Positions 1-64,000 of a stretch of DNA of 64,000 bases are shown here, in pieces. Positions within the stretch are counted from its first letter, which is position 1; the number at the start of each line of letters is the position of its first letter. The DNA is taken from assembly GCA_947444305.1 (NCBI GenBank), contig CANEZP010000017.1, forward strand, positions 1 through 64,000, read 5' to 3'. The notes beneath the pieces were generated by a model. It made no database searches. It was not told the origin of the DNA and saw nothing but the letters and a program-made list of their open reading frames with translations. The position numbers and the translations under genes are program-made. Source of the DNA: Pseudobdellovibrionaceae bacterium. Its GTDB lineage: Bacteria > Bdellovibrionota > Bdellovibrionia > Bdellovibrionales > UBA1609.

Positions 1-144
1 ACGGTGGATCCGGTTTAATCGCACGACGTCGCCCAAAAAATCGATTTGGTAAAGAGTCGTGATTTGGGGATTCAACGCCGCAAGAAAAAGCCCGCGCTCG
101 GCCCCGACGGCAATCGCAACCCCCGGGGCCGCGTGCCCGAACCG
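1..144 (-). other. Possible 5' part of a minus-strand gene cut by the window edge
   Basis: Read from 144 down to 1 on the minus strand, one frame is open and gives protein-like sequence (AAPGVAIAVGAERGLFLAAL, then NPQITTLYQIDFLGDVVRLN), in the style of a beta-propeller repeat. A stop codon lies just upstream at 145-147. No ATG lies in the frame; TTG (73-75) and GTG (22-24) are the only common alternative starts. It may be the start of a gene lying to the left, a remnant, or chance. Confidence 0.25.
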
Positions 145-203
145 CTAGCGGCGGGCAAGCCTAGACTTTCAACTCGGGCGGCTTACGCTTAGAATGATCA
201 TTC

Positions 204-1295
204 ATGCGTAATAAGACTTTGCTCACGAGCCTATTTCTAATTTCGATAATTCATTCGGCCGTCTACGCACAGGATAGAGCGGAGGACGTCGAAGGCACCG
301 GCACGGATCAAGGCAATCCTTCGGCCCTCGCCCCCGCGCCAAAAAACACACTCGAAATGATCAAGTCCGCGGGCTTCGCGCGAAACGCGACCCCGCAGGT
401 GCTGGTGAACGGCTGCACGAAAAGCAGCACGTTCCAAACCATCTACGGCAAACCTCCGGCACCCGGTTGCAACAAAAAGTTAAAAATGGGCGAACCTTTG
501 TTGGGCGTGATGGAAAAAAGGTTTCCGCAATGCTTAAAGGTCGCCAGCGGCGTGACCGGTACCATCGAGAGCGGGCGAATCTTTCACTCGGGCGTTCAAG
601 GAGATCCGGCTCACCAAAAAGGCGGATCACTCCATAATCTAGGTTTAGCGATCGACGCGAGCGCCATCGAGGTCGGCGGCACTCTTTACAACTACGCCGA
701 CAAATCCCCGGCCAGCGCCTCGTTCTTCAGTAAATTCCGCAAATGCTGGGGCAACGCCGTAAACGAAGAGCGCAAAGGATGTTTAAGAGATAGCAAAAGC
801 GGCAACGCGCCCGGCACCGTCGGCGATGAAGACTCACGCCACAAATATCACCTGCATTTATCGGTACCTCTGTGCCCGGATAAAGCGCGGGCGCTCGGCA
901 TCAAGCGTGCGTTCATTGAAGCCGTCCTCGGCGCAGAAGCTTTCGCGAGCGAACCGGCTAGTAACGCGGAAGAAGATTCGGTTAAATCTGAACCGACCCG
1001 TTACCAGAGCATTAATCTAAAAAACGGTGCGATCGCACGCATCAAGCAAGAAGACACCGGTGGAGAACCGGTCAGCGTGAACGCCATAGTCGCGGTCGAG
1101 CTCAAATGCGCCGGTGAGGAAAGCTTCAAAGCGCTCTCGACTGAAATCGAAGTCTGCGCCTTCGATCTCGCGAAATACAAAGCAGACGCCAACGCTCTCG
1201 TTCTTCAATATAGAACCTCGGTTATGATCGACGGCGTTTTAGCTTGCCGGAAATCCGTCAAGAAAAGCATTCCCATCAGCTGCCCGCGGCGCTAA
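204..1295 (+). CDS. Secreted M15-like (D-Ala-D-Ala carboxypeptidase/extensin-like fold) peptidase
   Basis: The 363-residue product has a clear Sec signal peptide (about residues 1-22, ending VYA). The central region carries the zinc-binding pattern of the M15/extensin-like fold: HNLGLAID (His144, Asp151) followed by HLH (His216, His218). The family cleaves peptide bonds in peptidoglycan stem peptides, so a periplasmic or extracellular cell-wall hydrolase is the likely role. Six or more cysteines suggest disulfides. The C-terminal ~110 residues (from about 255) form an extra region with two Cys that I cannot assign. The fold call is good; the substrate is inferred. A PPOX-family gene follows 19 nt downstream. 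Confidence 0.72.
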   Translation: MRNKTLLTSLFLISIIHSAVYAQDRAEDVEGTGTDQGNPSALAPAPKNTLEMIKSAGFARNATPQVLVNGCTKSSTFQTIYGKPPAPGCNKKLKMGEPLLGVMEKRFPQCLKVASGVTGTIESGRIFHSGVQGDPAHQKGGSLHNLGLAIDASAIEVGGTLYNYADKSPASASFFSKFRKCWGNAVNEERKGCLRDSKSGNAPGTVGDEDSRHKYHLHLSVPLCPDKARALGIKRAFIEAVLGAEAFASEPASNAEEDSVKSEPTRYQSINLKNGAIARIKQEDTGGEPVSVNAIVAVELKCAGEESFKALSTEIEVCAFDLAKYKADANALVLQYRTSVMIDGVLACRKSVKKSIPISCPRR

Positions 1296-1314
1296 ACGGA
1301 TACCAAGGAGCAAC

Positions 1315-1929
1315 ATGGGCCATAAATTTGCCGATCTCGCCTTCACGGAAGCCGTCAAAGAAGTTCAAGCGCTCATGGGTAGCCGCAAAGCGTATGCACG
1401 TGCGGAAGCCGGTCCGGAAACCCACCACGAACTCACGGAGGATGAACACGATTTTCTTTCGGCAAGAGATTCGTTCTACATCGCGAGCGTTTCGGAAACC
1501 GGTTGGCCCTACGTGCAACATCGCGGCGGCCCGAAGGGATTCGTTAAGGCCCTTTCGGGAAACCGAATCGGCTTTCACGACTTCGGCGGCAACCGGCAGT
1601 ACGTCACGGTCGGTAACTTAAAGAACAATCAGCGTGTGGCGCTTATCCTTGTCGACTATCCGAACCAAGCGCGCTTAAAGATCTTGGGCACGGTGCGTTT
1701 GATCGACGCGGCTTCTGATCCGAAGCTGATGCAAGAGTTAGAAAACAAAGAGTACGAAGCTAAGGTCGAGCGTGCGTTCATCATCCAAGTCGAAGCCTAC
1801 GACTGGAATTGCCCGCAACACATCACGCCCCGATGGACATCGGATGAAATCGCGAAAGCGGTCTTACCTTTACAGGATAAAATAAAAAACCTTGAACAGG
1901 AACTGGCCGCCCTGCGCGAGAAGGTCTAA
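1315..1929 (+). CDS. Pyridoxamine 5'-phosphate oxidase-related FMN-binding protein
   Basis: A 204-residue cytoplasmic protein with the split-barrel pattern of the PPOX superfamily: FLSARDSFYIASVSETGWPY, then a conserved RGGPKGF segment, and a second strand pair around VALILVDYPNQARLKILG. Members bind FMN or F420 and reduce or oxidise small molecules; many are stress proteins. No PLP-specific C-terminal motif is visible, so it is not called a true PdxH. The last ~20 residues are a Leu/Glu-rich helix. A ribosome site (AAGGAG) precedes the ATG. Its TAA overlaps the stop codon of the convergent POTRA gene. Confidence 0.8.
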   Translation: MGHKFADLAFTEAVKEVQALMGSRKAYARAEAGPETHHELTEDEHDFLSARDSFYIASVSETGWPYVQHRGGPKGFVKALSGNRIGFHDFGGNRQYVTVGNLKNNQRVALILVDYPNQARLKILGTVRLIDAASDPKLMQELENKEYEAKVERAFIIQVEAYDWNCPQHITPRWTSDEIAKAVLPLQDKIKNLEQELAALREKV

Positions 1930-2498
1930 GGATTCTTGCGGGCCAATTCGAAAATGACGTCGACTTCCCCATCGGCTTCGCGAATTTTTGTTCGGGGCAG
2001 CGGGAAATGTTTTGGGCCGCATTTCTTCTCAAGTGTCTGCAGATCTTCTTGGAGCGTGCGGTAGTTAAAGATTGGATTGTTAGAGAGATGAGTGATCGCG
2101 AGAAGCTCCTTCTCGGTCAACGGCCATTCACCGGCGAAGCTGACCTTACCGACCCGAAAGCGCCGGCCTTCGTTTAGATTAAAAGTTATACGGAAGGTCC
2201 TTTCGCCGTCCGAAGAGGTGACGATCGGTGGCGCGATTTTGATCGCAACGTAACCTTCCGAGAGGTAGAAAAGGTTCAGCTTCTCGACTTCAACTTTAAG
2301 CTTGTCCTTAACTTGCTTTACAACAACAACATCACCTTCTTGAATGGCTAGCTGTTGCTTAAGCTGTTCCGAAGTAAACGCGTGGTTCGCGGTAAACGCA
2401 ATCTCACCGATCGGACGCAGTTGCTCCGCCCGCGCGTTACCGGATTGGAATAAACATGTCGCCGTGGCGAACACAAAAATCAAAATTGAATTCGGCAC
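1926..2498 (-). CDS. Exported POTRA-domain protein without a barrel
   Basis: A 190-residue protein with a signal peptide (to about residue 24). Two POTRA-like units follow: residues ~28-110 (IGEIAFTANHAFTSEQL, then LSEGYVAIKI) and ~115-188 (FRVGKVSFAGEWPLTEKEL). POTRA domains normally chaperone substrates in front of BamA/Omp85/TpsB barrels, but the gene stops after the second unit and no barrel gene is adjacent. The start is GTG, preceded by a strong AAGGAGG. It could be a periplasmic partner of an Omp85 protein encoded elsewhere, or a truncated BamA-family protein. It converges on the PPOX gene, sharing stop-codon bases. Confidence 0.72.
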   Translation of the reverse strand: MPNSILIFVFATATCLFQSGNARAEQLRPIGEIAFTANHAFTSEQLKQQLAIQEGDVVVVKQVKDKLKVEVEKLNLFYLSEGYVAIKIAPPIVTSSDGERTFRITFNLNEGRRFRVGKVSFAGEWPLTEKELLAITHLSNNPIFNYRTLQEDLQTLEKKCGPKHFPLPRTKIREADGEVDVIFELARKNP

Positions 2499-2563
2499 CT
2501 AACCTCCTTGATTGATCAAGATTAGGCGCGGGCCGTTGAACTAAGATGAAAACAAAATTAAAT

Positions 2564-2594
2564 CCGGCGCTTCCCCCAAGGCCAGGGAAGCGCC
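2564..2594 (-). terminator. Rho-independent terminator after the AAA+ gene
   Basis: A perfect 10-bp stem, GGCGCTTCCC (2566-2575) with GGGAAGCGCC (2585-2594), and a 9-nt loop lie 2 nt beyond the stop codon of the 2596-4608 gene. Read on the minus strand the stem is followed by a U-rich run (GGATTTAATTTTGTTTTC). This separates the AAA+ gene from the POTRA gene. Confidence 0.85.
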
Positions 2595-2595
2595 T

Positions 2596-4608
2596 TCAGT
2601 CCTCGCCCGTCAGATCTGCGAGGCAATCGCCTTGTTTGAGGTTGGCTAGTAATTCGTGATGATCGCCCGCTAAGTGCTGCTCGAACATTGCTAATAGGTC
2701 TTTGCGGGCGATGGTTGCGGTGTGTGAGAGATGCGCCGCCAAGGCTTCGAGCAAAGCCTTTTGCTCGCCTAGGACAGTCATGTTCTCGGCGTCGGCCGCG
2801 GCCAAAAGTTTTTCTTGATCGCAGGCGTCTTCGATTTGGAAATGCTCCTTCGTGTTGAAGGCCGTTGAACATTTGAGATCCGACGACTGCGAAATATGTG
2901 AGCCCATGCCCCAGTTCTGGACCATTCGTCCCGACAGTTCGGTCGCGTACTGAATATCGGGACCGACCGCCGAGGATACGTTGTCGGCGCCGTAAATTAT
3001 CGATTCGGCCGCACGCCCCGCGAGCAGCGTTCTTAACTGCGACTCGTAATCTTTTTGACCGGGCAACGCGGGCCAAGCAAAGCGTGCGAAGCCGGTGGCG
3101 AGGGAGCTATCGGCTTTCGAATAAATAGCGGTGGGCAAACGCCTCAGCGCGAACGCACCTGAGATGACGGTTCCCGCCACGCGGTAAGCGATGCGCCGCT
3201 GGCGCTCGGAATACTCCACCTTGAGACGGTCGCCGGCGCGAAGTTCAACGGGAGTTTGGTAGTTGAACACCTCGCCGCCCGCTCCGGTCAAACCGGTCGC
3301 TAAAATTTTGGGACCATCGATCACGTCGACGAAAATTTTTGCGACCGGCTGATCCTTGGTGATGGCTTGAACGAGCCATTCGGACAGCCTCGCGGCCACG
3401 ACTTCGCCTAAAGTCGATAGCACCGGTCGTGCGCCTTGTGATGGGATGACACCTTCGTCGTAAATCAAGTTTACGACCGCTTCGCTGAACTCAATTTTTG
3501 CGCCGACCTCTGCCTCGGCAAAATGGGCGAGGCGTTTCAGTTCATTGCGGATGAGGAGCCGGAAGCCTTCGCCCGAGAAGCTGGGGTAGATGACGTGGAT
3601 ATTACCTAAACGGGCTATCTGTTCTAAACGAAAACGTGCGGAGAGCGCACGTTTGATGTGCCCGAGTCGTACCGTCCGTGAGCTTTCGTAAAATTCGTCG
3701 GCCGACATCAGCGTAGGATCCATCTGCGAAACGTTACTGTAGGCTTCGTCCAAATTGCCGGAAACGAATATGAGTGAGCGCTTAAAATTTACCGGTTTTT
3801 CAAAAGGCATTTCGGCTTCGAAGCGAGGAAGAATCGAGGCGGCAAAAGCCGCGCGGTCTTTTTTCTTAACGTCGTTGCCTAATTTAAGTTGTAGTTCCTC
3901 ATACGTCATCTTTGGGAACAAGAAACGATGCACGTTCCGCATCTCGGCGTCACCTAGGTAACCGTTCGAAGACATGATGCCCGTATTCTCAACGATGGAT
4001 TTCAAACTTTGGAAAAGCTCTTTTTTGCCGATCGGGATCGGTACGATGCCGTCGCTGAGTAATTGGAAGATGGGGCGCAACCCAGGCCGGTCAATCTCGA
4101 AACCTTGTTCGTGAATTGTGCGGCCCGTGTGAAATTCGTCGAGATTCCAAACCATCGGCCGCCCGTCCATCGCCGAAAACCGGTAGACCGCCGCGAGCCC
4201 CGACGTGTTGCCGTCCCGCGAATTTCCCGAGACTTCGCCGATATCGACTTCGCCGTAAGCGTGTCTAAATTCGATCAGGTCAATCAAACGGCGGATCAAA
4301 CTTGTTTTGCCTACGCCGGTCATTCCCCAAAGGTTGATGATGAGCGGCCGTTCCTGCGCTTCCGGCAAGAGGTACCAGGTTGAAATCGTGTCGATCACGC
4401 GATCTATCTGAGGATCGATGCCGACAAATTCTTCTTTGAGGATCCGTCGGGCGTTTTGAAGTTTCACTTGCTTGGCCGCGAGTTCCGACGATCGGCCGGT
4501 CCGAGGCGAGAGCGGTTTCGGCACCCAATTCCAGATGGCGTGAGCCGGGAGATTTGTAAAAATCGTGGTCAGCACCATGGTCCAACAGATCAGACTTGCC
4601 TTGCGCAT
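2596..4608 (-). CDS. Exported Clp-like AAA+ ATPase fused to an inactive FtsH-type (M41) peptidase domain
   Basis: A 670-residue protein that begins with a Sec-type signal sequence (about residues 1-24, ending PAHA). Residues ~55-410 are a Clp/AAA_2-type module: Walker A GMTGVGKT (95-102), Walker B with Asp157-Glu158, sensor-1 Asn285 and sensor-2 GAR (392-394). Residues ~460-650 resemble the FtsH M41 domain: IAYRVAGT lines up with IAYHEAGH, so both zinc His and the catalytic Glu are replaced (Arg476, Val477, Thr480), while the third-ligand Asp551 (GPDIQYAT) and the GRAAESIIYG segment remain. Clp ATPase plus M41 is not a standard pairing. An ATP-driven unfoldase that binds but does not cut is a possible role, yet its apparent export is hard to square with ATP supply. 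A terminator follows the gene. Confidence 0.78.
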   Translation of the reverse strand: MRKASLICWTMVLTTIFTNLPAHAIWNWVPKPLSPRTGRSSELAAKQVKLQNARRILKEEFVGIDPQIDRVIDTISTWYLLPEAQERPLIINLWGMTGVGKTSLIRRLIDLIEFRHAYGEVDIGEVSGNSRDGNTSGLAAVYRFSAMDGRPMVWNLDEFHTGRTIHEQGFEIDRPGLRPIFQLLSDGIVPIPIGKKELFQSLKSIVENTGIMSSNGYLGDAEMRNVHRFLFPKMTYEELQLKLGNDVKKKDRAAFAASILPRFEAEMPFEKPVNFKRSLIFVSGNLDEAYSNVSQMDPTLMSADEFYESSRTVRLGHIKRALSARFRLEQIARLGNIHVIYPSFSGEGFRLLIRNELKRLAHFAEAEVGAKIEFSEAVVNLIYDEGVIPSQGARPVLSTLGEVVAARLSEWLVQAITKDQPVAKIFVDVIDGPKILATGLTGAGGEVFNYQTPVELRAGDRLKVEYSERQRRIAYRVAGTVISGAFALRRLPTAIYSKADSSLATGFARFAWPALPGQKDYESQLRTLLAGRAAESIIYGADNVSSAVGPDIQYATELSGRMVQNWGMGSHISQSSDLKCSTAFNTKEHFQIEDACDQEKLLAAADAENMTVLGEQKALLEALAAHLSHTATIARKDLLAMFEQHLAGDHHELLANLKQGDCLADLTGED

Positions 4609-4718
4609 TTTGCCTCGCTTTGGTTAAGCGTTAGCAATGCCCAAGGGGCACGGAGACTGTCGAGGGAATAGATTGCACTCGCGCGATACTAGCGCAGCGC
4701 GCGGCGCTCCCGCCGCGA

Positions 4719-5519
4719 TTAATTCGAGATAAAATAATTCGGTACGGGAATAAATCCACCGTTCGCATCGCACGATCCCGTTGGATTGTAAGGCCGGATC
4801 ATCATGCGCAATGCAATCTCGTGGGCGGGTCCTTGAAAATATTGAAGACTTAGATCTCGTTTTTCATCGACGTTTAGGTTGATGCCGCCCGTTTGGCATT
4901 TCCACTGCGGCGAGTGGTAGCCATCGGCATTGAGCACCTCTTGCCCGTCGATTTTTAAAATGGCGCCGTCATCGATGAAGAACGCAAATTGGTAGAGGCC
5001 CGCGGCGTAAGGCGGCCGGAGCGTAAAGTAACCTTCGAGGTCAAACGCGAACCACTCCGTCACGGGCCGGCCGCTCGGGCCGCTCAACAAAGTTCCGTCG
5101 GAGAGCGGAAAGCCTTCCGTAAAGCTGCGGGTTGGAACATCGAAGTTCGTCATCTGGATTTGTTGCGACAAACGTACGCCTTGATTCATGATGTAAGAGA
5201 TTTGAATCTCGGGCCCGGCGTAGCCGTTCTCCAAAACGTAGATGTCACCCTTAAGGCCCGAACCCGGATTCGCGCAGCCGATCACAACGTCGGAGTCGGG
5301 ATTCGCTAACGAAGCACAAAGGAGATTTGTAGGAGCGTTGGTAGGTCCCGCGGGTATGGCCGGTATTGCTGGAATGTTGCTGCCGCCGCCACTCGCCGAT
5401 GAGCCGCCGGTGCCGCGCGCGTCCACGAGCGGGAGGCTTTCGGATCCGGAAGATGAACAGCCCGCCGCCGTGATAGTTACTACGGCCAGGATCAGATGCG
5501 AAATCACAATACTTTTCAT
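4719..5519 (-). CDS. Lipoprotein with a PA14/GLEYA-like domain
   Basis: The 266-residue product has a lipoprotein signal peptide with lipobox TAAGC (Cys at about residue 21), then a Ser/Gly/Pro-rich linker with an IPAIPAIPAG repeat. Residues ~150-260 look like a PA14-type beta-barrel: WFAFDLEGYFTLRPPYAAGL, then FAFFIDDGAILKIDGQEV, the usual DDG core of PA14 domains. PA14 domains bind carbohydrate in many surface proteins. A surface-anchored glycan-binding role is inferred. Unlike toxins or glycosidases it carries no other catalytic domain. Confidence 0.68.
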   Translation of the reverse strand: MKSIVISHLILAVVTITAAGCSSSGSESLPLVDARGTGGSSASGGGSNIPAIPAIPAGPTNAPTNLLCASLANPDSDVVIGCANPGSGLKGDIYVLENGYAGPEIQISYIMNQGVRLSQQIQMTNFDVPTRSFTEGFPLSDGTLLSGPSGRPVTEWFAFDLEGYFTLRPPYAAGLYQFAFFIDDGAILKIDGQEVLNADGYHSPQWKCQTGGINLNVDEKRDLSLQYFQGPAHEIALRMMIRPYNPTGSCDANGGFIPVPNYFISN

Positions 5520-5659
5520 CTTCGTGCCTCGAAATTAGATTTAAGCAAAAATCTCAGTTTAAGTTCGTGCAAACCGGCAGCCCGGAAAGGCGGGCTCCTG
5601 GTACGATTAAAGTTTCGAGAAGTGTTTAAACGTTTTCGGGTCGACACTTTCGGCGGGAT

Positions 5660-6802
5660 TTATTGGCCGAGGGCTCCAAGAATTCGCATGGGCCACCGCT
5701 GCGGGTGTTGGTAAAGTTCTGTGGTCGCGGGGTCGCGGTACCATTTCATTTCAGGCACGTAGACCGTTTCTAAATCTTTGAGATAATCTTGCTTCCAAAT
5801 TTGATGTTTCGGATCGTGCGCTACGTACACGGTGAAACTGCGACCGCGATCAAAGCCGGCTTTAAAAAAACTTAACATCCGTTCGTAGGCCGCATCAGGT
5901 AGTGAGTTGAAATAGTAATAATGATCGGCCGCGGGCAGATCCTCGAATTCTAAATCACTTTGCCGAAAAACGATTCGGTCTAGGCCGAATCTTTGGGCCC
6001 AAGCTTGCGCAATCTTTAAGCGACCTTCGTTGATTTCGAGACCGGTGAAGCGAATCGAGGGGTGCATCGCGGCGATGAAAGCCCCGACCCGGCCGACGCC
6101 CGAACCGATATCAACGAGCGACTCACCGGGCACAAAAAACTTAGGTCGTAGAAGATGCGTAAGCCAGCCGTAGTTCGACCACAAAAATTCGGGCTCACCA
6201 CCCAACGCCATTTTTTGATCCGCTTGGGTTTCGGATGTGGGCACTTCACCGAAGATGGCCCGCTCGGACCGGGCGGCGTCCACCGAATTGATCCCGAGGA
6301 GCGGATCTAAAGCGTAGACCGAAATAAGGATGTTTTCGACGACGCGATCATCCAGCACGTACCGCCGGAACAAACGCGTCCGTTCGGCCCAAGGAATATC
6401 GCGTTCGACCAACTCTCGTCCGAGCAGGTCGATGAAATCGTAATCGTTGTGGAAAAAAAATAATTTCGTCGTGGGCATCTCATGGCCGAGTGCCGCGCTA
6501 ATCTCTTTCAACGATGCGGGATCACGATCGTAAGGCACGAAGAGGCGCCAGCCTTCCGCCAAAATGAACAGATGCTTAACGATTTCCTCGGTCGGGATAT
6601 GCGCGGCAAAATTCGCGTCTTGTTTTTGTTTCGCGGCGAGTGCGTCGCGGAGTTGTATCACCTTTACCGCGTTCCGCACGTGGGGCCTAAGAACGGACAA
6701 ATCAAAAAGACAATCTTGCGAGGCGAAGGACGACGCCGTAAAAAAGGTGACGATCACCAGGAGAACTCGTTGTGAAGTTGCCGTAAGTAATTTGCTTTTC
6801 AT
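5660..6802 (-). CDS. Class I SAM-dependent methyltransferase with a signal peptide
   Basis: A 380-residue protein starting with a Sec signal (MKSKLLTATSQRVLLVIVTF, ending SFAS, about residue 28). The second half holds a complete Rossmann methyltransferase site: motif I LVDIGSGVGRVGAFIAA, acidic motif II FTGLEIN, and DHYYYFNSLPD as motif IV. The arrangement recalls DOT1-like or general Methyltransf_25 enzymes. The N-terminal ~170 residues are unassigned. SAM is not expected outside the cytoplasm, so either the protein is delivered elsewhere or the signal acts as a membrane anchor. The target is unknown. Confidence 0.7.
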   Translation of the reverse strand: MKSKLLTATSQRVLLVIVTFFTASSFASQDCLFDLSVLRPHVRNAVKVIQLRDALAAKQKQDANFAAHIPTEEIVKHLFILAEGWRLFVPYDRDPASLKEISAALGHEMPTTKLFFFHNDYDFIDLLGRELVERDIPWAERTRLFRRYVLDDRVVENILISVYALDPLLGINSVDAARSERAIFGEVPTSETQADQKMALGGEPEFLWSNYGWLTHLLRPKFFVPGESLVDIGSGVGRVGAFIAAMHPSIRFTGLEINEGRLKIAQAWAQRFGLDRIVFRQSDLEFEDLPAADHYYYFNSLPDAAYERMLSFFKAGFDRGRSFTVYVAHDPKHQIWKQDYLKDLETVYVPEMKWYRDPATTELYQHPQRWPMRILGALGQ

Positions 6803-6889
6803 GCGGGTCGTAGGAATCAGCTACGACATCGCCGGCCAGGCATCAATGGAATAGGGCCTCGAGTCGGGTAACCCGTAAAATTTATAAGC

Positions 6890-8266
6890 CTAACGCGTTT
6901 TCTGGCTAAGTACGTCCTGTACCCACGCATCAACTTTTGGCTGCACCTGGGCCGCTAACGGGTCTTGGCTGGTCGAACCGGCACAGTGCCCGCCCTGAGT
7001 GAGTTCAATCACTTCGACGTTCGACGATTTATCCGCCATTCGAGCCGGTGGCGCTAAATCCGCGAACGGATCGAGCTGACCATCGATGAACATGAAATGA
7101 CCGATGCGCTGTGATGCGAGCGATTCGAGGTACTCCGCACGAAATTCGGTGCGGAACTTATTTTGAAACTTCGTGATGCCGAATTGCTTCCGACAAACTT
7201 CGTCGAAATAATTTTGGTTCAAACTTTTTGGGCGAAGTGAATTCGGGCCTGCGCCGTCCGCGGGGAAAATGTTGATCTCCGTACAAGCTTGGTAAATGAA
7301 CTGCCGGTAACCCGCACCCGATTCTTTATTCCACGGATGGTTGGCGTCGACGAAGCGCGCACCTTCCAGCGTCAACTGCGAAGCGTCGGCGTCGGAGATG
7401 AGCTGGAGTTGTTGGGCTAAAGCTTTTGTGGGTTCGCGCTGTTTTATCTTTTCGCACATCACATCCGACAAACCATATTGGGCGGCCATGGTGAACGCCG
7501 TATAGTACGCGTCGAGGATCGCGCGCGCGTCGATCTCCGCGGGCATTCCGAGCTCTTCGCGCAAGCGCGCGGCCTTGGGTGAATCTTTGATGTCATTTTC
7601 TACGCGCTTCAAAAATTTTCGTGCATCCGAATAACACGCTTTGCCCAAGGCTTCTTCGATTCGCCCGTCGGGCCGGTACGGTTTATTGCTCATCACCCCG
7701 GCCGAATAAGACAAAGCCCCGCTTACCGTGTGCGGATTCGCGTTTCGGTAAAGCGCGGCCAGGGTCCCTGGATACGAACAGCCCGTGGCCAGCCACTTTC
7801 CTTTCAGACCGAACATTTTCTGCAAATCAGTTTGGGCCTTCGCCGCGTCGGCAAGCGCTTCTCGTACGCTGAGGTAGCCTAAGTTTTCCGCCGTGAGCTG
7901 ATCGAACACTTTGCTTTCACCGTAATAACGATGCTCAAGCGTGACGAACAGAGCGCCGATCTTTCTGGCCGTTTCCGTCAAGGCGAGCGATTCCGCGGTG
8001 TCTTTATCGCAGGCCGCTTCGCCGCAGAAAACTAAAAAGACCGGCGCGTCGGTCCATGCCCCGGGCACAAACTTGGAATTAATGAACACGCGCTGGCTAA
8101 ATACACCGGTGTCATTTTTGAAGTGGCTGATCGGCTGGGTGATACGTATTTCGAAGTTCGAACTCGTTTGTTCGGAAGCGGGCTTACGGTCGCTGCGCGC
8201 GAACGAAATACAGCCGGCGAGAACAGAGGAAATCACAAGGGTTAAAACTAATTGAAGACGCATCAT
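6890..8266 (-). CDS. Lipoprotein serine peptidase of family S28 (prolyl carboxypeptidase type) or S37
   Basis: I place the start at ATG 8266 because AGGAG sits 5 nt upstream, giving 458 residues; longer in-frame starts lack such a site. The signal peptide ends in lipobox LAGC. Hallmarks of the S28 alpha/beta-hydrolase family are present: EHRYYGES, NLGYLSVREALAD, the nucleophile elbow GCSYPGTLAALYR, DGQLDPFADL for the acid and GGHCAG for the His. S28 enzymes cut after proline or remove terminal dipeptides. An outer-membrane- or surface-bound peptide-scavenging enzyme is likely. S37 (PS-10) is the alternative family. Confidence 0.8.
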   Translation of the reverse strand: MMRLQLVLTLVISSVLAGCISFARSDRKPASEQTSSNFEIRITQPISHFKNDTGVFSQRVFINSKFVPGAWTDAPVFLVFCGEAACDKDTAESLALTETARKIGALFVTLEHRYYGESKVFDQLTAENLGYLSVREALADAAKAQTDLQKMFGLKGKWLATGCSYPGTLAALYRNANPHTVSGALSYSAGVMSNKPYRPDGRIEEALGKACYSDARKFLKRVENDIKDSPKAARLREELGMPAEIDARAILDAYYTAFTMAAQYGLSDVMCEKIKQREPTKALAQQLQLISDADASQLTLEGARFVDANHPWNKESGAGYRQFIYQACTEINIFPADGAGPNSLRPKSLNQNYFDEVCRKQFGITKFQNKFRTEFRAEYLESLASQRIGHFMFIDGQLDPFADLAPPARMADKSSNVEVIELTQGGHCAGSTSQDPLAAQVQPKVDAWVQDVLSQKTR

Positions 8267-8733
8267 ACACACTCCTACCCAGATCATGCACACGCCCGCT
8301 TCGTGCGGCCAGGAAAAAACTTAAATATTGACCGTGTGTTTTAGGGCGCAATATCGTTTGTTATGTTGCAAACCATCGCCGCTCTCTTCGCTAAACACGG
8401 CGAAACAGTTTTATTCCGATCTTTAAAAATCAGGAGCGAAAGCGGTATTGTCCCGGCTGTCGGCCGGCGTGGATTTGTACGAGGCGGCTTACGAGCCCGG
8501 CGACGGAACTTGCGATCAACGATTCAAGAAAACGGCACTGAAAACTGAGCAGCAGAAACTTAAGGCGCTCGAACACCTCACGTCCATCCGCTATGATTCC
8601 ACCATGACGAAAGTGATCGCGATTTTTAGCGACGCATCACCGAATGAACTGGACGCGTACAAAGGCGCCGCGAAGAAGGCGTTCAAATTTAGAAACCCGT
8701 GACTCGTCCCTTGCGTAGTGAGAGACTGCGCGC
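8267..8733. other. Intergenic region upstream of cydAB
   Basis: About 470 bp between divergent genes. Two short plus-strand frames (8363-8548 and 8448-8702) have no convincing ribosome site and give arginine-rich or unpatterned products, so I do not call them. Promoters for the S28 lipoprotein gene (minus) and for cydAB (plus) must lie here, but I could not pick convincing -35/-10 pairs. Confidence 0.4.
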
Positions 8734-10032
8734 ATGGATAATCTCATCGCCGCCCGCGCTACCATGGGCTTCTCGTTAGGGTTCCACATCGTATTCGCCT
8801 GCATAGGCATGACGATGCCGTTCCTAATGTCCATCGCCCACTACCGCTACCTCAAAACAAAACGTCCCGAATTTTTAGAACTCACGAAGATGTGGATGAG
8901 AGGCGTCGCGATCTTATTCGCGGTGGGCGCGGTCTCGGGTACCGTTCTCTCGTTCGAACTCGGTTTGCTGTGGCCGGGCTTCATGTTGCACGCGGGTCCC
9001 GTCATCGGGATGCCGTTTTCGTGGGAAGGTACCGCGTTCTTCCTCGAAGCGGTCGCGATCGGGCTGTTCGTTTACGGCTGGGACCGCATGAGCCCGTGGA
9101 CGCATTGGTGGAGCGGCGTACTCGTCGGCGTCAGCGGTTTCGCGAGCGGAATTTTCGTGGTCGCGGCGAACAGCTGGATGAATGCCCCTCAGGGTTTCGA
9201 ATGGATCAACGGCGAGGCCGTTAACATCAACCCGGTCGCGGCCATGTTTAACAAAGCCTGGCTTCACCAATCGATTCACATGCAACTGGCGGCTTTGCAA
9301 AGCGTGGGCTTCGCGGTCGCGGGTATTCACGCCTTTTTATTTCTTCGCCGGCGCGCTCCCGATTTGAATTTGCGCGCCTTTAAGATCGCGATGGTGATCG
9401 GCGCGGTCGCGGCGCTCATGCAGCCGCTCGCCGGGCACTTCGCCGCGCAACGGGTCGCGGTCCTTCAACCGATGAAACTAGCCGCGATGGAAGGTCATTT
9501 CAAAACCGGCACGCGCGCACCGCTTTACATCGGCGGCTGGCCCGACGTGGAGAAGGAAGAAATGAAGTTCGGTCTCGGTGTACCGGGCATGCTTAGTTTT
9601 TTGGCCTTCGATGATTTAAACGCCGAAGTGAAAGGCCTTGATCAGATTCCGAAGACGGATTGGCCCGCCGTGCCCGTCGTGCACATAGCGTTTCAAATCA
9701 TGGTGGGCATCGGATCTTTCCTCGCGCTTTTGGGCGCGCTGTTTTTCTTCTTCACTTACAAGGGTGCTTACCCCGGGTGGTTCCTGAAATTTGTCGTGCT
9801 GGCCACGCCGTTGGGCTTTCTCGCGGTCGAAGCCGGCTGGGTCGTTACCGAGGTGGGTCGGCAGCCCTGGATTATCTACGGCATCTTACGTACGAAAGAT
9901 GCGCTGACGCCCGTCCCGGGAATGGTCTATCACTTCTGGTTGTTCTTAGTTTTGTACCTGGGCCTAGCCGCGTTGACCGCCTGGTTACTGAGCCGGCAAG
10001 TCGTCGCCGCGAACAGAAAGTTTTCGGCATGA
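8734..10032 (+). CDS. cydA: Cytochrome bd-type quinol oxidase subunit I
   Basis: This membrane subunit oxidises quinol and carries the three haems that reduce O2 to water. The 432-residue product shows multiple TM helices, the high-spin haem ligand His18 (GFHIVFACIGMTMP), Glu98 and Glu105 (WEGTAFFLEA), haem b558 ligand His182 (HQSIHMQLA) and the conserved GRQPWIIYG segment. It is shorter than E. coli CydA (about 520 residues), consistent with the short-Q-loop (CIO/bd-II-like) class. The stop overlaps the cydB start (ATGA), implying coupled translation. No small CydX-type gene is visible. Confidence 0.95.
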   Translation: MDNLIAARATMGFSLGFHIVFACIGMTMPFLMSIAHYRYLKTKRPEFLELTKMWMRGVAILFAVGAVSGTVLSFELGLLWPGFMLHAGPVIGMPFSWEGTAFFLEAVAIGLFVYGWDRMSPWTHWWSGVLVGVSGFASGIFVVAANSWMNAPQGFEWINGEAVNINPVAAMFNKAWLHQSIHMQLAALQSVGFAVAGIHAFLFLRRRAPDLNLRAFKIAMVIGAVAALMQPLAGHFAAQRVAVLQPMKLAAMEGHFKTGTRAPLYIGGWPDVEKEEMKFGLGVPGMLSFLAFDDLNAEVKGLDQIPKTDWPAVPVVHIAFQIMVGIGSFLALLGALFFFFTYKGAYPGWFLKFVVLATPLGFLAVEAGWVVTEVGRQPWIIYGILRTKDALTPVPGMVYHFWLFLVLYLGLAALTAWLLSRQVVAANRKFSA

Positions 10033-11042
10033 GTACCGACCAACTCACCTACGTACTTTTATTTTTTATCGGCGCCTCGCTTCTTCTCTACGTGGTCTTG
10101 GGCGGAGCGGATTACGGCGCGGGCATTTTAGAACTGCTGCCTTCACCCGATCCCGAGAAGCAAAAAAAGATCGTGAACTCGGCGATGGGACCCGTATGGG
10201 AAGCGAATCACATGTGGCTGATCATCGTCGTGGTGATGCTGTTCATGGGCTTTCCGAAGGCCTTCCAAAATCTTGTGGTCTCGTTGCATTTGCCGCTGGT
10301 CGCGTTGCTCGTGGGCATCGTCGTTCGTGGTTCCGTCTTTGCGTTTCGCCACTACGACGCCATGGCGACGCCGATTTCGCAAAAGACGTACACGGTCTTG
10401 TTCGGGTTCTCTTCCCTGTGGACCAGCTTGTGGCTTGGGATTATCGCGGCGAGCCTCTTTCGCGGCGGCATCGACATGCAGACCGTCGATCCCTACCGGG
10501 CGTACATCGCGCCGTGGTGGGGTTTGTTCCCGCTCGCGATGGGGATATTCGTCGTTTGTAACTTCGCTTACCTGGCCGCGATTTATTTGATCGACGAGAC
10601 ACGCGAAGCCGGTTTGCAGAAATTCTTTTCGAAACGCGCTCTACAGTTCAACGTACTCGTCATCCTCACGGGCGGGCTCGTGTTCTTAGCCGCGCACCTT
10701 GAGAACAACTCGCTCGCCGTAGATTTCTTCACTAATCCTTACGCCGTCGCGTGCATGGTCAGCGCGACCGTTTTGTTCGGAATTTTGTGGGGTTCGGCCA
10801 AGCGCCACAATCCCCTGCTCACGCGGGTCACGGCCGCGGGGCAGACGGCGCTGATTTTGTTCGGCTGGTTTATCTTGCAAGCGCCGAACGTGATGATCAC
10901 GAAGAGCGGGCCCTTAAGCTTTTTCGCCGCCGCCGCTCCGGCCGCAACGCTTTGGCAATTGGTGCTAGCCCTTCTGATCGGTAGCGCTTTCATTTTTCCG
11001 AGTCTGTTTTATTTAATTCGCGTATTTAAACTTTCGCGATAA
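10029..11042 (+). CDS. cydB: Cytochrome bd-type quinol oxidase subunit II
   Basis: A 337-residue polytopic membrane protein. The start at ATG 10029 is set by the 4-nt overlap with cydA; the frame is open further upstream, but inside cydA. Family features include VLGGADYGAGILEL near the N-terminus, GPVWEANHMWLIIVVVMLF, and a long FRGGIDMQTVDPYRAYIAPW loop before helix 5. With CydA it forms the heterodimeric terminal oxidase, giving high-affinity respiration at low oxygen and resistance to nitric oxide and peroxide. The convergent gene starts its stop region 12 nt away. Confidence 0.95.
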   Translation: MSTDQLTYVLLFFIGASLLLYVVLGGADYGAGILELLPSPDPEKQKKIVNSAMGPVWEANHMWLIIVVVMLFMGFPKAFQNLVVSLHLPLVALLVGIVVRGSVFAFRHYDAMATPISQKTYTVLFGFSSLWTSLWLGIIAASLFRGGIDMQTVDPYRAYIAPWWGLFPLAMGIFVVCNFAYLAAIYLIDETREAGLQKFFSKRALQFNVLVILTGGLVFLAAHLENNSLAVDFFTNPYAVACMVSATVLFGILWGSAKRHNPLLTRVTAAGQTALILFGWFILQAPNVMITKSGPLSFFAAAAPAATLWQLVLALLIGSAFIFPSLFYLIRVFKLSR

Positions 11043-11054
11043 AGCGATTAAAGA

Positions 11055-11942
11055 TCAGCGCTCATCGTTGAGCACGATTACGTTTTGGTAATGCATCTCT
11101 CGCAGTGCTTTTAGATCCGCCTCGTTCACTCTCGAGGCCTTCACGACGAAGATCGCTTCTTTGTTGATCACTTCATCCGAATGATTCATCCAGTGGTTTT
11201 TCAAAGCTTTTCTCGAATCGTTGATTTCGTAACCGGGACGGGAGAGTTTTTCCGCCGTCGCTAAGGCCTCGGATGAAAAGAACTTGTCCCAGCGTTCGCG
11301 GGATTGCGGCAAGGTCAGATCGTTCAGTAGCGTATCGATATGCCACTCCAGCGACCTCGTGGGTGGAAACAATTCCTTCTCCATCATCGGCAGGTTCGCG
11401 ACTTTGATACCGAGTAACGCGCGGGTCAGGCGCCTTTCCAGAGTTGCTACGAGGGCACGGTTCGCACGGTCAAACACATCACGGTCAGGCAACCCGAACG
11501 CTATGATATCAAGATCACTGTCTCCGTGCGGAACGGTTCCGTAGGAAAAATGGGTGCGGCTCCCGAAGATAATCACGCCGCCGATGTCCCTGAATTCAAC
11601 GTCTTTCGCGATGATGTCTAAAAGATTCTTGAAATTCTCTGAATCGACTCCGACCGGCGCCGGCCCGTCAGAAAGCACCGGCCGTTCGGCACCTCGCAAA
11701 CTTTCCGCAAACTCGAGGGGGAACCTGGCTTGCCGGGGATCCGGCAGACCCATCATCTGAGACTCGGAACCGAACGAGTCCGTTTTTAAAAACGCAAGAA
11801 ACTCCGCAATCACGTCATGGTCCGACGAGAGATCGGCTACGCAGGGAAAGTTGAAGTCATGATCTTCGACGTCGTTTGCGCCCGCGTGAGCGGCAGCGTG
11901 GGTTAACAGGACGACACAAAGGATTGCGGCGATGATACGCAT
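11055..11942 (-). CDS. Exported protein with a nucleotidyltransferase (pol-beta) fold
   Basis: The start chosen is ATG 11942 (295 residues), which places a Sec signal peptide (MRIIAAILCVVLLTHAAAHA) at the N-terminus; the longer frame runs into rsmB. The nucleotidyltransferase signature IIFGSRTHFSYGTVPHGDSD followed by LDIIAFG is intact (Gly-Ser, and the metal-binding Asp-x-Asp), and WHIDTLL may supply the third acid. Such domains transfer AMP, UMP or similar groups to antibiotics, RNA or proteins. Nucleotide substrates are not expected in the periplasm, so its place of action is unclear. The acceptor is unknown. Confidence 0.65.
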   Translation of the reverse strand: MRIIAAILCVVLLTHAAAHAGANDVEDHDFNFPCVADLSSDHDVIAEFLAFLKTDSFGSESQMMGLPDPRQARFPLEFAESLRGAERPVLSDGPAPVGVDSENFKNLLDIIAKDVEFRDIGGVIIFGSRTHFSYGTVPHGDSDLDIIAFGLPDRDVFDRANRALVATLERRLTRALLGIKVANLPMMEKELFPPTRSLEWHIDTLLNDLTLPQSRERWDKFFSSEALATAEKLSRPGYEINDSRKALKNHWMNHSDEVINKEAIFVVKASRVNEADLKALREMHYQNVIVLNDER

Positions 11943-11950
11943 GGATGTTC

Positions 11951-13156
11951 CTAGCTCTTTCGTTTTAAGACCGCGGCGTAAAAGCCGTCGCTGTTGTGTA
12001 CATGAGGCCAGAAACGCATTTCGGAGACCAGTGACCACGACTTACCGGCCGCGCCGTTCAGGAACCACGCCGTTTGTTCCTCGTTTTCACGTTTTAAAAT
12101 ACTGCAGGTGGCGTAGACCATCATGCCGCCGGGTTTGCAAAGGGCCGAATAGTTCGCCAAGATTTCGCGCTGCAGTTTCACGAGGTCGTCGATTTTACCG
12201 GCGTCCAGATTCCACTTCGTGTCGGGATTGCGGCGAAGCACGCCGAGGCCTGAGCAAGGCGAATCGATCAGCACGCGGTCGAACTGATTTTGCAAACGTT
12301 GGATGACCTTCGGTGAATGAATCCACTTCGTTTCGACGATGGTCGCGCCCGCGCGGTTCGCTCGCTCTTTAAGATCGTTTAGCTTTTGTTCGACGACGTC
12401 CAGCGCGACGATCTTGCCTTCGTTCTGCATGAGCGAAGCAAGGTGCAGCGTCTTGCCGCCCGAACCCGCGCACGTGTCGGCTACTTGCATGCCGGGTTGA
12501 GCTTGCAGCAAAGGCGCGATCGCTTGCGAACCGGCATCTTGCATTTCAAAATCCCCGCGCCGGCAGGCTTGCGTTGCAAAAACATTCTTTCGTTCTTTGA
12601 GATGGAGGCCGTCGGACGCTTTCAAGGGGCCCGCGATCTTGGCGGCATTGATTTTTTCGGCCTTTAGATCTTGGATCAATTTCTCGGCGTTGGTTTTTAA
12701 CGTATTGGCGCGCAGAAACTGACTTGGTTCTTTGTTCAGCCCTTGCGCGATGGCCGGCCACTCTCCTCCAAATTCCTGCTCCCCTAATGAAAAGAGCCAG
12801 TCCGGCAGCGAGTATTCAACGGCCTGGGGCTTTTTCTCTTTCAGGCGAGTTTGCATCTTCGCGCTGTCGAGCTCCCTAAATTCAGGCCGCGAAACGGGTT
12901 TTAGGTTTTTCGATACGAGATAAGCGAGGATCACCGGCCAAAGCTCTTCGGAACCGGCCGCGTACTCGAGTAATCTCTTGTGACGAACGATTCCGTACAC
13001 GGCTTCGGCGAAGAAGCTTTTGTCTTCCGCCGTCCACGCCCGGTTCACGCGCGCGTATTTATCAATCATGCGGTCGGCGTGTTTGCCCTTCTCGAAGACT
13101 TCGATCAAAGCTTGCGACAAAGTGTTTAAGATGTGGAATTGAACGGGTTTGCTCAA
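11951..13156 (-). CDS. RsmB/NOL1-NOP2-Sun family RNA m5C methyltransferase
   Basis: A 401-residue cytoplasmic enzyme expected to place m5C on 16S rRNA (position 967 in E. coli RsmB) using SAM. The N-terminal ~110 residues resemble the NusB-like RNA-binding domain. The catalytic domain has motif I DTCAGSGGKTLHLASLM, motif IV DSPCSGLGVLRR with the release Cys, and motif VI VYATCSI with the nucleophile Cys. The start is TTG (13156), overlapping the TGA of the upstream gene (TTGA), so translation is probably coupled to it. Confidence 0.88.
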   Translation of the reverse strand: MSKPVQFHILNTLSQALIEVFEKGKHADRMIDKYARVNRAWTAEDKSFFAEAVYGIVRHKRLLEYAAGSEELWPVILAYLVSKNLKPVSRPEFRELDSAKMQTRLKEKKPQAVEYSLPDWLFSLGEQEFGGEWPAIAQGLNKEPSQFLRANTLKTNAEKLIQDLKAEKINAAKIAGPLKASDGLHLKERKNVFATQACRRGDFEMQDAGSQAIAPLLQAQPGMQVADTCAGSGGKTLHLASLMQNEGKIVALDVVEQKLNDLKERANRAGATIVETKWIHSPKVIQRLQNQFDRVLIDSPCSGLGVLRRNPDTKWNLDAGKIDDLVKLQREILANYSALCKPGGMMVYATCSILKRENEEQTAWFLNGAAGKSWSLVSEMRFWPHVHNSDGFYAAVLKRKS

Positions 13157-13995
13157 TTGAGATCGGCCCTTACCGCCGGTGCGAAACGCTTTTGCAGCTC
13201 CTGCAGTCCAAGCTCGTTCAAAATATAATCTAAGCGGTCGCCGATGCGTTTGCGCGGACCTTCGATCTTGGTAGCGACAATCAGTTCGTTCTTCATCGAG
13301 TGCTCGTGCCCGACCAATTCGGTGACGGTCACCTTATAACCCGAGGCCTCAAGGCGCAGGCACCGTAAAACGTTCGTCAAATGACTGCCGAACTCGCGCG
13401 TGTGGATCGGATGCCGCCACACTTCGGCCATCGGACTAGCGAGCTGCTTGGCTTTGTTCTGCTTCAAAGTTTTAGCAACCTCGGCCTGGCAGCAAGGAAC
13501 TAGACAAATATGTTTCGCGTCCCGGGCGAGCGCGAATTCGATCGCGTCGTCGGTCGCCGTATCGCAGGCGTGGAGCGCGGTCACGATGTCGATCTTCGCG
13601 GGCAATTGCCGCGCCTGCACCGACTCGGCCACCGAGATATTAAGAAAAGACATGTTCTCAAAACCGAATTTTTTCTGAAGCTCGATCGATCGCTTCACCA
13701 ACTCATCGCGAGTCTCGATGCCGTACACGTGGCCGCCCGCTAGAGATTTATAAAATAAATCGTAGATGATGAAACCCAAGTACGATTTGCCGGAGCCGTG
13801 ATCGACGAGGTTTAAGTCGGCGCCCGAAGCTTGTAGATCTTTGAGCAACGGCTCGACGAATCCGTAGAGGTGATAGACTTGTTTGAGCTTGCGGCGGCTG
13901 TCTTGGTTGATCTTCCCGTCACGGGTCAGGATGTGCAGTTCTTTAAGCAGTTCGATCGATTGACCGTCGCGCATCTCTTCCAAAGGTTTTGTCAT
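13153..13995 (-). CDS. Methyltransf_32-type SAM methyltransferase (GSTCD-like)
   Basis: The start is taken at ATG 13995 (280 residues), with GGGAG just upstream; a TTG at 14004 is the alternative. A SAM-binding site is visible (NLVDHGSGKSYLGFIIYD, then YGIETRDELV), followed by ALHACDTATDDAIEFAL and LVPCCQAEV, the signature of the PF13679 methyltransferase family. The substrate of this family is not established; RNA is suspected. Its stop overlaps the start of the RsmB-like gene, which supports a role in RNA modification. No signal peptide. Confidence 0.78.
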   Translation of the reverse strand: MTKPLEEMRDGQSIELLKELHILTRDGKINQDSRRKLKQVYHLYGFVEPLLKDLQASGADLNLVDHGSGKSYLGFIIYDLFYKSLAGGHVYGIETRDELVKRSIELQKKFGFENMSFLNISVAESVQARQLPAKIDIVTALHACDTATDDAIEFALARDAKHICLVPCCQAEVAKTLKQNKAKQLASPMAEVWRHPIHTREFGSHLTNVLRCLRLEASGYKVTVTELVGHEHSMKNELIVATKIEGPRKRIGDRLDYILNELGLQELQKRFAPAVRADLN

Positions 13996-14143
13996 GACTC
14001 CCAATACAATAAAACCGGCCGGGCATCTAGATGGGCTGAATTTATAACCTAGCCGGCGCTTTACATGAATCGCGGGGTCCGTCCCGGGCCCCGCTTGCGG
14101 CAGGTGCCCTTGCTCCGGGTGCGGATCGCACGTCAGATCGCTT

Positions 14144-14650
14144 TTAATTCATCCGCACGCAAGTCTCGTAGTCCAGCGTGCCTAAAAATTCACCGTCGGA
14201 ATGCTCGAACTTAAGCCCGCGCACCATGGCCGAAACATCTTCTTGCAGCGACCGCCCACAAACTTTGGCATCGTGGTCGATCGACAACACCTCTTTAAGC
14301 AGAATCGTAACCTCTACGTTTTCGACCGGCTTTGCATCGTCAAGAATCAACTCCGGACTTAATCGGCGTCCGTCGGGAGTTCGGTCAAACACGCACGAGC
14401 CGGCGTTGATGCAGGGCTCGGTCTCCCCGCGCGTGGTTTGGCGAAAAACCGTGTGGGGCTTCAAGGCCGCCATCGAAATCTTGAGAGATTGCGAACCATA
14501 ATCCCCGACGAGACAGCGCACCGTCGCGGTGTTCAGCGGAACGGCGAGACTGACGACCTTCCGCGACCGTTCGATCTCCTTCCGTTCCGTATCCGCGAAG
14601 GTGGCTTGGTTAAAAAGAATCAGCGAAGCCATGAGCAATATTGTTTTCAT
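14144..14650 (-). CDS. Small exported protein, function unknown
   Basis: A 168-residue product with a Sec signal peptide (about 1-19, ending TFA) and four to five cysteines in the mature part, suggesting disulfides. The mature protein is mixed alpha/beta and has no motif I recognise; it contains a CINAGSCVF segment and ends with YETCVRMN. It stands alone between a 140-bp intergenic gap and a divergent promoter region. A periplasmic role is inferred only from the signal. Confidence 0.6.
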   Translation of the reverse strand: MKTILLMASLILFNQATFADTERKEIERSRKVVSLAVPLNTATVRCLVGDYGSQSLKISMAALKPHTVFRQTTRGETEPCINAGSCVFDRTPDGRRLSPELILDDAKPVENVEVTILLKEVLSIDHDAKVCGRSLQEDVSAMVRGLKFEHSDGEFLGTLDYETCVRMN

Positions 14651-14793
14651 TTTATCTCCAATTGTTTTGTTCGTTCGACTTGAAGTTAGCTTTTAACGCT
14701 TGCATAAGTCGAATCGGAACGAAGCATGCTTTCGATAGGTGTAAGCTATGACACAAATTGGGGAAGAGAATTTATTTAGCCATCGAAGTCTAG

Positions 14794-15234
14794 CTAGCGC
14801 GAGCGATCCAACAATTGATTGTAGGCCTTCGTTACCTCTTGGAAGAAGTCGGCTTTGCGGGGTTCGATGCGTTGGGCGGTCGCGAAGTTATCGGCTTGAT
14901 TCATCGACGTGCGAAGGCGGTACATCGAGCCGGCGATGCGATTCGAGATAATGTACGAGACGATCACGTTGATCAATACTGCCAAGATCGTCGCGCCGAT
15001 GAAAACGACGACCATCAGCTTTTGTTGCCGTTCGGCAAACTCAAGAATCTCGGTGCTGTTCGGTAGGTTGAGTGAGTTCACTTTTTGTTCGAACAAGCGG
15101 AAAAAATAAATATTCCCGAGGAAGAAAACCGGCACCATGATGATCGTCAGGATCGCCGCGTAGCAAGCGAAGACAGCTTGGAATTGGGGATCGATGAGCA
15201 GACGCTTACGCCGGGGATCTTTTTTCGAAGTCAC
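14794..15234 (-). CDS. Two-helix membrane protein with a HAMP-like segment
   Basis: A 146-residue protein with a basic N-terminus (TSKKDPRRKRLLID), TM helix 1 at ~22-44, a short periplasmic loop and TM helix 2 at ~72-92. Directly after the second helix comes SNRIAGSMYRLRTSM, the start of a HAMP-like linker, and then a cytoplasmic helix. No kinase, MCP or cyclase output follows, so it is a HAMP-only membrane protein of a kind found next to signalling genes. The start is GTG with GGTGAG upstream. Its partner is unknown. Confidence 0.6.
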   Translation of the reverse strand: MTSKKDPRRKRLLIDPQFQAVFACYAAILTIIMVPVFFLGNIYFFRLFEQKVNSLNLPNSTEILEFAERQQKLMVVVFIGATILAVLINVIVSYIISNRIAGSMYRLRTSMNQADNFATAQRIEPRKADFFQEVTKAYNQLLDRSR

Positions 15235-15335
15235 AACTCACCGCCTTTTAAACATTGTGCGCTAAAGCGATCGTGTTTTGAAGCCGTATCGGCGGGCTAG
15301 CCAAAGATCCAGGTCCTTGGCCCGTGATATCGAGT

Positions 15336-15935
15336 CTACAAGATCGAATCTGAAACGAAGGACTTCACCCGGCGGATCAAATCTTTTTCGCTGTAGAAAG
15401 GCTGGATCAATTTTGCCTTTAACAGAAGCGGCTGAACGTAGCGCCAAGTAAATCGGATGCGCGACCGGTCCCTTTGATGACGGGTCCGCTTGGCTTCGAT
15501 TTCGAGATAATAAAGGCCGAAACGGAGGGCGATGACCTCCAGCTCGCTGAGCAAATCTTTCTCCTCACTCGCGCGTGCCAAATATTCGAAGAAGTCGGGG
15601 GCCTCGGCCTTCGCCCACTTGTTGTTTTTGACCGGTTTCGTACGCCTTAACTCTTCGTCGGTGTTTGAGGCGCCCATGAAGGTTTGGATAGCCCGCCAAC
15701 GTGAGTCATCTTTTTTAAAGTGCTGAAGCAGGTTGGTGTGCTTGATGAAATTTTCGAGGTCATCCCAGCGCCGCCGTAGCACCGCCGGGCTGTCGCGCCG
15801 GTCGTGGTCGCAGAGGCATTGCGTGTGGAAGTAGGTTAACGAAGTGACCACCTGGCTTTTAATATTAGGGGGCAGGTCGGACTTCCGAGTGTGCTCAATC
15901 AGGTCCCCCAGATATTTGCCGACGTAGGTGTACAT
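15336..15935 (-). CDS. Helical cytoplasmic protein, function unknown
   Basis: A 199-residue protein with no signal peptide or membrane segment. It is rich in charged residues and predicted mostly helical; the segment CLCDHDRR carries two Cys and a His but no complete metal motif. I do not recognise the family. It lies about 100 bp upstream of the HAMP-like gene on the same strand and divergent from the Hpt-like gene, so a signalling link is possible but unproven. Confidence 0.5.
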   Translation of the reverse strand: MYTYVGKYLGDLIEHTRKSDLPPNIKSQVVTSLTYFHTQCLCDHDRRDSPAVLRRRWDDLENFIKHTNLLQHFKKDDSRWRAIQTFMGASNTDEELRRTKPVKNNKWAKAEAPDFFEYLARASEEKDLLSELEVIALRFGLYYLEIEAKRTRHQRDRSRIRFTWRYVQPLLLKAKLIQPFYSEKDLIRRVKSFVSDSIL

Positions 15936-16056
15936 TGATGCTCTCCCGCAGTGCTTGCATCACCCCAATTAATGTGTAAGTTATGTGTAAGTCAAGACGG
16001 AGAATCGTGCTTGATAGGCGTACGACCCAGCCTGTATTCAGTAAATAGGAGACCCG

Positions 16057-16344
16057 GTGAATATAACTTTTGATATGCCCATGGAAATGCGGGCTCGCTA
16101 CCTCAACCGGCGGGCGGAAGACGCGCGCAAACTGCAAGCGGCGCTTCGTAATAAAGACTTAAAAATGTTCTTTGAGCTCGGCACGCAAATCTCGTCGACG
16201 GCGGCTAATTTTGGATTTCCGCAGCTCGAGCGCGCCGCGGTTTCCCTGATGCTCGCCGCCGACCCGAACCGCAGCGGCGACTTAAACCAAGCGGTCGAGG
16301 AATTCGCCGACTGCTTGGTCCGCCTCAACGCAGAATTGAATTAG
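16057..16344 (+). CDS. Hpt-like four-helix protein lacking the phospho-accepting histidine
   Basis: A 95-residue protein starting at GTG with AGGAG 5 nt upstream. The segment FELGTQISSTAANFGFPQLE lines up with the Hpt core (AHxLKGSAANFG...L), but the phosphorylated His and following Lys are replaced by Thr and Ser. Such pseudo-Hpt proteins could bind response regulators without passing phosphate. It stands alone. The family assignment rests on one motif plus size and helical character. Confidence 0.6.
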   Translation: MNITFDMPMEMRARYLNRRAEDARKLQAALRNKDLKMFFELGTQISSTAANFGFPQLERAAVSLMLAADPNRSGDLNQAVEEFADCLVRLNAELN

Positions 16345-16368
16345 AATTTACTTTTCGCAGAATTTAAA

Positions 16369-16429
16369 ACCGTAAGGTGATGGCGGATGTTCCTGCCGCC
16401 ATCGGTCCTAGGGATGGGATCCTTACGGT
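16369..16429. terminator. Nested hairpins between convergent genes
   Basis: An outer stem ACCGTAAGG (16369-16377) pairs with CCTTACGGT (16421-16429), and an inner stem GATGGCGG (16379-16386) pairs with CCGCCATC (16396-16403). The pair lies between the convergent Hpt-like and mscS genes and could stop transcription from either side, though no T-run follows. The next ~110 bp hold no gene. Confidence 0.5.
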
Positions 16430-16539
16430 CACCCACCGTACGTGTGATCGGCACTCCGCCCACTCCACGTACTGTCATCATGAAGTGATACAGGATGTAT
16501 AGGGCGGGAGCTGCTTCGGACGTAGCCCGTTCAAAGAAA

Positions 16540-17574
16540 TCAGACGACGCCCACCGGCGCGGGCACGACTTGTACTTCGTTGCGTGCTTTCGGGAGAGCT
16601 TCGGGGCGCGTCGCTTGGACGTGCGCGATCAGTTTCTCACGCACTTCGCAGCGCAGATCAAAGGCCTCGGAAGAATTGCGCGCGTCCATCAGGAAACGAA
16701 TTTGCACCGAGCGGTCGGTCGCGTCGGTCACTTGCAACACGGCAACTTTACGATCCCAAAGATTTGAACCGCGCAGCACTTCCATAAATTTTACGCGTAA
16801 GTCTTCAACGTCGACGGCGTAATCAAAATACAAGTACACGTAACCGAGCATTGACGATTCGTTGCGGGTCCAATTCTGGAATGGCTTGTCGGTAAAGTAA
16901 CTAATCGGAACGATGAGCCGCCGCAGATCCCAGATCTTGATGACCACGTAGGTGAGCGTAATCTCTTCGATGATGCCCCACTCCCCTTCGACGATGACGA
17001 CGTCTTCGATGCGAATGGGTTGCGTGAAAGCGACTTGGAAGCCCGCGATGTAAGTGCCTAATGTCTTTTGCGCGGCGAAACCGATCACCACCGTCGCTAA
17101 GCCCGCCGACGCGATGATCGAACCACCGAGCGAACGGGCTTTGTCAAAAGTCATCAAAATCAAAGCAGCGCCCAGCAAAATAAGCAGGACGTGCACGCTG
17201 CGTTCGATAAATTGAATTTGCGTGCGAATCTTGCGCGCGACCAAATTGTTCGGACTGCTGCTGTCGAAATGAACGAAACAAAGAACCTTTAAAACTTTTG
17301 AAGCCTGAATCAAAAGCCAAACGACGGCCGCGATGTGAAAACGCGCGGTAAGTTCGTTGCTGGTGGTATCCGCGATGTCGATCGCGATCACGGCCAGCAT
17401 TAAGCGCAACGGATTTTTCAAGAAGGACGAGAGCAATCCCGCGGTGGGCGTAAATTTTCTACGAAGCGCCACCCGGCCGACGAGGTTAAGGACCACCTGC
17501 GGAGCGAACCATGCGCCCAGCAATGCCGGAATTAACCAAAGAAAGTGCTCGTACTGCTCTAAATACTGGAACAA
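16540..17574 (-). CDS. MscS-family mechanosensitive ion channel
   Basis: A 344-residue membrane protein with about four TM helices. The pore helix and beta domain are recognisable: SLGGSIIASAGLATVVIGFA, then AAQKTLGTYIAGFQVAFTQP and IRIEDVVIVEGEWGIIEEIT, followed by the IPISYFTDKPFQNWTR segment. The channel opens on membrane tension to release solutes after osmotic downshift. The start is TTG 17574 with AGAGGA upstream. The C-terminal alpha/beta domain is present. It is of the shorter MscS/YnaI-like type with an extra N-terminal helix pair. Confidence 0.9.
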   Translation of the reverse strand: MFQYLEQYEHFLWLIPALLGAWFAPQVVLNLVGRVALRRKFTPTAGLLSSFLKNPLRLMLAVIAIDIADTTSNELTARFHIAAVVWLLIQASKVLKVLCFVHFDSSSPNNLVARKIRTQIQFIERSVHVLLILLGAALILMTFDKARSLGGSIIASAGLATVVIGFAAQKTLGTYIAGFQVAFTQPIRIEDVVIVEGEWGIIEEITLTYVVIKIWDLRRLIVPISYFTDKPFQNWTRNESSMLGYVYLYFDYAVDVEDLRVKFMEVLRGSNLWDRKVAVLQVTDATDRSVQIRFLMDARNSSEAFDLRCEVREKLIAHVQATRPEALPKARNEVQVVPAPVGVV

Positions 17575-17617
17575 AGGCGGTCCTCTCGTAAAGTGAACCG
17601 TTTTACGCTCGTCGTGC

Positions 17618-18463
17618 TTAAGGACTCAACCACATTTTGAGAATCGCGCGGTAATATTCCTGAACTTCGGCAACGTTGAAGTCGGCATCGAGCGCTTCCA
17701 ATCGCGAAGTCACGAGCGGGAGAAAATCAGGACCTATCTGAACGTGACCGGTAAACGCCGACTTCACCGCGGCCGCGACCGATGGATCGCCGGGGCTTAC
17801 GTCGGCAAACAATATTCTCATGCGATAGGCCGCCTCGGCCACTTGGTCGGCCGCGTACACCGGATCGCCACTCACGTGAGCGCGGTACGCGTGATAGAAA
17901 TTCTCCTTCACGGTGAAAATAAATTGGCTAACGACGTTGCGGCTCATTTGAGCGTTGAGGCTGTAACGCTCTTGCGTTCTGGTCCACGTTTCTTCCAGCT
18001 GAATCGAATTCGGACTTTTTTGTCCAACGTCGACGTTCAGACCGAAGGCCCACTTGCGAAACTTCGAGGTCATGGGTTCCCATATGGGTGCCCCGAGGAC
18101 GTACACTCCCAACGTGGAGACCTGCGTAATAAAGATTGAAACGAATTGAAAGCCGGGCGGCACGTGGGAGCTGATCGCCGTGGTCAATACCGCGCTTCCG
18201 ACCATCGTGCCCACGAGGATCGAATATCCCTTCACGGAGGAGCGGCGCGAGCGGATTGCAAGCACTGGTTCCGGCACTGGGTCCGTCTCGGTCAAGAGCC
18301 TTTGCACTTCGGCGGCGCTTTGCCGGCTTACGGCTTCGGCGAGTTCTAAATTTGGCTTTTTGGGGCCGCTAAGATCGCGGAGGCATTCATCTTTCGCGAA
18401 GGCAGCTTGGGTGAAACTTGCGAACAGAAGGCACAGAACGGCCGGGGCGCGAAAATTTATCAT
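17618..18463 (-). CDS. Exported protein with central hydrophobic hairpin, function unknown
   Basis: A 281-residue product with a signal peptide (about 1-23, ending AFA), an acidic helical segment, then two hydrophobic stretches (~75-98 and ~103-125: YSILVGTMVGSAVLTTAI and FQFVSIFITQVSTLGVYVLG) that look like a TM hairpin. The C-terminal ~150 residues are helical and contain no recognised motif. It precedes mscS by 43 nt on the same strand and may be co-transcribed. No function can be given. Confidence 0.55.
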   Translation of the reverse strand: MINFRAPAVLCLLFASFTQAAFAKDECLRDLSGPKKPNLELAEAVSRQSAAEVQRLLTETDPVPEPVLAIRSRRSSVKGYSILVGTMVGSAVLTTAISSHVPPGFQFVSIFITQVSTLGVYVLGAPIWEPMTSKFRKWAFGLNVDVGQKSPNSIQLEETWTRTQERYSLNAQMSRNVVSQFIFTVKENFYHAYRAHVSGDPVYAADQVAEAAYRMRILFADVSPGDPSVAAAVKSAFTGHVQIGPDFLPLVTSRLEALDADFNVAEVQEYYRAILKMWLSP

Positions 18464-18667
18464 CCTAACCCTCTCATTGCGTGGAGATATGGCTTAGAAG
18501 GGCTCGGACTTCGCGGCAAAACCGCATACCGTTGCACGACAGTTCCAGAATTGCACTGGATTCACCTTTTATTTACTTCAGGCAAAAGCGTACACGAATT
18601 TACGCGTCAACGTGAGAACTTTTCTGCTATGATACGCCCCTCTCAAAAAAGTGGGAATCACGTGTTG

Positions 18668-21600
18668 ATGATCAAATTGCTGCAGCCTCGTTTTGAAATC
18701 GGAATCCGCCATAAGGGCGCGGCCTATTTTGCGCGTGGTGCGGTCCGCCGCCTCGCTATGGACCAAAACGGCGCGGATTTTCGAGTACGCGGAGCCCTAA
18801 GCTACGAAGTCAAAGTTCGCGTCGAAGAAGCGGGGCAAGCGATCTGGTCGGAATGCAATTGTCCCTATTTCGCCAGCGGTCGTGCGTGCAAACATATCTG
18901 GGCGGTATTCTTAACGATCGAGAAGACGAAATTATTTCCGGAGCTAGAAAAGCAAACGCAAATTTCATCACGATTCGCATTCGAAAAGGACAGAGTGGAC
19001 AAAATTAGAGAAGACTCAACCGCCCCGGAAAACCCGCAAGAGGCCGAAGTGGCTTCTAAGCCCGACAACGATTGGAAGAAAAAAGTCGTAGCGCTTCAGA
19101 ACAAACAGAAGAGCGCCGGGCCGGCCCCGATTCGCGAGCGCGAGACGGCGCAGAAGATCATCCACTTCGCGATCAATCTGCCGGGCTCGAAGCTCGAACA
19201 AAAGATCAAACTTAACTTTTTCACGCAAGACCTGCAAAAGAACGGCTCGGTCACGACCTTAAAGCCCGCCGAGCTCGGGCACTCAAGCATCTCGGCATTT
19301 CCGGCCGCCAACGACCGCTCCATGTTGCAAGCGGTGCTTGGCCCGACGGAACTGAGCACCCGCTATTCTAATTTTTCTTACTCACGTTCGGCCACCGGTG
19401 CTTCTGTTCTCCCAGAGTTCGCGGCTGGCTTGCTCCAGCAGATTTCAGATTCGGGGCGACTGCATCTGATACGCCGTGACTCACACTTCTCACAAAAACT
19501 GGAACACGAACCTTACCGATTCCAATCCGAGTATTGGAAATTGAGATTCAAAACCGAATTGAAAAACGGAAGGTACGTCGTCTCGGCGCATTTATTCTCA
19601 AGCAACTTAGAACGTCCCGTCGGTGATATTACGGCGATCGTTGACCGCTTTGTTTTCTTTGAAGATCACTTAGCCGTTTCGGATTTAGACCGTACCGGCG
19701 ATTGGCTCGATCTGCTCGATGAACGCTCGCAGTTTCACGTGCCGACCGAGGAGATCAACACCTTCTTGGAAGTGTTTTTTAATAATCCTTCGGCACCCGA
19801 AATGATTTTGCCGGCCGAGTTACAAATCACCGACCGCCAAGGCACGAACCCTAAAGTCAAACTCCGCTTTGCGGAAACTGAGGATCCCGGTTTCTTCGGC
19901 GCAAGATTTTTCTTCGATTACGAGGGCGCTACCGTTCGCAAGAACAGCTCCGCCTCGCAAGTCTATAACTCGGAGAAGCGTGAACGCCTGCACCGCGACC
20001 CCGAAGCCGAGGCGGCCCTCTGGTCACAATTTGAAAGTCTCGAGCCCGCTCCGCCTCACCGCAAACACGGCCGCACGATTATTGACGACGGTCATTTTAG
20101 CGGCGCCACTTTCCTGCCGGCGGTACAAAAAGCAATTTCGTTCGGCTGGGAAGTCTTCGCCGACGACAAAACGATTCGGGCCGGGGGCGATATCTCGATG
20201 GAGATAAACTCTTCCGGCATCGACTGGTTCGAGGTCGGCGCGAAACTGAACTTCAACGGCGTAGGCATCTCACTCCCCCACTTGCTTGCGCAACTCAAAG
20301 ACGGCGAGAAGTTCATTCGGCTCGACGACGGCTCGTACGGTCTGTTGCCGCAAGAGTGGTTACAACGCTTCCGCACTTTAAACGCCTTCGCAAAAATTTC
20401 GGCCGACGAAGTTAAGCTGACCAAAATCCAAGCGTTGTTCCTGGCTTCGACTTTGAAACCGAATGACAAACTCACCGGTGATCGCAAATTCAATTCGCTA
20501 ACCCAAATCATCGACGAGCTTAACGCCCTAGGCCCCGAAACGGCCCCGGCGGCTTTCAACGGCAAACTGCGCGAATATCAGCGCGTCGGTCTCGGCTGGC
20601 TTCACTTGCTCGCTAAACACCAAGTCGGCGGTATCTTGGCCGACGATATGGGTCTGGGTAAAACAATTCAGCTACTCGCCCTGATCGAAATCTTTCGCGC
20701 CGCTAATAAAAAAATCAAACCGCATCTTCTGGTTGCCCCCAAAAGCTTGATCTTCAATTGGAAGAATGAAGTCGCTAAGTTCACACCCGAACTTAAGATC
20801 CTAGATTTTTCATCCGCTAAGCGGCATCTGAACAATGACGATTTCGGCGATTACGATTTAGTTTTGACGACGTACCAAACTTTACGCGCCGACATCGAGC
20901 AGCTAAAAGATTTTGAGTTCGACTCATTTATTCTAGACGAAGCTCACTACATCAAAAACCCGAAGTCGCAAGCCGCCATGGCGTGCCGCCTGATTAAAGC
21001 CCGCAGTAAGTTCGCCCTAACCGGTACGCCCGTCGAAAATTCGCTCAGCGATATCTTTTCGATCCTCTCGATCGTGAACCCCGGTCTGATTTCGCAAACG
21101 CAAGCGCAAAGCTGGACGAAAGAAACCGATCCCGATTCGTTGAGCGCGCTCGGTAAAGCCCTCAAGCCCTTTATTCTTCGTCGCACCAAAGACCAAGTGC
21201 TTAAAGATTTGCCCAAGAAAACGGAGCAGATTCTTTTCTGTGAACTTTCGGTCGCCGAGCGTAAAAAATATGACGAGCTTAAGGCTTATTACTGGGGCCA
21301 ATTGAACAGCAAGGTGCAAACGAAAGGTTTAGAGAAATCGAAGATTGAAGTGCTCGAAGCTCTACTTCGTTTGCGGCAAGCCAGTTGCCACCAGGGCTTG
21401 CTCGACAGCAAACTTAAATCGGAGCCTTCCGCAAAATTTCAGCTTCTGCTCGAACAAATCGAAGCGGTCATCCAAGACGGCCACAAGGTACTCGTCTTTT
21501 CACAGTTCACATCGCTTTTGGCCCTGCTTAAACCGCATCTTGAAGAGCAGAACTTGCGTTACCAATACCTCGACGGTCAAACGAACGACCGCGAGAAACG

Positions 21601-21934
21601 CGTACAAGATTTTCAGAACGATCCCGAACTGAAGATTTTCTTGCTTAGCCTAAAAGCCGGCGGCGTCGGTCTCAACCTGACCGCGGCGGATTACGTCTTC
21701 ATCCTCGATCCGTGGTGGAATCCCGCGGCCGAATCGCAAGCCATCGATCGCGCCCACCGCATCGGTCAAAAACGAAAAGTATTTTCGTATAAGATCATCG
21801 CGAAGGATACGGTCGAGGAGAAAATCCTCGAGTTACAAGCGCGGAAGAAAGACCTCGCAAAATCCGTGATCTCCGATGAAAAAAGCGTGTTGAAGAAGTT
21901 AACCCTGGACGATCTGCAAGCGCTGTTTACTTAG
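18668..21934 (+). CDS. SWIM zinc-finger SNF2/Rad54-family DNA translocase
   Basis: Start set at ATG 18668 (1088 residues; GTG 18662 is close and in frame); the frame is open further upstream, but that part overlaps the divergent gene. The N-terminal SWIM finger is CNCPYFASGRACKH (about residues 60-75). After a ~500-residue middle region come the SNF2 motifs: I ADDMGLGKT, II LDEAH, III ALTGTPVENSLSD, IV VLVFSQFTSLL, and V-VI SLKAGGVGLNL, DPWWNPA, AIDRAHRIGQ. Such enzymes use ATP to move along DNA and remodel protein-DNA complexes. The bacterial substrate is usually unknown; repair, transcription recycling and phage defence are all possible. Two small genes follow closely. Confidence 0.88.
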   Translation: MIKLLQPRFEIGIRHKGAAYFARGAVRRLAMDQNGADFRVRGALSYEVKVRVEEAGQAIWSECNCPYFASGRACKHIWAVFLTIEKTKLFPELEKQTQISSRFAFEKDRVDKIREDSTAPENPQEAEVASKPDNDWKKKVVALQNKQKSAGPAPIRERETAQKIIHFAINLPGSKLEQKIKLNFFTQDLQKNGSVTTLKPAELGHSSISAFPAANDRSMLQAVLGPTELSTRYSNFSYSRSATGASVLPEFAAGLLQQISDSGRLHLIRRDSHFSQKLEHEPYRFQSEYWKLRFKTELKNGRYVVSAHLFSSNLERPVGDITAIVDRFVFFEDHLAVSDLDRTGDWLDLLDERSQFHVPTEEINTFLEVFFNNPSAPEMILPAELQITDRQGTNPKVKLRFAETEDPGFFGARFFFDYEGATVRKNSSASQVYNSEKRERLHRDPEAEAALWSQFESLEPAPPHRKHGRTIIDDGHFSGATFLPAVQKAISFGWEVFADDKTIRAGGDISMEINSSGIDWFEVGAKLNFNGVGISLPHLLAQLKDGEKFIRLDDGSYGLLPQEWLQRFRTLNAFAKISADEVKLTKIQALFLASTLKPNDKLTGDRKFNSLTQIIDELNALGPETAPAAFNGKLREYQRVGLGWLHLLAKHQVGGILADDMGLGKTIQLLALIEIFRAANKKIKPHLLVAPKSLIFNWKNEVAKFTPELKILDFSSAKRHLNNDDFGDYDLVLTTYQTLRADIEQLKDFEFDSFILDEAHYIKNPKSQAAMACRLIKARSKFALTGTPVENSLSDIFSILSIVNPGLISQTQAQSWTKETDPDSLSALGKALKPFILRRTKDQVLKDLPKKTEQILFCELSVAERKKYDELKAYYWGQLNSKVQTKGLEKSKIEVLEALLRLRQASCHQGLLDSKLKSEPSAKFQLLLEQIEAVIQDGHKVLVFSQFTSLLALLKPHLEEQNLRYQYLDGQTNDREKRVQDFQNDPELKIFLLSLKAGGVGLNLTAADYVFILDPWWNPAAESQAIDRAHRIGQKRKVFSYKIIAKDTVEEKILELQARKKDLAKSVISDEKSVLKKLTLDDLQALFT

Positions 21935-21966
21935 CAATGTGATCGACGAACTTCGGAGGAGAAAAT

Positions 21967-22428
21967 ATGAGTGATCAATTTAGTCATTGGTCGGAAGCGG
22001 CCGAGGGGCAAACTCCCCCGCGCTGTTCAGCTTGCCGGAAGCCGGTCAGGAAGGCGCAAGCAGCTTTCGAAGGCCTCTTTCCGGGCCGCGAAGCCCAGCC
22101 ACCTTGGAATGCAAAGTGGGACGGAATATGCGAAGCATGCGGTTACCGTTACGAGGTCACATCGCGCCAAATAATCATCGGCAAAAGTGAGCGTAAAATG
22201 GCCGCCCGCCCCGCCTCAAGAAGCTACAAAGATGCCGATTATGCCGTTATACTGGCCGGAATTGAATTAGAGATCGACGATGCCCCTTCGAGCGCTACAA
22301 ACTCAATACCGGGCACCGTTACAAAAATCTTTATAAGTCGCCAAGAACTCCAGGCGCTATCATCCGGTCTAAATAATGAAAGTTCGATCTTGCTGCAGCA
22401 ATACGACTGGGATGAAGACGGACATTAA
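21967..22428 (+). CDS. Small protein with two CxxC pairs, function unknown
   Basis: A 153-residue protein with CSACRKPV near the N-terminus and CEACGYRY about 35 residues later, a zinc-ribbon-like arrangement. The rest (GIELEIDDAPSSA, then FISRQELQALSSGLNNES) has no family I recognise. It begins 32 nt after the SNF2 gene with GGAGGA upstream, so it is likely in the same transcript. A zinc-binding accessory role is an inference. Confidence 0.6.
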   Translation: MSDQFSHWSEAAEGQTPPRCSACRKPVRKAQAAFEGLFPGREAQPPWNAKWDGICEACGYRYEVTSRQIIIGKSERKMAARPASRSYKDADYAVILAGIELEIDDAPSSATNSIPGTVTKIFISRQELQALSSGLNNESSILLQQYDWDEDGH

Positions 22429-22456
22429 AATTTAAGCGCTTATTCAAGGAGATGCT

Positions 22457-22867
22457 ATGCCGTCCGAATCAATGAAATTGATCGACAAAGGCCCGATCCA
22501 ACCGCCGCCGGTCTTGCGCGGTCCGGCCCAAGCTGTCTCGGTCGAGATCCAATCCTGGCCCGGCATTATTTCCGCCACCCACTGGACCATCGGCGATTCA
22601 ACTCGCGTCAACGGCGCCGACTTCTACGTGGGCGAAGAAGAACTCGGCCACATCCACCTCGACGGCGAAATTCATCTGTTACTCACGTCACCTCTGCGCA
22701 AAGCTTTGATCTCGGCCGGCCTTGCGGAACCATTCCCGTACGGTAAAAACTGGATCCAAATGTCCATCACCGATTCAAAAAGCGCCCAAATCGCCCTCTG
22801 GCTCTTCGAACTGGGCTACGACCGCCTAAACGGCGTTAGCGAAGCCGATTTGCTCTCCAGATTATGA
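22457..22867 (+). CDS. DUF5519/luciferase-domain (PF17648) protein
   Basis: A 136-residue protein matching the family core pattern: elGHIHLDGEIHLLLTSPLR, ISAGLAEPFPYGKNW and ALWLFELGYDRL. The family is small and cytoplasmic, and no activity is established despite the luciferase label. It sits 28 nt after the CxxC protein with AAGGAGA upstream, third in the SNF2 group. It is complete, of normal length and has no signal peptide. Confidence 0.7.
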   Translation: MPSESMKLIDKGPIQPPPVLRGPAQAVSVEIQSWPGIISATHWTIGDSTRVNGADFYVGEEELGHIHLDGEIHLLLTSPLRKALISAGLAEPFPYGKNWIQMSITDSKSAQIALWLFELGYDRLNGVSEADLLSRL

Positions 22868-22894
22868 CATCGAGATTTGTGCATCGATTGAATA

Positions 22895-22912
22895 TTCCTG
22901 TGCGCACGGAAA
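22895..22912. repeat. Palindrome copy 1 (imperfect)
   Basis: TTCCTGTGCGCACGGAAA matches the perfect copy at 23063-23080 at 16 of 18 positions. The GTGCGCAC core is intact and one base differs in each arm. It lies 28 bp past the end of the DUF5519 gene. Confidence 0.6.
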
Positions 22913-23062
22913 ATCGCCTCCATAAATCTCTACGCATTCTATTCCTCTTTTAAAAATTTAACTCTCCCAAAATTTTAAATCTTGCGGCCGCGGACGGCCG
23001 CGAGAAGCCACTCTCAAGGACGGACGATTCCCCGCACCAAACAGATGAGGCCATCGAAGAAT

Positions 23063-23080
23063 TTTCTGTGCGCACAGAAA
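23063..23080. repeat. Palindrome copy 2 (perfect)
   Basis: TTTCTGTGCGCACAGAAA is an exact 18-bp inverted repeat, 233 bp before the HNH gene. The uninterrupted symmetry suits a dimeric DNA-binding protein or a nuclease recognition site. Confidence 0.7.
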
Positions 23081-23312
23081 TCCCATAACTTTTTTCTACA
23101 AAACCATTTTTAATTTGACGAAATTTTCAACAAACCAATTTGACCAGCGCTAAACACAAACCGTAATCTTAAAACTAAAGACGAAAAAGTAAAAACAGTT
23201 CAACAGCGAGTGCATAAGCGTGCATAAACATGGCTTGGTAATCTCGCTTAATGCTCGATGAAGCAGTCCTCACAAAAACCCGTGCTATCTTCGCGTTAAA
23301 TCGGAGGTTCAC

Positions 23313-24305
23313 ATGAACACAGAACAAAAGCGAATTCATGCACGGGCGTTAGAAGCGCGCACAAAGTTTCATAATTTTGAATTGGATTTCATCGCGATAC
23401 TTCAAGATGCCGAACGAACTCGCTTGCCCCGAGCTTTAAACAAACGAAGTCTGCACGTGTATGCCGTTGACGTCTTAGGCTTCACTCCCCCGGTGGCTTA
23501 CATGTTTATAGCGGTGGCGCGAAAGGCGATTTGTATTCCAGAACTGATTAAGTCGAATCTCTCGGTTTTTGTTTTGAGCCGGTTGATGTCGACGATTACT
23601 CCACAGAACGCGGCGGAGTTGATTCATCTAGCCCAAACTAAATCGAGCCGCGAATTAGATGTAGAATTAGGGCGGCGAAATCCTAAGCATAAAGCGGAGC
23701 GGACAAAGATCCATTCGGAAGAATGTGTTGAACTGACTCTCACCGTATCCAAAACCTTTTTAGAGAAATTGAAGCGTGTTCAAGGATTGCTCGCACAGAA
23801 GAATGCCGGGGCCGGAATCGGATTCGCTCTGGAAGCAGGCTTGGAAGATTACCTTCGCCGGCACGATCCCGTGCAAAAAGCTGAACGATCCATGAAAAGA
23901 AAAGATAACAAGGCGACCGTCAGAGAACCCGCGGTCGACGAACCATTGGTCCACGAAACTTTGGTTAGTGCAGGTACCATAAGTGCACCTACCGGGAGTG
24001 AATCGATTGCGAGTGCAAACTCAGTCGGTGAACCGGCGAAATTCTGTGCGCACAGAAAGTTTCGGCGTACGCCCTTAACGGCGGCGCAACGACATGCGGT
24101 TTTTGCGCGGGATCAAGGAAGGTGTACATCCGTCGATTCGGGCGGAGTCCGCTGTAACTCGGAGCAGTGGATTCAGGTGCACCATATAATTGAGGTGGCT
24201 CACGGCGGAAGTAATGATCCCGCGAACCTCACGAACCTTTGTTCTTTTCATCATGACCTGGTTCACCAGCTTGAATTTCCGTTTGATCACGAGGTCGCGG
24301 GGTAG
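23313..24305 (+). CDS. HNH endonuclease-domain protein
   Basis: A 330-residue protein with a helical N-terminal region (~1-190), a low-complexity linker of short EP/SAG repeats (~195-245) and a C-terminal HNH domain: AQRHAVFARDQGRCTS, then VHHIIEVAHGGSNDPANLTN and LCSFHHDLVHQ. All HNH metal and catalytic residues appear present. The architecture (long helical domain, HNH tail) is common as lineage-expanded families in Bdellovibrio relatives. GGAGG precedes the ATG. One copy of the local palindrome lies inside the linker/HNH boundary. Biological target unknown: mobile element, defence or toxin nuclease are options. Confidence 0.82.
   Translation: MNTEQKRIHARALEARTKFHNFELDFIAILQDAERTRLPRALNKRSLHVYAVDVLGFTPPVAYMFIAVARKAICIPELIKSNLSVFVLSRLMSTITPQNAAELIHLAQTKSSRELDVELGRRNPKHKAERTKIHSEECVELTLTVSKTFLEKLKRVQGLLAQKNAGAGIGFALEAGLEDYLRRHDPVQKAERSMKRKDNKATVREPAVDEPLVHETLVSAGTISAPTGSESIASANSVGEPAKFCAHRKFRRTPLTAAQRHAVFARDQGRCTSVDSGGVRCNSEQWIQVHHIIEVAHGGSNDPANLTNLCSFHHDLVHQLEFPFDHEVAG
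24042..24057. repeat. Palindrome copy 3 (perfect, inside the HNH gene)
   Basis: TTCTGTGCGCACAGAA is a perfect 16-bp inverted repeat within the HNH coding sequence, encoding FCAHRK at the start of the nuclease domain. It shares its full 16-bp core with the copy at 23063-23080. Confidence 0.65.
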
Positions 24306-24346
24306 ATTTGTATCCTTGAATCGTGGGTCGTGTTATGGATGCGTTT

Positions 24347-24679
24347 ATGTCGGTGACTTGGTCTTGGATTATTCTTTTTATCGCTGGTCTGCTGGAAGTT
24401 TGTTGGGCCGTCGGTTTGAAATACAGCGATGGCTTCACTAAGCTTGTGCCGAGTGTATTTACGGTCGTCACGCTTGGCTTAAGCATGTTCCTGCTCGCTA
24501 AGGCTTGTCAGGTCCTGCCGATCGGTACGGCTTACGGGGTTTGGGTCGGTATCGGCGCCATGGGCACGGCGATCCTAGGCATTGTGTTGCTTAACGAATC
24601 GGCATCAATGGCGCGTTTGTTTTTCTTGGCGCTGCTCTTGGTTGCCATCATCGGGCTAAAATTAACGTCTAAAGCGTAG
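24347..24679 (+). CDS. SMR-family guanidinium exporter (Gdx/SugE type)
   Basis: The start ATG 24347 gives 110 residues, the usual SMR size; in-frame GTG 24323 and ATG 24335 are alternatives. Four TM helices are visible. The essential Glu lies in [18 protein letters not shown], and [17 protein letters not shown] and [12 protein letters not shown] are typical of the Gdx/SugE subgroup, which exports guanidinium in exchange for protons. It lies 41 nt after the HNH gene. No guanidine riboswitch is visible in that short gap. Confidence 0.85.
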
Positions 24680-24786
24680 CGTAATGAACAATAGCGTAGC
24701 GCCACGGTACTCGCTTAGCGGCACGCCACTCACGTAGCGCAACGGCCACTCGCGCGGCCGCCGCTCCATTAGATATCGGGCTGAAA

Positions 24787-25314
24787 CTAAGCTTGCTTCA
24801 CAAACTGCAGATCAAGCGTGATCGTCACTTCATCGCCGACCAGCACGCCGCCCGTTTCGAGGGCCGCGTTCCAAGTTAATCCGAACTCCTTGCGTTTTAT
24901 TTTAGTCGTGGCCGACAAACCGATTTTGGCGTTGCCGTACGGATCTTTCAACTCATCCGTCGGGCCGTCGATCAGGAGGGTCACTTGTTTCGAAATGCCC
25001 TTGATCGTAAGTTCACCGGTGACCTGCAGGCCATCACCCGAATCGGACACCGACTTCGAACGAAAAGTCAGGGAAGGGAACTTATCGACGTCAAAGAAAT
25101 CGGGGCTGCGCAAGTGGGTGTCGCGCTGTGGTTCGCGAGTGTTGATGCTGGCGGCTTCGATCGTCGCCTCGGCCGAAGCTTGGCCCGGGTTTGCCTTATC
25201 ATAGACGAGCTTACCCGATACCTTTTCGAAAGCGCCGTGCACTTTGGCGATCATCATGTGTTTCACGCTGAAGGCAACCGTTGAGTGGACCGGATCAAGT
25301 TGGTACGTAGCCAT
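24787..25314 (-). CDS. YceI-family lipid-binding-fold protein
   Basis: The start is ATG 25314, because AAGGAG lies 7 nt upstream (175 residues). The YceI pattern is complete: YQLDPVHSTVAFSVKHMMIA, FDVDKFPSLTFRS, LTIKGISKQVTL and GLTWNAALETGGVLVGDEV. The family forms a calycin-like barrel that binds isoprenoid-type lipids. Many members are periplasmic, but here no signal peptide is present, so it is the cytoplasmic subtype. It diverges from a LysR gene across an inverted repeat, which implies control by that regulator. Confidence 0.88.
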   Translation of the reverse strand: MATYQLDPVHSTVAFSVKHMMIAKVHGAFEKVSGKLVYDKANPGQASAEATIEAASINTREPQRDTHLRSPDFFDVDKFPSLTFRSKSVSDSGDGLQVTGELTIKGISKQVTLLIDGPTDELKDPYGNAKIGLSATTKIKRKEFGLTWNAALETGGVLVGDEVTITLDLQFVKQA

Positions 25315-25360
25315 GAGATACTCCTTAGTGGTTTTGTTACTCACTAAGAATATCGGCGAA

Positions 25361-25392
25361 GTCTAGTGTTTATTAGACCGTATTAAATAGAC
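25361..25392. promoter_or_regulatory. Probable LysR-type operator between yceI-like and lysR-like genes
   Basis: GTCTA (25361-25365), eight bases, then TAGAC (25374-25378) form a perfect inverted repeat of the LysR recognition type (T-N11-A class). A second TAGAC half-site follows at 25388-25392, 14 bp further. The site lies in the divergent promoter region, 47 bp from the yceI start. Confidence 0.6.
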
Positions 25393-25422
25393 TTACTTTT
25401 CGACCTATTGAACAATCGAATG

Positions 25423-26313
25423 ATGGATCTCAACGAAGTCGCCGTATTTATAAGGGTTGTTCAAAAACGCAGCTTTACCGCCGCGGCCCTCGCGCTGGGC
25501 ATGCCTAAGTCGACCGTTAGTATGAAGGTCACAAACTTAGAACGCCGGCTCGGAACGAGTTTGATCACCCGCTCGACCCGCAAACTGCGTATCACGCCGG
25601 CGGGGGAAGCCTTCTTCTTACGGGTCACGAAAAGCTTGGACGAAATCTTCGCGGCCGAGGGCGCGGCCCGGTCCGACAACGCAGAACCGCAGGGAAAATT
25701 CAGGCTGACCACCCCGCTCGATCTAGACAAATATATTTTGCCCGAGCTTACGGCACGGTTCCTCAAAAAATATCCGAAAGTGGAGATTGAAATCTTAGCG
25801 ACCAACCGCCGGGTCGACTTTTTGGAAGATCAAGTCGACCTCGCCATTCGCGCGGGTCACCTAAAGGATTCAACGCTCATCGCGCGTAAGATCGGTGATG
25901 CCGAGTTTAGGATGTTTGCCTCGCCGAAATATCTACGGGAACACGGGCACCCCGCCATCCTCAAAGATATTCAAGATCACAATTGCGTGACGGTCAGCGG
26001 AGTGACGACCGGAGAATGGAAGCTTCAAGGATTGAAGAGGCCGGTGACCATCCCCGTTCGAAGCAAAATCGTATTGAGTGATATTTTGCTGGCCCACGCG
26101 TTTGCGGTGCAAGGCATGGGCATCGCCTTACTGCCCTCTTACATTTGCGCGACCGACGTTGCGGGCGGTAAACTTATCCGCGTGCTACCGGAATGGCGGT
26201 CGACTTTGGCACCGGTACATCTTGTCTACCCCGCGCAAAAATTCGTTCCCCTCACCACGAAAGCTTTCGTCGAGATGGCCGCGCCTATTCTGCAAGAGCG
26301 TTTAGCGCTGTAA
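25423..26313 (+). CDS. LysR-family transcriptional regulator
   Basis: Start taken at ATG 25423 (296 residues; ATG 25420 and TTG 25408 also in frame). The N-terminal winged helix-turn-helix is typical: MDLNEVAVFIRVVQKRSFT, AAALALGMPKSTVSMKVTNL and RRLGTSLITRSTRKLRITPA. The effector domain follows (LDLDKYILPEL, then VDLAIRAGHLKDSTLIARKI). It most resembles the LTTR clade with members controlling adjacent oxidoreductase or yceI-like genes. It probably regulates the divergent yceI-like gene and itself through the operator between them. Effector unknown. Confidence 0.9.
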   Translation: MDLNEVAVFIRVVQKRSFTAAALALGMPKSTVSMKVTNLERRLGTSLITRSTRKLRITPAGEAFFLRVTKSLDEIFAAEGAARSDNAEPQGKFRLTTPLDLDKYILPELTARFLKKYPKVEIEILATNRRVDFLEDQVDLAIRAGHLKDSTLIARKIGDAEFRMFASPKYLREHGHPAILKDIQDHNCVTVSGVTTGEWKLQGLKRPVTIPVRSKIVLSDILLAHAFAVQGMGIALLPSYICATDVAGGKLIRVLPEWRSTLAPVHLVYPAQKFVPLTTKAFVEMAAPILQERLAL

Positions 26314-26354
26314 CGAGCTTGACCGCACGCCAACGAACACGTAGTTCACGACTA

Positions 26355-26945
26355 ATGTTCGCGTCGATTCTTTTTCTAACCGTCACGACGGTGATGGCTT
26401 CACCGTTAACAAAATTTAGCTCGGAAGCCCAAGCCTTATGTAACGATTGGCTCGGCGGCACGAAGGCTCAGGTTGTCGCGGAATTCGCGTGGGCCGAACA
26501 AGAGGTTCTCGTAAAGCTCGGTCGCCTGCCAACCGTTCGTGTTTCAAGTGAAAAACTACCTGACGATCGCACCCGCATTCAGGTCAAAGCCCGCAACGCC
26601 TGGGGATTCACCATCGGCGATTTAAAGGCGACCGTCATCGACACCGGCTATCTGAAAATCGAACGCATTAAAGTGTCGGGCTTGCACCAAAACCGCGCAA
26701 TTTCAAAACTCTTGTTCGCGCACGTTCTCTCACGTTATCCAAAAATTCAAATCGTTGAATCAATCCTTACCCTCGACAACGATGATGTTATTCGCGAGGC
26801 CATCGCCGGCGGCAGCACGTGCAAGGAAGCCATCCGGCTCACCTACGCCGTAAAGATGCGCGTCCGATTCGGCTTCACCCGCTTGCTCAACGAACCGACC
26901 TGCTTAGACTATGACCCGACGGTCGTGATCCTCTCCCGTAAATGA
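26355..26945 (+). CDS. Exported protein with weak GNAT-like pattern
   Basis: Start at ATG 26355 gives 196 residues and a signal peptide (MFASILFLTVTTVMAS). The segment LKIERIKVSGLHQNRAISKL followed by LFAHVLSRYPKIQIVESIL resembles acetyltransferase motif A, but the usual Q-x-x-G-x-G/A loop is degenerate (HQNRAIS). The C-terminal GFTRLLNEPTCLDYDP is unassigned. If it is a GNAT, catalysis is doubtful. It sits 40 nt after the LysR gene. Confidence 0.45.
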   Translation: MFASILFLTVTTVMASPLTKFSSEAQALCNDWLGGTKAQVVAEFAWAEQEVLVKLGRLPTVRVSSEKLPDDRTRIQVKARNAWGFTIGDLKATVIDTGYLKIERIKVSGLHQNRAISKLLFAHVLSRYPKIQIVESILTLDNDDVIREAIAGGSTCKEAIRLTYAVKMRVRFGFTRLLNEPTCLDYDPTVVILSRK

Positions 26946-27036
26946 TCACCGCTGCCGAGAATAGGCACCGCGATCAACGTTAAAACAGGTATACCCGCGC
27001 CCACGCTGGTGAGCCGCTTGCACTTAGACGTGCACG

Positions 27037-28245
27037 ATGTTGACACGTGGACTTTGCCTTAGCCTAATTTACGGAATCCTAGCTGCGACCGCGCCCTACG
27101 CATGGGCGTCCCGGCATTTTGACGTCGTCGTCATCGGGGCCGGCCCGACCGGTTTGGTGGCGGCTATCGAAGCGGCTAAACAAGGCGCCAGCGTCTTGCT
27201 GCTTGAGAAGCGCCAATCGCACGAGAGCCCGGCCGCGCACGCCTGGGGCTCACGCAACCGGGTCATCGGCTTACAAGTCAGAACATACGAGAATTTGAAA
27301 GAGCTAGGCGCAAATATTCCCGCCGCCAACGTCGTCTCGCTCGAAATCCACAATACTTCCGGTGAGAAACTAGATTCAAACGTTCAAGAGTTCCAGAGCG
27401 CCGGTCTCGTGAAGCAAGCGCACGCCACCATCGGGCTGATCGAAGGCGCGCTCATGGCGAAGGCACGAACGCTACCCATCGAAATCGTTTTCGGGGCCGA
27501 GCAAACTGAGTTCGCTACCGGCGCTGAAAAAACGCTGACCTTTGTTCGCGACGGAAAATTGGAGAAAATCGATTTTACGTTCGCCGCGGTGGCCACCGGA
27601 TCGAACACAACCCGCTTCGAGCCGATCTTCGGTGCGCGTATCCAAAACACCAAAGTGAACGCGAACCCAATGATCACCGCGGATTTTAAAGTCAACGAGG
27701 ACGCGGGCGGCTTCGATATGCTGAAAGACCTCGGCAACGCCGGCATGATCCGCGCGGTGGCATTGACCGCCAACGGACACAGCTCGATCTCGGTCGTTGA
27801 AACGAAAGAACTGCGCAAGCTAACCGGTCCTGAGTTTGAAGCGAAGGCGCGCGAGACCCTGCTCGCGGCGCTAAAGAATTTCCGCCTGACCGGAACGATG
27901 ATCAGCGGCCCGACCCGCTTTGATTTGGGCCAGGACCGAATCACCCGCGTTCACCATAACGGTATTTTCGCCCTCGGGGATGCGGCCCGTAAGACAAATC
28001 CGACTACGGGCCTAGGCGTGAATCTCGGGGTAAAAGACGCCGCGGCCTTCGGGATGCTCGTGCAAGTTTTCAAACACGAACCGCAAAAGATCGACACGGC
28101 GGTAAAGTGGCTCGAGAATATCATTAATCAAAATACGCAAACGTCCGCCGACAAATCCGAAAAGATCCAAGCGATCTTGCAACGTGAGTCCGCGCGCTTC
28201 TTTAACAACACTTGCAAAAAAGATCTTACCGGCGCCGCGGCCTAA
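27037..28245 (+). CDS. FAD-dependent oxidoreductase with a signal peptide
   Basis: A 402-residue protein. After a signal-like N-terminus (MLTRGLCLSLIYGILAATAP, ending AWA) comes an intact dinucleotide-binding fold, VVVIGAGPTGLVAAIEAAKQ, with Glu at the end of strand 2 (LLLEK). The second FAD motif GIFALGDAARKTNPTTGLGV places it with aromatic-ring hydroxylase/UbiH-type flavoproteins. FAD-binding proteins exported folded would usually need Tat, but no twin-arginine is visible. The substrate is unknown. Its stop abuts that of the convergent protease gene with no gap. Confidence 0.75.
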   Translation: MLTRGLCLSLIYGILAATAPYAWASRHFDVVVIGAGPTGLVAAIEAAKQGASVLLLEKRQSHESPAAHAWGSRNRVIGLQVRTYENLKELGANIPAANVVSLEIHNTSGEKLDSNVQEFQSAGLVKQAHATIGLIEGALMAKARTLPIEIVFGAEQTEFATGAEKTLTFVRDGKLEKIDFTFAAVATGSNTTRFEPIFGARIQNTKVNANPMITADFKVNEDAGGFDMLKDLGNAGMIRAVALTANGHSSISVVETKELRKLTGPEFEAKARETLLAALKNFRLTGTMISGPTRFDLGQDRITRVHHNGIFALGDAARKTNPTTGLGVNLGVKDAAAFGMLVQVFKHEPQKIDTAVKWLENIINQNTQTSADKSEKIQAILQRESARFFNNTCKKDLTGAAA

Positions 28246-29604
28246 TTAATCCTCTCTATCGGCTGCCGTCGAGGGACGCGTGGTTTGCGAAGTGATTCGC
28301 CAGCCCGCAGCTTCACGGCGTAGTGTCCAAGTGTAGATGCTGTAGTCTTCTTGCTTTTCGTCGCCGCGGTAAACCGACCACATCACTTCACCGACGACCG
28401 TACATTGATCCGCGGAGCAATTGGACGCGCGGCGGGCTTTCTGGAAAGAAAACATTCTTTCCGGCCAGCGGGTGGAATACGTGTCCAACATAGTACGAAG
28501 CTGATCGCGGGTCATGGTCTTACCCGAATAAGTCACTTGATCGGCCCAAAGCTCATGAACCGCGCTACCCATTTTTTTATTCACGCGATGATCATATTTT
28601 TTCAGCATTTCTTTAAGCATCGGTACGACTTCTTTTAAACCCGCCGCATCCGCCACCTTCGGCAACGCGGAATCTTTGCCGTCTCTTCCGAAACCGATCA
28701 TGCGCACCCGCGACTCATCCGAACCGTTGACGGAGTTACGTAGAAACTCGAGCTGATCGTAGACGTTCGTAAACATCTCGTACGTCCCGTTGCCGGCGTT
28801 TACAATACCGATGACGACCGCAATACCGTCCTGATCAAACGAGAACAAAGGGCCGCCGCTGTCGCCGTAATTGATGTTGCTTTTGCCGTCGGTCGTCGAG
28901 GGCCTGGTGATCGAGGCATCTTCGGTCATCGCGCAAAACCTTGGCGCGGGCGTATTAAAATCGAAGGTACCTCGTGAGCACCCGTAGACGTTCGTGGCAT
29001 AAATTGGTTTACCGACGTAACGTGCCGAATTCGATAACGTAGGACATTTCGCCGCAGGACATTCCAACCCGAAGCCAACCGCGTAAGCCCACAGTTGACC
29101 GCTGGGATCCCGGGGAATGGATTTTGCGAAGATGTCACGTAAATGGTTTACGGAAACTTGCTTCAAAAAAGTCGGAAACCACGGCTTCCGATTCGCGGCC
29201 TTATACTTCGACCAAGCGTAGTCCAAAGGCAAATTGGCGTGCCCATCGTTCTCGGCGAAGGTAAAGAGGATTGCGATATCGTTCGTGCTTCCCGAATTTG
29301 GGCGGTACGCGGAGTGGACGCTCGCGCCCCACGCTTCAATTCCTTTTTTATCGGCGCGGTTTAACTTCACCACGACCTTTTGCACACGCTGATTGCTATT
29401 ATCGATTAGGCAGTGAGCGGCCGTGAGAACCATGCCGCGTTCGAGCAGCGTGCCGGAGCACGCTCCGACCTTACCGTCTTTCATAGTCATTTCGATGTAA
29501 CGTACGAAACCGAACTGCTTAGTGTCTGCAGCGAGGCCACCGTAAACGGCGTGGGCACAAGGTGATAGAATCGCGATTAACGCGAGTGAAAAAACAAAGC
29601 GCAT
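28246..29604 (-). CDS. Secreted trypsin-like (S1) serine protease with an NTF2-like tail
   Basis: A 452-residue protein with a signal peptide (to about residue 19) and GGAGGA before the ATG. The S1 triad is complete: LTAAHC (His), TNDIAILF (Asp) and GDSGGPLF (Ser). Several Cys support disulfides. Residues ~320-450 are not protease. They resemble an NTF2/SnoaL-like domain (LWADQVTYSGKTMTRDQLRT, then YSIYTWTLRREAAGWRIT), a fold used for ligand binding or dimerisation. An extracellular protease with a sensing or targeting tail is a plausible reading. Confidence 0.82.
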   Translation of the reverse strand: MRFVFSLALIAILSPCAHAVYGGLAADTKQFGFVRYIEMTMKDGKVGACSGTLLERGMVLTAAHCLIDNSNQRVQKVVVKLNRADKKGIEAWGASVHSAYRPNSGSTNDIAILFTFAENDGHANLPLDYAWSKYKAANRKPWFPTFLKQVSVNHLRDIFAKSIPRDPSGQLWAYAVGFGLECPAAKCPTLSNSARYVGKPIYATNVYGCSRGTFDFNTPAPRFCAMTEDASITRPSTTDGKSNINYGDSGGPLFSFDQDGIAVVIGIVNAGNGTYEMFTNVYDQLEFLRNSVNGSDESRVRMIGFGRDGKDSALPKVADAAGLKEVVPMLKEMLKKYDHRVNKKMGSAVHELWADQVTYSGKTMTRDQLRTMLDTYSTRWPERMFSFQKARRASNCSADQCTVVGEVMWSVYRGDEKQEDYSIYTWTLRREAAGWRITSQTTRPSTAADRED

Positions 29605-29663
29605 CTAAAAATCCTCCGGGTTAGGCGAGAAGTGCCCGTTCGACTAGTTAAGGTCAATATTCA

Positions 29664-30692
29664 TTAAAAATTATATAGTCCGATATCGTACGGAGTTTGC
29701 GATTGCTCGACGTGCTCGATGAATTTATCGCCCATCAAATAGTAGAGCAGCCAAGATAAGCCGCCGCCCGATGCGTACACCCACATCACGTTGTGAACTT
29801 CAAAAGGAACTTTATAGTAATTCCGATCGATACGAGCGAGGTCGGCATCGGTGGCGAGACCCGATCGTATTAAAGCTAGCGAGCCTACAAAGTGAGCTAC
29901 GCCCTCGTGAAACTGGTATCTTGCGAAAGCTTGGTTACAATCAGGGTAGCTTCCGAAGCGGGGCCTCACCGAGTTGTAATACTCTTTTAAAAGCGCCTTA
30001 AGCGCGGAGGGATTGTCCTTGTTCCGGTGAATAGCGGCGAAATTCTTGGCCCACCAACGCTTCTCATTTTCCAGTGTCTTCACCCATTCCGGATTTTGCT
30101 CTACGCAAGTGGCGTAGTCCGCTCCCCGGTTCGCGGTTTGATATTTATGTTCGGCCTGGTAGTCATGAAACATCTCGTGAATGGCGTGGTAGATGTTCAT
30201 TTGCTCAAAGGTGTAGCCGATGTTCCCCAGCGCTTCATTGGCCATTTGGAAATGCGACCGCTCCATACCGATCGAGCCGATAATTTTATTTAAAGTGCTA
30301 AACATCCTCAGATAAGCAGGAATTTCTAAGCATCCCTCGTTGAAACTCACCGGCGAGCAACTTGGATAGAAGCGTTTATGCTCCCGCACCATGGGCATCG
30401 GCATTTCGAGAAGCGTTCGATCCTCACATGCCTTTCCCAGCCCTTGGCTTAGAAGCTTCTCTCGGTCCTTCCCCGAGACGACGATGAAGCCATTGGTTGG
30501 CGCTTCGTATTCACGGACGGTAAACACGTAACGCGCTGGAAAGTCGCGCCATAGAGGCTGCCTTTGCAAACCGGTGATTACCTTAACCGCTTTATTTTCA
30601 AGAGGCGTCAAAGCGCAGTTCTCGGCAACGGCCGGGTGACCAAAGAGGGCCATCGCGGTCACCAGGACGCATATATTTAGCGTGATCTTCAT
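29664..30692 (-). CDS. Exported HExxH putative zinc metallopeptidase
   Basis: A 342-residue protein with a signal peptide (ends VAE, about residue 24). The zinc motif AIHEMFHDYQAEH carries the two His and the catalytic Glu. A glutamate about 90 residues later in FHEGVAHFVGSLAL could be the third ligand (gluzincin-like). Family not recognised. It is separated from the S1 protease gene by 59 nt on the same strand, so the two could form a secreted-protease unit. Confidence 0.62.
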   Translation of the reverse strand: MKITLNICVLVTAMALFGHPAVAENCALTPLENKAVKVITGLQRQPLWRDFPARYVFTVREYEAPTNGFIVVSGKDREKLLSQGLGKACEDRTLLEMPMPMVREHKRFYPSCSPVSFNEGCLEIPAYLRMFSTLNKIIGSIGMERSHFQMANEALGNIGYTFEQMNIYHAIHEMFHDYQAEHKYQTANRGADYATCVEQNPEWVKTLENEKRWWAKNFAAIHRNKDNPSALKALLKEYYNSVRPRFGSYPDCNQAFARYQFHEGVAHFVGSLALIRSGLATDADLARIDRNYYKVPFEVHNVMWVYASGGGLSWLLYYLMGDKFIEHVEQSQTPYDIGLYNF

Positions 30693-30786
30693 AGGCTTTA
30701 ACCAATGCCATCTCTAGGCCAGGAGTGGACGTCCATAATGGAATTTCGAGATTCAACTAAACTCAAAAGCGCGATAGGATCCCGCC

Positions 30787-32832
30787 ATGGAAAACACCGG
30801 CAAAACACCTTCGGGCGACCCGATGCAATTCTTAAACGCCAAAAGTGAGATGGCCGCGGTCTGCCGGGGTTTCGATTGGGCCTCGACGCCGTTAGGTCCC
30901 CCTGAAACCTGGGATCAGAGCCTGCAGACGATGGTGGGCACGATCTTGCGGGCGGCTTTCCCCGCTTTTATCGCCTGGGGGCCGAAACGAATTCTAATTT
31001 TCAATGACGGTTATTGTCCCATGCTCGGAAATAAGGTGAGCCGCGCCCTCGGGCGTCCGTTTGAAGAAGTTTGGTCTGAAATCTGGCCGGATCTTGAGCC
31101 GTTGGTCCTGCAAGTTGACCGCGGCGAAACAAGGTACTTCGAAAATCTTAAACTCATCATCAATCGTAATAATCGGCCCGAAGAAGCTTATTTCACATTT
31201 TCCTACAGCCCGCTCCTCACTTCGGCCGGAAACATCGGCGGACTCTACTGCAGTTGCGTTGAAACGACCGAGCAAGTCAAAGCTACGCGAAAGCTTGAGC
31301 AAACCGAGACCGAGTTAACGGGCATCCTCGATTCGATGAACGAAGCGTTCTTCTCCATCGACAAAGACTTTCGGATTTCGCGCGCGAACTCTAATCACGA
31401 GCGTGAGACCGCGCGGCCCTTGGAAGAACAGATCGGTAAAAACCTACTCGAGCTTTATTTCTCCAGAGAGTCCGACAAAGAATCTAAGTACTGGATTGCT
31501 TACCACCGCGCTATGAAAGATCGGGTGCATATCTTTTTCGAGGATTACTACGAGCCGCTTGACCTCTGGACCGCCGTGAATGTTTACCCGCAGAAAGACG
31601 GCGGGCTCGCGGTTTTCTTCCGTAAAATAAATGACGAAAAGAATAACCAGGCCGAGTTACTGCGTGCAAAAGAAGAGGCCGAACGTGCCAATCACCTTAA
31701 GTCGGCTTTTCTCGCGAATATGTCGCACGAGATCCGCACCCCGCTCGCGGCCATGATCGGATTCGCCGATCTGCTAAAAGATCCCGGCATCAGCGCCAGC
31801 GAAAAATCGAATTACATCGACATCCTTCACAAGAACGGCGAACAACTTGGGCGGGTCATCAACGACATTCTCGATCTCTCAAAAGTTGAGACCGGGCACA
31901 TCAACTTCGAGTACATGGATGTCGATCCTTACCAGGTCGCGCAAGAAGTGGTCTCATTAATGGCCGTGGTTTCAAAAGAGAAGGGTCTCGCGCTTATATT
32001 AGAAAAAGCCGAATCAACCCCGCAATCCTTAGTGACCGACCCGACGCGAATGAAGCAAGTGTTGATGAACCTCATCGGCAATGCGCTCAAGTTCACCAAA
32101 GTCGGCTCGATAAGAATCAGCTTGTCCGGTTACGACGGTGATGGCGGCGCCAAGTGCTGCGCGTTCGAAGTCACCGACACCGGCGTCGGCATTCAACCCG
32201 AATCTTTCGCCCGGCTATTTAAGATGTTTAGCCAGGCCGACAATTCAATGACCAGAAGATTCGGCGGGACGGGCTTAGGACTCGCGTTGTCACGCTCGCT
32301 CGCGCGGGCCATGGGCGGCGACGTGAAATTGCAAAGGAGCGAAGTCGATATCGGAAGTACCTTTCGTTTTTCGATCGAAAGTCGCGAGAGCCTCCGCCCA
32401 AACCGAAACGGTGAAACCGCTTCGGAGATCGCCGCGCGTGAATTCTCCGACCTGACCGATGATTACCTCAAAGATTTGCGCGTTCTGTTGGTTGAAGATT
32501 CGCCCGACAACCAAGAGCTTATCTGGCGTTACCTTTCAAAATACGGCGCGCGCGTAGAGATCGCCGATAACGGCTTCGAAGGCATCGAAAAGGCAATGGC
32601 GTCGGACCATGATCTTGTCCTTATGGATTTGCAAATGCCGGTCATGGACGGCTACACCGCTACCGGAAAGTTACGCGCCAAAGGCTACCGCAAGCCGATC
32701 ATCGCGTTGACCGCGCACGCGATGGCCGACGTTCGCAAGAAATGCCAAGACGTCGGCTGCAGCGATCACTTGCCGAAGCCGATCAACCCGACCGACCTGG
32801 TACGCGCGATCGCGTTTCACGCCCGGCGCTAG
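30787..32832 (+). CDS. Hybrid histidine kinase (PAS-PAS-HisKA-HATPase-REC)
   Basis: A 681-residue cytoplasmic kinase without TM segments. It opens with FDWASTPLGPPETWDQSLQT, typical of soluble PAS kinases, followed by PAS 1 (~50-160) and PAS 2 (~175-280). HisKA has His314 in MSHEIRTPLAAMIGF. The ATPase domain has the N-box LMNLIGNALKF and G-boxes TDTGVGI and FGGTGLGL. A C-terminal REC domain has phospho-acceptor Asp614 (LVLMDLQMPVMDG). Signals are probably redox, light or small ligands. Its kinase and REC domains are close paralogues of those in the kai-linked kinase at 59933-61687. Confidence 0.92.
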   Translation: MENTGKTPSGDPMQFLNAKSEMAAVCRGFDWASTPLGPPETWDQSLQTMVGTILRAAFPAFIAWGPKRILIFNDGYCPMLGNKVSRALGRPFEEVWSEIWPDLEPLVLQVDRGETRYFENLKLIINRNNRPEEAYFTFSYSPLLTSAGNIGGLYCSCVETTEQVKATRKLEQTETELTGILDSMNEAFFSIDKDFRISRANSNHERETARPLEEQIGKNLLELYFSRESDKESKYWIAYHRAMKDRVHIFFEDYYEPLDLWTAVNVYPQKDGGLAVFFRKINDEKNNQAELLRAKEEAERANHLKSAFLANMSHEIRTPLAAMIGFADLLKDPGISASEKSNYIDILHKNGEQLGRVINDILDLSKVETGHINFEYMDVDPYQVAQEVVSLMAVVSKEKGLALILEKAESTPQSLVTDPTRMKQVLMNLIGNALKFTKVGSIRISLSGYDGDGGAKCCAFEVTDTGVGIQPESFARLFKMFSQADNSMTRRFGGTGLGLALSRSLARAMGGDVKLQRSEVDIGSTFRFSIESRESLRPNRNGETASEIAAREFSDLTDDYLKDLRVLLVEDSPDNQELIWRYLSKYGARVEIADNGFEGIEKAMASDHDLVLMDLQMPVMDGYTATGKLRAKGYRKPIIALTAHAMADVRKKCQDVGCSDHLPKPINPTDLVRAIAFHARR

Positions 32833-32855
32833 ACGTTCCCGGCTGTGCCTTTGTC

Positions 32856-34694
32856 CTACTTCCCCGTCATGCAGTTATTCAACTTGAACTCTTCGCCCTT
32901 CGCTTCTAGCGCGGCTGTGCAGACCTTCGGAACTTTATCTAAAATGGCCGCGGCATGAAGTAACCGGTACAGATAAGTGGAATGTCCTTCTTTGTCCGAA
33001 TCTGAACGGTTCAGGGTGAAAGCACCGGCGTCCTCGGCATGAGACCGCTGGCAATAAGCATCCACTTTCTCACCGCTCAGATTATATCCGAGCAGATCGG
33101 CGAAATCTTCTTCGAGGTACTTCTTACTGCCCGCCTTGCTCATGACGAGGCAACTCCGCCAGCCGTCAAACTTCGCGCGGCTATGATTGCTTACTTTTTC
33201 CCTGCGGATAAAACCGCTGAGGGTATGAGAGTATTCGTGGAAAGCGATATTACGTCCTAGCTTTGGTTCTTTGATCGAGTGCGCGCCAACCCCTACCCGG
33301 TCGCTTGCCATGTCGGATTCGTCCGCGATCGGTTCACCCTTCGAAATGCATAATTTGTCGGTCTCTTCGGCCAGTTGGTTTAAGCTATCGCCCGAGCTCC
33401 CGGACATCAGAAAAACGACCACACCAAGTTGTTTAGCCTCTTTTGAGCGATTCATCCATTCGTTGGTCGCTTGCGCTTTAATGTTTGCGAGATCCTGTAC
33501 AACATCTTTCATCCAAATTTCACGCGTCTTCGGCGGATCAATCTTTAAGCTCGCAAAGAAAGGCCTCACGCTGCCCATCGTTTCGGTAGAGAGGTGTGGA
33601 GTCAGCTTAGCGATGTATTCATTTCGCCAAACTTTTTCGACAGGTTTGAAGTTTTCGATTTCTTTGTTGGTCTGGGGGAAATATTTCTCAATCGCGACCG
33701 CTCCGGTGTAGCAGTAGGAAGCAGTTTTGGTCAGCGAGGCTACGACCGGTTGGTCTTTCGCGCCGGCGCCCGCTAAGTATTCATTGATATTTTTCAAGCG
33801 CGCTTCCGCTTCGCTTAAAAGTTTTGCCGAAACCAAATCGCGAACTTTGAGAGACTTACGTTCCTTCGAGATCGGGAATGCCTCTACCATACGAGCTAAC
33901 ACAAGCGGTGATCCATAACGCTCGTTCAACCTTTCGATATCATAAGCGTCGAACTTCTGCGACGTAAGCCGCTCCCTTACCTTGCTCCAGTTTTCAACAC
34001 CGGCAAAGACCGCCTCACGGGGCATGCCAAAATGCGTGGCGAGCGTTGTCTCGTTCTTCTCTATTTCCGCAACGGCCTCATTCACTTGTTTCTGTAATTC
34101 TGTTTCGGAAAACCTTTGCCGAAGGATGCCGTAATGTTCATACGCAACGGGCGGAACTTCCTTCTGGAGTTTACGATAAACAGTTGTGGCCTTAAGCGAA
34201 GAGTCGACGTCAATCCCGGGAATCTTCTTCAAGGCTTCGCGCGTAGCGGCGCTGTCCACGCTTCCGTCCGCATTAAGTATCATCTCGGATAGATGGTCTG
34301 TACTTGCATCAATTTCACGGAGTTGCAGGGCGCGCGCCGATGTGATCGACTCATCTTGACGATACGCTTGAATCATATTTTCAAGCGCAACCTTTTCTTC
34401 CGCCAACTCTTCCCGCCCGGACGAAACGGCGGCCTGGATCAACGGCAAAAATTCTTTGGATTGCCGATCGTAATTTTTTACGGAGTACTCATTGAGCTCA
34501 CGTTGATACCGACCGAGTTCATCGCCACATAGCTCGCGTAAACATTGTTGCCAGGGCTGAAGGACCAGCGTGGAAGGATATTGAACTCCGGCATTCGGGA
34601 CACTCTCGCCGGCGCTATTCGCTGTCCGATCGTCCGCAAAAATTTGGTTACCAAGAAGCACGGCGACGGTGATTAGTACCCACTTTATTTGCAT
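32856..34694 (-). CDS. Exported HExxH putative metallopeptidase, large
   Basis: A 612-residue protein with a signal peptide (ends IFA, about residue 20). The first ~400 residues are helical. Near the C-terminus IAFHEYSHTLSGF is a zinc-binding HExxH, and EEDFADLLGYNLSGE ~40 residues on could supply the third ligand. The spacing suggests a distinct gluzincin or aspzincin family that I do not recognise. It overlaps the preceding small gene by 10 nt and is third after map on the minus strand. Confidence 0.6.
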   Translation of the reverse strand: MQIKWVLITVAVLLGNQIFADDRTANSAGESVPNAGVQYPSTLVLQPWQQCLRELCGDELGRYQRELNEYSVKNYDRQSKEFLPLIQAAVSSGREELAEEKVALENMIQAYRQDESITSARALQLREIDASTDHLSEMILNADGSVDSAATREALKKIPGIDVDSSLKATTVYRKLQKEVPPVAYEHYGILRQRFSETELQKQVNEAVAEIEKNETTLATHFGMPREAVFAGVENWSKVRERLTSQKFDAYDIERLNERYGSPLVLARMVEAFPISKERKSLKVRDLVSAKLLSEAEARLKNINEYLAGAGAKDQPVVASLTKTASYCYTGAVAIEKYFPQTNKEIENFKPVEKVWRNEYIAKLTPHLSTETMGSVRPFFASLKIDPPKTREIWMKDVVQDLANIKAQATNEWMNRSKEAKQLGVVVFLMSGSSGDSLNQLAEETDKLCISKGEPIADESDMASDRVGVGAHSIKEPKLGRNIAFHEYSHTLSGFIRREKVSNHSRAKFDGWRSCLVMSKAGSKKYLEEDFADLLGYNLSGEKVDAYCQRSHAEDAGAFTLNRSDSDKEGHSTYLYRLLHAAAILDKVPKVCTAALEAKGEEFKLNNCMTGK

Positions 34695-35053
34695 TTAAGA
34701 CGCGCCTGGATTTGGAGTGAATAGAATTTCTTATCGAGATTATTGATCGAGGCCGGACTTCGTAACGAGCGCAATAAATGCCGTTGGCCATCTATGGTCG
34801 CAGCCGGCCGGAGCGTGCCTCCTTTAATCTTGGGGAATCGTTTGATCTCTTCGCTACCTTCGGTCCAGAAAGCGGTGATCATTTGTTCGTTGCAGGTTGT
34901 GCGTTTGATAAAAAAATTCCCCGCACCCGAGCGAAATAATAAATTTTTATCGTCGAGAACCAGCGTGTAAGTGCGGCTGAGACTTTCGACCTTCAACGTC
35001 CGTACCGGCGCCGCGAACGCACCGTTCATCAATAAGAAAAACATCGCTACCAT
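34685..35053 (-). CDS. Small exported protein, function unknown
   Basis: The start ATG 35053 gives 122 residues and a short signal peptide (MVAMFFLLMNGAFA); the frame is open upstream, but inside map. The mature part has two Cys and predicted beta strands (LSRTYTLVLDDKNLLFRS). It starts 17 nt after map and overlaps the downstream HExxH gene by 10 nt, so it is likely co-translated with that enzyme and may be its partner or inhibitor. Family not recognised. Confidence 0.55.
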   Translation of the reverse strand: MVAMFFLLMNGAFAAPVRTLKVESLSRTYTLVLDDKNLLFRSGAGNFFIKRTTCNEQMITAFWTEGSEEIKRFPKIKGGTLRPAATIDGQRHLLRSLRSPASINNLDKKFYSLQIQARLKCK

Positions 35054-35070
35054 AAGGTCCCCCGACCCGT

Positions 35071-35820
35071 TTACGCCGGCAAAGTTAGAATCAATGGGCG
35101 GTCGTTCGTGATGACCATCGTGTGTTCGTACTGTGCCGTTAAGAATTTTTTGTTCGTGATCAAGGTCCACCCGTCGCCGGCGTCGAAAACGTTGCGCGCG
35201 CCCGTCGACAGAAAGGGTTCGATCGTGATGACTTGGTTTTGCTTCAAAATGCGTTTGTCTTTTGGATCATAGTAACCGGGAATAAAACCCGGTTCTTCGT
35301 GCAAACCGCGGCCGACGCCGTGGCTACCGAGATTTTCAATGACGGTAAGTTTGTTCTTACGCGCGTGCAGCGAGATCGCCTGCCCGATTTTATTCAAGGG
35401 CTGCCCGGCGCGCGCTTCGAGCATCGCGAGCTCCAAAGCTTGTTTCGTCGCCGCGCAAAGCCTTAGCTTCACGTCCGATTCGGGCGGGATGATGAACGAC
35501 CCGCCGGTGTCGGCGAAGTAACCGTCCATCTCGGCCGAGACATCGATGTTGACGAGATCGCCCGCAAGCAGCACCTTCGCGCCGGGCACGCCATGCGCGG
35601 CTTGCTCATTCACGCTGATGCAAGTCGCCCCCGGGAAATTGTAAACCAATTGCGGTGCGGAGTTCGCACCGTGAAACTCGAGATATTTTTTGCCGACAAG
35701 GTCGAGTTCGGCCGTCGTCATGCCGGGCTCGAGGACCCGGCCCATGGCCTGCAAGCAGTTTGCGACGATGCGGCCGATTTTACCTAAGGCGATTAGATCT
35801 TTTTCGGATTCGACAGACAT
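35071..35820 (-). CDS. map: Type I methionine aminopeptidase
   Basis: A 249-residue enzyme that removes initiator Met from nascent proteins with a dinuclear metal site. Metal and substrate residues are visible: His in AAHGVPG, Asp in NIDVSAEMDGYFADTGGSF, His in LGSHGVGRGLHEEPGFIP, Glu in ITIEPF and Glu in YEHTMVIT. Length is normal and there is no zinc-finger extension. It leads a minus-strand group with two exported genes. A second map copy near ribosomal genes elsewhere would be usual, but this cannot be judged here. Confidence 0.93.
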   Translation of the reverse strand: MSVESEKDLIALGKIGRIVANCLQAMGRVLEPGMTTAELDLVGKKYLEFHGANSAPQLVYNFPGATCISVNEQAAHGVPGAKVLLAGDLVNIDVSAEMDGYFADTGGSFIIPPESDVKLRLCAATKQALELAMLEARAGQPLNKIGQAISLHARKNKLTVIENLGSHGVGRGLHEEPGFIPGYYDPKDKRILKQNQVITIEPFLSTGARNVFDAGDGWTLITNKKFLTAQYEHTMVITNDRPLILTLPA

Positions 35821-35838
35821 GCGTCTATCGTAGCATGA

Positions 35839-36432
35839 CTAGTTTTTTTCGGGATGCAGAAAAGTGACGGAACCGGGCTTCGCGTGCTCGGCGAGGTCTT
35901 GACGCGCCTTTTCGAGGCCGCTCGACATCATATCGTTGAGCTCTTCGGTGATGGCCTGTGCTTCGGCCAACTGGTCGGGCGTACCTTCAAAACCGGCGGC
36001 ACAGGCCAAAAGTAAAGACGACCCGCCTTGGATCTCGTCAAAGTATTGCATGTCGAACACGATGGAATAATCGTCGTCCGTAACCACGGCATCGGAAGCC
36101 GACGGTGACTCGATAATCTTCCACTCTTTTTCGGGGTATTCTTCGGAGGCGATGGCAAGCGATAATTCGCATAGATCGATGTTCTCGAAGTGATCACGCA
36201 GCCACTCAAGATTGCGAACCATGACCTCGCCCGTGATTAAGCTGAGTTTATATTCGGCGAGCGCTTGTTCGGGATCGTGTTCTTTCGCGTCTTCGTAAAT
36301 AAACTCAACCCGCTCGCGCCAGCGGTCTTTTAAGTTTTCGAGAGCTTCCGCGATGCCGGGATTTTTCAACTTTTTGAAGTCGTGAAACCAGAACATACGA
36401 AAATTAAACTGCTGGGGCGGAAATCGGTTCAT
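35839..36432 (-). CDS. Acidic cytoplasmic protein, function unknown
   Basis: A 197-residue protein with no signal peptide and a high Asp/Glu content. It carries a Trp/Phe-rich start (FRMFWFHDFKKLKNP) and a long helical part. I do not recognise the family. It lies 18 nt upstream of map on the same strand and is probably in the same transcript. Confidence 0.55.
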   Translation of the reverse strand: MNRFPPQQFNFRMFWFHDFKKLKNPGIAEALENLKDRWRERVEFIYEDAKEHDPEQALAEYKLSLITGEVMVRNLEWLRDHFENIDLCELSLAIASEEYPEKEWKIIESPSASDAVVTDDDYSIVFDMQYFDEIQGGSSLLLACAAGFEGTPDQLAEAQAITEELNDMMSSGLEKARQDLAEHAKPGSVTFLHPEKN

Positions 36433-36511
36433 GACTTTTAACTAGCCGGAATACACCTAAATGACAACGTCTGATCTCACGCGAGCACCGTGCCCGCGTG
36501 AGATTTTTGTC

Positions 36512-38899
36512 CTAATGCGCGCGCAAATCAAACCTGTCTAAATTCATAACTTTTGTCCAAGCCCGCGCAAAATCACGTATAAACTTCGTCTTGGCATTCG
36601 GTGAGGCGTAGGCGAAGGCGACGAACCGTAAATCGGAACTAGATCCGAAAATCAGGTCGTGCGTCGTCGCGGTCCACTTTTCACTCCCCGATTGACGATC
36701 TCGTCCGACAAAGACGCCGGGCTCGGTTTCGGACATGCTCCACACGGTCGAGGCATCCAGAAGCTGAATGAAGAAGTCATTCGTGAGAGTTCCGGGACGT
36801 GTCGTGAAAACGCCGTTCTTCGAACTATTGTAATTGGCGCCGAGCACGCGTAATCCGCCCGTAAGGACGGTCATCTCCGGTATCGTTAAAGTGAGTTGAT
36901 CTGCACGATCGACGAAAGCCTGCGCGGGGCTAAGATAATTCGAGTTCAGATCGTAGTAATTTCGGAAGCCGTCGTTAGTGACTTTCAAAAAGGCGAATGC
37001 ATTCTCGTCCGTCTGCTTTTGAACGGCATCGGTCCGGCCCGGTGTGAACGGGATTTTGATCGTTACGCCGGCGAGCCGCGCGGCCTCTTCGATGCCGTGG
37101 TCACCGGCGATGACGATGAGATCGGCGAGCGAAACCTTTTTGTTACGGGCCGTATTTGCCGAGTTGAAACGGGCTTGAATAGTTTCGAGTGCGGCTAAGT
37201 TACGTTGCAGAAGTTGCGGTTCGTTGACATCCCAATCTTTTTGCGGAGCCAGGCGTAGTCTCGCGCCGTTGATGCCGCCCTTCATGTCCGAACCACGATA
37301 CGTGGCGCCCGCCGCCCACGCGGTCTTCACTAGATCGGCGACTTTTAAATTTGCGGCGCGGATTTGCGATTTCAAATTAATCACATCGCGATCGTTGATC
37401 ATCCGGTAGGTCACCGCGGGCACCGGATCTTGCCAAATAAAATCTTCGCGCGGGAAATCGCGGCCGAGATAGCGGGTCTTCGGGCCAAGATCGCGATGGG
37501 TTAATTTAAACCACGCCCGCGCGAAGGCCTTCTCAAACTCTTTCGGATTATTTAAAAATTTAGTCGTGATGATCCGGTAGGCGGGATCGTCGCGAAGAGC
37601 GATATCCGTCGTTAACATCATAAGCGGCTCGGGGGCGGGCGTGTGCGCGCCGGGTGCGTGATTCTCGGGCGGCAAATTTTCGGCGAACCATTGGAACTTT
37701 CCACCGGGACCTTTTTGTAACACCCAATTGTATTTATACAGGTTCGATAAATATTCGTGCGTCCATCTGGTCGGCGCGTTGGTCCACGGGCCTTCGAGCC
37801 CACTGGTCACGGTGTCCTCGGCGTTGCCTTTGCCGCAAATATTCTTCCAGCCTTGCCCTTGATCTTCGACCGGCGCACCGGCGGGAGGCGGGCCCGTTAA
37901 ACACTTATCGGGATTATGCGCCCCGTGCGCTTTTCCGAACGTGTGCCCGCCTGCGATCAACGCCACCGTTTCTTCGTCGTTCATGCCCATGCGGCCGAAG
38001 GTGATGCGGATATGGTTGGCCGCAAGCAGAGGATCCGGCTTACCGTCGGGACCTTCGGGATTCACGTAGATAAGTCCCATCACGCTCGCGGCGAGCGGCG
38101 GCATAAGATTGCCGTTTTCATCGAAGCGGTGACTGTCTAAAAATTTATCCTCAGGGCCCCAATAAACTAAATCCGGAGACCAGTCATCGGTGCGGCCGCC
38201 CGCAAACCCGAGAGTTTGAAATCCCATATCGCGCATCGCTTCGTCACCCGCGAGCACCATCGCGTCCGCCCACGAGAGGTTGGGATAATACTTGTCGACC
38301 AGCGGTTGCAGCAGTAAGCGTGCCTTATCGAGGTTGGCATTGTCGGGCCAACTGTTCAAAGGCTCGAAACGCTGTTGCCCACCGTCGGCGCCCCCGCGAC
38401 CGTCGGCCGCGCGGTACGTGCCGGCGCTATGCCAGGCCATGCGGATGAAGAACGGCCCGTAGTGACCGTAGTCCGACGGCCACCAATCTTTCGACTCGTG
38501 CATTAATGCTCTTAAATCGCGGCGAACCGCTTTAAGATCTAACTGCGCAAAAGCCCGTGGGTAGCTGAAATCTTCACCGAGCGGATTTACTCCTTCGAGA
38601 GGTTTTAGCGCGGAGACATCCAACAAGTTCGGCCACCAAAAATCATTGGGCCTTGGTTTACCCTGCGCGTCCGTCGTTACGACCTTCGTCCCGGCTGACT
38701 GAACGTCGATTTTGGGAAGATAACGTTCCATCGGGGGCAAATTTTTATCCTGCGGTCGCAACGCCGAGTGCGGGGCCGTTGCGGGTGGCGCGCCTGATTT
38801 TTTGCCATACCCGGGCCAGGCCGCCGCCGTCACCGTGAAAGCAAAGGCCGATGTGGCCACCGCCCACCGAACTAATTTTGCGAGTTGAGCTTGCTGCAT
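36512..38899 (-). CDS. katG: Catalase-peroxidase KatG with an N-terminal export signal
   Basis: A 795-residue haem enzyme that destroys hydrogen peroxide and oxidises organic donors. All three adduct residues are present: Trp in RMAWHSAGTYR, Tyr in VMGLIYVNPEGP and Met in ITFGRMGMNDEE. The proximal His lies in LIAGGHTFGKAHG. The second, non-haem KatG domain is complete. The ~35 extra N-terminal residues (KLVRWAVATSAFAFTVTAAA) look like a Sec signal, so a periplasmic form like KatP is likely. GGAG precedes the ATG. Confidence 0.93.
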   Translation of the reverse strand: MQQAQLAKLVRWAVATSAFAFTVTAAAWPGYGKKSGAPPATAPHSALRPQDKNLPPMERYLPKIDVQSAGTKVVTTDAQGKPRPNDFWWPNLLDVSALKPLEGVNPLGEDFSYPRAFAQLDLKAVRRDLRALMHESKDWWPSDYGHYGPFFIRMAWHSAGTYRAADGRGGADGGQQRFEPLNSWPDNANLDKARLLLQPLVDKYYPNLSWADAMVLAGDEAMRDMGFQTLGFAGGRTDDWSPDLVYWGPEDKFLDSHRFDENGNLMPPLAASVMGLIYVNPEGPDGKPDPLLAANHIRITFGRMGMNDEETVALIAGGHTFGKAHGAHNPDKCLTGPPPAGAPVEDQGQGWKNICGKGNAEDTVTSGLEGPWTNAPTRWTHEYLSNLYKYNWVLQKGPGGKFQWFAENLPPENHAPGAHTPAPEPLMMLTTDIALRDDPAYRIITTKFLNNPKEFEKAFARAWFKLTHRDLGPKTRYLGRDFPREDFIWQDPVPAVTYRMINDRDVINLKSQIRAANLKVADLVKTAWAAGATYRGSDMKGGINGARLRLAPQKDWDVNEPQLLQRNLAALETIQARFNSANTARNKKVSLADLIVIAGDHGIEEAARLAGVTIKIPFTPGRTDAVQKQTDENAFAFLKVTNDGFRNYYDLNSNYLSPAQAFVDRADQLTLTIPEMTVLTGGLRVLGANYNSSKNGVFTTRPGTLTNDFFIQLLDASTVWSMSETEPGVFVGRDRQSGSEKWTATTHDLIFGSSSDLRFVAFAYASPNAKTKFIRDFARAWTKVMNLDRFDLRAH

Positions 38900-39176
38900 G
38901 ACGAAACTCCTTGTTGTTCATCCTCGCGACCGCAATCATTTGCGTGCCGACGCTATGAAAGTGGACCCGTTCATCTTATTCGTCGAGATAAGAGTCTCTT
39001 ACCGTTCCGTTAAGCCGTGCTTACTTGGCTCGGTAAGTTGCGATAAACCTCACCGTCATCCTTAAGTCGTAGGTGGCCGAATAACGTCACCCGACCGTCG
39101 AACCGGTGACTATTCCTGAGTCTGGGCCCGAATGGATTCGGTCTGGCGAGTTCGCGCTTTGCAAGTTTGTTCAGGC

Positions 39177-40538
39177 ATGCGCCTATCGTTGTTTTTAGTT
39201 CTCACGATTTTAGCTAGCCCGGCGTGGGCCGATCAATCTGCTTGTGGTTCAGCCGCCCCTGAGCATCGACTTGAAAAAGCCATTACGGACGCCAACGACA
39301 AAATCATTACGTGGTTGGCGAAGCGCTCGGCGCCTTTAGCGACGTGGGACCGCGCCATGTTCGGACCGACCTTGGACGGAACCTATTTTTACCGCCTCGG
39401 TGAGCAGGAGCAATGGGATGTCATGTCTCTAGGCGACCGGCTTATGGCTCGAAAAGAGGAGCTCAATTCGCAGGGCTTCCCGCAACCGAAGATTGACGAA
39501 CTCGAACTTGTTCTACTTGCGAACAATTCGGCACGCGCTATCGCGGCCCCTCAAGTCGTTCGCTGCGCTAAGCATTTTCCCGGCGGAGATGAGCGCATCG
39601 AGCTTACCGAAAGAGATCCGGTTTTCTTCTCATCGGTGGAAGAGACCAAAAAGTTCTTGCGGCCGTTTGAGCATGTTCTCGAATCCGCCGCGCCGCCGAC
39701 CTGCATGATGCTGAGTCACGGCAAATACCGCCACGAAGCTTTCGGTGCGGCGCCCGAACAATCGATAGGTCCTTTGTTTCCGATTATGAAATTCGAAGAT
39801 ATACCGGCATCGGTCAACCCCGGGATCATTTCTTACCTCCGTAATAAATTGAATTTTAAGGGCGTCATGATCACCGACTACGCGCTGATGGGTGCCTTTT
39901 TCGGAATTTTTAAACACTGGCCCGTCCATGGGGATATCACTAATCAATTTGGTCTATCTTCGGTTTACGCAGCGACCTACACGGGCATCGATTTGATACC
40001 CTCGGTTATCTTCAGAGATCCTTACACCGCAAAGGGTGTGCAAGGGTTAGAAAAAGCACTCGCCCAGATCGATCGCACGTCGCTGAAGGATTGGAATAAT
40101 CAACTCAACTTGTGGCTCCTGGATTTTTCGCAAAGAATCGGCGCTCCTTTATCCGTTGCCGATGTCAGCAAGCTTTCCCTCGTAACAAAGATTTATTTGA
40201 AAACGCCACCCTTCGCCGAGTCAGACGGCGCAAAGTTTGATTTTATAACAAAAGATTTACCGTTGAAGTTTGCCAAGCAGTTAAGAGTCTATGCTTTTGG
40301 TAAAGACATCTGGAATCGTTCGGGCGTGATGACCTTGTTGCAACGGCAGTACATCATCGAGAGTCTAACGGGCCGGTCCTTCGCGTTGCCGCCATCCAAG
40401 ACCGAAGACGAGAATAAGTGGTACGCGGATCTTTTTGCCGACGCTACGTTCAAACAAAGTTACGCCGAAATTAAATGGGACCAGCCACAGATGCTCAACG
40501 CGTTTTGCCGCGTGCTTGAAGACAAGCGAAGGCGATAA
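39177..40538 (+). CDS. Exported GH3 (NagZ-like) protein with altered active-site loop
   Basis: Start at ATG 39177 gives 453 residues with a signal peptide (MRLSLFLVLTILASPAWA). GH3 hallmarks remain: CAKHFPGG, CMMLSHGKYRH and ASVNPGIISYLRNKLNFKGV followed by MITDYALMGAFF, where Asp matches the nucleophile. The NagZ acid/base loop (KHFPGHGxxxxDSH) is replaced by KHFPGGDERIELTERDP, so the His-Asp dyad is missing. It may bind rather than cleave peptidoglycan sugars. About 150 residues at the C-terminus are not NagZ-like. Confidence 0.65.
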   Translation: MRLSLFLVLTILASPAWADQSACGSAAPEHRLEKAITDANDKIITWLAKRSAPLATWDRAMFGPTLDGTYFYRLGEQEQWDVMSLGDRLMARKEELNSQGFPQPKIDELELVLLANNSARAIAAPQVVRCAKHFPGGDERIELTERDPVFFSSVEETKKFLRPFEHVLESAAPPTCMMLSHGKYRHEAFGAAPEQSIGPLFPIMKFEDIPASVNPGIISYLRNKLNFKGVMITDYALMGAFFGIFKHWPVHGDITNQFGLSSVYAATYTGIDLIPSVIFRDPYTAKGVQGLEKALAQIDRTSLKDWNNQLNLWLLDFSQRIGAPLSVADVSKLSLVTKIYLKTPPFAESDGAKFDFITKDLPLKFAKQLRVYAFGKDIWNRSGVMTLLQRQYIIESLTGRSFALPPSKTEDENKWYADLFADATFKQSYAEIKWDQPQMLNAFCRVLEDKRRR

Positions 40539-40544
40539 CCCCCG

Positions 40545-41864
40545 CTAAACCTTCGGTGCATGGTGCAAGATATTTTTGAAACGGTCGTGGTAGGCGGAGT
40601 CGCCCATTTGCCCGAGCGCACCGGCACAAATGAACCAACTCGATAAGGTCTGTAAATCCTGAAACGGATTTGGCACCCACTTGGGACTTTTAATAAAGCC
40701 CTCTTTGTGGGCGGCGGTCACGTGGCCCATCTCGGAAAGCGCAAGCTTTCCGGAAAAAAGAAGTGGGAGACAGTCGGTGCGGTTTTTCGTCAAGCAGTAC
40801 TGTACGAAGTTAAAACATTCGATCAAACCACGAAGGTAAGCCACGTCTTTCGTGAAGGCTTGGCCCGTTGAAAGATCCGTACCGCGAAACGCACGCGACA
40901 TGAGTTGGAACGATTCGCCCTTATGGTAATTGAGACCACGTAAGTGTTCGTAAACCTCTTTCGGGCTGGCACCTTGCTCGGCCATGCCGACGTTGATGAC
41001 CCGGTCGGCTATCTTAAGCAAACGCTGAGGGTAGATACTATTCGAAAAAATCTCCATCAGAACGGCGAGGCCTTCTTGCGTGCTCGTACAGCGGGGGCTG
41101 TCGAAGCTAAGGAATTTGGCGTAAGGCTGCGCGCGGCCGTTGGTCCCGGTCGCGACGTGGGTGTAGGCTTCATGATAAATCAGCACCTGGATGTCGCGGG
41201 TTGAGAATAAAGCGTCCTTACGGAACTTGATTTTGCCGGCACCCGCCGCGGCGTTCGCGACGATCTTATCCGAAATTTGCAAATCGATATTCTCGAGCAA
41301 ATGCACTTGCCGAAAATGCGCTTTGATCAATTCGATCACCGCGGGCGCCGGGATGACTCGCTCGTCATCGAGACTTTGTTCCGGCGTAACGAGACGTACG
41401 ATCATTTTGCGTAAGGTTTTTGCGTACTCCAGAACCGTCGTGCCGTCCGAAAACAATTTATCCGAGGCCGAGCCCCACAAGGTGCGACTTTGCGGATAAA
41501 AATCTTTTGTCCCGATCGACGAAAGAAGGCGAGTGACTTCCTGGTAGTCCCCCGCCCGCCCGACCATCAAGTGCGCTACCGGAGAATCATCTCCCAGCAG
41601 CCGCCGGGTCCGGTGCTTAAATTTTTCGATCTCCCGCATCTTCTCCGTGGTCTCGAACTGTAAATTTCTTTTTGGGTAAAGATTGTCGATTTTAGAAGTC
41701 AGCCGCCCGCGCCGGTGAAACGAGGCTTCGTGTTCACGGTCCCACGCGACGTGCGACAAAATTCTAAGCGGAATTTGCGTGTTCCTAAGCTGCATCGAAA
41801 GCATCTTACAAGCTCGCCGGGCAGCACCTTTTGAATTTTGGGAGGCTTCCGCCGTAACTTGCAT
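40545..41864 (-). CDS. DUF1704 (QEGLA-motif, MATCAP-like) putative metallocarboxypeptidase
   Basis: Start at ATG 41864, with AAGGAT 6 nt upstream, gives 439 residues. The family signature is complete: IYHEAYTHVATGTNG (HExxTH zinc site) and, about 30 residues on, STQEGLAVLMEI, the QEGLA motif that adds the third ligand. The eukaryotic relatives MATCAP1/2 remove the C-terminal tyrosine or residues from tubulin; bacterial members are annotated only as flavohaemoglobin expression-modulating. The bacterial substrate is unknown. No signal peptide is seen. It converges with the GH3-like gene 6 nt away. Confidence 0.78.
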   Translation of the reverse strand: MQVTAEASQNSKGAARRACKMLSMQLRNTQIPLRILSHVAWDREHEASFHRRGRLTSKIDNLYPKRNLQFETTEKMREIEKFKHRTRRLLGDDSPVAHLMVGRAGDYQEVTRLLSSIGTKDFYPQSRTLWGSASDKLFSDGTTVLEYAKTLRKMIVRLVTPEQSLDDERVIPAPAVIELIKAHFRQVHLLENIDLQISDKIVANAAAGAGKIKFRKDALFSTRDIQVLIYHEAYTHVATGTNGRAQPYAKFLSFDSPRCTSTQEGLAVLMEIFSNSIYPQRLLKIADRVINVGMAEQGASPKEVYEHLRGLNYHKGESFQLMSRAFRGTDLSTGQAFTKDVAYLRGLIECFNFVQYCLTKNRTDCLPLLFSGKLALSEMGHVTAAHKEGFIKSPKWVPNPFQDLQTLSSWFICAGALGQMGDSAYHDRFKNILHHAPKV

Positions 41865-42026
41865 CTTTATCCTTCGTTGGGGACGGTGTGACCAATGCAA
41901 AGGTCAATCCACGCCCGTCGAATCCGAGATGCCGAAATTCACCCGTTGCCGGGTCATTGTTCCCCGGTCCGGGGGCAAATAGAAACGGCCACCCTAAAGT
42001 GGCCGCTTCATTCATAATGATTCAGC

Positions 42027-42512
42027 TTACGAGATCTTCACGTCTTTGAGTTCCTTTGGTTCCTCGTTTTTCGAACCTAGCAACTTGCTGAAAAACCCGC
42101 CCTTGCCGGATTGAATTTCAATCGTACGGGCCTTAGCCGATTCGGCCTTAGGGATTGCGATGTTCAGCACGCCGTCTTCGTAATGCGCTTCCACTTTCGA
42201 AGTGTCGATCGAATCCGGTAGCATAAACGTGCGGTGGTAGCTCGCTGTTCCGTAACTACCCTCTTGCCGGCTTCGCTCACCGGTGATCACCAGTTGGTTG
42301 CTTTGGACTTCAATCTTGATGTCTTCTTTTTTCACGCCGGGCATGTCGAAGCTCACCAAGTAATGATCGTTCGTGACGCGGATGTCACTTGAAGGCCGGA
42401 AGCCGACCGTGCTTGCGTAACTTGGCCGCAAGAGGCTGTTCACGATGCCGTCGAAATCGCCGATCATCTCATTAACTAAATCGCGAGAATAAAAAGGGCT
42501 TAGATGTCTCAT
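42027..42512 (-). CDS. Small heat-shock protein (Hsp20/alpha-crystallin)
   Basis: A 161-residue chaperone that holds unfolding proteins in an ATP-independent way. The alpha-crystallin domain runs from IRVTNDHYLVSFDMPGVKKE to YEDGVLNIAIPKAESAKART, with the usual GVLxIxIPK motif. A strong AGGAGGT precedes the ATG. The C-terminal tail is Lys/Glu-rich and lacks the classic IxI motif. Heat-type control is expected, but no CIRCE element was seen upstream. Confidence 0.92.
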   Translation of the reverse strand: MRHLSPFYSRDLVNEMIGDFDGIVNSLLRPSYASTVGFRPSSDIRVTNDHYLVSFDMPGVKKEDIKIEVQSNQLVITGERSRQEGSYGTASYHRTFMLPDSIDTSKVEAHYEDGVLNIAIPKAESAKARTIEIQSGKGGFFSKLLGSKNEEPKELKDVKIS

Positions 42513-42922
42513 TTATAACCTCCTAAAAGATGTCATCCAAACTTTCCGTAGTTACTTTGTGATCCGTTTTTTTACCGTCAAGGTGGACGGTTTTATTTTT
42601 CCTGTCTGGAAGGGAGATGGTGCGTTGGAGCTTGGCGGCGAAGTTTCGCATGAATGTCGGTATTTTGTGTTCTTCGGAACTGTGCTTGTAGGGAACCGTG
42701 TTTATAGGAATGTCAGTCTAAGCCCGACTTATCGCACCGCTTAAATCCTGGAATTTAAACGGTGCGATAAATAAATCCTGTTAAACCGGCATTACGGCGG
42801 GCCCAATCGCAAAGCTCCAATTTTAAAAGCGAAGATACATCCTGAATATCCATCTTATAGATACGCGCTTTGACCAACGCCCGCGCTTTTTAATATCTAG
42901 AAAATGAGATAGCTTCCCAACA
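42513..42922. other. Intergenic region between Hsp20 and the amidotransferase gene
   Basis: About 410 bp. A 61-codon frame (42559-42744) has no ribosome site and no family features, so it is not called. The main feature is the long hairpin at 42729-42770. Promoters for the divergent hsp20 and amidotransferase genes should lie here. Confidence 0.4.
42729..42770. terminator. Long imperfect hairpin
   Basis: TTATCGCACCG (42729-42739) pairs with CGGTGCGATAA (42760-42770). A further TTAAAT/ATTTAA segment extends the stem after one mismatch, leaving a 6-nt loop. The stem is 17 bp. No T-run follows. It lies between two divergent genes, so it is more likely a regulatory or remnant element than a plain terminator. 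Confidence 0.5.
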
Positions 42923-43450
42923 ATGAGGTCCCCTATTTGGCTGATTTTGCACGATCCGAAATCCACAACCGGTACGACGGAACGCTGGTGCGTGGAAAAG
43001 GGAATCGGATTTGAAATTGTGCAAGCGCCCGAACTAAAAACCGATGAGCTACCCGACGCCGCCATTATTTTCGGTGGAGATATGCAAGTTTGGGAAACCG
43101 AAAAATATCCCTGGCTCAGCCGCGAGAAAGCTTTCGTCGCGCAGATGCTCAATGCCGACAAACCGATACTCGGTCTTTGTTTAGGCGCGCAACTCATTGC
43201 CGAACAACTCGGCGGTGAGGTCACCGATATGGGCATGGACGTGATCGGCTGGTTCCCGGTCCAAACGGATGAGGAAACCATCCTCCCTTTTCATTGTCAC
43301 AGTTCAAAATTCAGCCTTCCGGCGGGCACGGTTCGCATCGCCGGTGATGAAATGATTAATCAAGGCTTTCGTAAATTCGGGCACCAGGTGGGATTGCAAT
43401 TTCACGCCGAGATGGACCGGCCGCGCTTGGCGCACGCGCTAGAAAAATGA
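42923..43450 (+). CDS. Class I glutamine amidotransferase, ends at an early in-frame TGA
   Basis: A 175-residue protein of the GMP-synthase-like amidotransferase type that strips ammonia from glutamine. It shows DAAIIFGGDMQVWE, the nucleophile elbow ILGLCLGAQLIAEQLGG (Cys) and GLQFHAEMD with the catalytic His and Glu. Family members are usually about 230 residues. After the TGA (43448-43450) the same frame stays open for 50 codons to a TAG at 43603, giving a plausible 226-residue full-length protein. The triad lies before the TGA, so the short form may be partly active. Confidence 0.78.
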   Translation: MRSPIWLILHDPKSTTGTTERWCVEKGIGFEIVQAPELKTDELPDAAIIFGGDMQVWETEKYPWLSREKAFVAQMLNADKPILGLCLGAQLIAEQLGGEVTDMGMDVIGWFPVQTDEETILPFHCHSSKFSLPAGTVRIAGDEMINQGFRKFGHQVGLQFHAEMDRPRLAHALEK

Positions 43451-43603
43451 AGCGCGCTGAAAGAAGGCCGCGTGCAAGAGCCCGCCGAGATCAATCTAGC
43501 GCTTGATCGAAAGATAGATAACCTTCGCGTTTGGTATTTTGGCCAGCTCGACGCTTGGTGGAACGCGCGCGAAATGTTTGTACAAAATCAATCCGGGGAC
43601 TAG
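43448..43603 (+). pseudogene. In-frame continuation of the amidotransferase gene past TGA
   Basis: The TGA at 43448-43450 is followed in the same frame by SALKEGRVQEPAEINLALDR, then KIDNLRVWYFGQLDAWWNAR, and a stop at 43601-43603. The sequence is protein-like and has the helical, Trp-rich character of the C-terminus of this enzyme family. Either a nonsense mutation, a sequencing error or recoding explains it. Confidence 0.55.
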
Positions 43604-43644
43604 ATAGCGTGAAGCTTTCACGATAACGAACCCTGGAGAACACT

Positions 43645-44073
43645 ATGAAAAGTAACTATGCTTTCGCCGCGATAATTTCCATTCTGCTCGCCGGTTTGAT
43701 GCTCCCGGCGCGGAGTGAGGCTTACGGCGACGACCGTTTTGAATTTACCCCCTGTGACCCTATCCCCTATCAGCCCTATTCTCGGCCGGATCCGGAACGG
43801 TGCGCCGCTTGGCGGGCGCGGGAAGAGGTTCGCCGGCAAAAAGAGTCGGCGGCGGATCGCAAAGCCAATCCTAAGTACTACCGTGGCCTCGCAATCATCC
43901 GCAGTCATCTCGCAAGCCAGGGTTACGATGCGTCTTCATATTCGATCATCGGCACGCACGTCGGCTTTAAAGGCGCAGACTTCAGCTGCACGATCACGGA
44001 TGTGGACTCTCTCGCGCCCGGACTCTCGTGCTATAAAAAACACTTCATGACGGGACCCCGATCTAGTGATTAA
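43645..44073 (+). CDS. Small exported protein, function unknown
   Basis: A 142-residue product with GGAG before the ATG and a signal peptide (about 1-26, ending SEA). The mature part has a Pro/Tyr-rich start (CDPIPYQPYSRPDPERCAAW) and four Cys in all, so two disulfides are likely. A middle basic helix is followed by FKGADFSCTITDVDS. No family recognised. It lies 33 nt upstream of the CNNM gene. Confidence 0.55.
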   Translation: MKSNYAFAAIISILLAGLMLPARSEAYGDDRFEFTPCDPIPYQPYSRPDPERCAAWRAREEVRRQKESAADRKANPKYYRGLAIIRSHLASQGYDASSYSIIGTHVGFKGADFSCTITDVDSLAPGLSCYKKHFMTGPRSSD

Positions 44074-44106
44074 GGTCGGTTAAGGACATTAGCACGTAGG
44101 GAGCAA

Positions 44107-45171
44107 ATGGAGCACGCGGAGCAAAGTATTTTCGTCACCCTGATGTTTGTCGGTGGTGCGCTGGTTTTGGTCTTAATCAATGGATTTTTTGTCGCGGCCG
44201 AGTTCGCGATCGTCAAAGTAAGACGAACACGCCTGCAAGAATTGGCAGGCCAGGGGGTTGCCGCCGCGCGGATTTCGATTCTTTGCGTGGATCAACTCGA
44301 CGATTACCTGTCGGCCACGCAGCTCGGTATCACCTTGGTGAGTCTCGGGCTAGGTTGGATCGGCGAGGAAGCTTTTTTTAATCTGTTCAAATATTTGATT
44401 CCGATCGTTCCGGGCGTGAGCACCACCGCTTACCACGCCGTAGCGACCGGCGTGGCGTTCTTCATTATCACTCTTCTCCATGTCGTACTGGGAGAATTGG
44501 TGCCGAAGAGTATGGCGATACAAAAGGCCGAGAAAATCACGCTCGTGATCGCCCGCCCTTTAAGATTATTCTATAGGATTGCTCGCCCGCTGATCAAAGC
44601 GTTCACCTACCTCGCGACGCTTGTCTTAAAATTGCTTGGATACGACGGGCTGGAAGAGCCCGCGCTTTCCGAAGAAGAACTCAAGCTCGTGATGAAAGAG
44701 TCGCACGAAGACGGCGTCATCTCGGAGGCGGAAGCGCAGATCATCAATCGCGCCTTCGCATTTTCGGACAAACGCGCCCGTGACATCATGACCTCGCGTG
44801 AGCGGGCGCAATTCTTAAGCCTTAACCGCACCATCGACGAGAATCTAGCGGTGACCCGGCAAAGGATGTACACGCGCTTTCCGTTGGTGAGAGATACCTT
44901 CGACAACGTCATCGGAACCGTACATATGAAAGACGCTTGGATCGAACTCGCCAAAAACCGCAGTAACGCGTCTTTCGAAAAAACCGCGCGCCCGCCCGTC
45001 TTCGTCGATCCCCGTATGCGGCAGGATAAATTGCTAAAGGTTTTTAACGAAAGCCGAACGCACCTTGCGGTCGTCAGAGATCCGCGCAGTAAGAAGAACT
45101 TGGGCGTCGTCACGATCGAAGACGTGCTCGAAGAACTTGTCGGCGACATCAAAGACGAACACGGGAACTGA
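44107..45171 (+). CDS. CNNM/CorC-type (DUF21 + CBS) membrane protein lacking the C-terminal CorC domain
   Basis: A 354-residue protein with AGGGAG before the ATG. The DUF21 (CNNM) domain (~10-200) has four hydrophobic helices and the core ALVLINGFFVAAEFAIVKVR. A CBS pair follows (~215-350: DIMTSRERAQFLSLN and LGVVTIEDVLEELVGDI). Relatives move Mg2+ or contribute to Mg/Co resistance. Most carry a ~80-residue CorC_HlyC domain after the CBS pair. Here the gene ends right after EDVLEELVGDIKDEHGN, so that domain is absent. Confidence 0.88.
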   Translation: MEHAEQSIFVTLMFVGGALVLVLINGFFVAAEFAIVKVRRTRLQELAGQGVAAARISILCVDQLDDYLSATQLGITLVSLGLGWIGEEAFFNLFKYLIPIVPGVSTTAYHAVATGVAFFIITLLHVVLGELVPKSMAIQKAEKITLVIARPLRLFYRIARPLIKAFTYLATLVLKLLGYDGLEEPALSEEELKLVMKESHEDGVISEAEAQIINRAFAFSDKRARDIMTSRERAQFLSLNRTIDENLAVTRQRMYTRFPLVRDTFDNVIGTVHMKDAWIELAKNRSNASFEKTARPPVFVDPRMRQDKLLKVFNESRTHLAVVRDPRSKKNLGVVTIEDVLEELVGDIKDEHGN

Positions 45172-45177
45172 TTTTAC

Positions 45178-45843
45178 TTAAGGGCTTTCGAGATCTTTAC
45201 GGCAATTAAAAATCGCTTCGCCGTTCGTCAGCTCCCAATAGAAAGCGTGAAAGGGCGCGCCTTGCCAGCGCGCCGAGGCGACGGGCTCCCAACGGCTACC
45301 GATGTATTCGAAGAAATGAAGGGCGGCCCATTCGTGAGGTTCGTCGGCGACGTAGCGTTTTTCGAACGTCAGGTGGTTCTCGTAATCTAGTTCGTAGTGA
45401 CCGCCGTCGAGGTGAAAAGTCGCAACGCCCACAAAGCGCCGGGCCGGGATCTTGCCGGTACCCGAATCCAACACGTGATAGGATAGCCAACGCTCCTGCG
45501 CCGAAATTTTCAGCATACGCGGGAAATAGAAAGCACTTTTAACCAGTTCGTCGGGCGTGGACTGGCGCAAGCTAATGTCCGCCAGGCGTGAGCGCACGAG
45601 GACCGAAGAAGGGACATCGCGGTCGAACTTGCGTGCTTTTGAAATATCGCCGAACTTTATATTTACCGCGGCGGTGAACGTGGCGATCGCGTCGACGATC
45701 CGGTTGGAAGTGCCCACGGGCAGTTCCGTGCCTTCCGAGGTGTAAACCTCAGGACCGTTCGCGTAGAAGCGGTCAGGCTGCGGCAGCGCACCGGCCGCGA
45801 CGGGTAAAAAGAAAAACCAAAGTTTAAGGGTATGTTTGATCAT
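45178..45843 (-). CDS. Exported protein, function unknown
   Basis: Start ATG 45843 with GGATGG upstream (221 residues; ATG 45858 is possible). A signal peptide is clear (MIKHTLKLWFFFLPVAAGAL). The mature part is beta-rich, e.g. VGVATFHLDGGHYELDYENH and WAALHFFEYIGSRWEPVA. I do not recognise the family. It converges with the CNNM gene, leaving a 6-nt gap. Confidence 0.5.
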   Translation of the reverse strand: MIKHTLKLWFFFLPVAAGALPQPDRFYANGPEVYTSEGTELPVGTSNRIVDAIATFTAAVNIKFGDISKARKFDRDVPSSVLVRSRLADISLRQSTPDELVKSAFYFPRMLKISAQERWLSYHVLDSGTGKIPARRFVGVATFHLDGGHYELDYENHLTFEKRYVADEPHEWAALHFFEYIGSRWEPVASARWQGAPFHAFYWELTNGEAIFNCRKDLESP

Positions 45844-45921
45844 AAATCCATCCGGCATCAAAAATGAAGCCCGACGGATAGCACTATCCGGAAGTTTTCA
45901 CTATGGCCTTTTTCAATTCTT

Positions 45922-46923
45922 CTAAGCCGGCGTTTCCTTAACGACGGCCTTGGCCGGTTTGTCGCCACGGAGCCCTTGGAACGAGCCGTGGCGAATTATG
46001 CCGCCCCCGGTCCACGCGCTAAACTGAATTTCGCCCACGAGTTGAGGCTTTACCCAGCGGATGCGGCCACCTTTCGGCGACTTAAGCGTAAACGGTGATT
46101 TTTTTGTCTCGAGTTTCAGCAATTTACTTTCGAGTTCACGCAGCGTCTGTTGCGTAAAGCCGGTGCCGATTTTTCCGACGTATCGCAAGTCCTTACCCTC
46201 GAATACTCCCATCAGCAATGAGCGCAGACCGCGGCCGTCGGGGGCGTCGGATTCGACAAAACCGCCGATGACAAACTCTTGCCGGTTCGAACATTTTATC
46301 TTCTGCCAGTCTGAATTACGCCCGGAATGATAAGGAGCATCGGCGCGTTTCGAAATAATGCCTTCCATTTCTCGGTCGCAATTTTTCTTCAATAACGCTT
46401 CACCGTTGTTTACCGAGTGTTCGCTAAATTTAATCTGCGCGTTGCTCTTCAGGATAAGCTTCTTCAGTAATTTTTTTCTTTCGATAAGCGGAAGACCACG
46501 CAAATCTTTTCCGTTGAGTTCGAGGAGATCAAAAATATAATAAATAAGGTGTTTGGACTCGCCCTCCGACAAAGCATTTTGCAAGCCCTGAAAATCGGGT
46601 TTGCCGTCTTTACCTTGCCAAACGATTTCACCGTCGAAGATCGCCTGCTCGGCTTTTATTTTCGCTAAACCCTTCGCGATGCCGCCGTAGGCCTCCGTCC
46701 AATCAAGACCGCTCCGGGTTAAAAGTTGCACCTTCTTGCCGAAGAGGCCCGAAACCGTACGGTAACCGTCAAACTTCATCTCGTGCAGCCAGGCTTCGCC
46801 TTGGGGCACCGACTTCATCAACTGCGCCAGCTGCGGTGGCCTGAACCATTTCGGCGGTGCCGAGAGTTTGCGTGTTCGTTTCGGATTTGCAACGCGAATA
46901 ATCTTAGGACGGTAATCGCGCAA
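45922..46923 (-). CDS. ATP-dependent DNA ligase, LigD-type ligase module alone
   Basis: A 333-residue enzyme that seals nicks using ATP. The adenylated Lys lies in motif I (HEMKFDGYR). Motif III IFDGEIVW, motif IV EGIISKRADAPY, motif V DWQKIKC and the OB domain (VGKIGTGFTQQTLRELESKL) are all visible. The sequence is closest to the ligase module of LigD, used in non-homologous end joining, but no polymerase, nuclease or Ku gene is in the window. The start is TTG 46923 with a GGGGGA upstream; this is the least certain part. Confidence 0.85.
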   Translation of the reverse strand: MRDYRPKIIRVANPKRTRKLSAPPKWFRPPQLAQLMKSVPQGEAWLHEMKFDGYRTVSGLFGKKVQLLTRSGLDWTEAYGGIAKGLAKIKAEQAIFDGEIVWQGKDGKPDFQGLQNALSEGESKHLIYYIFDLLELNGKDLRGLPLIERKKLLKKLILKSNAQIKFSEHSVNNGEALLKKNCDREMEGIISKRADAPYHSGRNSDWQKIKCSNRQEFVIGGFVESDAPDGRGLRSLLMGVFEGKDLRYVGKIGTGFTQQTLRELESKLLKLETKKSPFTLKSPKGGRIRWVKPQLVGEIQFSAWTGGGIIRHGSFQGLRGDKPAKAVVKETPA

Positions 46924-47113
46924 ATTTTCCCCCGGCGTGACCGAAAATGAAAGAAGCTAAAGCTAATTAGCAAGGCAGGTGCCAGCCCGGGTGGCGTTCC
47001 CTCGCGCACGTGGCCGCATACGGGTACTAAAATGAACGTTCTCGCTTTAACATTGCCCCGCGCCGAACGCGGCGGTAGATAGCTCCTCCCCCAACCGTTT
47101 GAAGGAGCTGAGA

Positions 47114-48010
47114 ATGCGTTTGTTGAGTTTAACTTGTTTAGTGTTTTGCCTGATGTTCACGGCCGGCGCCGCCTGGGCCGATTCCATTTTCGTTAAGCCT
47201 GTCCAAAGCCGCGGCCTCAGCGCCGACGAAGAAGGTACGGTTAATGATTTGCTGAAAATGGCCGTGGGTCGCGAATCAAAACACAGCTTGAGCCAAGAGT
47301 CTGCGGGCGCGGAAGCTACCCTCTCCGGCCAAATCGTTAAGTTGGGCAACGCTTATCTGTTCACGCTACGCAAAGAACGATCGGGCCGGAACACGGTACA
47401 ACGTGAATTAAAGGTAGCCAGTTTCGAGGAAATGGACGTCGTCACTTCAAGATTAGTTCGATCGGTTTTGAGCGAAGACTCGAACGTGGCGCAAGTCGAC
47501 GAGGTTACGGAGCAAGAAACTAAAGCGAACACCCTAAGGCTTAAATCCGTGCGCCAATTTCAATTCGGCTTCGGGCCCGCGTGGATGTCTGGCTTGCGCG
47601 CCGTGAAGCCGGCCAGCGCTTTCAGCCTAGGCTACTCATGGAGTTTGGAACAAGATTACGAACTGCTCACCATGTTCGAGTATCTTAGCAATCCCGAAAG
47701 CGCCACGTTCAGTTCTTTGTCGCTGGGCATGGGTTATTACTTTATGCGTTCGCGCCACAGCCCGTTCGTCATGGCCGATTTCGGTTACGGCTGGGCCGCC
47801 GTACCGACCGGCTGCGAAGGTTTGTGCTTAGCCGAACGTTGGAACCGCGATCGTGCTTCGGGCTGGGGTCTCGGCGCATCGCTCGGATACAAATTTTTCC
47901 GGACTTCAACGGTCAATGTATCGTTGGTCGGCCGTTACGAGTATTTGCTCGATACGATTCGCGACGAACATCCCGCGAAGACCACCGTAAAACTCGTTTT
48001 ATCTTTTTAG
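47114..48010 (+). CDS. Outer-membrane beta-barrel protein with CsgG-like N-terminal domain
   Basis: Start at ATG 47114 with AAGGAG upstream (298 residues), signal peptide ending AAWA. Residues ~25-140 resemble the CsgG/TolB-like N-terminal domain found in Bdellovibrio-type envelope proteins (SADEEGTVNDLLKMAV, then ATLSGQIVKLGNAYLFTLRK). Residues ~155-298 alternate as barrel strands (FQFGFGPAWMSGL, GLGASLGYKFF) and end in Phe (KLVLSF), the BAM recognition signal. A small outer-membrane barrel with a periplasmic domain is likely. Confidence 0.75.
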   Translation: MRLLSLTCLVFCLMFTAGAAWADSIFVKPVQSRGLSADEEGTVNDLLKMAVGRESKHSLSQESAGAEATLSGQIVKLGNAYLFTLRKERSGRNTVQRELKVASFEEMDVVTSRLVRSVLSEDSNVAQVDEVTEQETKANTLRLKSVRQFQFGFGPAWMSGLRAVKPASAFSLGYSWSLEQDYELLTMFEYLSNPESATFSSLSLGMGYYFMRSRHSPFVMADFGYGWAAVPTGCEGLCLAERWNRDRASGWGLGASLGYKFFRTSTVNVSLVGRYEYLLDTIRDEHPAKTTVKLVLSF

Positions 48011-48020
48011 TCCTTCGATG

Positions 48021-48053
48021 AACGTTGCGCGGGAATTTATTCCCCGCAACGTT
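48021..48053 (+). terminator. Hairpin after the barrel gene
   Basis: AACGTTGCG (48021-48029) pairs with CGCAACGTT (48045-48053), and GGGAA with TTCCC continue the stem after a one-base bulge. It lies 10 nt beyond the barrel stop codon. The following T-run is short, so strength is uncertain. Confidence 0.65.
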
Positions 48054-48120
48054 TGCGATGGTTGATTCAAGTGAGCGTTTAAGCGTATTAACCGTTAACT
48101 AAAACAAACGGAGAATATTT

Positions 48121-48579
48121 ATGAAACTTGCCCTCGCCTTTGCTGCCCTTATCGTAAGCGGCCTCGTCCACGCCCAAGAAATGCCGAATCTATTTGCGCA
48201 AAAAGCCGCGCGTGATCAAGCCGTCGCGACCCAAGCGCGGAACGAGCGCATGTCTAGCACGCAGCAACGGTTATTAATCGGTATGCAGCGTCTCCCGTCG
48301 GGCTTGAATTCGGCGACCGCTCAATGTTCGGATGGTTGGAACAACGGGGATTTCGAGAATAAAGTGGCCGAGGTCTGCAACGCGAAGGGTTGCTTCTCCT
48401 ACTATTCACGGGATCCGCAAAGAGCTTACGGCTTTATTTTTACCTGTAACTTCTATTTAAATAACGGTTCGCAATGTCACGCCGAGGCTTTCTCTTCGCC
48501 GCGCAACGGTTATTCGGTCCATTGCGTAATGCCTAATCTTCAGAACATGCCGCGCAAGTTGATTTACACGGATAATTAA
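48121..48579 (+). CDS. Small exported Cys-rich protein, function unknown
   Basis: A 152-residue product with a signal peptide (ends VHA, about residue 18) and CGGAG before the ATG. The mature protein has six or seven Cys, with TAQCSDGWNNGDF and VCNAKGCFSYYSRD, so disulfides are likely. An NNGSQCHAEAFSSPRNGYSV segment is also seen. No family recognised. It is probably a periplasmic or surface protein. Confidence 0.55.
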   Translation: MKLALAFAALIVSGLVHAQEMPNLFAQKAARDQAVATQARNERMSSTQQRLLIGMQRLPSGLNSATAQCSDGWNNGDFENKVAEVCNAKGCFSYYSRDPQRAYGFIFTCNFYLNNGSQCHAEAFSSPRNGYSVHCVMPNLQNMPRKLIYTDN

Positions 48580-48602
48580 TCACATTTCAGAAGTGCAAAG
48601 GT

Positions 48603-48628
48603 TGGACGCCCTAAGCTAAGGGCGTCCA
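48603..48628. terminator. Bidirectional terminator hairpin
   Basis: TGGACGCCCT (48603-48612) pairs perfectly with AGGGCGTCCA (48619-48628) around a 6-nt loop. It lies between the convergent genes ending at 48579 and 48643, suiting a terminator for both, though the T-runs are short. Confidence 0.65.
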
Positions 48629-48642
48629 GTTGCGTGGGCCGA

Positions 48643-49338
48643 CTAGTAATAAAAACGGCGGCGCATGCCTAAACCGTAACCGCGGCGATAGTACCCGCCG
48701 TATCCACGGCCGTACCCGTATCCGTAACCGCGATAGTAGCGGCCATAACCGTAGCCCGATCCGAGCCCGAGGGCACTGTAAGGCGAAAGGTATCCGTAGC
48801 GGCCGTAGCCGTAACCCGAACGACCGTAGCCATAACCGTATCCGTAACGGGAAGAATCATAGTCGTAGGTTTCTTGTTCAGTCTTCGTGCCGCGCTTCGT
48901 ACGGGGCTCAACGTATTCTTTCTCGACCTCGGGTTCCGGCTTTCTTTTCGGTTCCGCCGAAATCTCAACGACGGCTTCGGCGCCTTTCAAGACGGTGTCG
49001 CCCGTGAAAAGAAGTTTCCAATTTGTCGAGTCTTCAAAACCCGAGGGGTAGAAGGAAACGGCATTGGCCGTAAGTCCCCGCGGGTCGGTTGTTTCCTGGC
49101 CCATCTGCAAAGTGACCGTGCTTTCCTCGTCGGCGCTGGAGGCAAGAACACGCAAGGACACTAATTTAACCGATTCCCAATCGTACTTAGGGTATTTAAC
49201 CCGAAATTCGTTAGTCAAATCGATTGATTGACCGGCCCCGACGCCGACCGCGCCGTAGTGGACCGAAAGTTTCTTGGTTGCCGCTTGGGCCGAGACGCCC
49301 GCGACCAACGTGAGCATGAACAGAGCTGAACGAATCAC
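48643..49338 (-). CDS. Exported protein with a Gly/Tyr/Arg-rich C-terminal half
   Basis: A 231-residue product with GTG start after GGAGGT and a signal peptide (MIRSALFMLTLVAGVSAQAA). Residues ~25-140 form an ordered beta-rich domain. From about 155 to the end it is a low-complexity tract of GYG and RYG repeats ending MRRRFYY. Such Tyr/Arg/Gly tracts can phase-separate, bind RNA or cross-link, or form a surface matrix. I know no family with this whole architecture. A terminator hairpin follows. Confidence 0.65.
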   Translation of the reverse strand: MIRSALFMLTLVAGVSAQAATKKLSVHYGAVGVGAGQSIDLTNEFRVKYPKYDWESVKLVSLRVLASSADEESTVTLQMGQETTDPRGLTANAVSFYPSGFEDSTNWKLLFTGDTVLKGAEAVVEISAEPKRKPEPEVEKEYVEPRTKRGTKTEQETYDYDSSRYGYGYGYGRSGYGYGRYGYLSPYSALGLGSGYGYGRYYRGYGYGYGRGYGGYYRRGYGLGMRRRFYY

Positions 49339-49476
49339 CTTGTACCTCCAGTGGAGTTTCGAGTTGTCTTTGGTTTAGGTTAGGGTCTCGCCACGACCAA
49401 GCCGCTACGCGTTTCGCGCTTGAGAATATCCGCACTAATCCTTATAGTGCGGGAGCTCAATGAAGGGACTTGTTAA

Positions 49477-49884
49477 ATGACCGATGTTATTCGTCACGGG
49501 GAGGCCGATCTTACGCCCCTGCGTGGTTTGAACATTCTTTTGATCGACGATTGCGAAGATAACCAGTTCCTGTTTAAGCGTCTGCTCGTGCGAAAAGGTG
49601 CGACCGTTTCTTTAGCTAGCGACGGCCGCGAAGGTTTGGAGCAAATCAGTTCGGCGGACTTCGATTCCGTTTTGCTGGATATCCAGATGCCGGTCATGGA
49701 TGGTTTCGAAACGATGGAAGCTTTGAACAAACTCGGCTACCGCACGCCGGTCATCGCGCTCACCGGCTACAATCGCGAAAGTGAAAAAGAGAACATCCTA
49801 CTCGCCGGGTTTTCGTCGATCGTCTCGAAACCTTTGGACGCTACCCAACTGGTCAAAACAATTTTGGAATCCATCACGCAATGA
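49477..49884 (+). CDS. Single-domain response regulator (REC)
   Basis: A 135-residue receiver. Acidic pair in ILLIDDCEDNQFLFKRLL, phospho-acceptor Asp in SVLLDIQMPVMDGFETM, Thr in ALTGYN and Lys in SIVSKPLD. There is no output domain. Its ATGA overlap with the kinase downstream means the two are co-translated. It likely relays phosphate to, or tunes, that kinase. Confidence 0.92.
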   Translation: MTDVIRHGEADLTPLRGLNILLIDDCEDNQFLFKRLLVRKGATVSLASDGREGLEQISSADFDSVLLDIQMPVMDGFETMEALNKLGYRTPVIALTGYNRESEKENILLAGFSSIVSKPLDATQLVKTILESITQ

Positions 49885-51044
49885 GTGTTCTTCCCCACCC
49901 CGCGCTAAAAACTCGCAGCGTTCCCGCTAAATTACTTTACGAAAACCGTGAACAAATCCTTGAAGAATGGATGAAGCGCGTAAAAGCCGAGGTCCCACTC
50001 GCGCGTTCAATCGACAACCCGATTTTGGTGAACACGATTCCGCTGTTCATCGCCAAACTTGCCGAAACACTTTGCGAGGATGCCGGCCAAGAAAGTACCG
50101 TCGATACTTCAAACCTCGCGCAAGAACACGGCGGCGAGCGTGCGCGAATCACCCGTTACGGCCCCGACCAACTGATTCAAGAATATATTATCTTACGTGA
50201 AGTGATCGCCGGTAAATTGGCGACGCTCACGACCTTAAAAGACCGTGAAACGCGCATCATCCAAACGGCCATCGATCTCGCCATCCAGGAAGCGATGAAC
50301 GTTTTCTTCATGGTGCACGGGCGCATCCGCGAACAGTTTGTCGCCACCTTGACCCATGATTTGCGTAATCCCATCGGCGCGGTCAAAGGCGCCGCTGAAG
50401 AAATTCACGAAGTGCTCAAAGAGAAATTATCCGACGCTAGCGTGGCCGACGCCACCGATCTTTGCGATCGAATCCTTCGCTCGGCAAAACGCGCCGACCG
50501 GATGATCCAAGATATGCTCGACGCAAGCGTCGTACAAACTGGCGAGCGCTTGAATTTACAACTTACGAGTTGCAACGTGGCGGACATCGTCGCGAAAGCC
50601 GTCGCCGAATTGCCGGCCAAAATGAAATCACGTTTGAAGGTTGAGTCACAGCCCGTTGACGGTTGGTGGGACGCCGAAGCGATGCAACGTTCGGTCGAAA
50701 ATCTCGTGAGCAATGCTTTTAAGTACGGCGACGCGAGCCGCCCGGTCACCGTTACGGTCGGTCACGCTCACGAAAGAGTGATGATCTCGGTTCATAATTT
50801 CGGCAATCCCATCCCTTCCGAATCGCGCGAGAATATCTTCCAAGTTTTTCGTCGTACGGAGAGTGCGCAAAAAGGTGCCGCCAAAGGCTGGGGCATCGGC
50901 CTCGCGCTGGCACGCACGACCGCGGAACGTTCGGGCGGAAGCTTAGGTGTCGAAAGTTCCTTAGAGAAGGGCACAACTTTTACGATCGACGTGCCCCAAG
51001 ATTCCCGCCCCTACCAGGATATGCCCGACTCGAGCGGACGCTAG
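49881..51044 (+). CDS. Histidine kinase with an RsbRD-like N-terminal sensor region
   Basis: A 387-residue soluble kinase. The N-terminal ~150 residues are helical and resemble the RsbRD N-terminal region (LYENREQILEEWMKRVKAEV, then TRYGPDQLIQEYIILREVIA). HisKA carries His in LTHDLRNPIGAVKGAAEEIH. The ATPase domain has VENLVSNAFKYG and KGWGIGLALARTT. No TM segment. It is coupled to the upstream REC gene. The stop shares bases (CTAG) with the convergent opgG gene. Confidence 0.9.
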   Translation: MSVLPHPALKTRSVPAKLLYENREQILEEWMKRVKAEVPLARSIDNPILVNTIPLFIAKLAETLCEDAGQESTVDTSNLAQEHGGERARITRYGPDQLIQEYIILREVIAGKLATLTTLKDRETRIIQTAIDLAIQEAMNVFFMVHGRIREQFVATLTHDLRNPIGAVKGAAEEIHEVLKEKLSDASVADATDLCDRILRSAKRADRMIQDMLDASVVQTGERLNLQLTSCNVADIVAKAVAELPAKMKSRLKVESQPVDGWWDAEAMQRSVENLVSNAFKYGDASRPVTVTVGHAHERVMISVHNFGNPIPSESRENIFQVFRRTESAQKGAAKGWGIGLALARTTAERSGGSLGVESSLEKGTTFTIDVPQDSRPYQDMPDSSGR

Positions 51045-52591
51045 CGCAAAGCTTCTGGATCTAATTGTCCGTTCCAGGTTTCCGTAACCCGGCCGCGTGA
51101 ATCTTTTAAATAAACACGTGGATTGACCGGCTCGTCGGTGGGATAGCCGACCTCCAAATCCAGACGCCAATGCGTGCTGCCGGGGGCCTGGCCCATATAA
51201 ACTACTTTTGTATTTTCACCGCTGATGACGGGCTCGAAAGATTCACCGGGTGCGGGCGCACGGACCGGCTCGAAATCGAGAACGTACTTCACCGTTCGTT
51301 CGGGCCGGGGCAATCCGGGATTGCCGCCGGGGCCGCGGTAAGTGGCCGCCACCCGTCCGTACCCCTCCGCGAATTCGGGATCGCCAGCGGTCCAATGGAG
51401 ACGGTACGAATAAATATATTCTTGTCCGGCCCGTGCGGGTTTGGCCGGCACCCACATGGCAACGATGTTGTCGTTGGTTTCGTCGGCGGTCGGAATTTCG
51501 GTAAGCTGCACGGAGCCCTCGCCCCAGGAACCGAGCGGTTCTACCCAAAGAGAGGGCCGGCGTTCGTAAAAAGCGGCGTCTAAATAGTGCGAAGGATCGC
51601 GGTCGCGTTGAAGCAGACCAAAACCTTTGGGATTACGGTCGAGAAAACCGTTCGTGCGCACGCGCCGCGGATTGTTGAGCGGACGCCAGATTCGCTCGCC
51701 CGCGCCGGTGAGCAGTGCGAGTCCGTCGGTGTCGTGCACTTTAGGCCGCCAATCGACGTTAAGGGCTTTGTCGTAATTCGAAAACCAATACATCGAAGTC
51801 AAAGGCGCGAGGCCTAAGCGTTCAACGTCCTTACGCAGAAAAACCGCGGCCGTGATTTCCATGATGGTGTCGCCTTTGACGTCGCGCGAGATAAGGAAGC
51901 GGTAAGCACCGGTGACCGACGGACCTTCGAGCCGCGCGTATACGGTGATCGGGCTAAGGTCATCCGCGGCGCGCTCAAAATAAAATTCCGTAAAATCGGG
52001 AAACTCTTCGGGCTGTGGGTACGTGTCGATGTTCAGGGCGATGCCGCGCGCCGAAAGTCCGTACTGCCTCAAGCCGTTGAGCGCGCGGAAATAAGAGGCG
52101 CCCATGAACGCCGCCCAGTCACCCTCGACTTTGCCGTTCTTCGTTTTCGGATTTTTAATTTGGAAGCCCGCGAAGCCGGTGTCTTTAGGCAGTTTCAGGG
52201 CGACGCTGTCGGCCGGCATTTCAAAATACGACGGTGAATATTGAATTTCGCGCGCGCGCCCGTCATCGATTACGTGCATCTTCACGGTTTTTGGCGCCAG
52301 GGACCGAAGGTGAAAAAAGCTGACCGGGAACCCGCCGTTGTCTTCGGCGAATAAAGAATGTTCACCGCGAAAGCGAATGTTGTTGGCTTGATCGTAGCCC
52401 AGTCGCGAGACCAATTCCGGCGAGGGCTGCGCGCTAGGTTTGTAATCGGTCTTCGCGGATTGCCTGGCCGATTCGACGAACTCACCCCAGGCAAAAGCTC
52501 GCGGGGATCCAAGCTGTAGATGTGTGTGCGCAGCCGAAGCCGTAGCCGGAATGGACATCGCGAGCATAAATTTCAGGAAACAAACTTTCAT
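51041..52591 (-). CDS. opgG: Periplasmic glucan biosynthesis protein OpgG (MdoG)
   Basis: Start ATG 52591 with GGAGCG upstream gives 516 residues and a signal peptide ending SAAH. Family hallmarks: FAWGEFVESARQSAK, YDQANNIRFRG, GFAGFQIKNP, AAFMGASYFRALNGLRQYGL, SARGIALNIDTYPQPEEFPD and PLGSWGEGSVQLTEIPTADE. The OpgG fold is a glycoside-hydrolase-related enzyme that shapes the beta-1,6-branched periplasmic glucans made under osmotic stress. No opgH is adjacent. It follows a TonB receptor gene by 62 nt. Confidence 0.92.
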   Translation of the reverse strand: MKVCFLKFMLAMSIPATASAAHTHLQLGSPRAFAWGEFVESARQSAKTDYKPSAQPSPELVSRLGYDQANNIRFRGEHSLFAEDNGGFPVSFFHLRSLAPKTVKMHVIDDGRAREIQYSPSYFEMPADSVALKLPKDTGFAGFQIKNPKTKNGKVEGDWAAFMGASYFRALNGLRQYGLSARGIALNIDTYPQPEEFPDFTEFYFERAADDLSPITVYARLEGPSVTGAYRFLISRDVKGDTIMEITAAVFLRKDVERLGLAPLTSMYWFSNYDKALNVDWRPKVHDTDGLALLTGAGERIWRPLNNPRRVRTNGFLDRNPKGFGLLQRDRDPSHYLDAAFYERRPSLWVEPLGSWGEGSVQLTEIPTADETNDNIVAMWVPAKPARAGQEYIYSYRLHWTAGDPEFAEGYGRVAATYRGPGGNPGLPRPERTVKYVLDFEPVRAPAPGESFEPVISGENTKVVYMGQAPGSTHWRLDLEVGYPTDEPVNPRVYLKDSRGRVTETWNGQLDPEALR

Positions 52592-52653
52592 CTGCGCTCC
52601 GGTCGTTTTCTTTGTTTGCGGAAAGAAGAAAGCAAGCTCCGCGCCAAGGCCGT

Positions 52654-54612
52654 TCACAAGCTAAGATTTAAATTGGCGAAGAACATCCGCCCCGGATTAG
52701 GGAACCCGTCGGCCAGCGAATACTGCGCGTCGGCCAGATTCGTGCCGCCGATTTCCAGTACCGAATTTGCGTTAAGCCGGTAGCCGGCCTTAAGAGAGTA
52801 AATGGTCCACGCGCCGAGCGATCGCTCGTTCGAGACCCAGCGGTCTGAGTTGTGTTCGAGAGAGGGCGTGAGCTCGAGCGACGCCAAAGGCTTGTAGACC
52901 AAACTCGCGCTCAGTTTATGACGGGGCAAATCGGTAATACGTACATCGCCCGCGCGAAGATTGCGCGCCATCAAATAGGTATAACCCGTAAGAAACGTGA
53001 GCGATCCGCTCACGTCCCCGCGAACGCCTAACTCCGCGCCGTAAACGCGGGCGCGATCGACGTTTTGCATTTGCGCAAGAGCGCCTTGCACGTTGGCGAC
53101 GGTTTGAATTTTATCGGTGAGTTCGTTCAAGAACAGCGCGGCTTCGATCTTCAAGGCGTGCGCAATGACGCGCGAATGGCCCACTTCAATATTCAAAGCA
53201 CGTTCGGCACGCAGATCCGGGTTCTGTACGTATTGTCCCAAGCGTTGCGAGTAGCGGTCTTTCAGCGTGGGCATCCGCGTTTTGCGCGCGAGCGAGAGAT
53301 GCCATTCCGCCGCCGGCTCGCTTTTATAAATAAATGCAGTTTGTAGATCCGTCGCGGATTGTTTTCCCGGTAAGGAGTAATCATTGCCCAAACTATAGAC
53401 CGAACCCGGCACCAACACCGCTTGCGAGGCGCCGGTCAGCCAAGTGAAACGCTCGGAAAGTTGCATAGAATCTTCGGCGCCTAAACTAAGCAAACGATCG
53501 GAATATCTCGTCACTTCGCTCGCCTGCGCGTCGAGCTCGCGATGTTGGTCGTCTTTGATTTGGCCGACCACGCTTACGGAATGCCGCGCCCACCGGAAGG
53601 TCTCGAGCGAAAGCGAAGCGCCGTTCGTGCGGTCCCGGTAAATATTTTTGCCGGTCGCGATGCTGCCCGACCCGGACGTTTTTAAAACCGCGTAGCTGCC
53701 GTCGGTGAAGCTGTTCACTTCGTTGTCGAAGCGGTCGTGGTAGAGCCGGACTTTCAGAAGTTCTTTATCGCTTAAGGCCGTTTGCGAAACGAAATAGACG
53801 CTGCGCTTGTCCCAATAGGGCCAACGCCAGTAACGCGCCTTAGATAAATCCGTCGAGGGTGGCTGACCCTTCTCACCGTTTTGTTGATAGTAGCTGAGCG
53901 CGTATTCATCACTCGCCCGTGGCGTGACGCCCGCTTTGACGGAGTACTTCACGTCTTCGCGGTAAGAGTTGTCCCTAGCGCCGCCGTTCGCCACCGGGAA
54001 GGATTCGGCTTTTGCAAAGCCTACGCCGGATTGCAGGTACCAATGCTTTTGTTTAGTTCCTAAATTGGCGTTGAGCCGGTGCTCATCACCCGATCCCGCG
54101 CCGAGAGACAGGTCACCTTCAAGCTCCCTAACCGGCTTGCGCGAAATCAAATTGATCGCGCCGCCGAGCGTGTTCGGGCCGTAGCCGACCGAGCTGTAGC
54201 CTTTTTCAACTTGAATGAAAGAGAGATCCCCGGTTCCGAAGCGCGCGAAATCGACGTACCCGTCGTACGGCACGTAAACCGGCACCCCGTCGATGAACAG
54301 TGGAACTTGTCGCGCATCGTAGCCCCGCACCGAAATGGTTTTTTCGTTTCTGGGATTGGTCGACAGAATCACGCCGGGCAAAAGGTTAACGGCGTCGCCG
54401 ACATCGTTGCGGTTTTGCTTCAACATTTCTTCGCGCGTGACGGTGGAATTGAGCGCGCCGGTGCCGACCTCGCCGGTTTCGCTGGTCACGGGTTTGACTT
54501 GGATCACGCCGAGCGTGAACGGACCGGCCTCTTCAGTGCGGGCCGTCGTTGGATAAAAATGGCCGAACAAAATAACGAAGGCGGAAAGGAAGTGCCGGTA
54601 CGTGATGTTCAT
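52654..54612 (-). CDS. TonB-dependent outer-membrane receptor
   Basis: A 652-residue receptor with a signal sequence (ends TAR, about 25). A possible TonB box lies at the start of the mature protein (TLGVIQVKPV). The plug has VTREEMLKQNRNDVGDAVNL, GVILSTNPRNEKTISVRGYD and GYGPNTLGGAINLISRKPV. The rest is a 22-strand-type barrel. The ligand (siderophore, vitamin or glycan) cannot be told. Immediately downstream opgG suggests only co-location. The sequence ends NLNLSL, without the usual terminal Phe. Confidence 0.9.
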   Translation of the reverse strand: MNITYRHFLSAFVILFGHFYPTTARTEEAGPFTLGVIQVKPVTSETGEVGTGALNSTVTREEMLKQNRNDVGDAVNLLPGVILSTNPRNEKTISVRGYDARQVPLFIDGVPVYVPYDGYVDFARFGTGDLSFIQVEKGYSSVGYGPNTLGGAINLISRKPVRELEGDLSLGAGSGDEHRLNANLGTKQKHWYLQSGVGFAKAESFPVANGGARDNSYREDVKYSVKAGVTPRASDEYALSYYQQNGEKGQPPSTDLSKARYWRWPYWDKRSVYFVSQTALSDKELLKVRLYHDRFDNEVNSFTDGSYAVLKTSGSGSIATGKNIYRDRTNGASLSLETFRWARHSVSVVGQIKDDQHRELDAQASEVTRYSDRLLSLGAEDSMQLSERFTWLTGASQAVLVPGSVYSLGNDYSLPGKQSATDLQTAFIYKSEPAAEWHLSLARKTRMPTLKDRYSQRLGQYVQNPDLRAERALNIEVGHSRVIAHALKIEAALFLNELTDKIQTVANVQGALAQMQNVDRARVYGAELGVRGDVSGSLTFLTGYTYLMARNLRAGDVRITDLPRHKLSASLVYKPLASLELTPSLEHNSDRWVSNERSLGAWTIYSLKAGYRLNANSVLEIGGTNLADAQYSLADGFPNPGRMFFANLNLSL

Positions 54613-54658
54613 CGCACCGGCTTACCATGCGAACCGGGGGGCCCGCATTGGATTTTGG

Positions 54659-55066
54659 TTAGTCGGGCTTGCAGGTTCCGGTGGTGATCGTGTGATCTAG
54701 CAACGGGACCATATTGCCTTCAGCATTAACACGTGCGGGCAAGTACATGGTGATCGTGGTCGTGCCGGATTTGAAGTAGGTTCGAATAGTCGCTACGCTT
54801 TTTTTATAGGTGGCCGTGAACATTACCGATTCACCGCTTTCGTGTACGATGACGTCTTCCGGACCGAACTTACGCGTATCACCGCCCCACGTACCGCTCC
54901 GATTAAACACGAGCTCGGTGGTCATGAAAGCCTCGCCACGCTTGGATTTATAGCAGCCGTTAACGGTGACATCCCGACGGTCGTTGAGTCGGCCATTGCA
55001 CGTGAAACACAAAGCGAATGCGGGAGCCGTGAACATTGTCACGAGAACAAGAGCGAGAGCTTTCAA
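54659..55066 (-). CDS. Small exported protein, function unknown
   Basis: The best start is TTG 55066, because AGGAG lies 10 nt upstream in the minus-strand sequence (135 residues); it gives signal peptide LKALALVLVTMFTAPAFA. The mature protein begins LCFTCNGRLNDR with a CxxC and has two more Cys, and looks like a beta-rich lipocalin-like or DUF domain (VIVHESGESVMFTATYKKSV). Not recognised. Confidence 0.55.
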   Translation of the reverse strand: MKALALVLVTMFTAPAFALCFTCNGRLNDRRDVTVNGCYKSKRGEAFMTTELVFNRSGTWGGDTRKFGPEDVIVHESGESVMFTATYKKSVATIRTYFKSGTTTITMYLPARVNAEGNMVPLLDHTITTGTCKPD

Positions 55067-55214
55067 AGGGATTTCTCCTGGGTAAAATGTTATGAGGCGC
55101 ATCTCTAGCAATCGTGTTTGCCTGCGTCGACGTGGATCTCGCTATTGGAAATTTTGAGCGGGTTGCTGAAAATAGTCGTAATTCACCGCGGCGGCGTGCT
55201 AGTTTTCACGGCAC

Positions 55215-56588
55215 ATGTACAACCTTATTTTCTTCACGATGGTGCCCCTCGTAATGGTCATGAGTCCACTCGCGAACGCCCACGCTCCCACTTCCCTATG
55301 CGATCGTCTTCTGATCGATTACGATGAACGAACCGTATATTATAATCGCTGGGCCCTGCCCAAGAACGTGAACCAGGATGATTTGCTCAATGAGGTGGCC
55401 GGGCAAGTGCCTTCGGAGAAATCCATCATCATCTTGGACACCAATCCCTCACCGGATAAGTACGGCGAAGTGAATCTCATCCGTCCCGCCGCCGATCGTG
55501 CCTTTCCGCAAGCGGGCCCGAATTCAACCTACGACAATTTTGACGCGGTCACTAAGGACGTTTTGTTCCGTACCTTCGTTCATCGCACCGACGACGCCAT
55601 TCGCGAGCGTGGCCGAGCCGTTTTGATTTTTGATCACCATTTCAATTCCCGCTTGCTGTCGACGACGAGTGCTACGCCGTTGACCGTGGATTTTTTGACC
55701 TGGCTGAGCGAGCGGCCCGACGCTTCCGAATATGAAAACGTGCGAACGGCGCTGCGCACGGGCGTGATTCTCCGCGACCATAGCGATCCCGATATCGTCC
55801 TCGCCAATCTTGCGCTCTCGTGGCTCGATGATCCCGAAACGCTCGAACATTACGGTCCGATGATCAGCTCGATCGCACTCTTCAACGACCATGGACGCTT
55901 GCCGAAAAGCATGGGCCGCCGCGAGCAATTGGAAGTGCTGCTGGGATACAACATCGTGGTCGCGTTTGAAAAATGGATTCCCGCGCAGGGGCCCGGCGCG
56001 TTTGAGCAGGCGCTCAAGATGATCCCGCCGCTGCTGGATCTCGCTCACGAGGTGGCGCGCGCTTACCCCGGCGAAGAATTCACCGAAGGCTTTTTAATGG
56101 CGGCGAAAAAAGACCCGCGCACGCAGAATGCCGACGCTCGCGAGATCATCACGCGCATTCACTCCGCGTGGGAGCAGTACAAAGTGTTCACCGGTGAGGT
56201 TGAGAATATGACCCGTGACCCGCACGCCTTCCGCCGGGTCGGGAAAGTTTTGGTCATGACCTTTCCCCCGACAAAGGGTGATGCCCCCACCGGTTTAAAT
56301 GCGATGCGCGTTCTTAAAGAGAAACACCGCGCCCGCATCGGTGATGCCAAAGTACTGGTGATGGTCGCGCCGGTCCTTCGTGGTGAGCGTACGCTCACTC
56401 ACGTGAAAATTCGCAGCCTTGATCCGGACTTCCGCTTAGACCCAGTGATCGAAGCGATCCGCGCGCGGCATTTCGGCGGCGGTGGACGCTCGGGCGCCGG
56501 CGGGCTTTACGCCTCGGCGGGCGGCGAAGTCACCGAACTGCAACGCGCGGAACATCTCACCTGGTTATTTGCGCAACTGAATCGCTAA
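55215..56588 (+). CDS. Exported DHH/DHHA1-type phosphoesterase-like protein
   Basis: A 457-residue protein with a signal peptide (MYNLIFFTMVPLVMVMSPLA, ending NAHA). DHH-type motifs follow: IIILDTNPSPDKYGEV, AVLIFDHHFNSRLLSTTSAT with the Asp-His-His, and GVILRDHSDPDIVLANLAL. The C-terminal DHHA1-like domain has THVKIRSLDPDFRLD and the loop RHFGGGGRSGAGG, where the usual GGGGH has Arg instead of His. Relatives (RecJ, NrnA, GdpP, PPases) cleave phosphodiester bonds in the cytoplasm. Export and the altered loop make activity and substrate uncertain. Confidence 0.68.
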   Translation: MYNLIFFTMVPLVMVMSPLANAHAPTSLCDRLLIDYDERTVYYNRWALPKNVNQDDLLNEVAGQVPSEKSIIILDTNPSPDKYGEVNLIRPAADRAFPQAGPNSTYDNFDAVTKDVLFRTFVHRTDDAIRERGRAVLIFDHHFNSRLLSTTSATPLTVDFLTWLSERPDASEYENVRTALRTGVILRDHSDPDIVLANLALSWLDDPETLEHYGPMISSIALFNDHGRLPKSMGRREQLEVLLGYNIVVAFEKWIPAQGPGAFEQALKMIPPLLDLAHEVARAYPGEEFTEGFLMAAKKDPRTQNADAREIITRIHSAWEQYKVFTGEVENMTRDPHAFRRVGKVLVMTFPPTKGDAPTGLNAMRVLKEKHRARIGDAKVLVMVAPVLRGERTLTHVKIRSLDPDFRLDPVIEAIRARHFGGGGRSGAGGLYASAGGEVTELQRAEHLTWLFAQLNR

Positions 56589-56610
56589 GTTCAGCGGCGA
56601 CTGTTCTTCA

Positions 56611-56826
56611 CTACTTCGATTTGCGCGGGACCTTCGCGCCTTTTTTGCGGGCTTCCGAAAGTCCGATCGCGATCGCTTGCTTACGGCTTTTCACCGTGCC
56701 GCCTTTACCGCCCGGTCCGCTCTTCAAGGTGCCCTTCTTTTTACGGTGCATCGCAGACTTAACCTTTTTCTGCGCGGCCGCGCCGTACTTCTTTGAAGAT
56801 TTCTTTTTTGCTTTCTTTTTCGCCAT
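56611..56826 (-). CDS. Lysine-rich small DUF6496 protein
   Basis: A 71-residue strongly basic protein. The N-terminal half is a K/S-rich tail (MAKKKAKKKSSKKYG), and the C-terminal part GGTVKSRKQAIAIGLSEARK matches the DUF6496 core. Such proteins resemble histone H1-type nucleoid proteins and probably bind DNA. AGGAGT precedes the ATG. It converges with the DHH-like gene. Confidence 0.8.
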   Translation of the reverse strand: MAKKKAKKKSSKKYGAAAQKKVKSAMHRKKKGTLKSGPGGKGGTVKSRKQAIAIGLSEARKKGAKVPRKSK

Positions 56827-57017
56827 CGTTCACTCCTCTGTTTTCGTGATGGATCGCGCACGTATTTTCACGCCAAATCGCAGACGCCATCAAATATTTT
56901 CCGGTATCGGATTGCCCCGGTGCGTTCTAAATTTCCGCGAAGCTAGCCGGGCAAGCCCGGTCTGTTAAATTCCTCGCGCGACCGGGCCCGGGACCGGCGC
57001 TTGCAGTCAGTAATGGT

Positions 57018-57827
57018 ATGGAAAAAGACGTACGAACAAGTCAATGGGCCGTCGTGACCGGTGCTTCGGATGGAATCGGTTTTGAGTTGGCCAAGCAATT
57101 TGCGTTAAATGGTTTTGATCTTCTGATCACTTCCGAGGACCAACAAATCTTTGCCGCCCAGGCCGAGCTCGTGGCCTCCGGTCAAAAAATCAGGGCGGTC
57201 GCCGCGGATCTCGCGACCCCCAACGGCGTCGAGAAAGTTTTCGCGGCGATCAAAGATTACGCCGGCGCACCTGACGTTGTCGTATTGAACGCGGGTCTTG
57301 GATCGGGCGGTGCTTCGTTTGACAAAACGGATTTAGGTAAAGAACTCGACCTCATCCAAGTGAATGTCGCTTCGGTCGTGCATCTCACCAAGCGTATCTT
57401 GCCTGACCTCATCTCGGCAGGGAATCGAAAGCTGCTCTTCACGTCGTCGATCGCGGCTTTTGCGCCGGGACCTTACCAAGTGGTGTACGCCGCTTCGAAA
57501 GCCTTCGTGCAATCCTTTGCCGACGGCCTGCGCGAAGAGTTGCGCGGCAAAGGCGTAACCGTCACTACGCTCCAGCCCGGACCGACGGAAACAAATATTT
57601 TTCACCGCGCCGGCATGGATGACACCCTGGTCGGAGAATCCAAAAAAGACGATCCGGCCGAAGTCGCGCGCCAAGGCTTCGATGCGCTGATGGCCGGCAA
57701 AGATTCCGTGGTCACCGGATCGCTGCTTAATAAAGTTCAAGCGAGCCTGGCTAAAATCGCGCCGCAAAAAATATCCACGCTGATGCATGGACGGCAGGCG
57801 GCGCCTAACTCACCGGAAAACCGGTGA
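57018..57827 (+). CDS. Short-chain dehydrogenase/reductase
   Basis: A 269-residue NAD(P)-dependent oxidoreductase. Cofactor motif VVTGASDGIGFELAKQF, NAG in VVLNAGLG, catalytic Ser in FTSSIAAFAPG, and YAASK with Tyr and Lys. The type is close to DltE/YqjQ-like SDRs. Its stop overlaps the GTG of the next gene (GTGA), the first of four tightly linked genes (SDR, histidine phosphatase, NAD(P)HX dehydratase, CheB domain). Substrate unknown. Confidence 0.9.
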   Translation: MEKDVRTSQWAVVTGASDGIGFELAKQFALNGFDLLITSEDQQIFAAQAELVASGQKIRAVAADLATPNGVEKVFAAIKDYAGAPDVVVLNAGLGSGGASFDKTDLGKELDLIQVNVASVVHLTKRILPDLISAGNRKLLFTSSIAAFAPGPYQVVYAASKAFVQSFADGLREELRGKGVTVTTLQPGPTETNIFHRAGMDDTLVGESKKDDPAEVARQGFDALMAGKDSVVTGSLLNKVQASLAKIAPQKISTLMHGRQAAPNSPENR

Positions 57828-58558
57828 GCTCGCCGCATTTCCTCTGGGTGCTCCGTCACGGCGAGAGCGCGGGCAACTTGGCGCTGGCCGACGCGCTAAA
57901 AAAAGATTTGCCCAGGCTTGAGTTAGATATACGCGACGTCGACGTTCCGCTTTCTGAAAAAGGAATCGAGCAAGCGGCCGCGGTCGGAACGTGGCTTAGC
58001 GAATTGCCGCAAAGCGAGCGCCCCACGGTCGTCTTAAGTTCGCCATACGTTCGCGCGCGGCAAACGGCCGAGATGGTTTGTTCCTCGCTGCCCGGCATCG
58101 CGCTTCGCTTCGACGAACGTTTACGCGAACGCGAGTTCGGCTTACTCGATCGCCTCACCAAACGCGGAATCCTCGAAGCTTATCCCGAAGAAGCGGCTTT
58201 GCGCGCGCACCTAAAAAAGTTCTACTACCGTCCACCGGGCGGCGAAAGCTGGTGTGACGTTATTCAACGCTTGCGCGGCGTTTGGGATGAGCTTCGGCGC
58301 GATTACCAAGACGAGCGTGTCTTAATCGTTTGTCACACCGTCGTGATTTACTGTTTTCGCTACCTTGCCGAAAACTTAGATGAAGAACGCGTGCTGGCGA
58401 TGGACCAGGCGAATGAAATGGCCAACTGCTCACTTACATCGTACTGCTTTGCGCCCGCCCCTAGCCTTGAGAAATTCAACTTCGTCGCTCCCCTAAAAGA
58501 GGCCGAAGCTCCGATCACGAGGAAAACCGATGTCCCAACCGAAGCCAAAAAAAATTAA
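57824..58558 (+). CDS. Histidine phosphatase (phosphoglycerate mutase-like)
   Basis: A 244-residue protein with the catalytic RHGE signature (WVLRHGESAGN), VLSSPYVRARQTAEMV, Glu in LREREFGLLD, and second His in LIVCHTVVIY. The GTG start overlaps the SDR stop. The branch includes phosphatases for sugars, nucleotides and proteins, so the exact substrate is not given. The C-terminal ~30 residues form a basic tail, the last 29 nt of which overlap the next gene. Confidence 0.88.
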   Translation: MSSPHFLWVLRHGESAGNLALADALKKDLPRLELDIRDVDVPLSEKGIEQAAAVGTWLSELPQSERPTVVLSSPYVRARQTAEMVCSSLPGIALRFDERLREREFGLLDRLTKRGILEAYPEEAALRAHLKKFYYRPPGGESWCDVIQRLRGVWDELRRDYQDERVLIVCHTVVIYCFRYLAENLDEERVLAMDQANEMANCSLTSYCFAPAPSLEKFNFVAPLKEAEAPITRKTDVPTEAKKN

Positions 58559-59381
58559 CCGAAGCTTGCTGAAAAAGTTCGCGTTGCCCGAGGCCGATGA
58601 ACGTTGTGATAAAGAATCGCGCGGACAAGTTCTTATCATCGGCGGTAAGCCGGGTATGACGGGCGCGGTTTTGCTGGCGGCGGAGGCGGCGTTGCGTGCC
58701 GGTTGCGGCAAAGTCTCGGTGGCGTGCCCGTTATCCATGCGCGAAGCGGTTTCCGCCGCGATACCCGAAGCTTACGTCGCCGGCCCCGACGAGGAAGACA
58801 AATACTTTGCGAAGGCCGCCGCGACCTTGATCGGCCCCGGTTTAGATCCGTCGCCCACGCTCCATCATAAGGTCGCGCGTTTAGCGGCCGACGCCGAAGG
58901 AGTCTTGATCCTTGATGCGGGCGCGATCGCCGGGCTTTCAAGGATTAAGAAGACACGGGCGCAAATCGTGATCACGCCCCACGCGGGCGAAATGGCCAAA
59001 CTGACGGGACTTAAACGCGAAGACATCGAAGAGCGCGCCGGCGAAGTCAGCGTGCAGGTCGCTAAACAATATCAGATTACCGTAGTTTTAAAAGGGGCCG
59101 ACACGCACTTAGTCACCCCCGAAGGCCGGCAATTTTATTTTGAGGGTAGCAATCCCGGCCTGGGCGTTTCCGGTTCGGGGGATGTGCTCGCGGGTCTAAT
59201 GGTCGGGCTATCCGCCCGCGGCGCCGAACCGCTGGCCGCCGCACTCTGGTCCGTTTTTACCCACGCGCAGGCCGGTGAAGTTTTGCGTAAGGAAGCCGGC
59301 GGGATCGGTTTTCTCGCACGCGAACTGCCCGCGCATTGTCCCGCAATATTAAATTCCGGAGGAAAACATGCACACGGGTGA
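58530..59381 (+). CDS. nnrD: ADP/ATP-dependent NAD(P)H-hydrate dehydratase (NnrD/YjeF C-terminal type)
   Basis: A 283-residue ribokinase-like enzyme that repairs hydrated NADH or NADPH. Motifs are clear: GQVLIIGGKPGMTGAVLLAA, EAALRAGCGKVSVACP, VITPHAGEMAKLTGL, VVLKGADTHLVTPEG and SGSGDVLAGLMVGL. The N-terminal epimerase domain (NnrE) is absent, which is common. It overlaps the preceding gene by 29 nt and the following by 14 nt, so the four proteins are probably made together. Confidence 0.9.
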   Translation: MSQPKPKKINRSLLKKFALPEADERCDKESRGQVLIIGGKPGMTGAVLLAAEAALRAGCGKVSVACPLSMREAVSAAIPEAYVAGPDEEDKYFAKAAATLIGPGLDPSPTLHHKVARLAADAEGVLILDAGAIAGLSRIKKTRAQIVITPHAGEMAKLTGLKREDIEERAGEVSVQVAKQYQITVVLKGADTHLVTPEGRQFYFEGSNPGLGVSGSGDVLAGLMVGLSARGAEPLAAALWSVFTHAQAGEVLRKEAGGIGFLARELPAHCPAILNSGGKHAHG

Positions 59382-59949
59382 TGAGCTTTTCGTGGTGGGT
59401 ATCGCCGCTTCGGCGGGTGGAATTCCGCCGATGATTGAATTGCTTGAGCACGCTTCTTGTCACAAAAGCATGTGCTTCGTAATCGTCTCGCACGTTTCAC
59501 GGTATTCACCAACCGACCTCGCGCGTATTCTTAGTCGCGCTTCGAACTTGGACGCCGTCGAAATCGAAGAAGGAATGGGCATGGAACATTGCAAGGTGTA
59601 CACGATTCCACCGGACCGTTACGTCGAAATTTCGGAGGGCAAATTCCATCTGCTCCCCCGGCCGAAGGGACAACCGAATCAATGCGCCGATCATTTCTTT
59701 AGCAGCCTGGCGCAGTCTTACGGACCAAACGCGATCGGCGTCGTGCTTTCGGGCGGCCTCGTCGGTTCCGACGGAGCGCAGGGCGTGGTTGAGATCAAGA
59801 AGCGAAACGGTCACACGTACGCGCAAGATCCGGCGACGGCGGACTATCCCGATATGCCCGAGCAAGCGATCGGCACCGGTCACGTCGATTCGGTCCTTAG
59901 CCCGCTCGCGATGGGCAACGAACTCTCACTCGTTAGCTGGGCCCTTTAG
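59368..59949 (+). CDS. CheB-type methylesterase domain protein, no receiver
   Basis: A 193-residue protein consisting of the CheB catalytic domain only. The triad is present: Ser15 (AASAGG), His42 (VSHVSRYS) and Asp135 (VGSDGAQG). CheB removes methyl or amide groups from chemoreceptor glutamates. No receiver domain regulates it and no CheR is near. GGAGG lies upstream, at the end of nnrD. The last 17 nt overlap the end of the kai-linked kinase gene on the opposite strand. Confidence 0.82.
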   Translation: MHTGDELFVVGIAASAGGIPPMIELLEHASCHKSMCFVIVSHVSRYSPTDLARILSRASNLDAVEIEEGMGMEHCKVYTIPPDRYVEISEGKFHLLPRPKGQPNQCADHFFSSLAQSYGPNAIGVVLSGGLVGSDGAQGVVEIKKRNGHTYAQDPATADYPDMPEQAIGTGHVDSVLSPLAMGNELSLVSWAL

Positions 59950-61687
59950 CGTATTTAATAACGGTTTCTACAAGCTGTTTAAAATTGATCGGCTTCGTGA
60001 GGTGATCTGTACAACCGGCCTCCAGGCACTTGTTTTTAATCTCACTCATCGCGTGTGCCGTAAGCGCCACGATCGGCTTCGAAAAACCTTTCGCACGTAA
60101 CTGTTGGGTCGCGGTGTATCCATCCAACACGGGCATTTGAATATCCATGAGGACGACGTCGTAATCACCGGCGAGTGCTTTCTCGACACCTTCGAGGCCG
60201 TTATCGGCCACGTCTAAACGGACACCCTCGCGCGAAAGGACCCGCCAAATAAGCTGTTGGTTGTCGGGTGAATCTTCAACGAGCAGTACTTTGATGTCGC
60301 TGAGGCTGCCCGTTTTTTCTTTAGCCACTTCGCCGGCCGGAGCTTGCGCCTTGACCGGTGCGTTCACCGTCGCGGCGACGGAAATACGGAAAGTGCTGCC
60401 CGCGTTCTTCTTAGTTTGCATAAGCTCAACGTCGCCGCCCATCGCGATCGCCAGTTTCTTCGACAACACTAGCCCAAGCCCCGTTCCGCCGAACTTACGC
60501 GTGATCGAGTCGTCGGCCTGCGAAAATACCTGGAATAATTTTTTAACGTCGGCCTCGGGGATACCCACACCGGTGTCCGTGACGTCGAAGCGCAAGGCTG
60601 CTGGCGCGCCGGGCGCGACGACGGCGGAAAGTTTGACGCTAACCCCGCCCACGCGGGTAAACTTAATTGCGTTACCGACGATGTTAGTTAAAATCTGCTT
60701 CAACCGGATCGGATCGGTGTTTACCGATTGGGGAACGTTGTCGTCGACCGTTAGATCGAGCATCAAACGTTTTTCGTTCGCCATGACGCTTAGTAAAGAG
60801 ATCACCTCGGTCGCAAGTTCCACGGGCTTGGTCGGGATTTTTTCGGGCGTCACGTGCCCCGACTCAACTTTCGATAAATCAAGGATGTCGTTGATGATCG
60901 CGGCGAGCTGGTGACCGTTGCGCTTAAGTACGTCGATACTTGATTCGCGCTCACCTTCCGTAATGTTGGGATCGGAAAGTAATTCGGCAAAACCGATCAT
61001 CGCGCCGAGCGGCGTACGGATCTCGTGAGACATATTCGCTAAGAACGCCGATTTAAGATGACTGGCTTCAACCGCGGCGGACTTCGCGGCTTCCGTCTGT
61101 TCGGTTAGCTCTTTGAGCAACTCAAGTTCTTCGGCCGATTTTGCCAGCCGCTTTTGTTCGGTCAAATCCGTAACGACGAGGCTGACGCCCTTGCCGGTTT
61201 CGAGGTTGACGGAGCTCATCGAGAACAATGTGGGCAGCGTGTCGGATTGATCCCGCAGGATACGAATCTCGCCTTTGCTCCGGCCCAATTTGGCCTGCGC
61301 AAAAAGTTTTCTAAAGTCCGCACGGTCGTCCGCGTGGATAAAATCAGCGAGCTCTTTCCCGATCGTATGTTCGAGAGAGCGGCCGATGAATTTGGCCAGG
61401 CACGTGTTGGCGTAAAAAATAGTGGCGTGCCCATCGAGGGTCGCGGCGCCTTCGTTCATCGTCTCGACGAGAACGCGGTACGGTTGATCATCACTCTTCA
61501 GGGTAAAAATTCGCTCACCCTCTTTGCCGTTCACGACGAGCGCATCGACGTCCCCGCTTTGAATGGCGCGCAGAGTTTCCTGAGCTTCGCTCAGCTGCGC
61601 ACGGAGCTGCCGAAGTTCTTCCACATGCTTCGGCGGTGGTCTTTTTCTTTTCACCCTCGGTTTGGAAACGCGCTTTTTCTTCTTCAT
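59933..61687 (-). CDS. Hybrid histidine kinase of the kai operon
   Basis: A 584-residue soluble kinase. It begins with a basic tail (MKKKKRVSKPRVKRKRPPPK) and a coiled segment (~22-45), then a PAS domain (~60-180), a second coil, HisKA with His221 (MSHEIRTPLGAMIGFAELL), ATPase (LTNIVGNAIKFTR, TDTGVGIPEA, FGGTGLGLVLSKK) and a REC with Asp515 (VVLMDIQMPVLDGY). ATGA overlaps the end of the second kaiB. Being last in the kai unit it is the likely output of KaiC/KaiB, as SasA-type kinases are in cyanobacteria, although SasA senses by a KaiB-like domain and this one has PAS. Confidence 0.9.
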   Translation of the reverse strand: MKKKKRVSKPRVKRKRPPPKHVEELRQLRAQLSEAQETLRAIQSGDVDALVVNGKEGERIFTLKSDDQPYRVLVETMNEGAATLDGHATIFYANTCLAKFIGRSLEHTIGKELADFIHADDRADFRKLFAQAKLGRSKGEIRILRDQSDTLPTLFSMSSVNLETGKGVSLVVTDLTEQKRLAKSAEELELLKELTEQTEAAKSAAVEASHLKSAFLANMSHEIRTPLGAMIGFAELLSDPNITEGERESSIDVLKRNGHQLAAIINDILDLSKVESGHVTPEKIPTKPVELATEVISLLSVMANEKRLMLDLTVDDNVPQSVNTDPIRLKQILTNIVGNAIKFTRVGGVSVKLSAVVAPGAPAALRFDVTDTGVGIPEADVKKLFQVFSQADDSITRKFGGTGLGLVLSKKLAIAMGGDVELMQTKKNAGSTFRISVAATVNAPVKAQAPAGEVAKEKTGSLSDIKVLLVEDSPDNQQLIWRVLSREGVRLDVADNGLEGVEKALAGDYDVVLMDIQMPVLDGYTATQQLRAKGFSKPIVALTAHAMSEIKNKCLEAGCTDHLTKPINFKQLVETVIKYAKGPS

Positions 61688-62049
61688 TTTCGCGTCTTTG
61701 GCCTCACGTCTAAACCTAGTAAAACTTTTTGTTCGTCCGACAAATCACCGATCAACCGGCGCAGCGGGCTCGGCAGAACTTTCACCAACGTCGGGGCGGC
61801 GATGATTTGCTCATCTTTAGCGAGCTGGGGACTTTGGTAAATGTCGACCACCTGTAATTCGTACGCGCCCTCGAGATGTTCGTCACAAATCCGCTTGATA
61901 TTCGCCAGCGCCCGCTGAGATTGCGGCGTAGTGCCCGTTATGTAAAGTCTAAGCAGAATTTGCTCGGCCTTTACTGTTGGCTTGCGAACGGCCGGCTTCT
62001 TCTGCTTTTTCGTTTTCGGCTTTTTTAAAATCTTCGCGGTTTTCTTCAC
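61684..62049 (-). CDS. KaiB-like protein with a basic N-terminal tail (second copy)
   Basis: A 121-residue protein. After the lysine-rich tail (residues ~1-28, KKTAKILKKPKTKKQKKPAV) comes the KaiB thioredoxin-like domain: LRLYITGTTPQSQRALANIK, YELQVVDIYQSPQLAKDEQI, IAAPTLVKVLPSPLRRLIGD. KaiB binds the CI ring of KaiC and, in cyanobacteria, drives the dephosphorylation phase of the clock. The GTG start overlaps the stop of the first copy by one base (TAGTG). It is closely similar to that copy. Confidence 0.85.
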   Translation of the reverse strand: MKKTAKILKKPKTKKQKKPAVRKPTVKAEQILLRLYITGTTPQSQRALANIKRICDEHLEGAYELQVVDIYQSPQLAKDEQIIAAPTLVKVLPSPLRRLIGDLSDEQKVLLGLDVRPKTRK

Positions 62050-62459
62050 TAAAAGCCTATGGCTTTTAAGTTAAGACCAACGAGAACTCGCTCTGAATTC
62101 GAAAGATCACCGATCAGTTTTTTAATCGGTGAGGGCAGTTTTCTGACCAGGGTGGGTATAGCTAAGATTTGGTCTCCTTTGGCCAGCTGTGGCTTTTCTA
62201 ATAGATCGATGACTTCGATTACGTATTTTCCTTCAAGGTGCTGATCACAAATCGCTTTAAGATTCATGAGCGCGCTGCTCGATTTCTGCGTCATGCCGGC
62301 GACGTAAAGCAACAAATGCCATTCGGCCAGCGGCTTGCCGGTTTGTGACCCGCCTCCGCTTTTTGACTTACCGCCGCTCTTCGCAGGCGCCTTTTTACGC
62401 GTGGCTTTCGCTTTAGCCTTAACCTTCGTCTTCGTGGTCGCTTTCTTTTTACTTTTCAC
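62049..62459 (-). CDS. KaiB-like protein with a long Lys/Ala-rich tail (first copy)
   Basis: A 136-residue protein. The first ~45 residues are a histone-like tail ([20 protein letters not shown], then a Gly/Ser-rich spacer). The KaiB domain follows: [60 protein letters not shown]. The GTG start lies inside the 3' end of kaiC (11-nt overlap), so it is co-translated with KaiC. The tail is absent from cyanobacterial KaiB. Confidence 0.85.
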
Positions 62460-63915
62460 GAAACACCTTCGCCGAAGACTGGACCGGGACGAGTGAAATC
62501 CCTTTGTTGCTTAACACCAATCGTTGCACTTCGTCCGAATGGGCCATGCCGCGGGACTTGACGATGTAGAGGCCGCGCACGCGTTTCTTGAGTGTATCTT
62601 CCAATTCGCGAACGACGATCCAAGTGTCGATCAACGACGAGACGCCGACCTGGCTACTATCAATGTCCCCTTCGCGAACCGAAACCAGGGTCGTAAACAT
62701 TGCGGTGATCCCGCGCGTTTTTAGCAAATCGATCATACGGGTTAGCATCGATTGGATTTCGAGAGCGTTGCCTTGGCCGGTCAAGCTCGTCAGCGGGTCG
62801 ATGATGACGACCGTCGGTTTGAATTCACCGATCTCTTTATAGAGTTCGAGTAAATGCATCTCGAGGCCAAAGTACGCGGGCCGGCGCGAGATAATCTTTA
62901 GCGTCCCTTTGTCGATCCACTCGTCGAACTTAATGCCGATGGAATTCATATTGTGGGCTAATTGTCCCGGTGATTCCTCGAAAGACAAGTAAAGCGTACG
63001 GCCCCCGTCGCGGCAACTTCGCAGAGCAAACGCGGCGGCGATGCTCGTTTTGCCGGTGCCGGCCGTGCCCGAAAGGAGAACGCTGCTGCCCTTGGTGAAG
63101 CCTTTTCCGCTTAGCATGTGATCGAGTTCGCTGATTCCGGTCGAGATTCGTTGCTTTGAGCCTTTATGATTTAAACCCAACGAAGTGATCGGTAGTACGG
63201 AAATTCCGTCACGATCAATCAGGAATGGGTATTCGCTCGTACCGTGAGAAGACCCGCGGTACTTTACGATTCTGATCCGGCGGGTGGAGATTTGTTCGGT
63301 CACCCGGTGGTCCAACAAGATGACGCAATCCGAAACGTATTCTTCAATCCCGTGGCGGGTCAAAGTTCCGTCGCCACGCTCGCCGGTGATAATCGCCGTG
63401 ACGCCTTTGTCTTTAAGCCAGGTAAACAAACGCCGTAGTTCAGCCCGCAGCACGGCGGTATTGTCTAAACCCGCGAAGAGCGCTTCGATCGTGTCTAAAA
63501 CTACGCGCTTTGCGCCGATCGAGTCGATGGCGTGCCCGAGCCGTACGAATAAACCTTCAAGGTTGTACTCGCCCGTCTCGGCGATCTCGCTGCGTTCGAG
63601 CAACACGTGCTCGATCAAAAGCTTTCGCTGCTTCTCTAACTTTTTGAGGTCAAAATGCAGAGAAGCCACGTTCACGGCAAGTTCGTCGGCGTTTTCTTCG
63701 AAGGACATGAACACGCCCGGTTCTTTGAAGCGCGTCGCGCCGGCGACCAGGAACTCCATTCCGAACAAAGTTTTACCGCAGCCCGCGCTGCCGCAAATCA
63801 AGGTTGGCCGGCCTTGCGGGATACCGCCGCCGGTGATTTCATCAAGACCGTCAATTCCCGTCGGCGACCGGCGGAATTGGTTTGGGTCAAATACAGCAAC
63901 TTTGGTCTTCGCCAC
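62449..63915 (-). CDS. kaiC: KaiC-like circadian/RecA-fold double-domain ATPase
   Basis: A 488-residue protein with CI and CII domains. Walker A motifs are GSAGCGKT (42-49) and SGTAGTGKT (282-290), and the catalytic Glu pairs are Glu73-74 and Glu313-314. In CII, VSSLIDT (425-431) aligns with the autophosphorylation region ISTITDT of cyanobacterial KaiC, leaving Ser426-Ser427 as candidate sites. The C-terminal tail is short ([11 protein letters not shown]). GTG start with AGGAG. It leads the operon kaiC-kaiB-kaiB-kinase; KaiA is not present, as in other non-cyanobacterial systems. Confidence 0.93.
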
Positions 63916-64000
63916 TTGGACTCCTGGACAGCAATCAGGTTTGGGATGGGGTAAAAGTACTACATAGTTCTGCTATTACAAGGCCCGGTGAGGCAAGTTG

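Follow-up and report, generated by a model that had tools for sequence, protein, structure and literature searches.

A short, protease-dead Clp-M41 fusion with a predicted signal peptide in a Pseudobdellovibrionaceae genome

Judged from its sequence, the protein described here appears to be a short, protease-dead, signal-bearing member of the Clp-M41 fusions, eroded only in the catalytic half of its M41 domain. It is encoded in the window, a stretch of 64,000 nucleotides from a Pseudobdellovibrionaceae bacterium (contig CANEZP010000017.1). Its identity as an exported-type, protease-dead Clp-M41 fusion, taken alone, is in our view very probable.

Reading frame and AAA+ motor

The open reading frame is exact and begins with ATG, and it runs intact for 670 amino acids. 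The gene and the elements of its motor are as follows.

2596..4608, minus strand: whole gene, 670 amino acids, with predicted signal peptide, Clp-type AAA+ and dead M41 (ORF, Pfam, AlphaFold)
3649..4476, minus strand: AAA+ large subdomain, residues 45-320 (motif table, structure comparison)
4303..4326, minus strand: Walker A GMTGVGKT, residues 95-102 (motif table)
4132..4152, minus strand: Walker B VWNLDEF, residues 153-159 (motif table)
3784..4086, minus strand: helical insertion of low conservation, after Walker B and before sensor 1, about residues 175-275 (alignment, there taken as residues 180-280; AlphaFold)
3754..3756, minus strand: sensor-1 Asn285 (motif table)
3610..3612, minus strand: putative arginine finger Arg333 in EQIARLG (motif table)
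3349..3648, minus strand: AAA+ small (ClpB_D2-small) subdomain, residues 321-420 (PF10431 at residues 353-417)
3427..3429, minus strand: sensor-2 Arg394 of GAR (motif table)

A frameshifted or misread HEAGH was ruled out, since HExxH occurs in none of the gene-strand frames across the gene and codon-position GC is gene-like along its whole length. A phage or plasmid origin was also rejected: viral contigs gave no matches, and phages and plasmids yielded partial FtsH- or Clp-like matches only.

The first-pass annotation described the motor as a Clp-like AAA+ ATPase with intact Walker A and B motifs, sensors and GAR, and the motif table contained every one of these as well as the arginine finger. 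The small subdomain matched ClpB_D2-small (PF10431) at residues 353-417 with an E value of 1.4e-5. The best VIA-align match was mitochondrial CLPB/Skd3 (Z 24.4, rmsd 2.7, 302 residues), an alignment for residues 40-451; the VIA-align comparisons dealt mostly with residues 33-444 and are therefore of little value for M41. The best PDB matches of the model in Foldseek were Clp and FtsH chains, FtsHi motor complexes among them. On the basis of the ClpB_D2-small domain and the Clp D2 structures, the motor is Clp D2-like and not of the classical AAA type found in FtsH. It shares with the D2 module of Clp/Hsp100 proteins (ClpB, ClpC, Skd3) the AAA+ fold, the small subdomain and the GAR sensor 2, but it differs in having a helical insertion after Walker B, which is common to the short subfamily, and in carrying a fused M41 domain rather than pairing with ClpP.

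A further difference from these proteins concerns the GYVG pore loop, which is present in Clp and in some long fusions and is missing in every short member that has the corresponding region. It is therefore doubtful that the window protein threads substrates in the canonical way, and "remodeller" may not be the right word for it. The missing aromatic loop, together with the export signal, would suit a periplasmic scaffold that never meets ATP and whose AAA+ module serves solely as a ring-forming fold. Selection for a scaffold only would not, however, require the Walker A, Walker B, sensor and arginine finger residues that have been kept, and we regard this explanation as quite improbable.

The M41 domain and its relatives

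The C-terminal region of the protein contains three features of relevance to peptidase activity.

2689..3228, minus strand: M41 domain, peptidase-dead, residues 461-640 (Pfam, AlphaFold, hhalign)
3169..3183, minus strand: RVAGT in place of HEAGH, residues 476-480 (motif table)
2956..2958, minus strand: Asp551 at the third zinc-ligand position, kept (motif table)

The assignment of this region to a protease-dead M41 fold was borne out by three methods. Pfam placed Peptidase_M41 at residues 518-638 with an E value of 5.5e-13 and a score over the gathering cut-off. Comparison by hhalign of the C-terminus alone with 14 FtsH M41 domains gave a probability of 96% (E 1.6e-9) over a span that includes the HEAGH helix. 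AlphaFold, run on both modules with a 52-row alignment, gave a mean pLDDT of 83.7, with the M41 blocks mostly at 85-98; a 6-row alignment had given a pLDDT of 48, too poor for use. The lost motif had been read as YRVAGT. Loss of both zinc histidines and of the catalytic glutamate was upheld (H to R, E to V and H to T), but the motif proper is RVAGT and the tyrosine is its neighbour. Similarly, the third-ligand aspartate is retained as claimed, whereas the helix bearing RVAGT, one of those said to be kept, is strongly eroded. The protein thus resembles FtsH in carrying a C-terminal M41 domain on an AAA+ motor, in fold and in the third-ligand Asp, and it differs in having a Clp-type motor and RVAGT instead of the active HEAGH.

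Where the window protein has RVAGT, HExxH is present in all the rest of the 26 fusions and 13 FtsH proteins compared, and among these the window protein alone combines a full set of ATPase motifs with loss of only HEAGH. It is the only protease-dead Clp-M41 copy known. Chloroplast FtsHi proteins of the Ycf2-FtsHi import motor similarly keep Walker A and have an M41 domain without HExxH; the sequences at that position are TEVGV, REAAV and WAAGR, and the proteins serve an ATP-driven import motor (PMC11266112). They belong, however, to the chloroplast envelope and are AAA proteins of the FtsH type, whereas the motor of the window protein is Clp-type.

A search for the same fusion was run and yielded both short relatives and a long group. 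Among 148 genomes, five short homologues were found: one from the same genus and four from other parts of the order. With a profile of the short members, no more came up in either the 141 genomes searched for the order or the 369 searched for the phylum. The distribution of short fusions is sporadic, with 6 of the 141 genomes of the order having one. All five retain HEAGH, and the window protein is 31-33% identical to the short members over about 600 amino acids, collinear at full length with the insertion included. It groups with the short clade in both the M41 tree (support 0.966) and the AAA tree (support 100); support in the AAA tree falls to 41 where a single or double origin of the short and long fusions is at issue. 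One short relative (L020:8356-9192, minus strand, in genome G056) is a cut-down active fusion that begins in the AAA small domain and has a gap in the M41 helices, and is a decaying member of the family. A single scan of named genomes returned nothing but a Clp protein of the usual kind, encoded in an Anaerolineae MAG.

Divergence of the window protein, as measured by sequence identity, seems unusual mainly in the catalytic half of M41 and only modestly raised elsewhere. In that half (residues 461-517) it is 18-29% identical to active short relatives, which are 56-71% identical to one another when the close pair L004/L008 is left out. The corresponding values are 28-34% versus 38-43% for the AAA large subdomain, closest pair excluded, and 29-36% versus 34-38% for the C-terminal half of M41. 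The inter-domain linker (residues 421-460), which is variable in all short members, gave 6-18% for the window copy. Because the loss of identity is concentrated in residues 461-517, the constraint on the protease would have been lost and that on the motor and scaffold kept.

These values bear on whether the gene is decaying, that is, whether a once-active short Clp-M41 protease lost its catalytic site and is now drifting, with an N-terminus that resembles a signal by accident. Sporadic occurrence in the order, the cut-down relative in G056, the single dead copy and the absence of any gene neighbourhood common to the short members are all compatible with decay, and the last of these also led us to drop operon logic as a guide to the role of the gene. 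Drift would nevertheless strike all parts of the protein, whereas the loss is concentrated in the catalytic half, all ATPase motifs are retained, and the 670-codon frame is intact with gene-like codon-position GC. We therefore consider decay unlikely.

The fusion had been thought unusual. For this lineage that view is not supported, because many genomes across the phylum encode Clp-M41 fusions with intact HEAGH, mostly signal-bearing. Long members were detected as M41 and ClpB_D2-small in the same long open reading frame, with 58 loci examined in two rounds. They comprise about 850-1750 amino acids and are present in some 57 of 369 genomes; a long-group profile at 1e-40 hit 65 of the 369, about eight of which matched in the AAA part only. 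HExxH is kept in 58 of the 59 long members that reach the M41 region, the remaining one being cut off. A signal-like N-terminus was scored for 41 of 53 long members judged 5'-complete, a figure for which the best of several possible starts was taken for each member; when only the first start was used, on the first set, the count was 16 of 20. In some long members without a signal, the 5' end may be incomplete or wrongly read. We found no report of this Clp-M41 (Clp-FtsH) fusion protease family in open-licence papers, and by that measure it is previously unremarked. A single chain of a long fusion can contain as many as three Walker A motifs. Long fusions are of two kinds, in which the GYVG-like pore loop that precedes Walker B is either kept or replaced (for example L086:1154-5455 and L081:3520-7347, respectively).

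Signal peptide and topology

Two features at the 5' end of the gene concern export.

4537..4608, minus strand: predicted Sec-type signal peptide, residues 1-24, with predicted cleavage AHA/IW (signal score, hydrophobicity); not found in four complete short relatives
4613..4616, minus strand: GAGG, ribosome-binding-like, 5' of the ATG (read from sequence)

The predicted signal, MRKASLICWTMVLTTIFTNLPAHA followed by IWNW, had a home-made score of 4.04 and ends in an AHA cleavage motif, in keeping with the Sec signal proposed by the first-pass annotation. Given that a score of 4 was reached by 6 of 1196 internal Met starts, the score marks this N-terminus as unusual and is suggestive, not proof, of a signal peptide. 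The start appears to lie before the hydrophobic segment, as had been assumed: GAGG precedes the ATG, and no such site was seen before the later starts ATG11, GTG12, GTG29 and GTG48, the first two of which fall within the hydrophobic segment.

In a 19-residue membrane test, no stretch of the window protein reached threshold, the signal segment included, whereas all six FtsH controls showed two segments each, as expected for proteins whose two N-terminal membrane helices hold the motor in the cytoplasm. Apart from rare exceptions (L087, L090), long Clp-M41 members showed either no membrane segment or a single one near the N-terminus. The topology of the window protein, as predicted from these data, fits a cleavable signal and not an FtsH-like anchor. 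Anchoring with the motor facing the cytoplasm, which had been put forward earlier, is not favored because the signal is too weakly hydrophobic and no membrane segment follows it; the absence of that second segment also led us to reject a topology in which the motor is brought back to the cytoplasm as in FtsH.

A cytoplasmic location could also arise from a start after the hydrophobic segment or from an uncleaved anchor, in which case the protein might serve as an inactive partner of FtsH or Clp. ATP is present in the cytoplasm, GTG29 and GTG48 are in frame, and none of the four complete short relatives has a signal peptide by the home-made score. Such a regulator is difficult to reconcile with GAGG at the ATG and its apparent absence at the GTG codons, with the AHA motif, with a segment not hydrophobic enough to be an anchor, with the lack of a second one, and with the signals on most long relatives, and we consider it rather unlikely.

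Proposed mechanism and the producing organism

We propose that the window protein would be synthesized in the cytoplasm, pass the inner membrane by the Sec route and be cleaved after AHA. Its dead M41 domains would remain as the structural base of a ring, and the intact Clp-type ATPase may remodel client proteins instead of degrading them, by analogy with chloroplast FtsHi, in which the motor was kept and the protease lost. The bacterial periplasm is thought to be free of ATP, and the protein would therefore act where nucleotide exists outside the producer, most plausibly within the envelope of a prey or host cell. It might do so by itself, or it might join the tandem, active, signal-bearing Clp-M41 proteases of the same genome as a partner that does not cut. 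Taken as a whole, an exported ATP-dependent remodeller with a dead M41 ring as scaffold and nucleotide perhaps from another cell is a tentative proposal, possible but short of probable; the lack of a signal in the four complete short relatives and the existence of only one dead copy count against it.

ATP-driven AAA+ proteases are seen as machines of ATP-containing compartments. Export signals across the phylum, combined with intact ATPase and protease motifs in active members, therefore imply extracellular ATP or delivery into another cell, and for the window protein we prefer to infer delivery. A Clp-type AAA+ unfoldase operates outside the cell that produces it in the case of Plasmodium HSP101 of PTEX, at the parasite-host interface (PMC6550532). 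This comparison concerns how the protein works and claims no membership, given that HSP101 is eukaryotic and has two AAA rings and no M41; neither HSP101 nor FtsHi is a Clp-M41 fusion.

The producer is likely, but unproven, to be a Bdellovibrionota predator. TIGR02147 had seventeen matches in the genome of the window and none in 14 control genomes, which, given the known occurrence of that family, suggests Bdellovibrionota. Ruby and McCabe reportedly described an ATP transport system of Bdellovibrio in 1986 (as cited in PMC4834554). In B. bacteriovorus, Sec signals drive extracellular secretion (PMC12622784), and the access of Bdellovibrio to prey cytoplasmic contents is a named open question (PMC10225642). 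That a probably predatory lineage secretes Clp-M41 machines and a dead partner, powered by the ATP of the attacked cell, is conceivable but doubtful. If the producers are predators, the family would bear on how Bdellovibrio reaches those contents, and in the dead copy the motor would have outlived the protease, as in chloroplast import.

The tandem long fusions of this genome lie on contig 4 (L081:3520-7347 and L081:10689-14663) and have signal-like N-termini and intact HExxH. Between them, on the opposite strand, is a circularly permuted ATP-grasp gene (L081:7398-10595, minus strand; PF14403, E 7e-19) whose product also has a signal-like N-terminus. Several other genomes encode relatives of this product that bear signals, while the only canonical ATP-grasp with a high score (L166) is without one. 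Near the Clp-M41 gene of the window, positions 5660-6802 (minus strand) encode a protein that resembles SAM methyltransferases and has a strong signal peptide, and a paralogue that is 43% identical (L160:1489-2802, minus strand) has a signal peptide too; a search of 118 relatives at 1e-15 gave no further homologues. The Clp-M41 fusions are accompanied in this genome by other signal-bearing enzymes of ATP or SAM type, which is a pattern and not a test. Just downstream of the Clp-M41 gene, positions 1926-2498 of the window (minus strand) encode a small protein that starts with a signal-like segment and contains POTRA repeats but lacks a beta-barrel.
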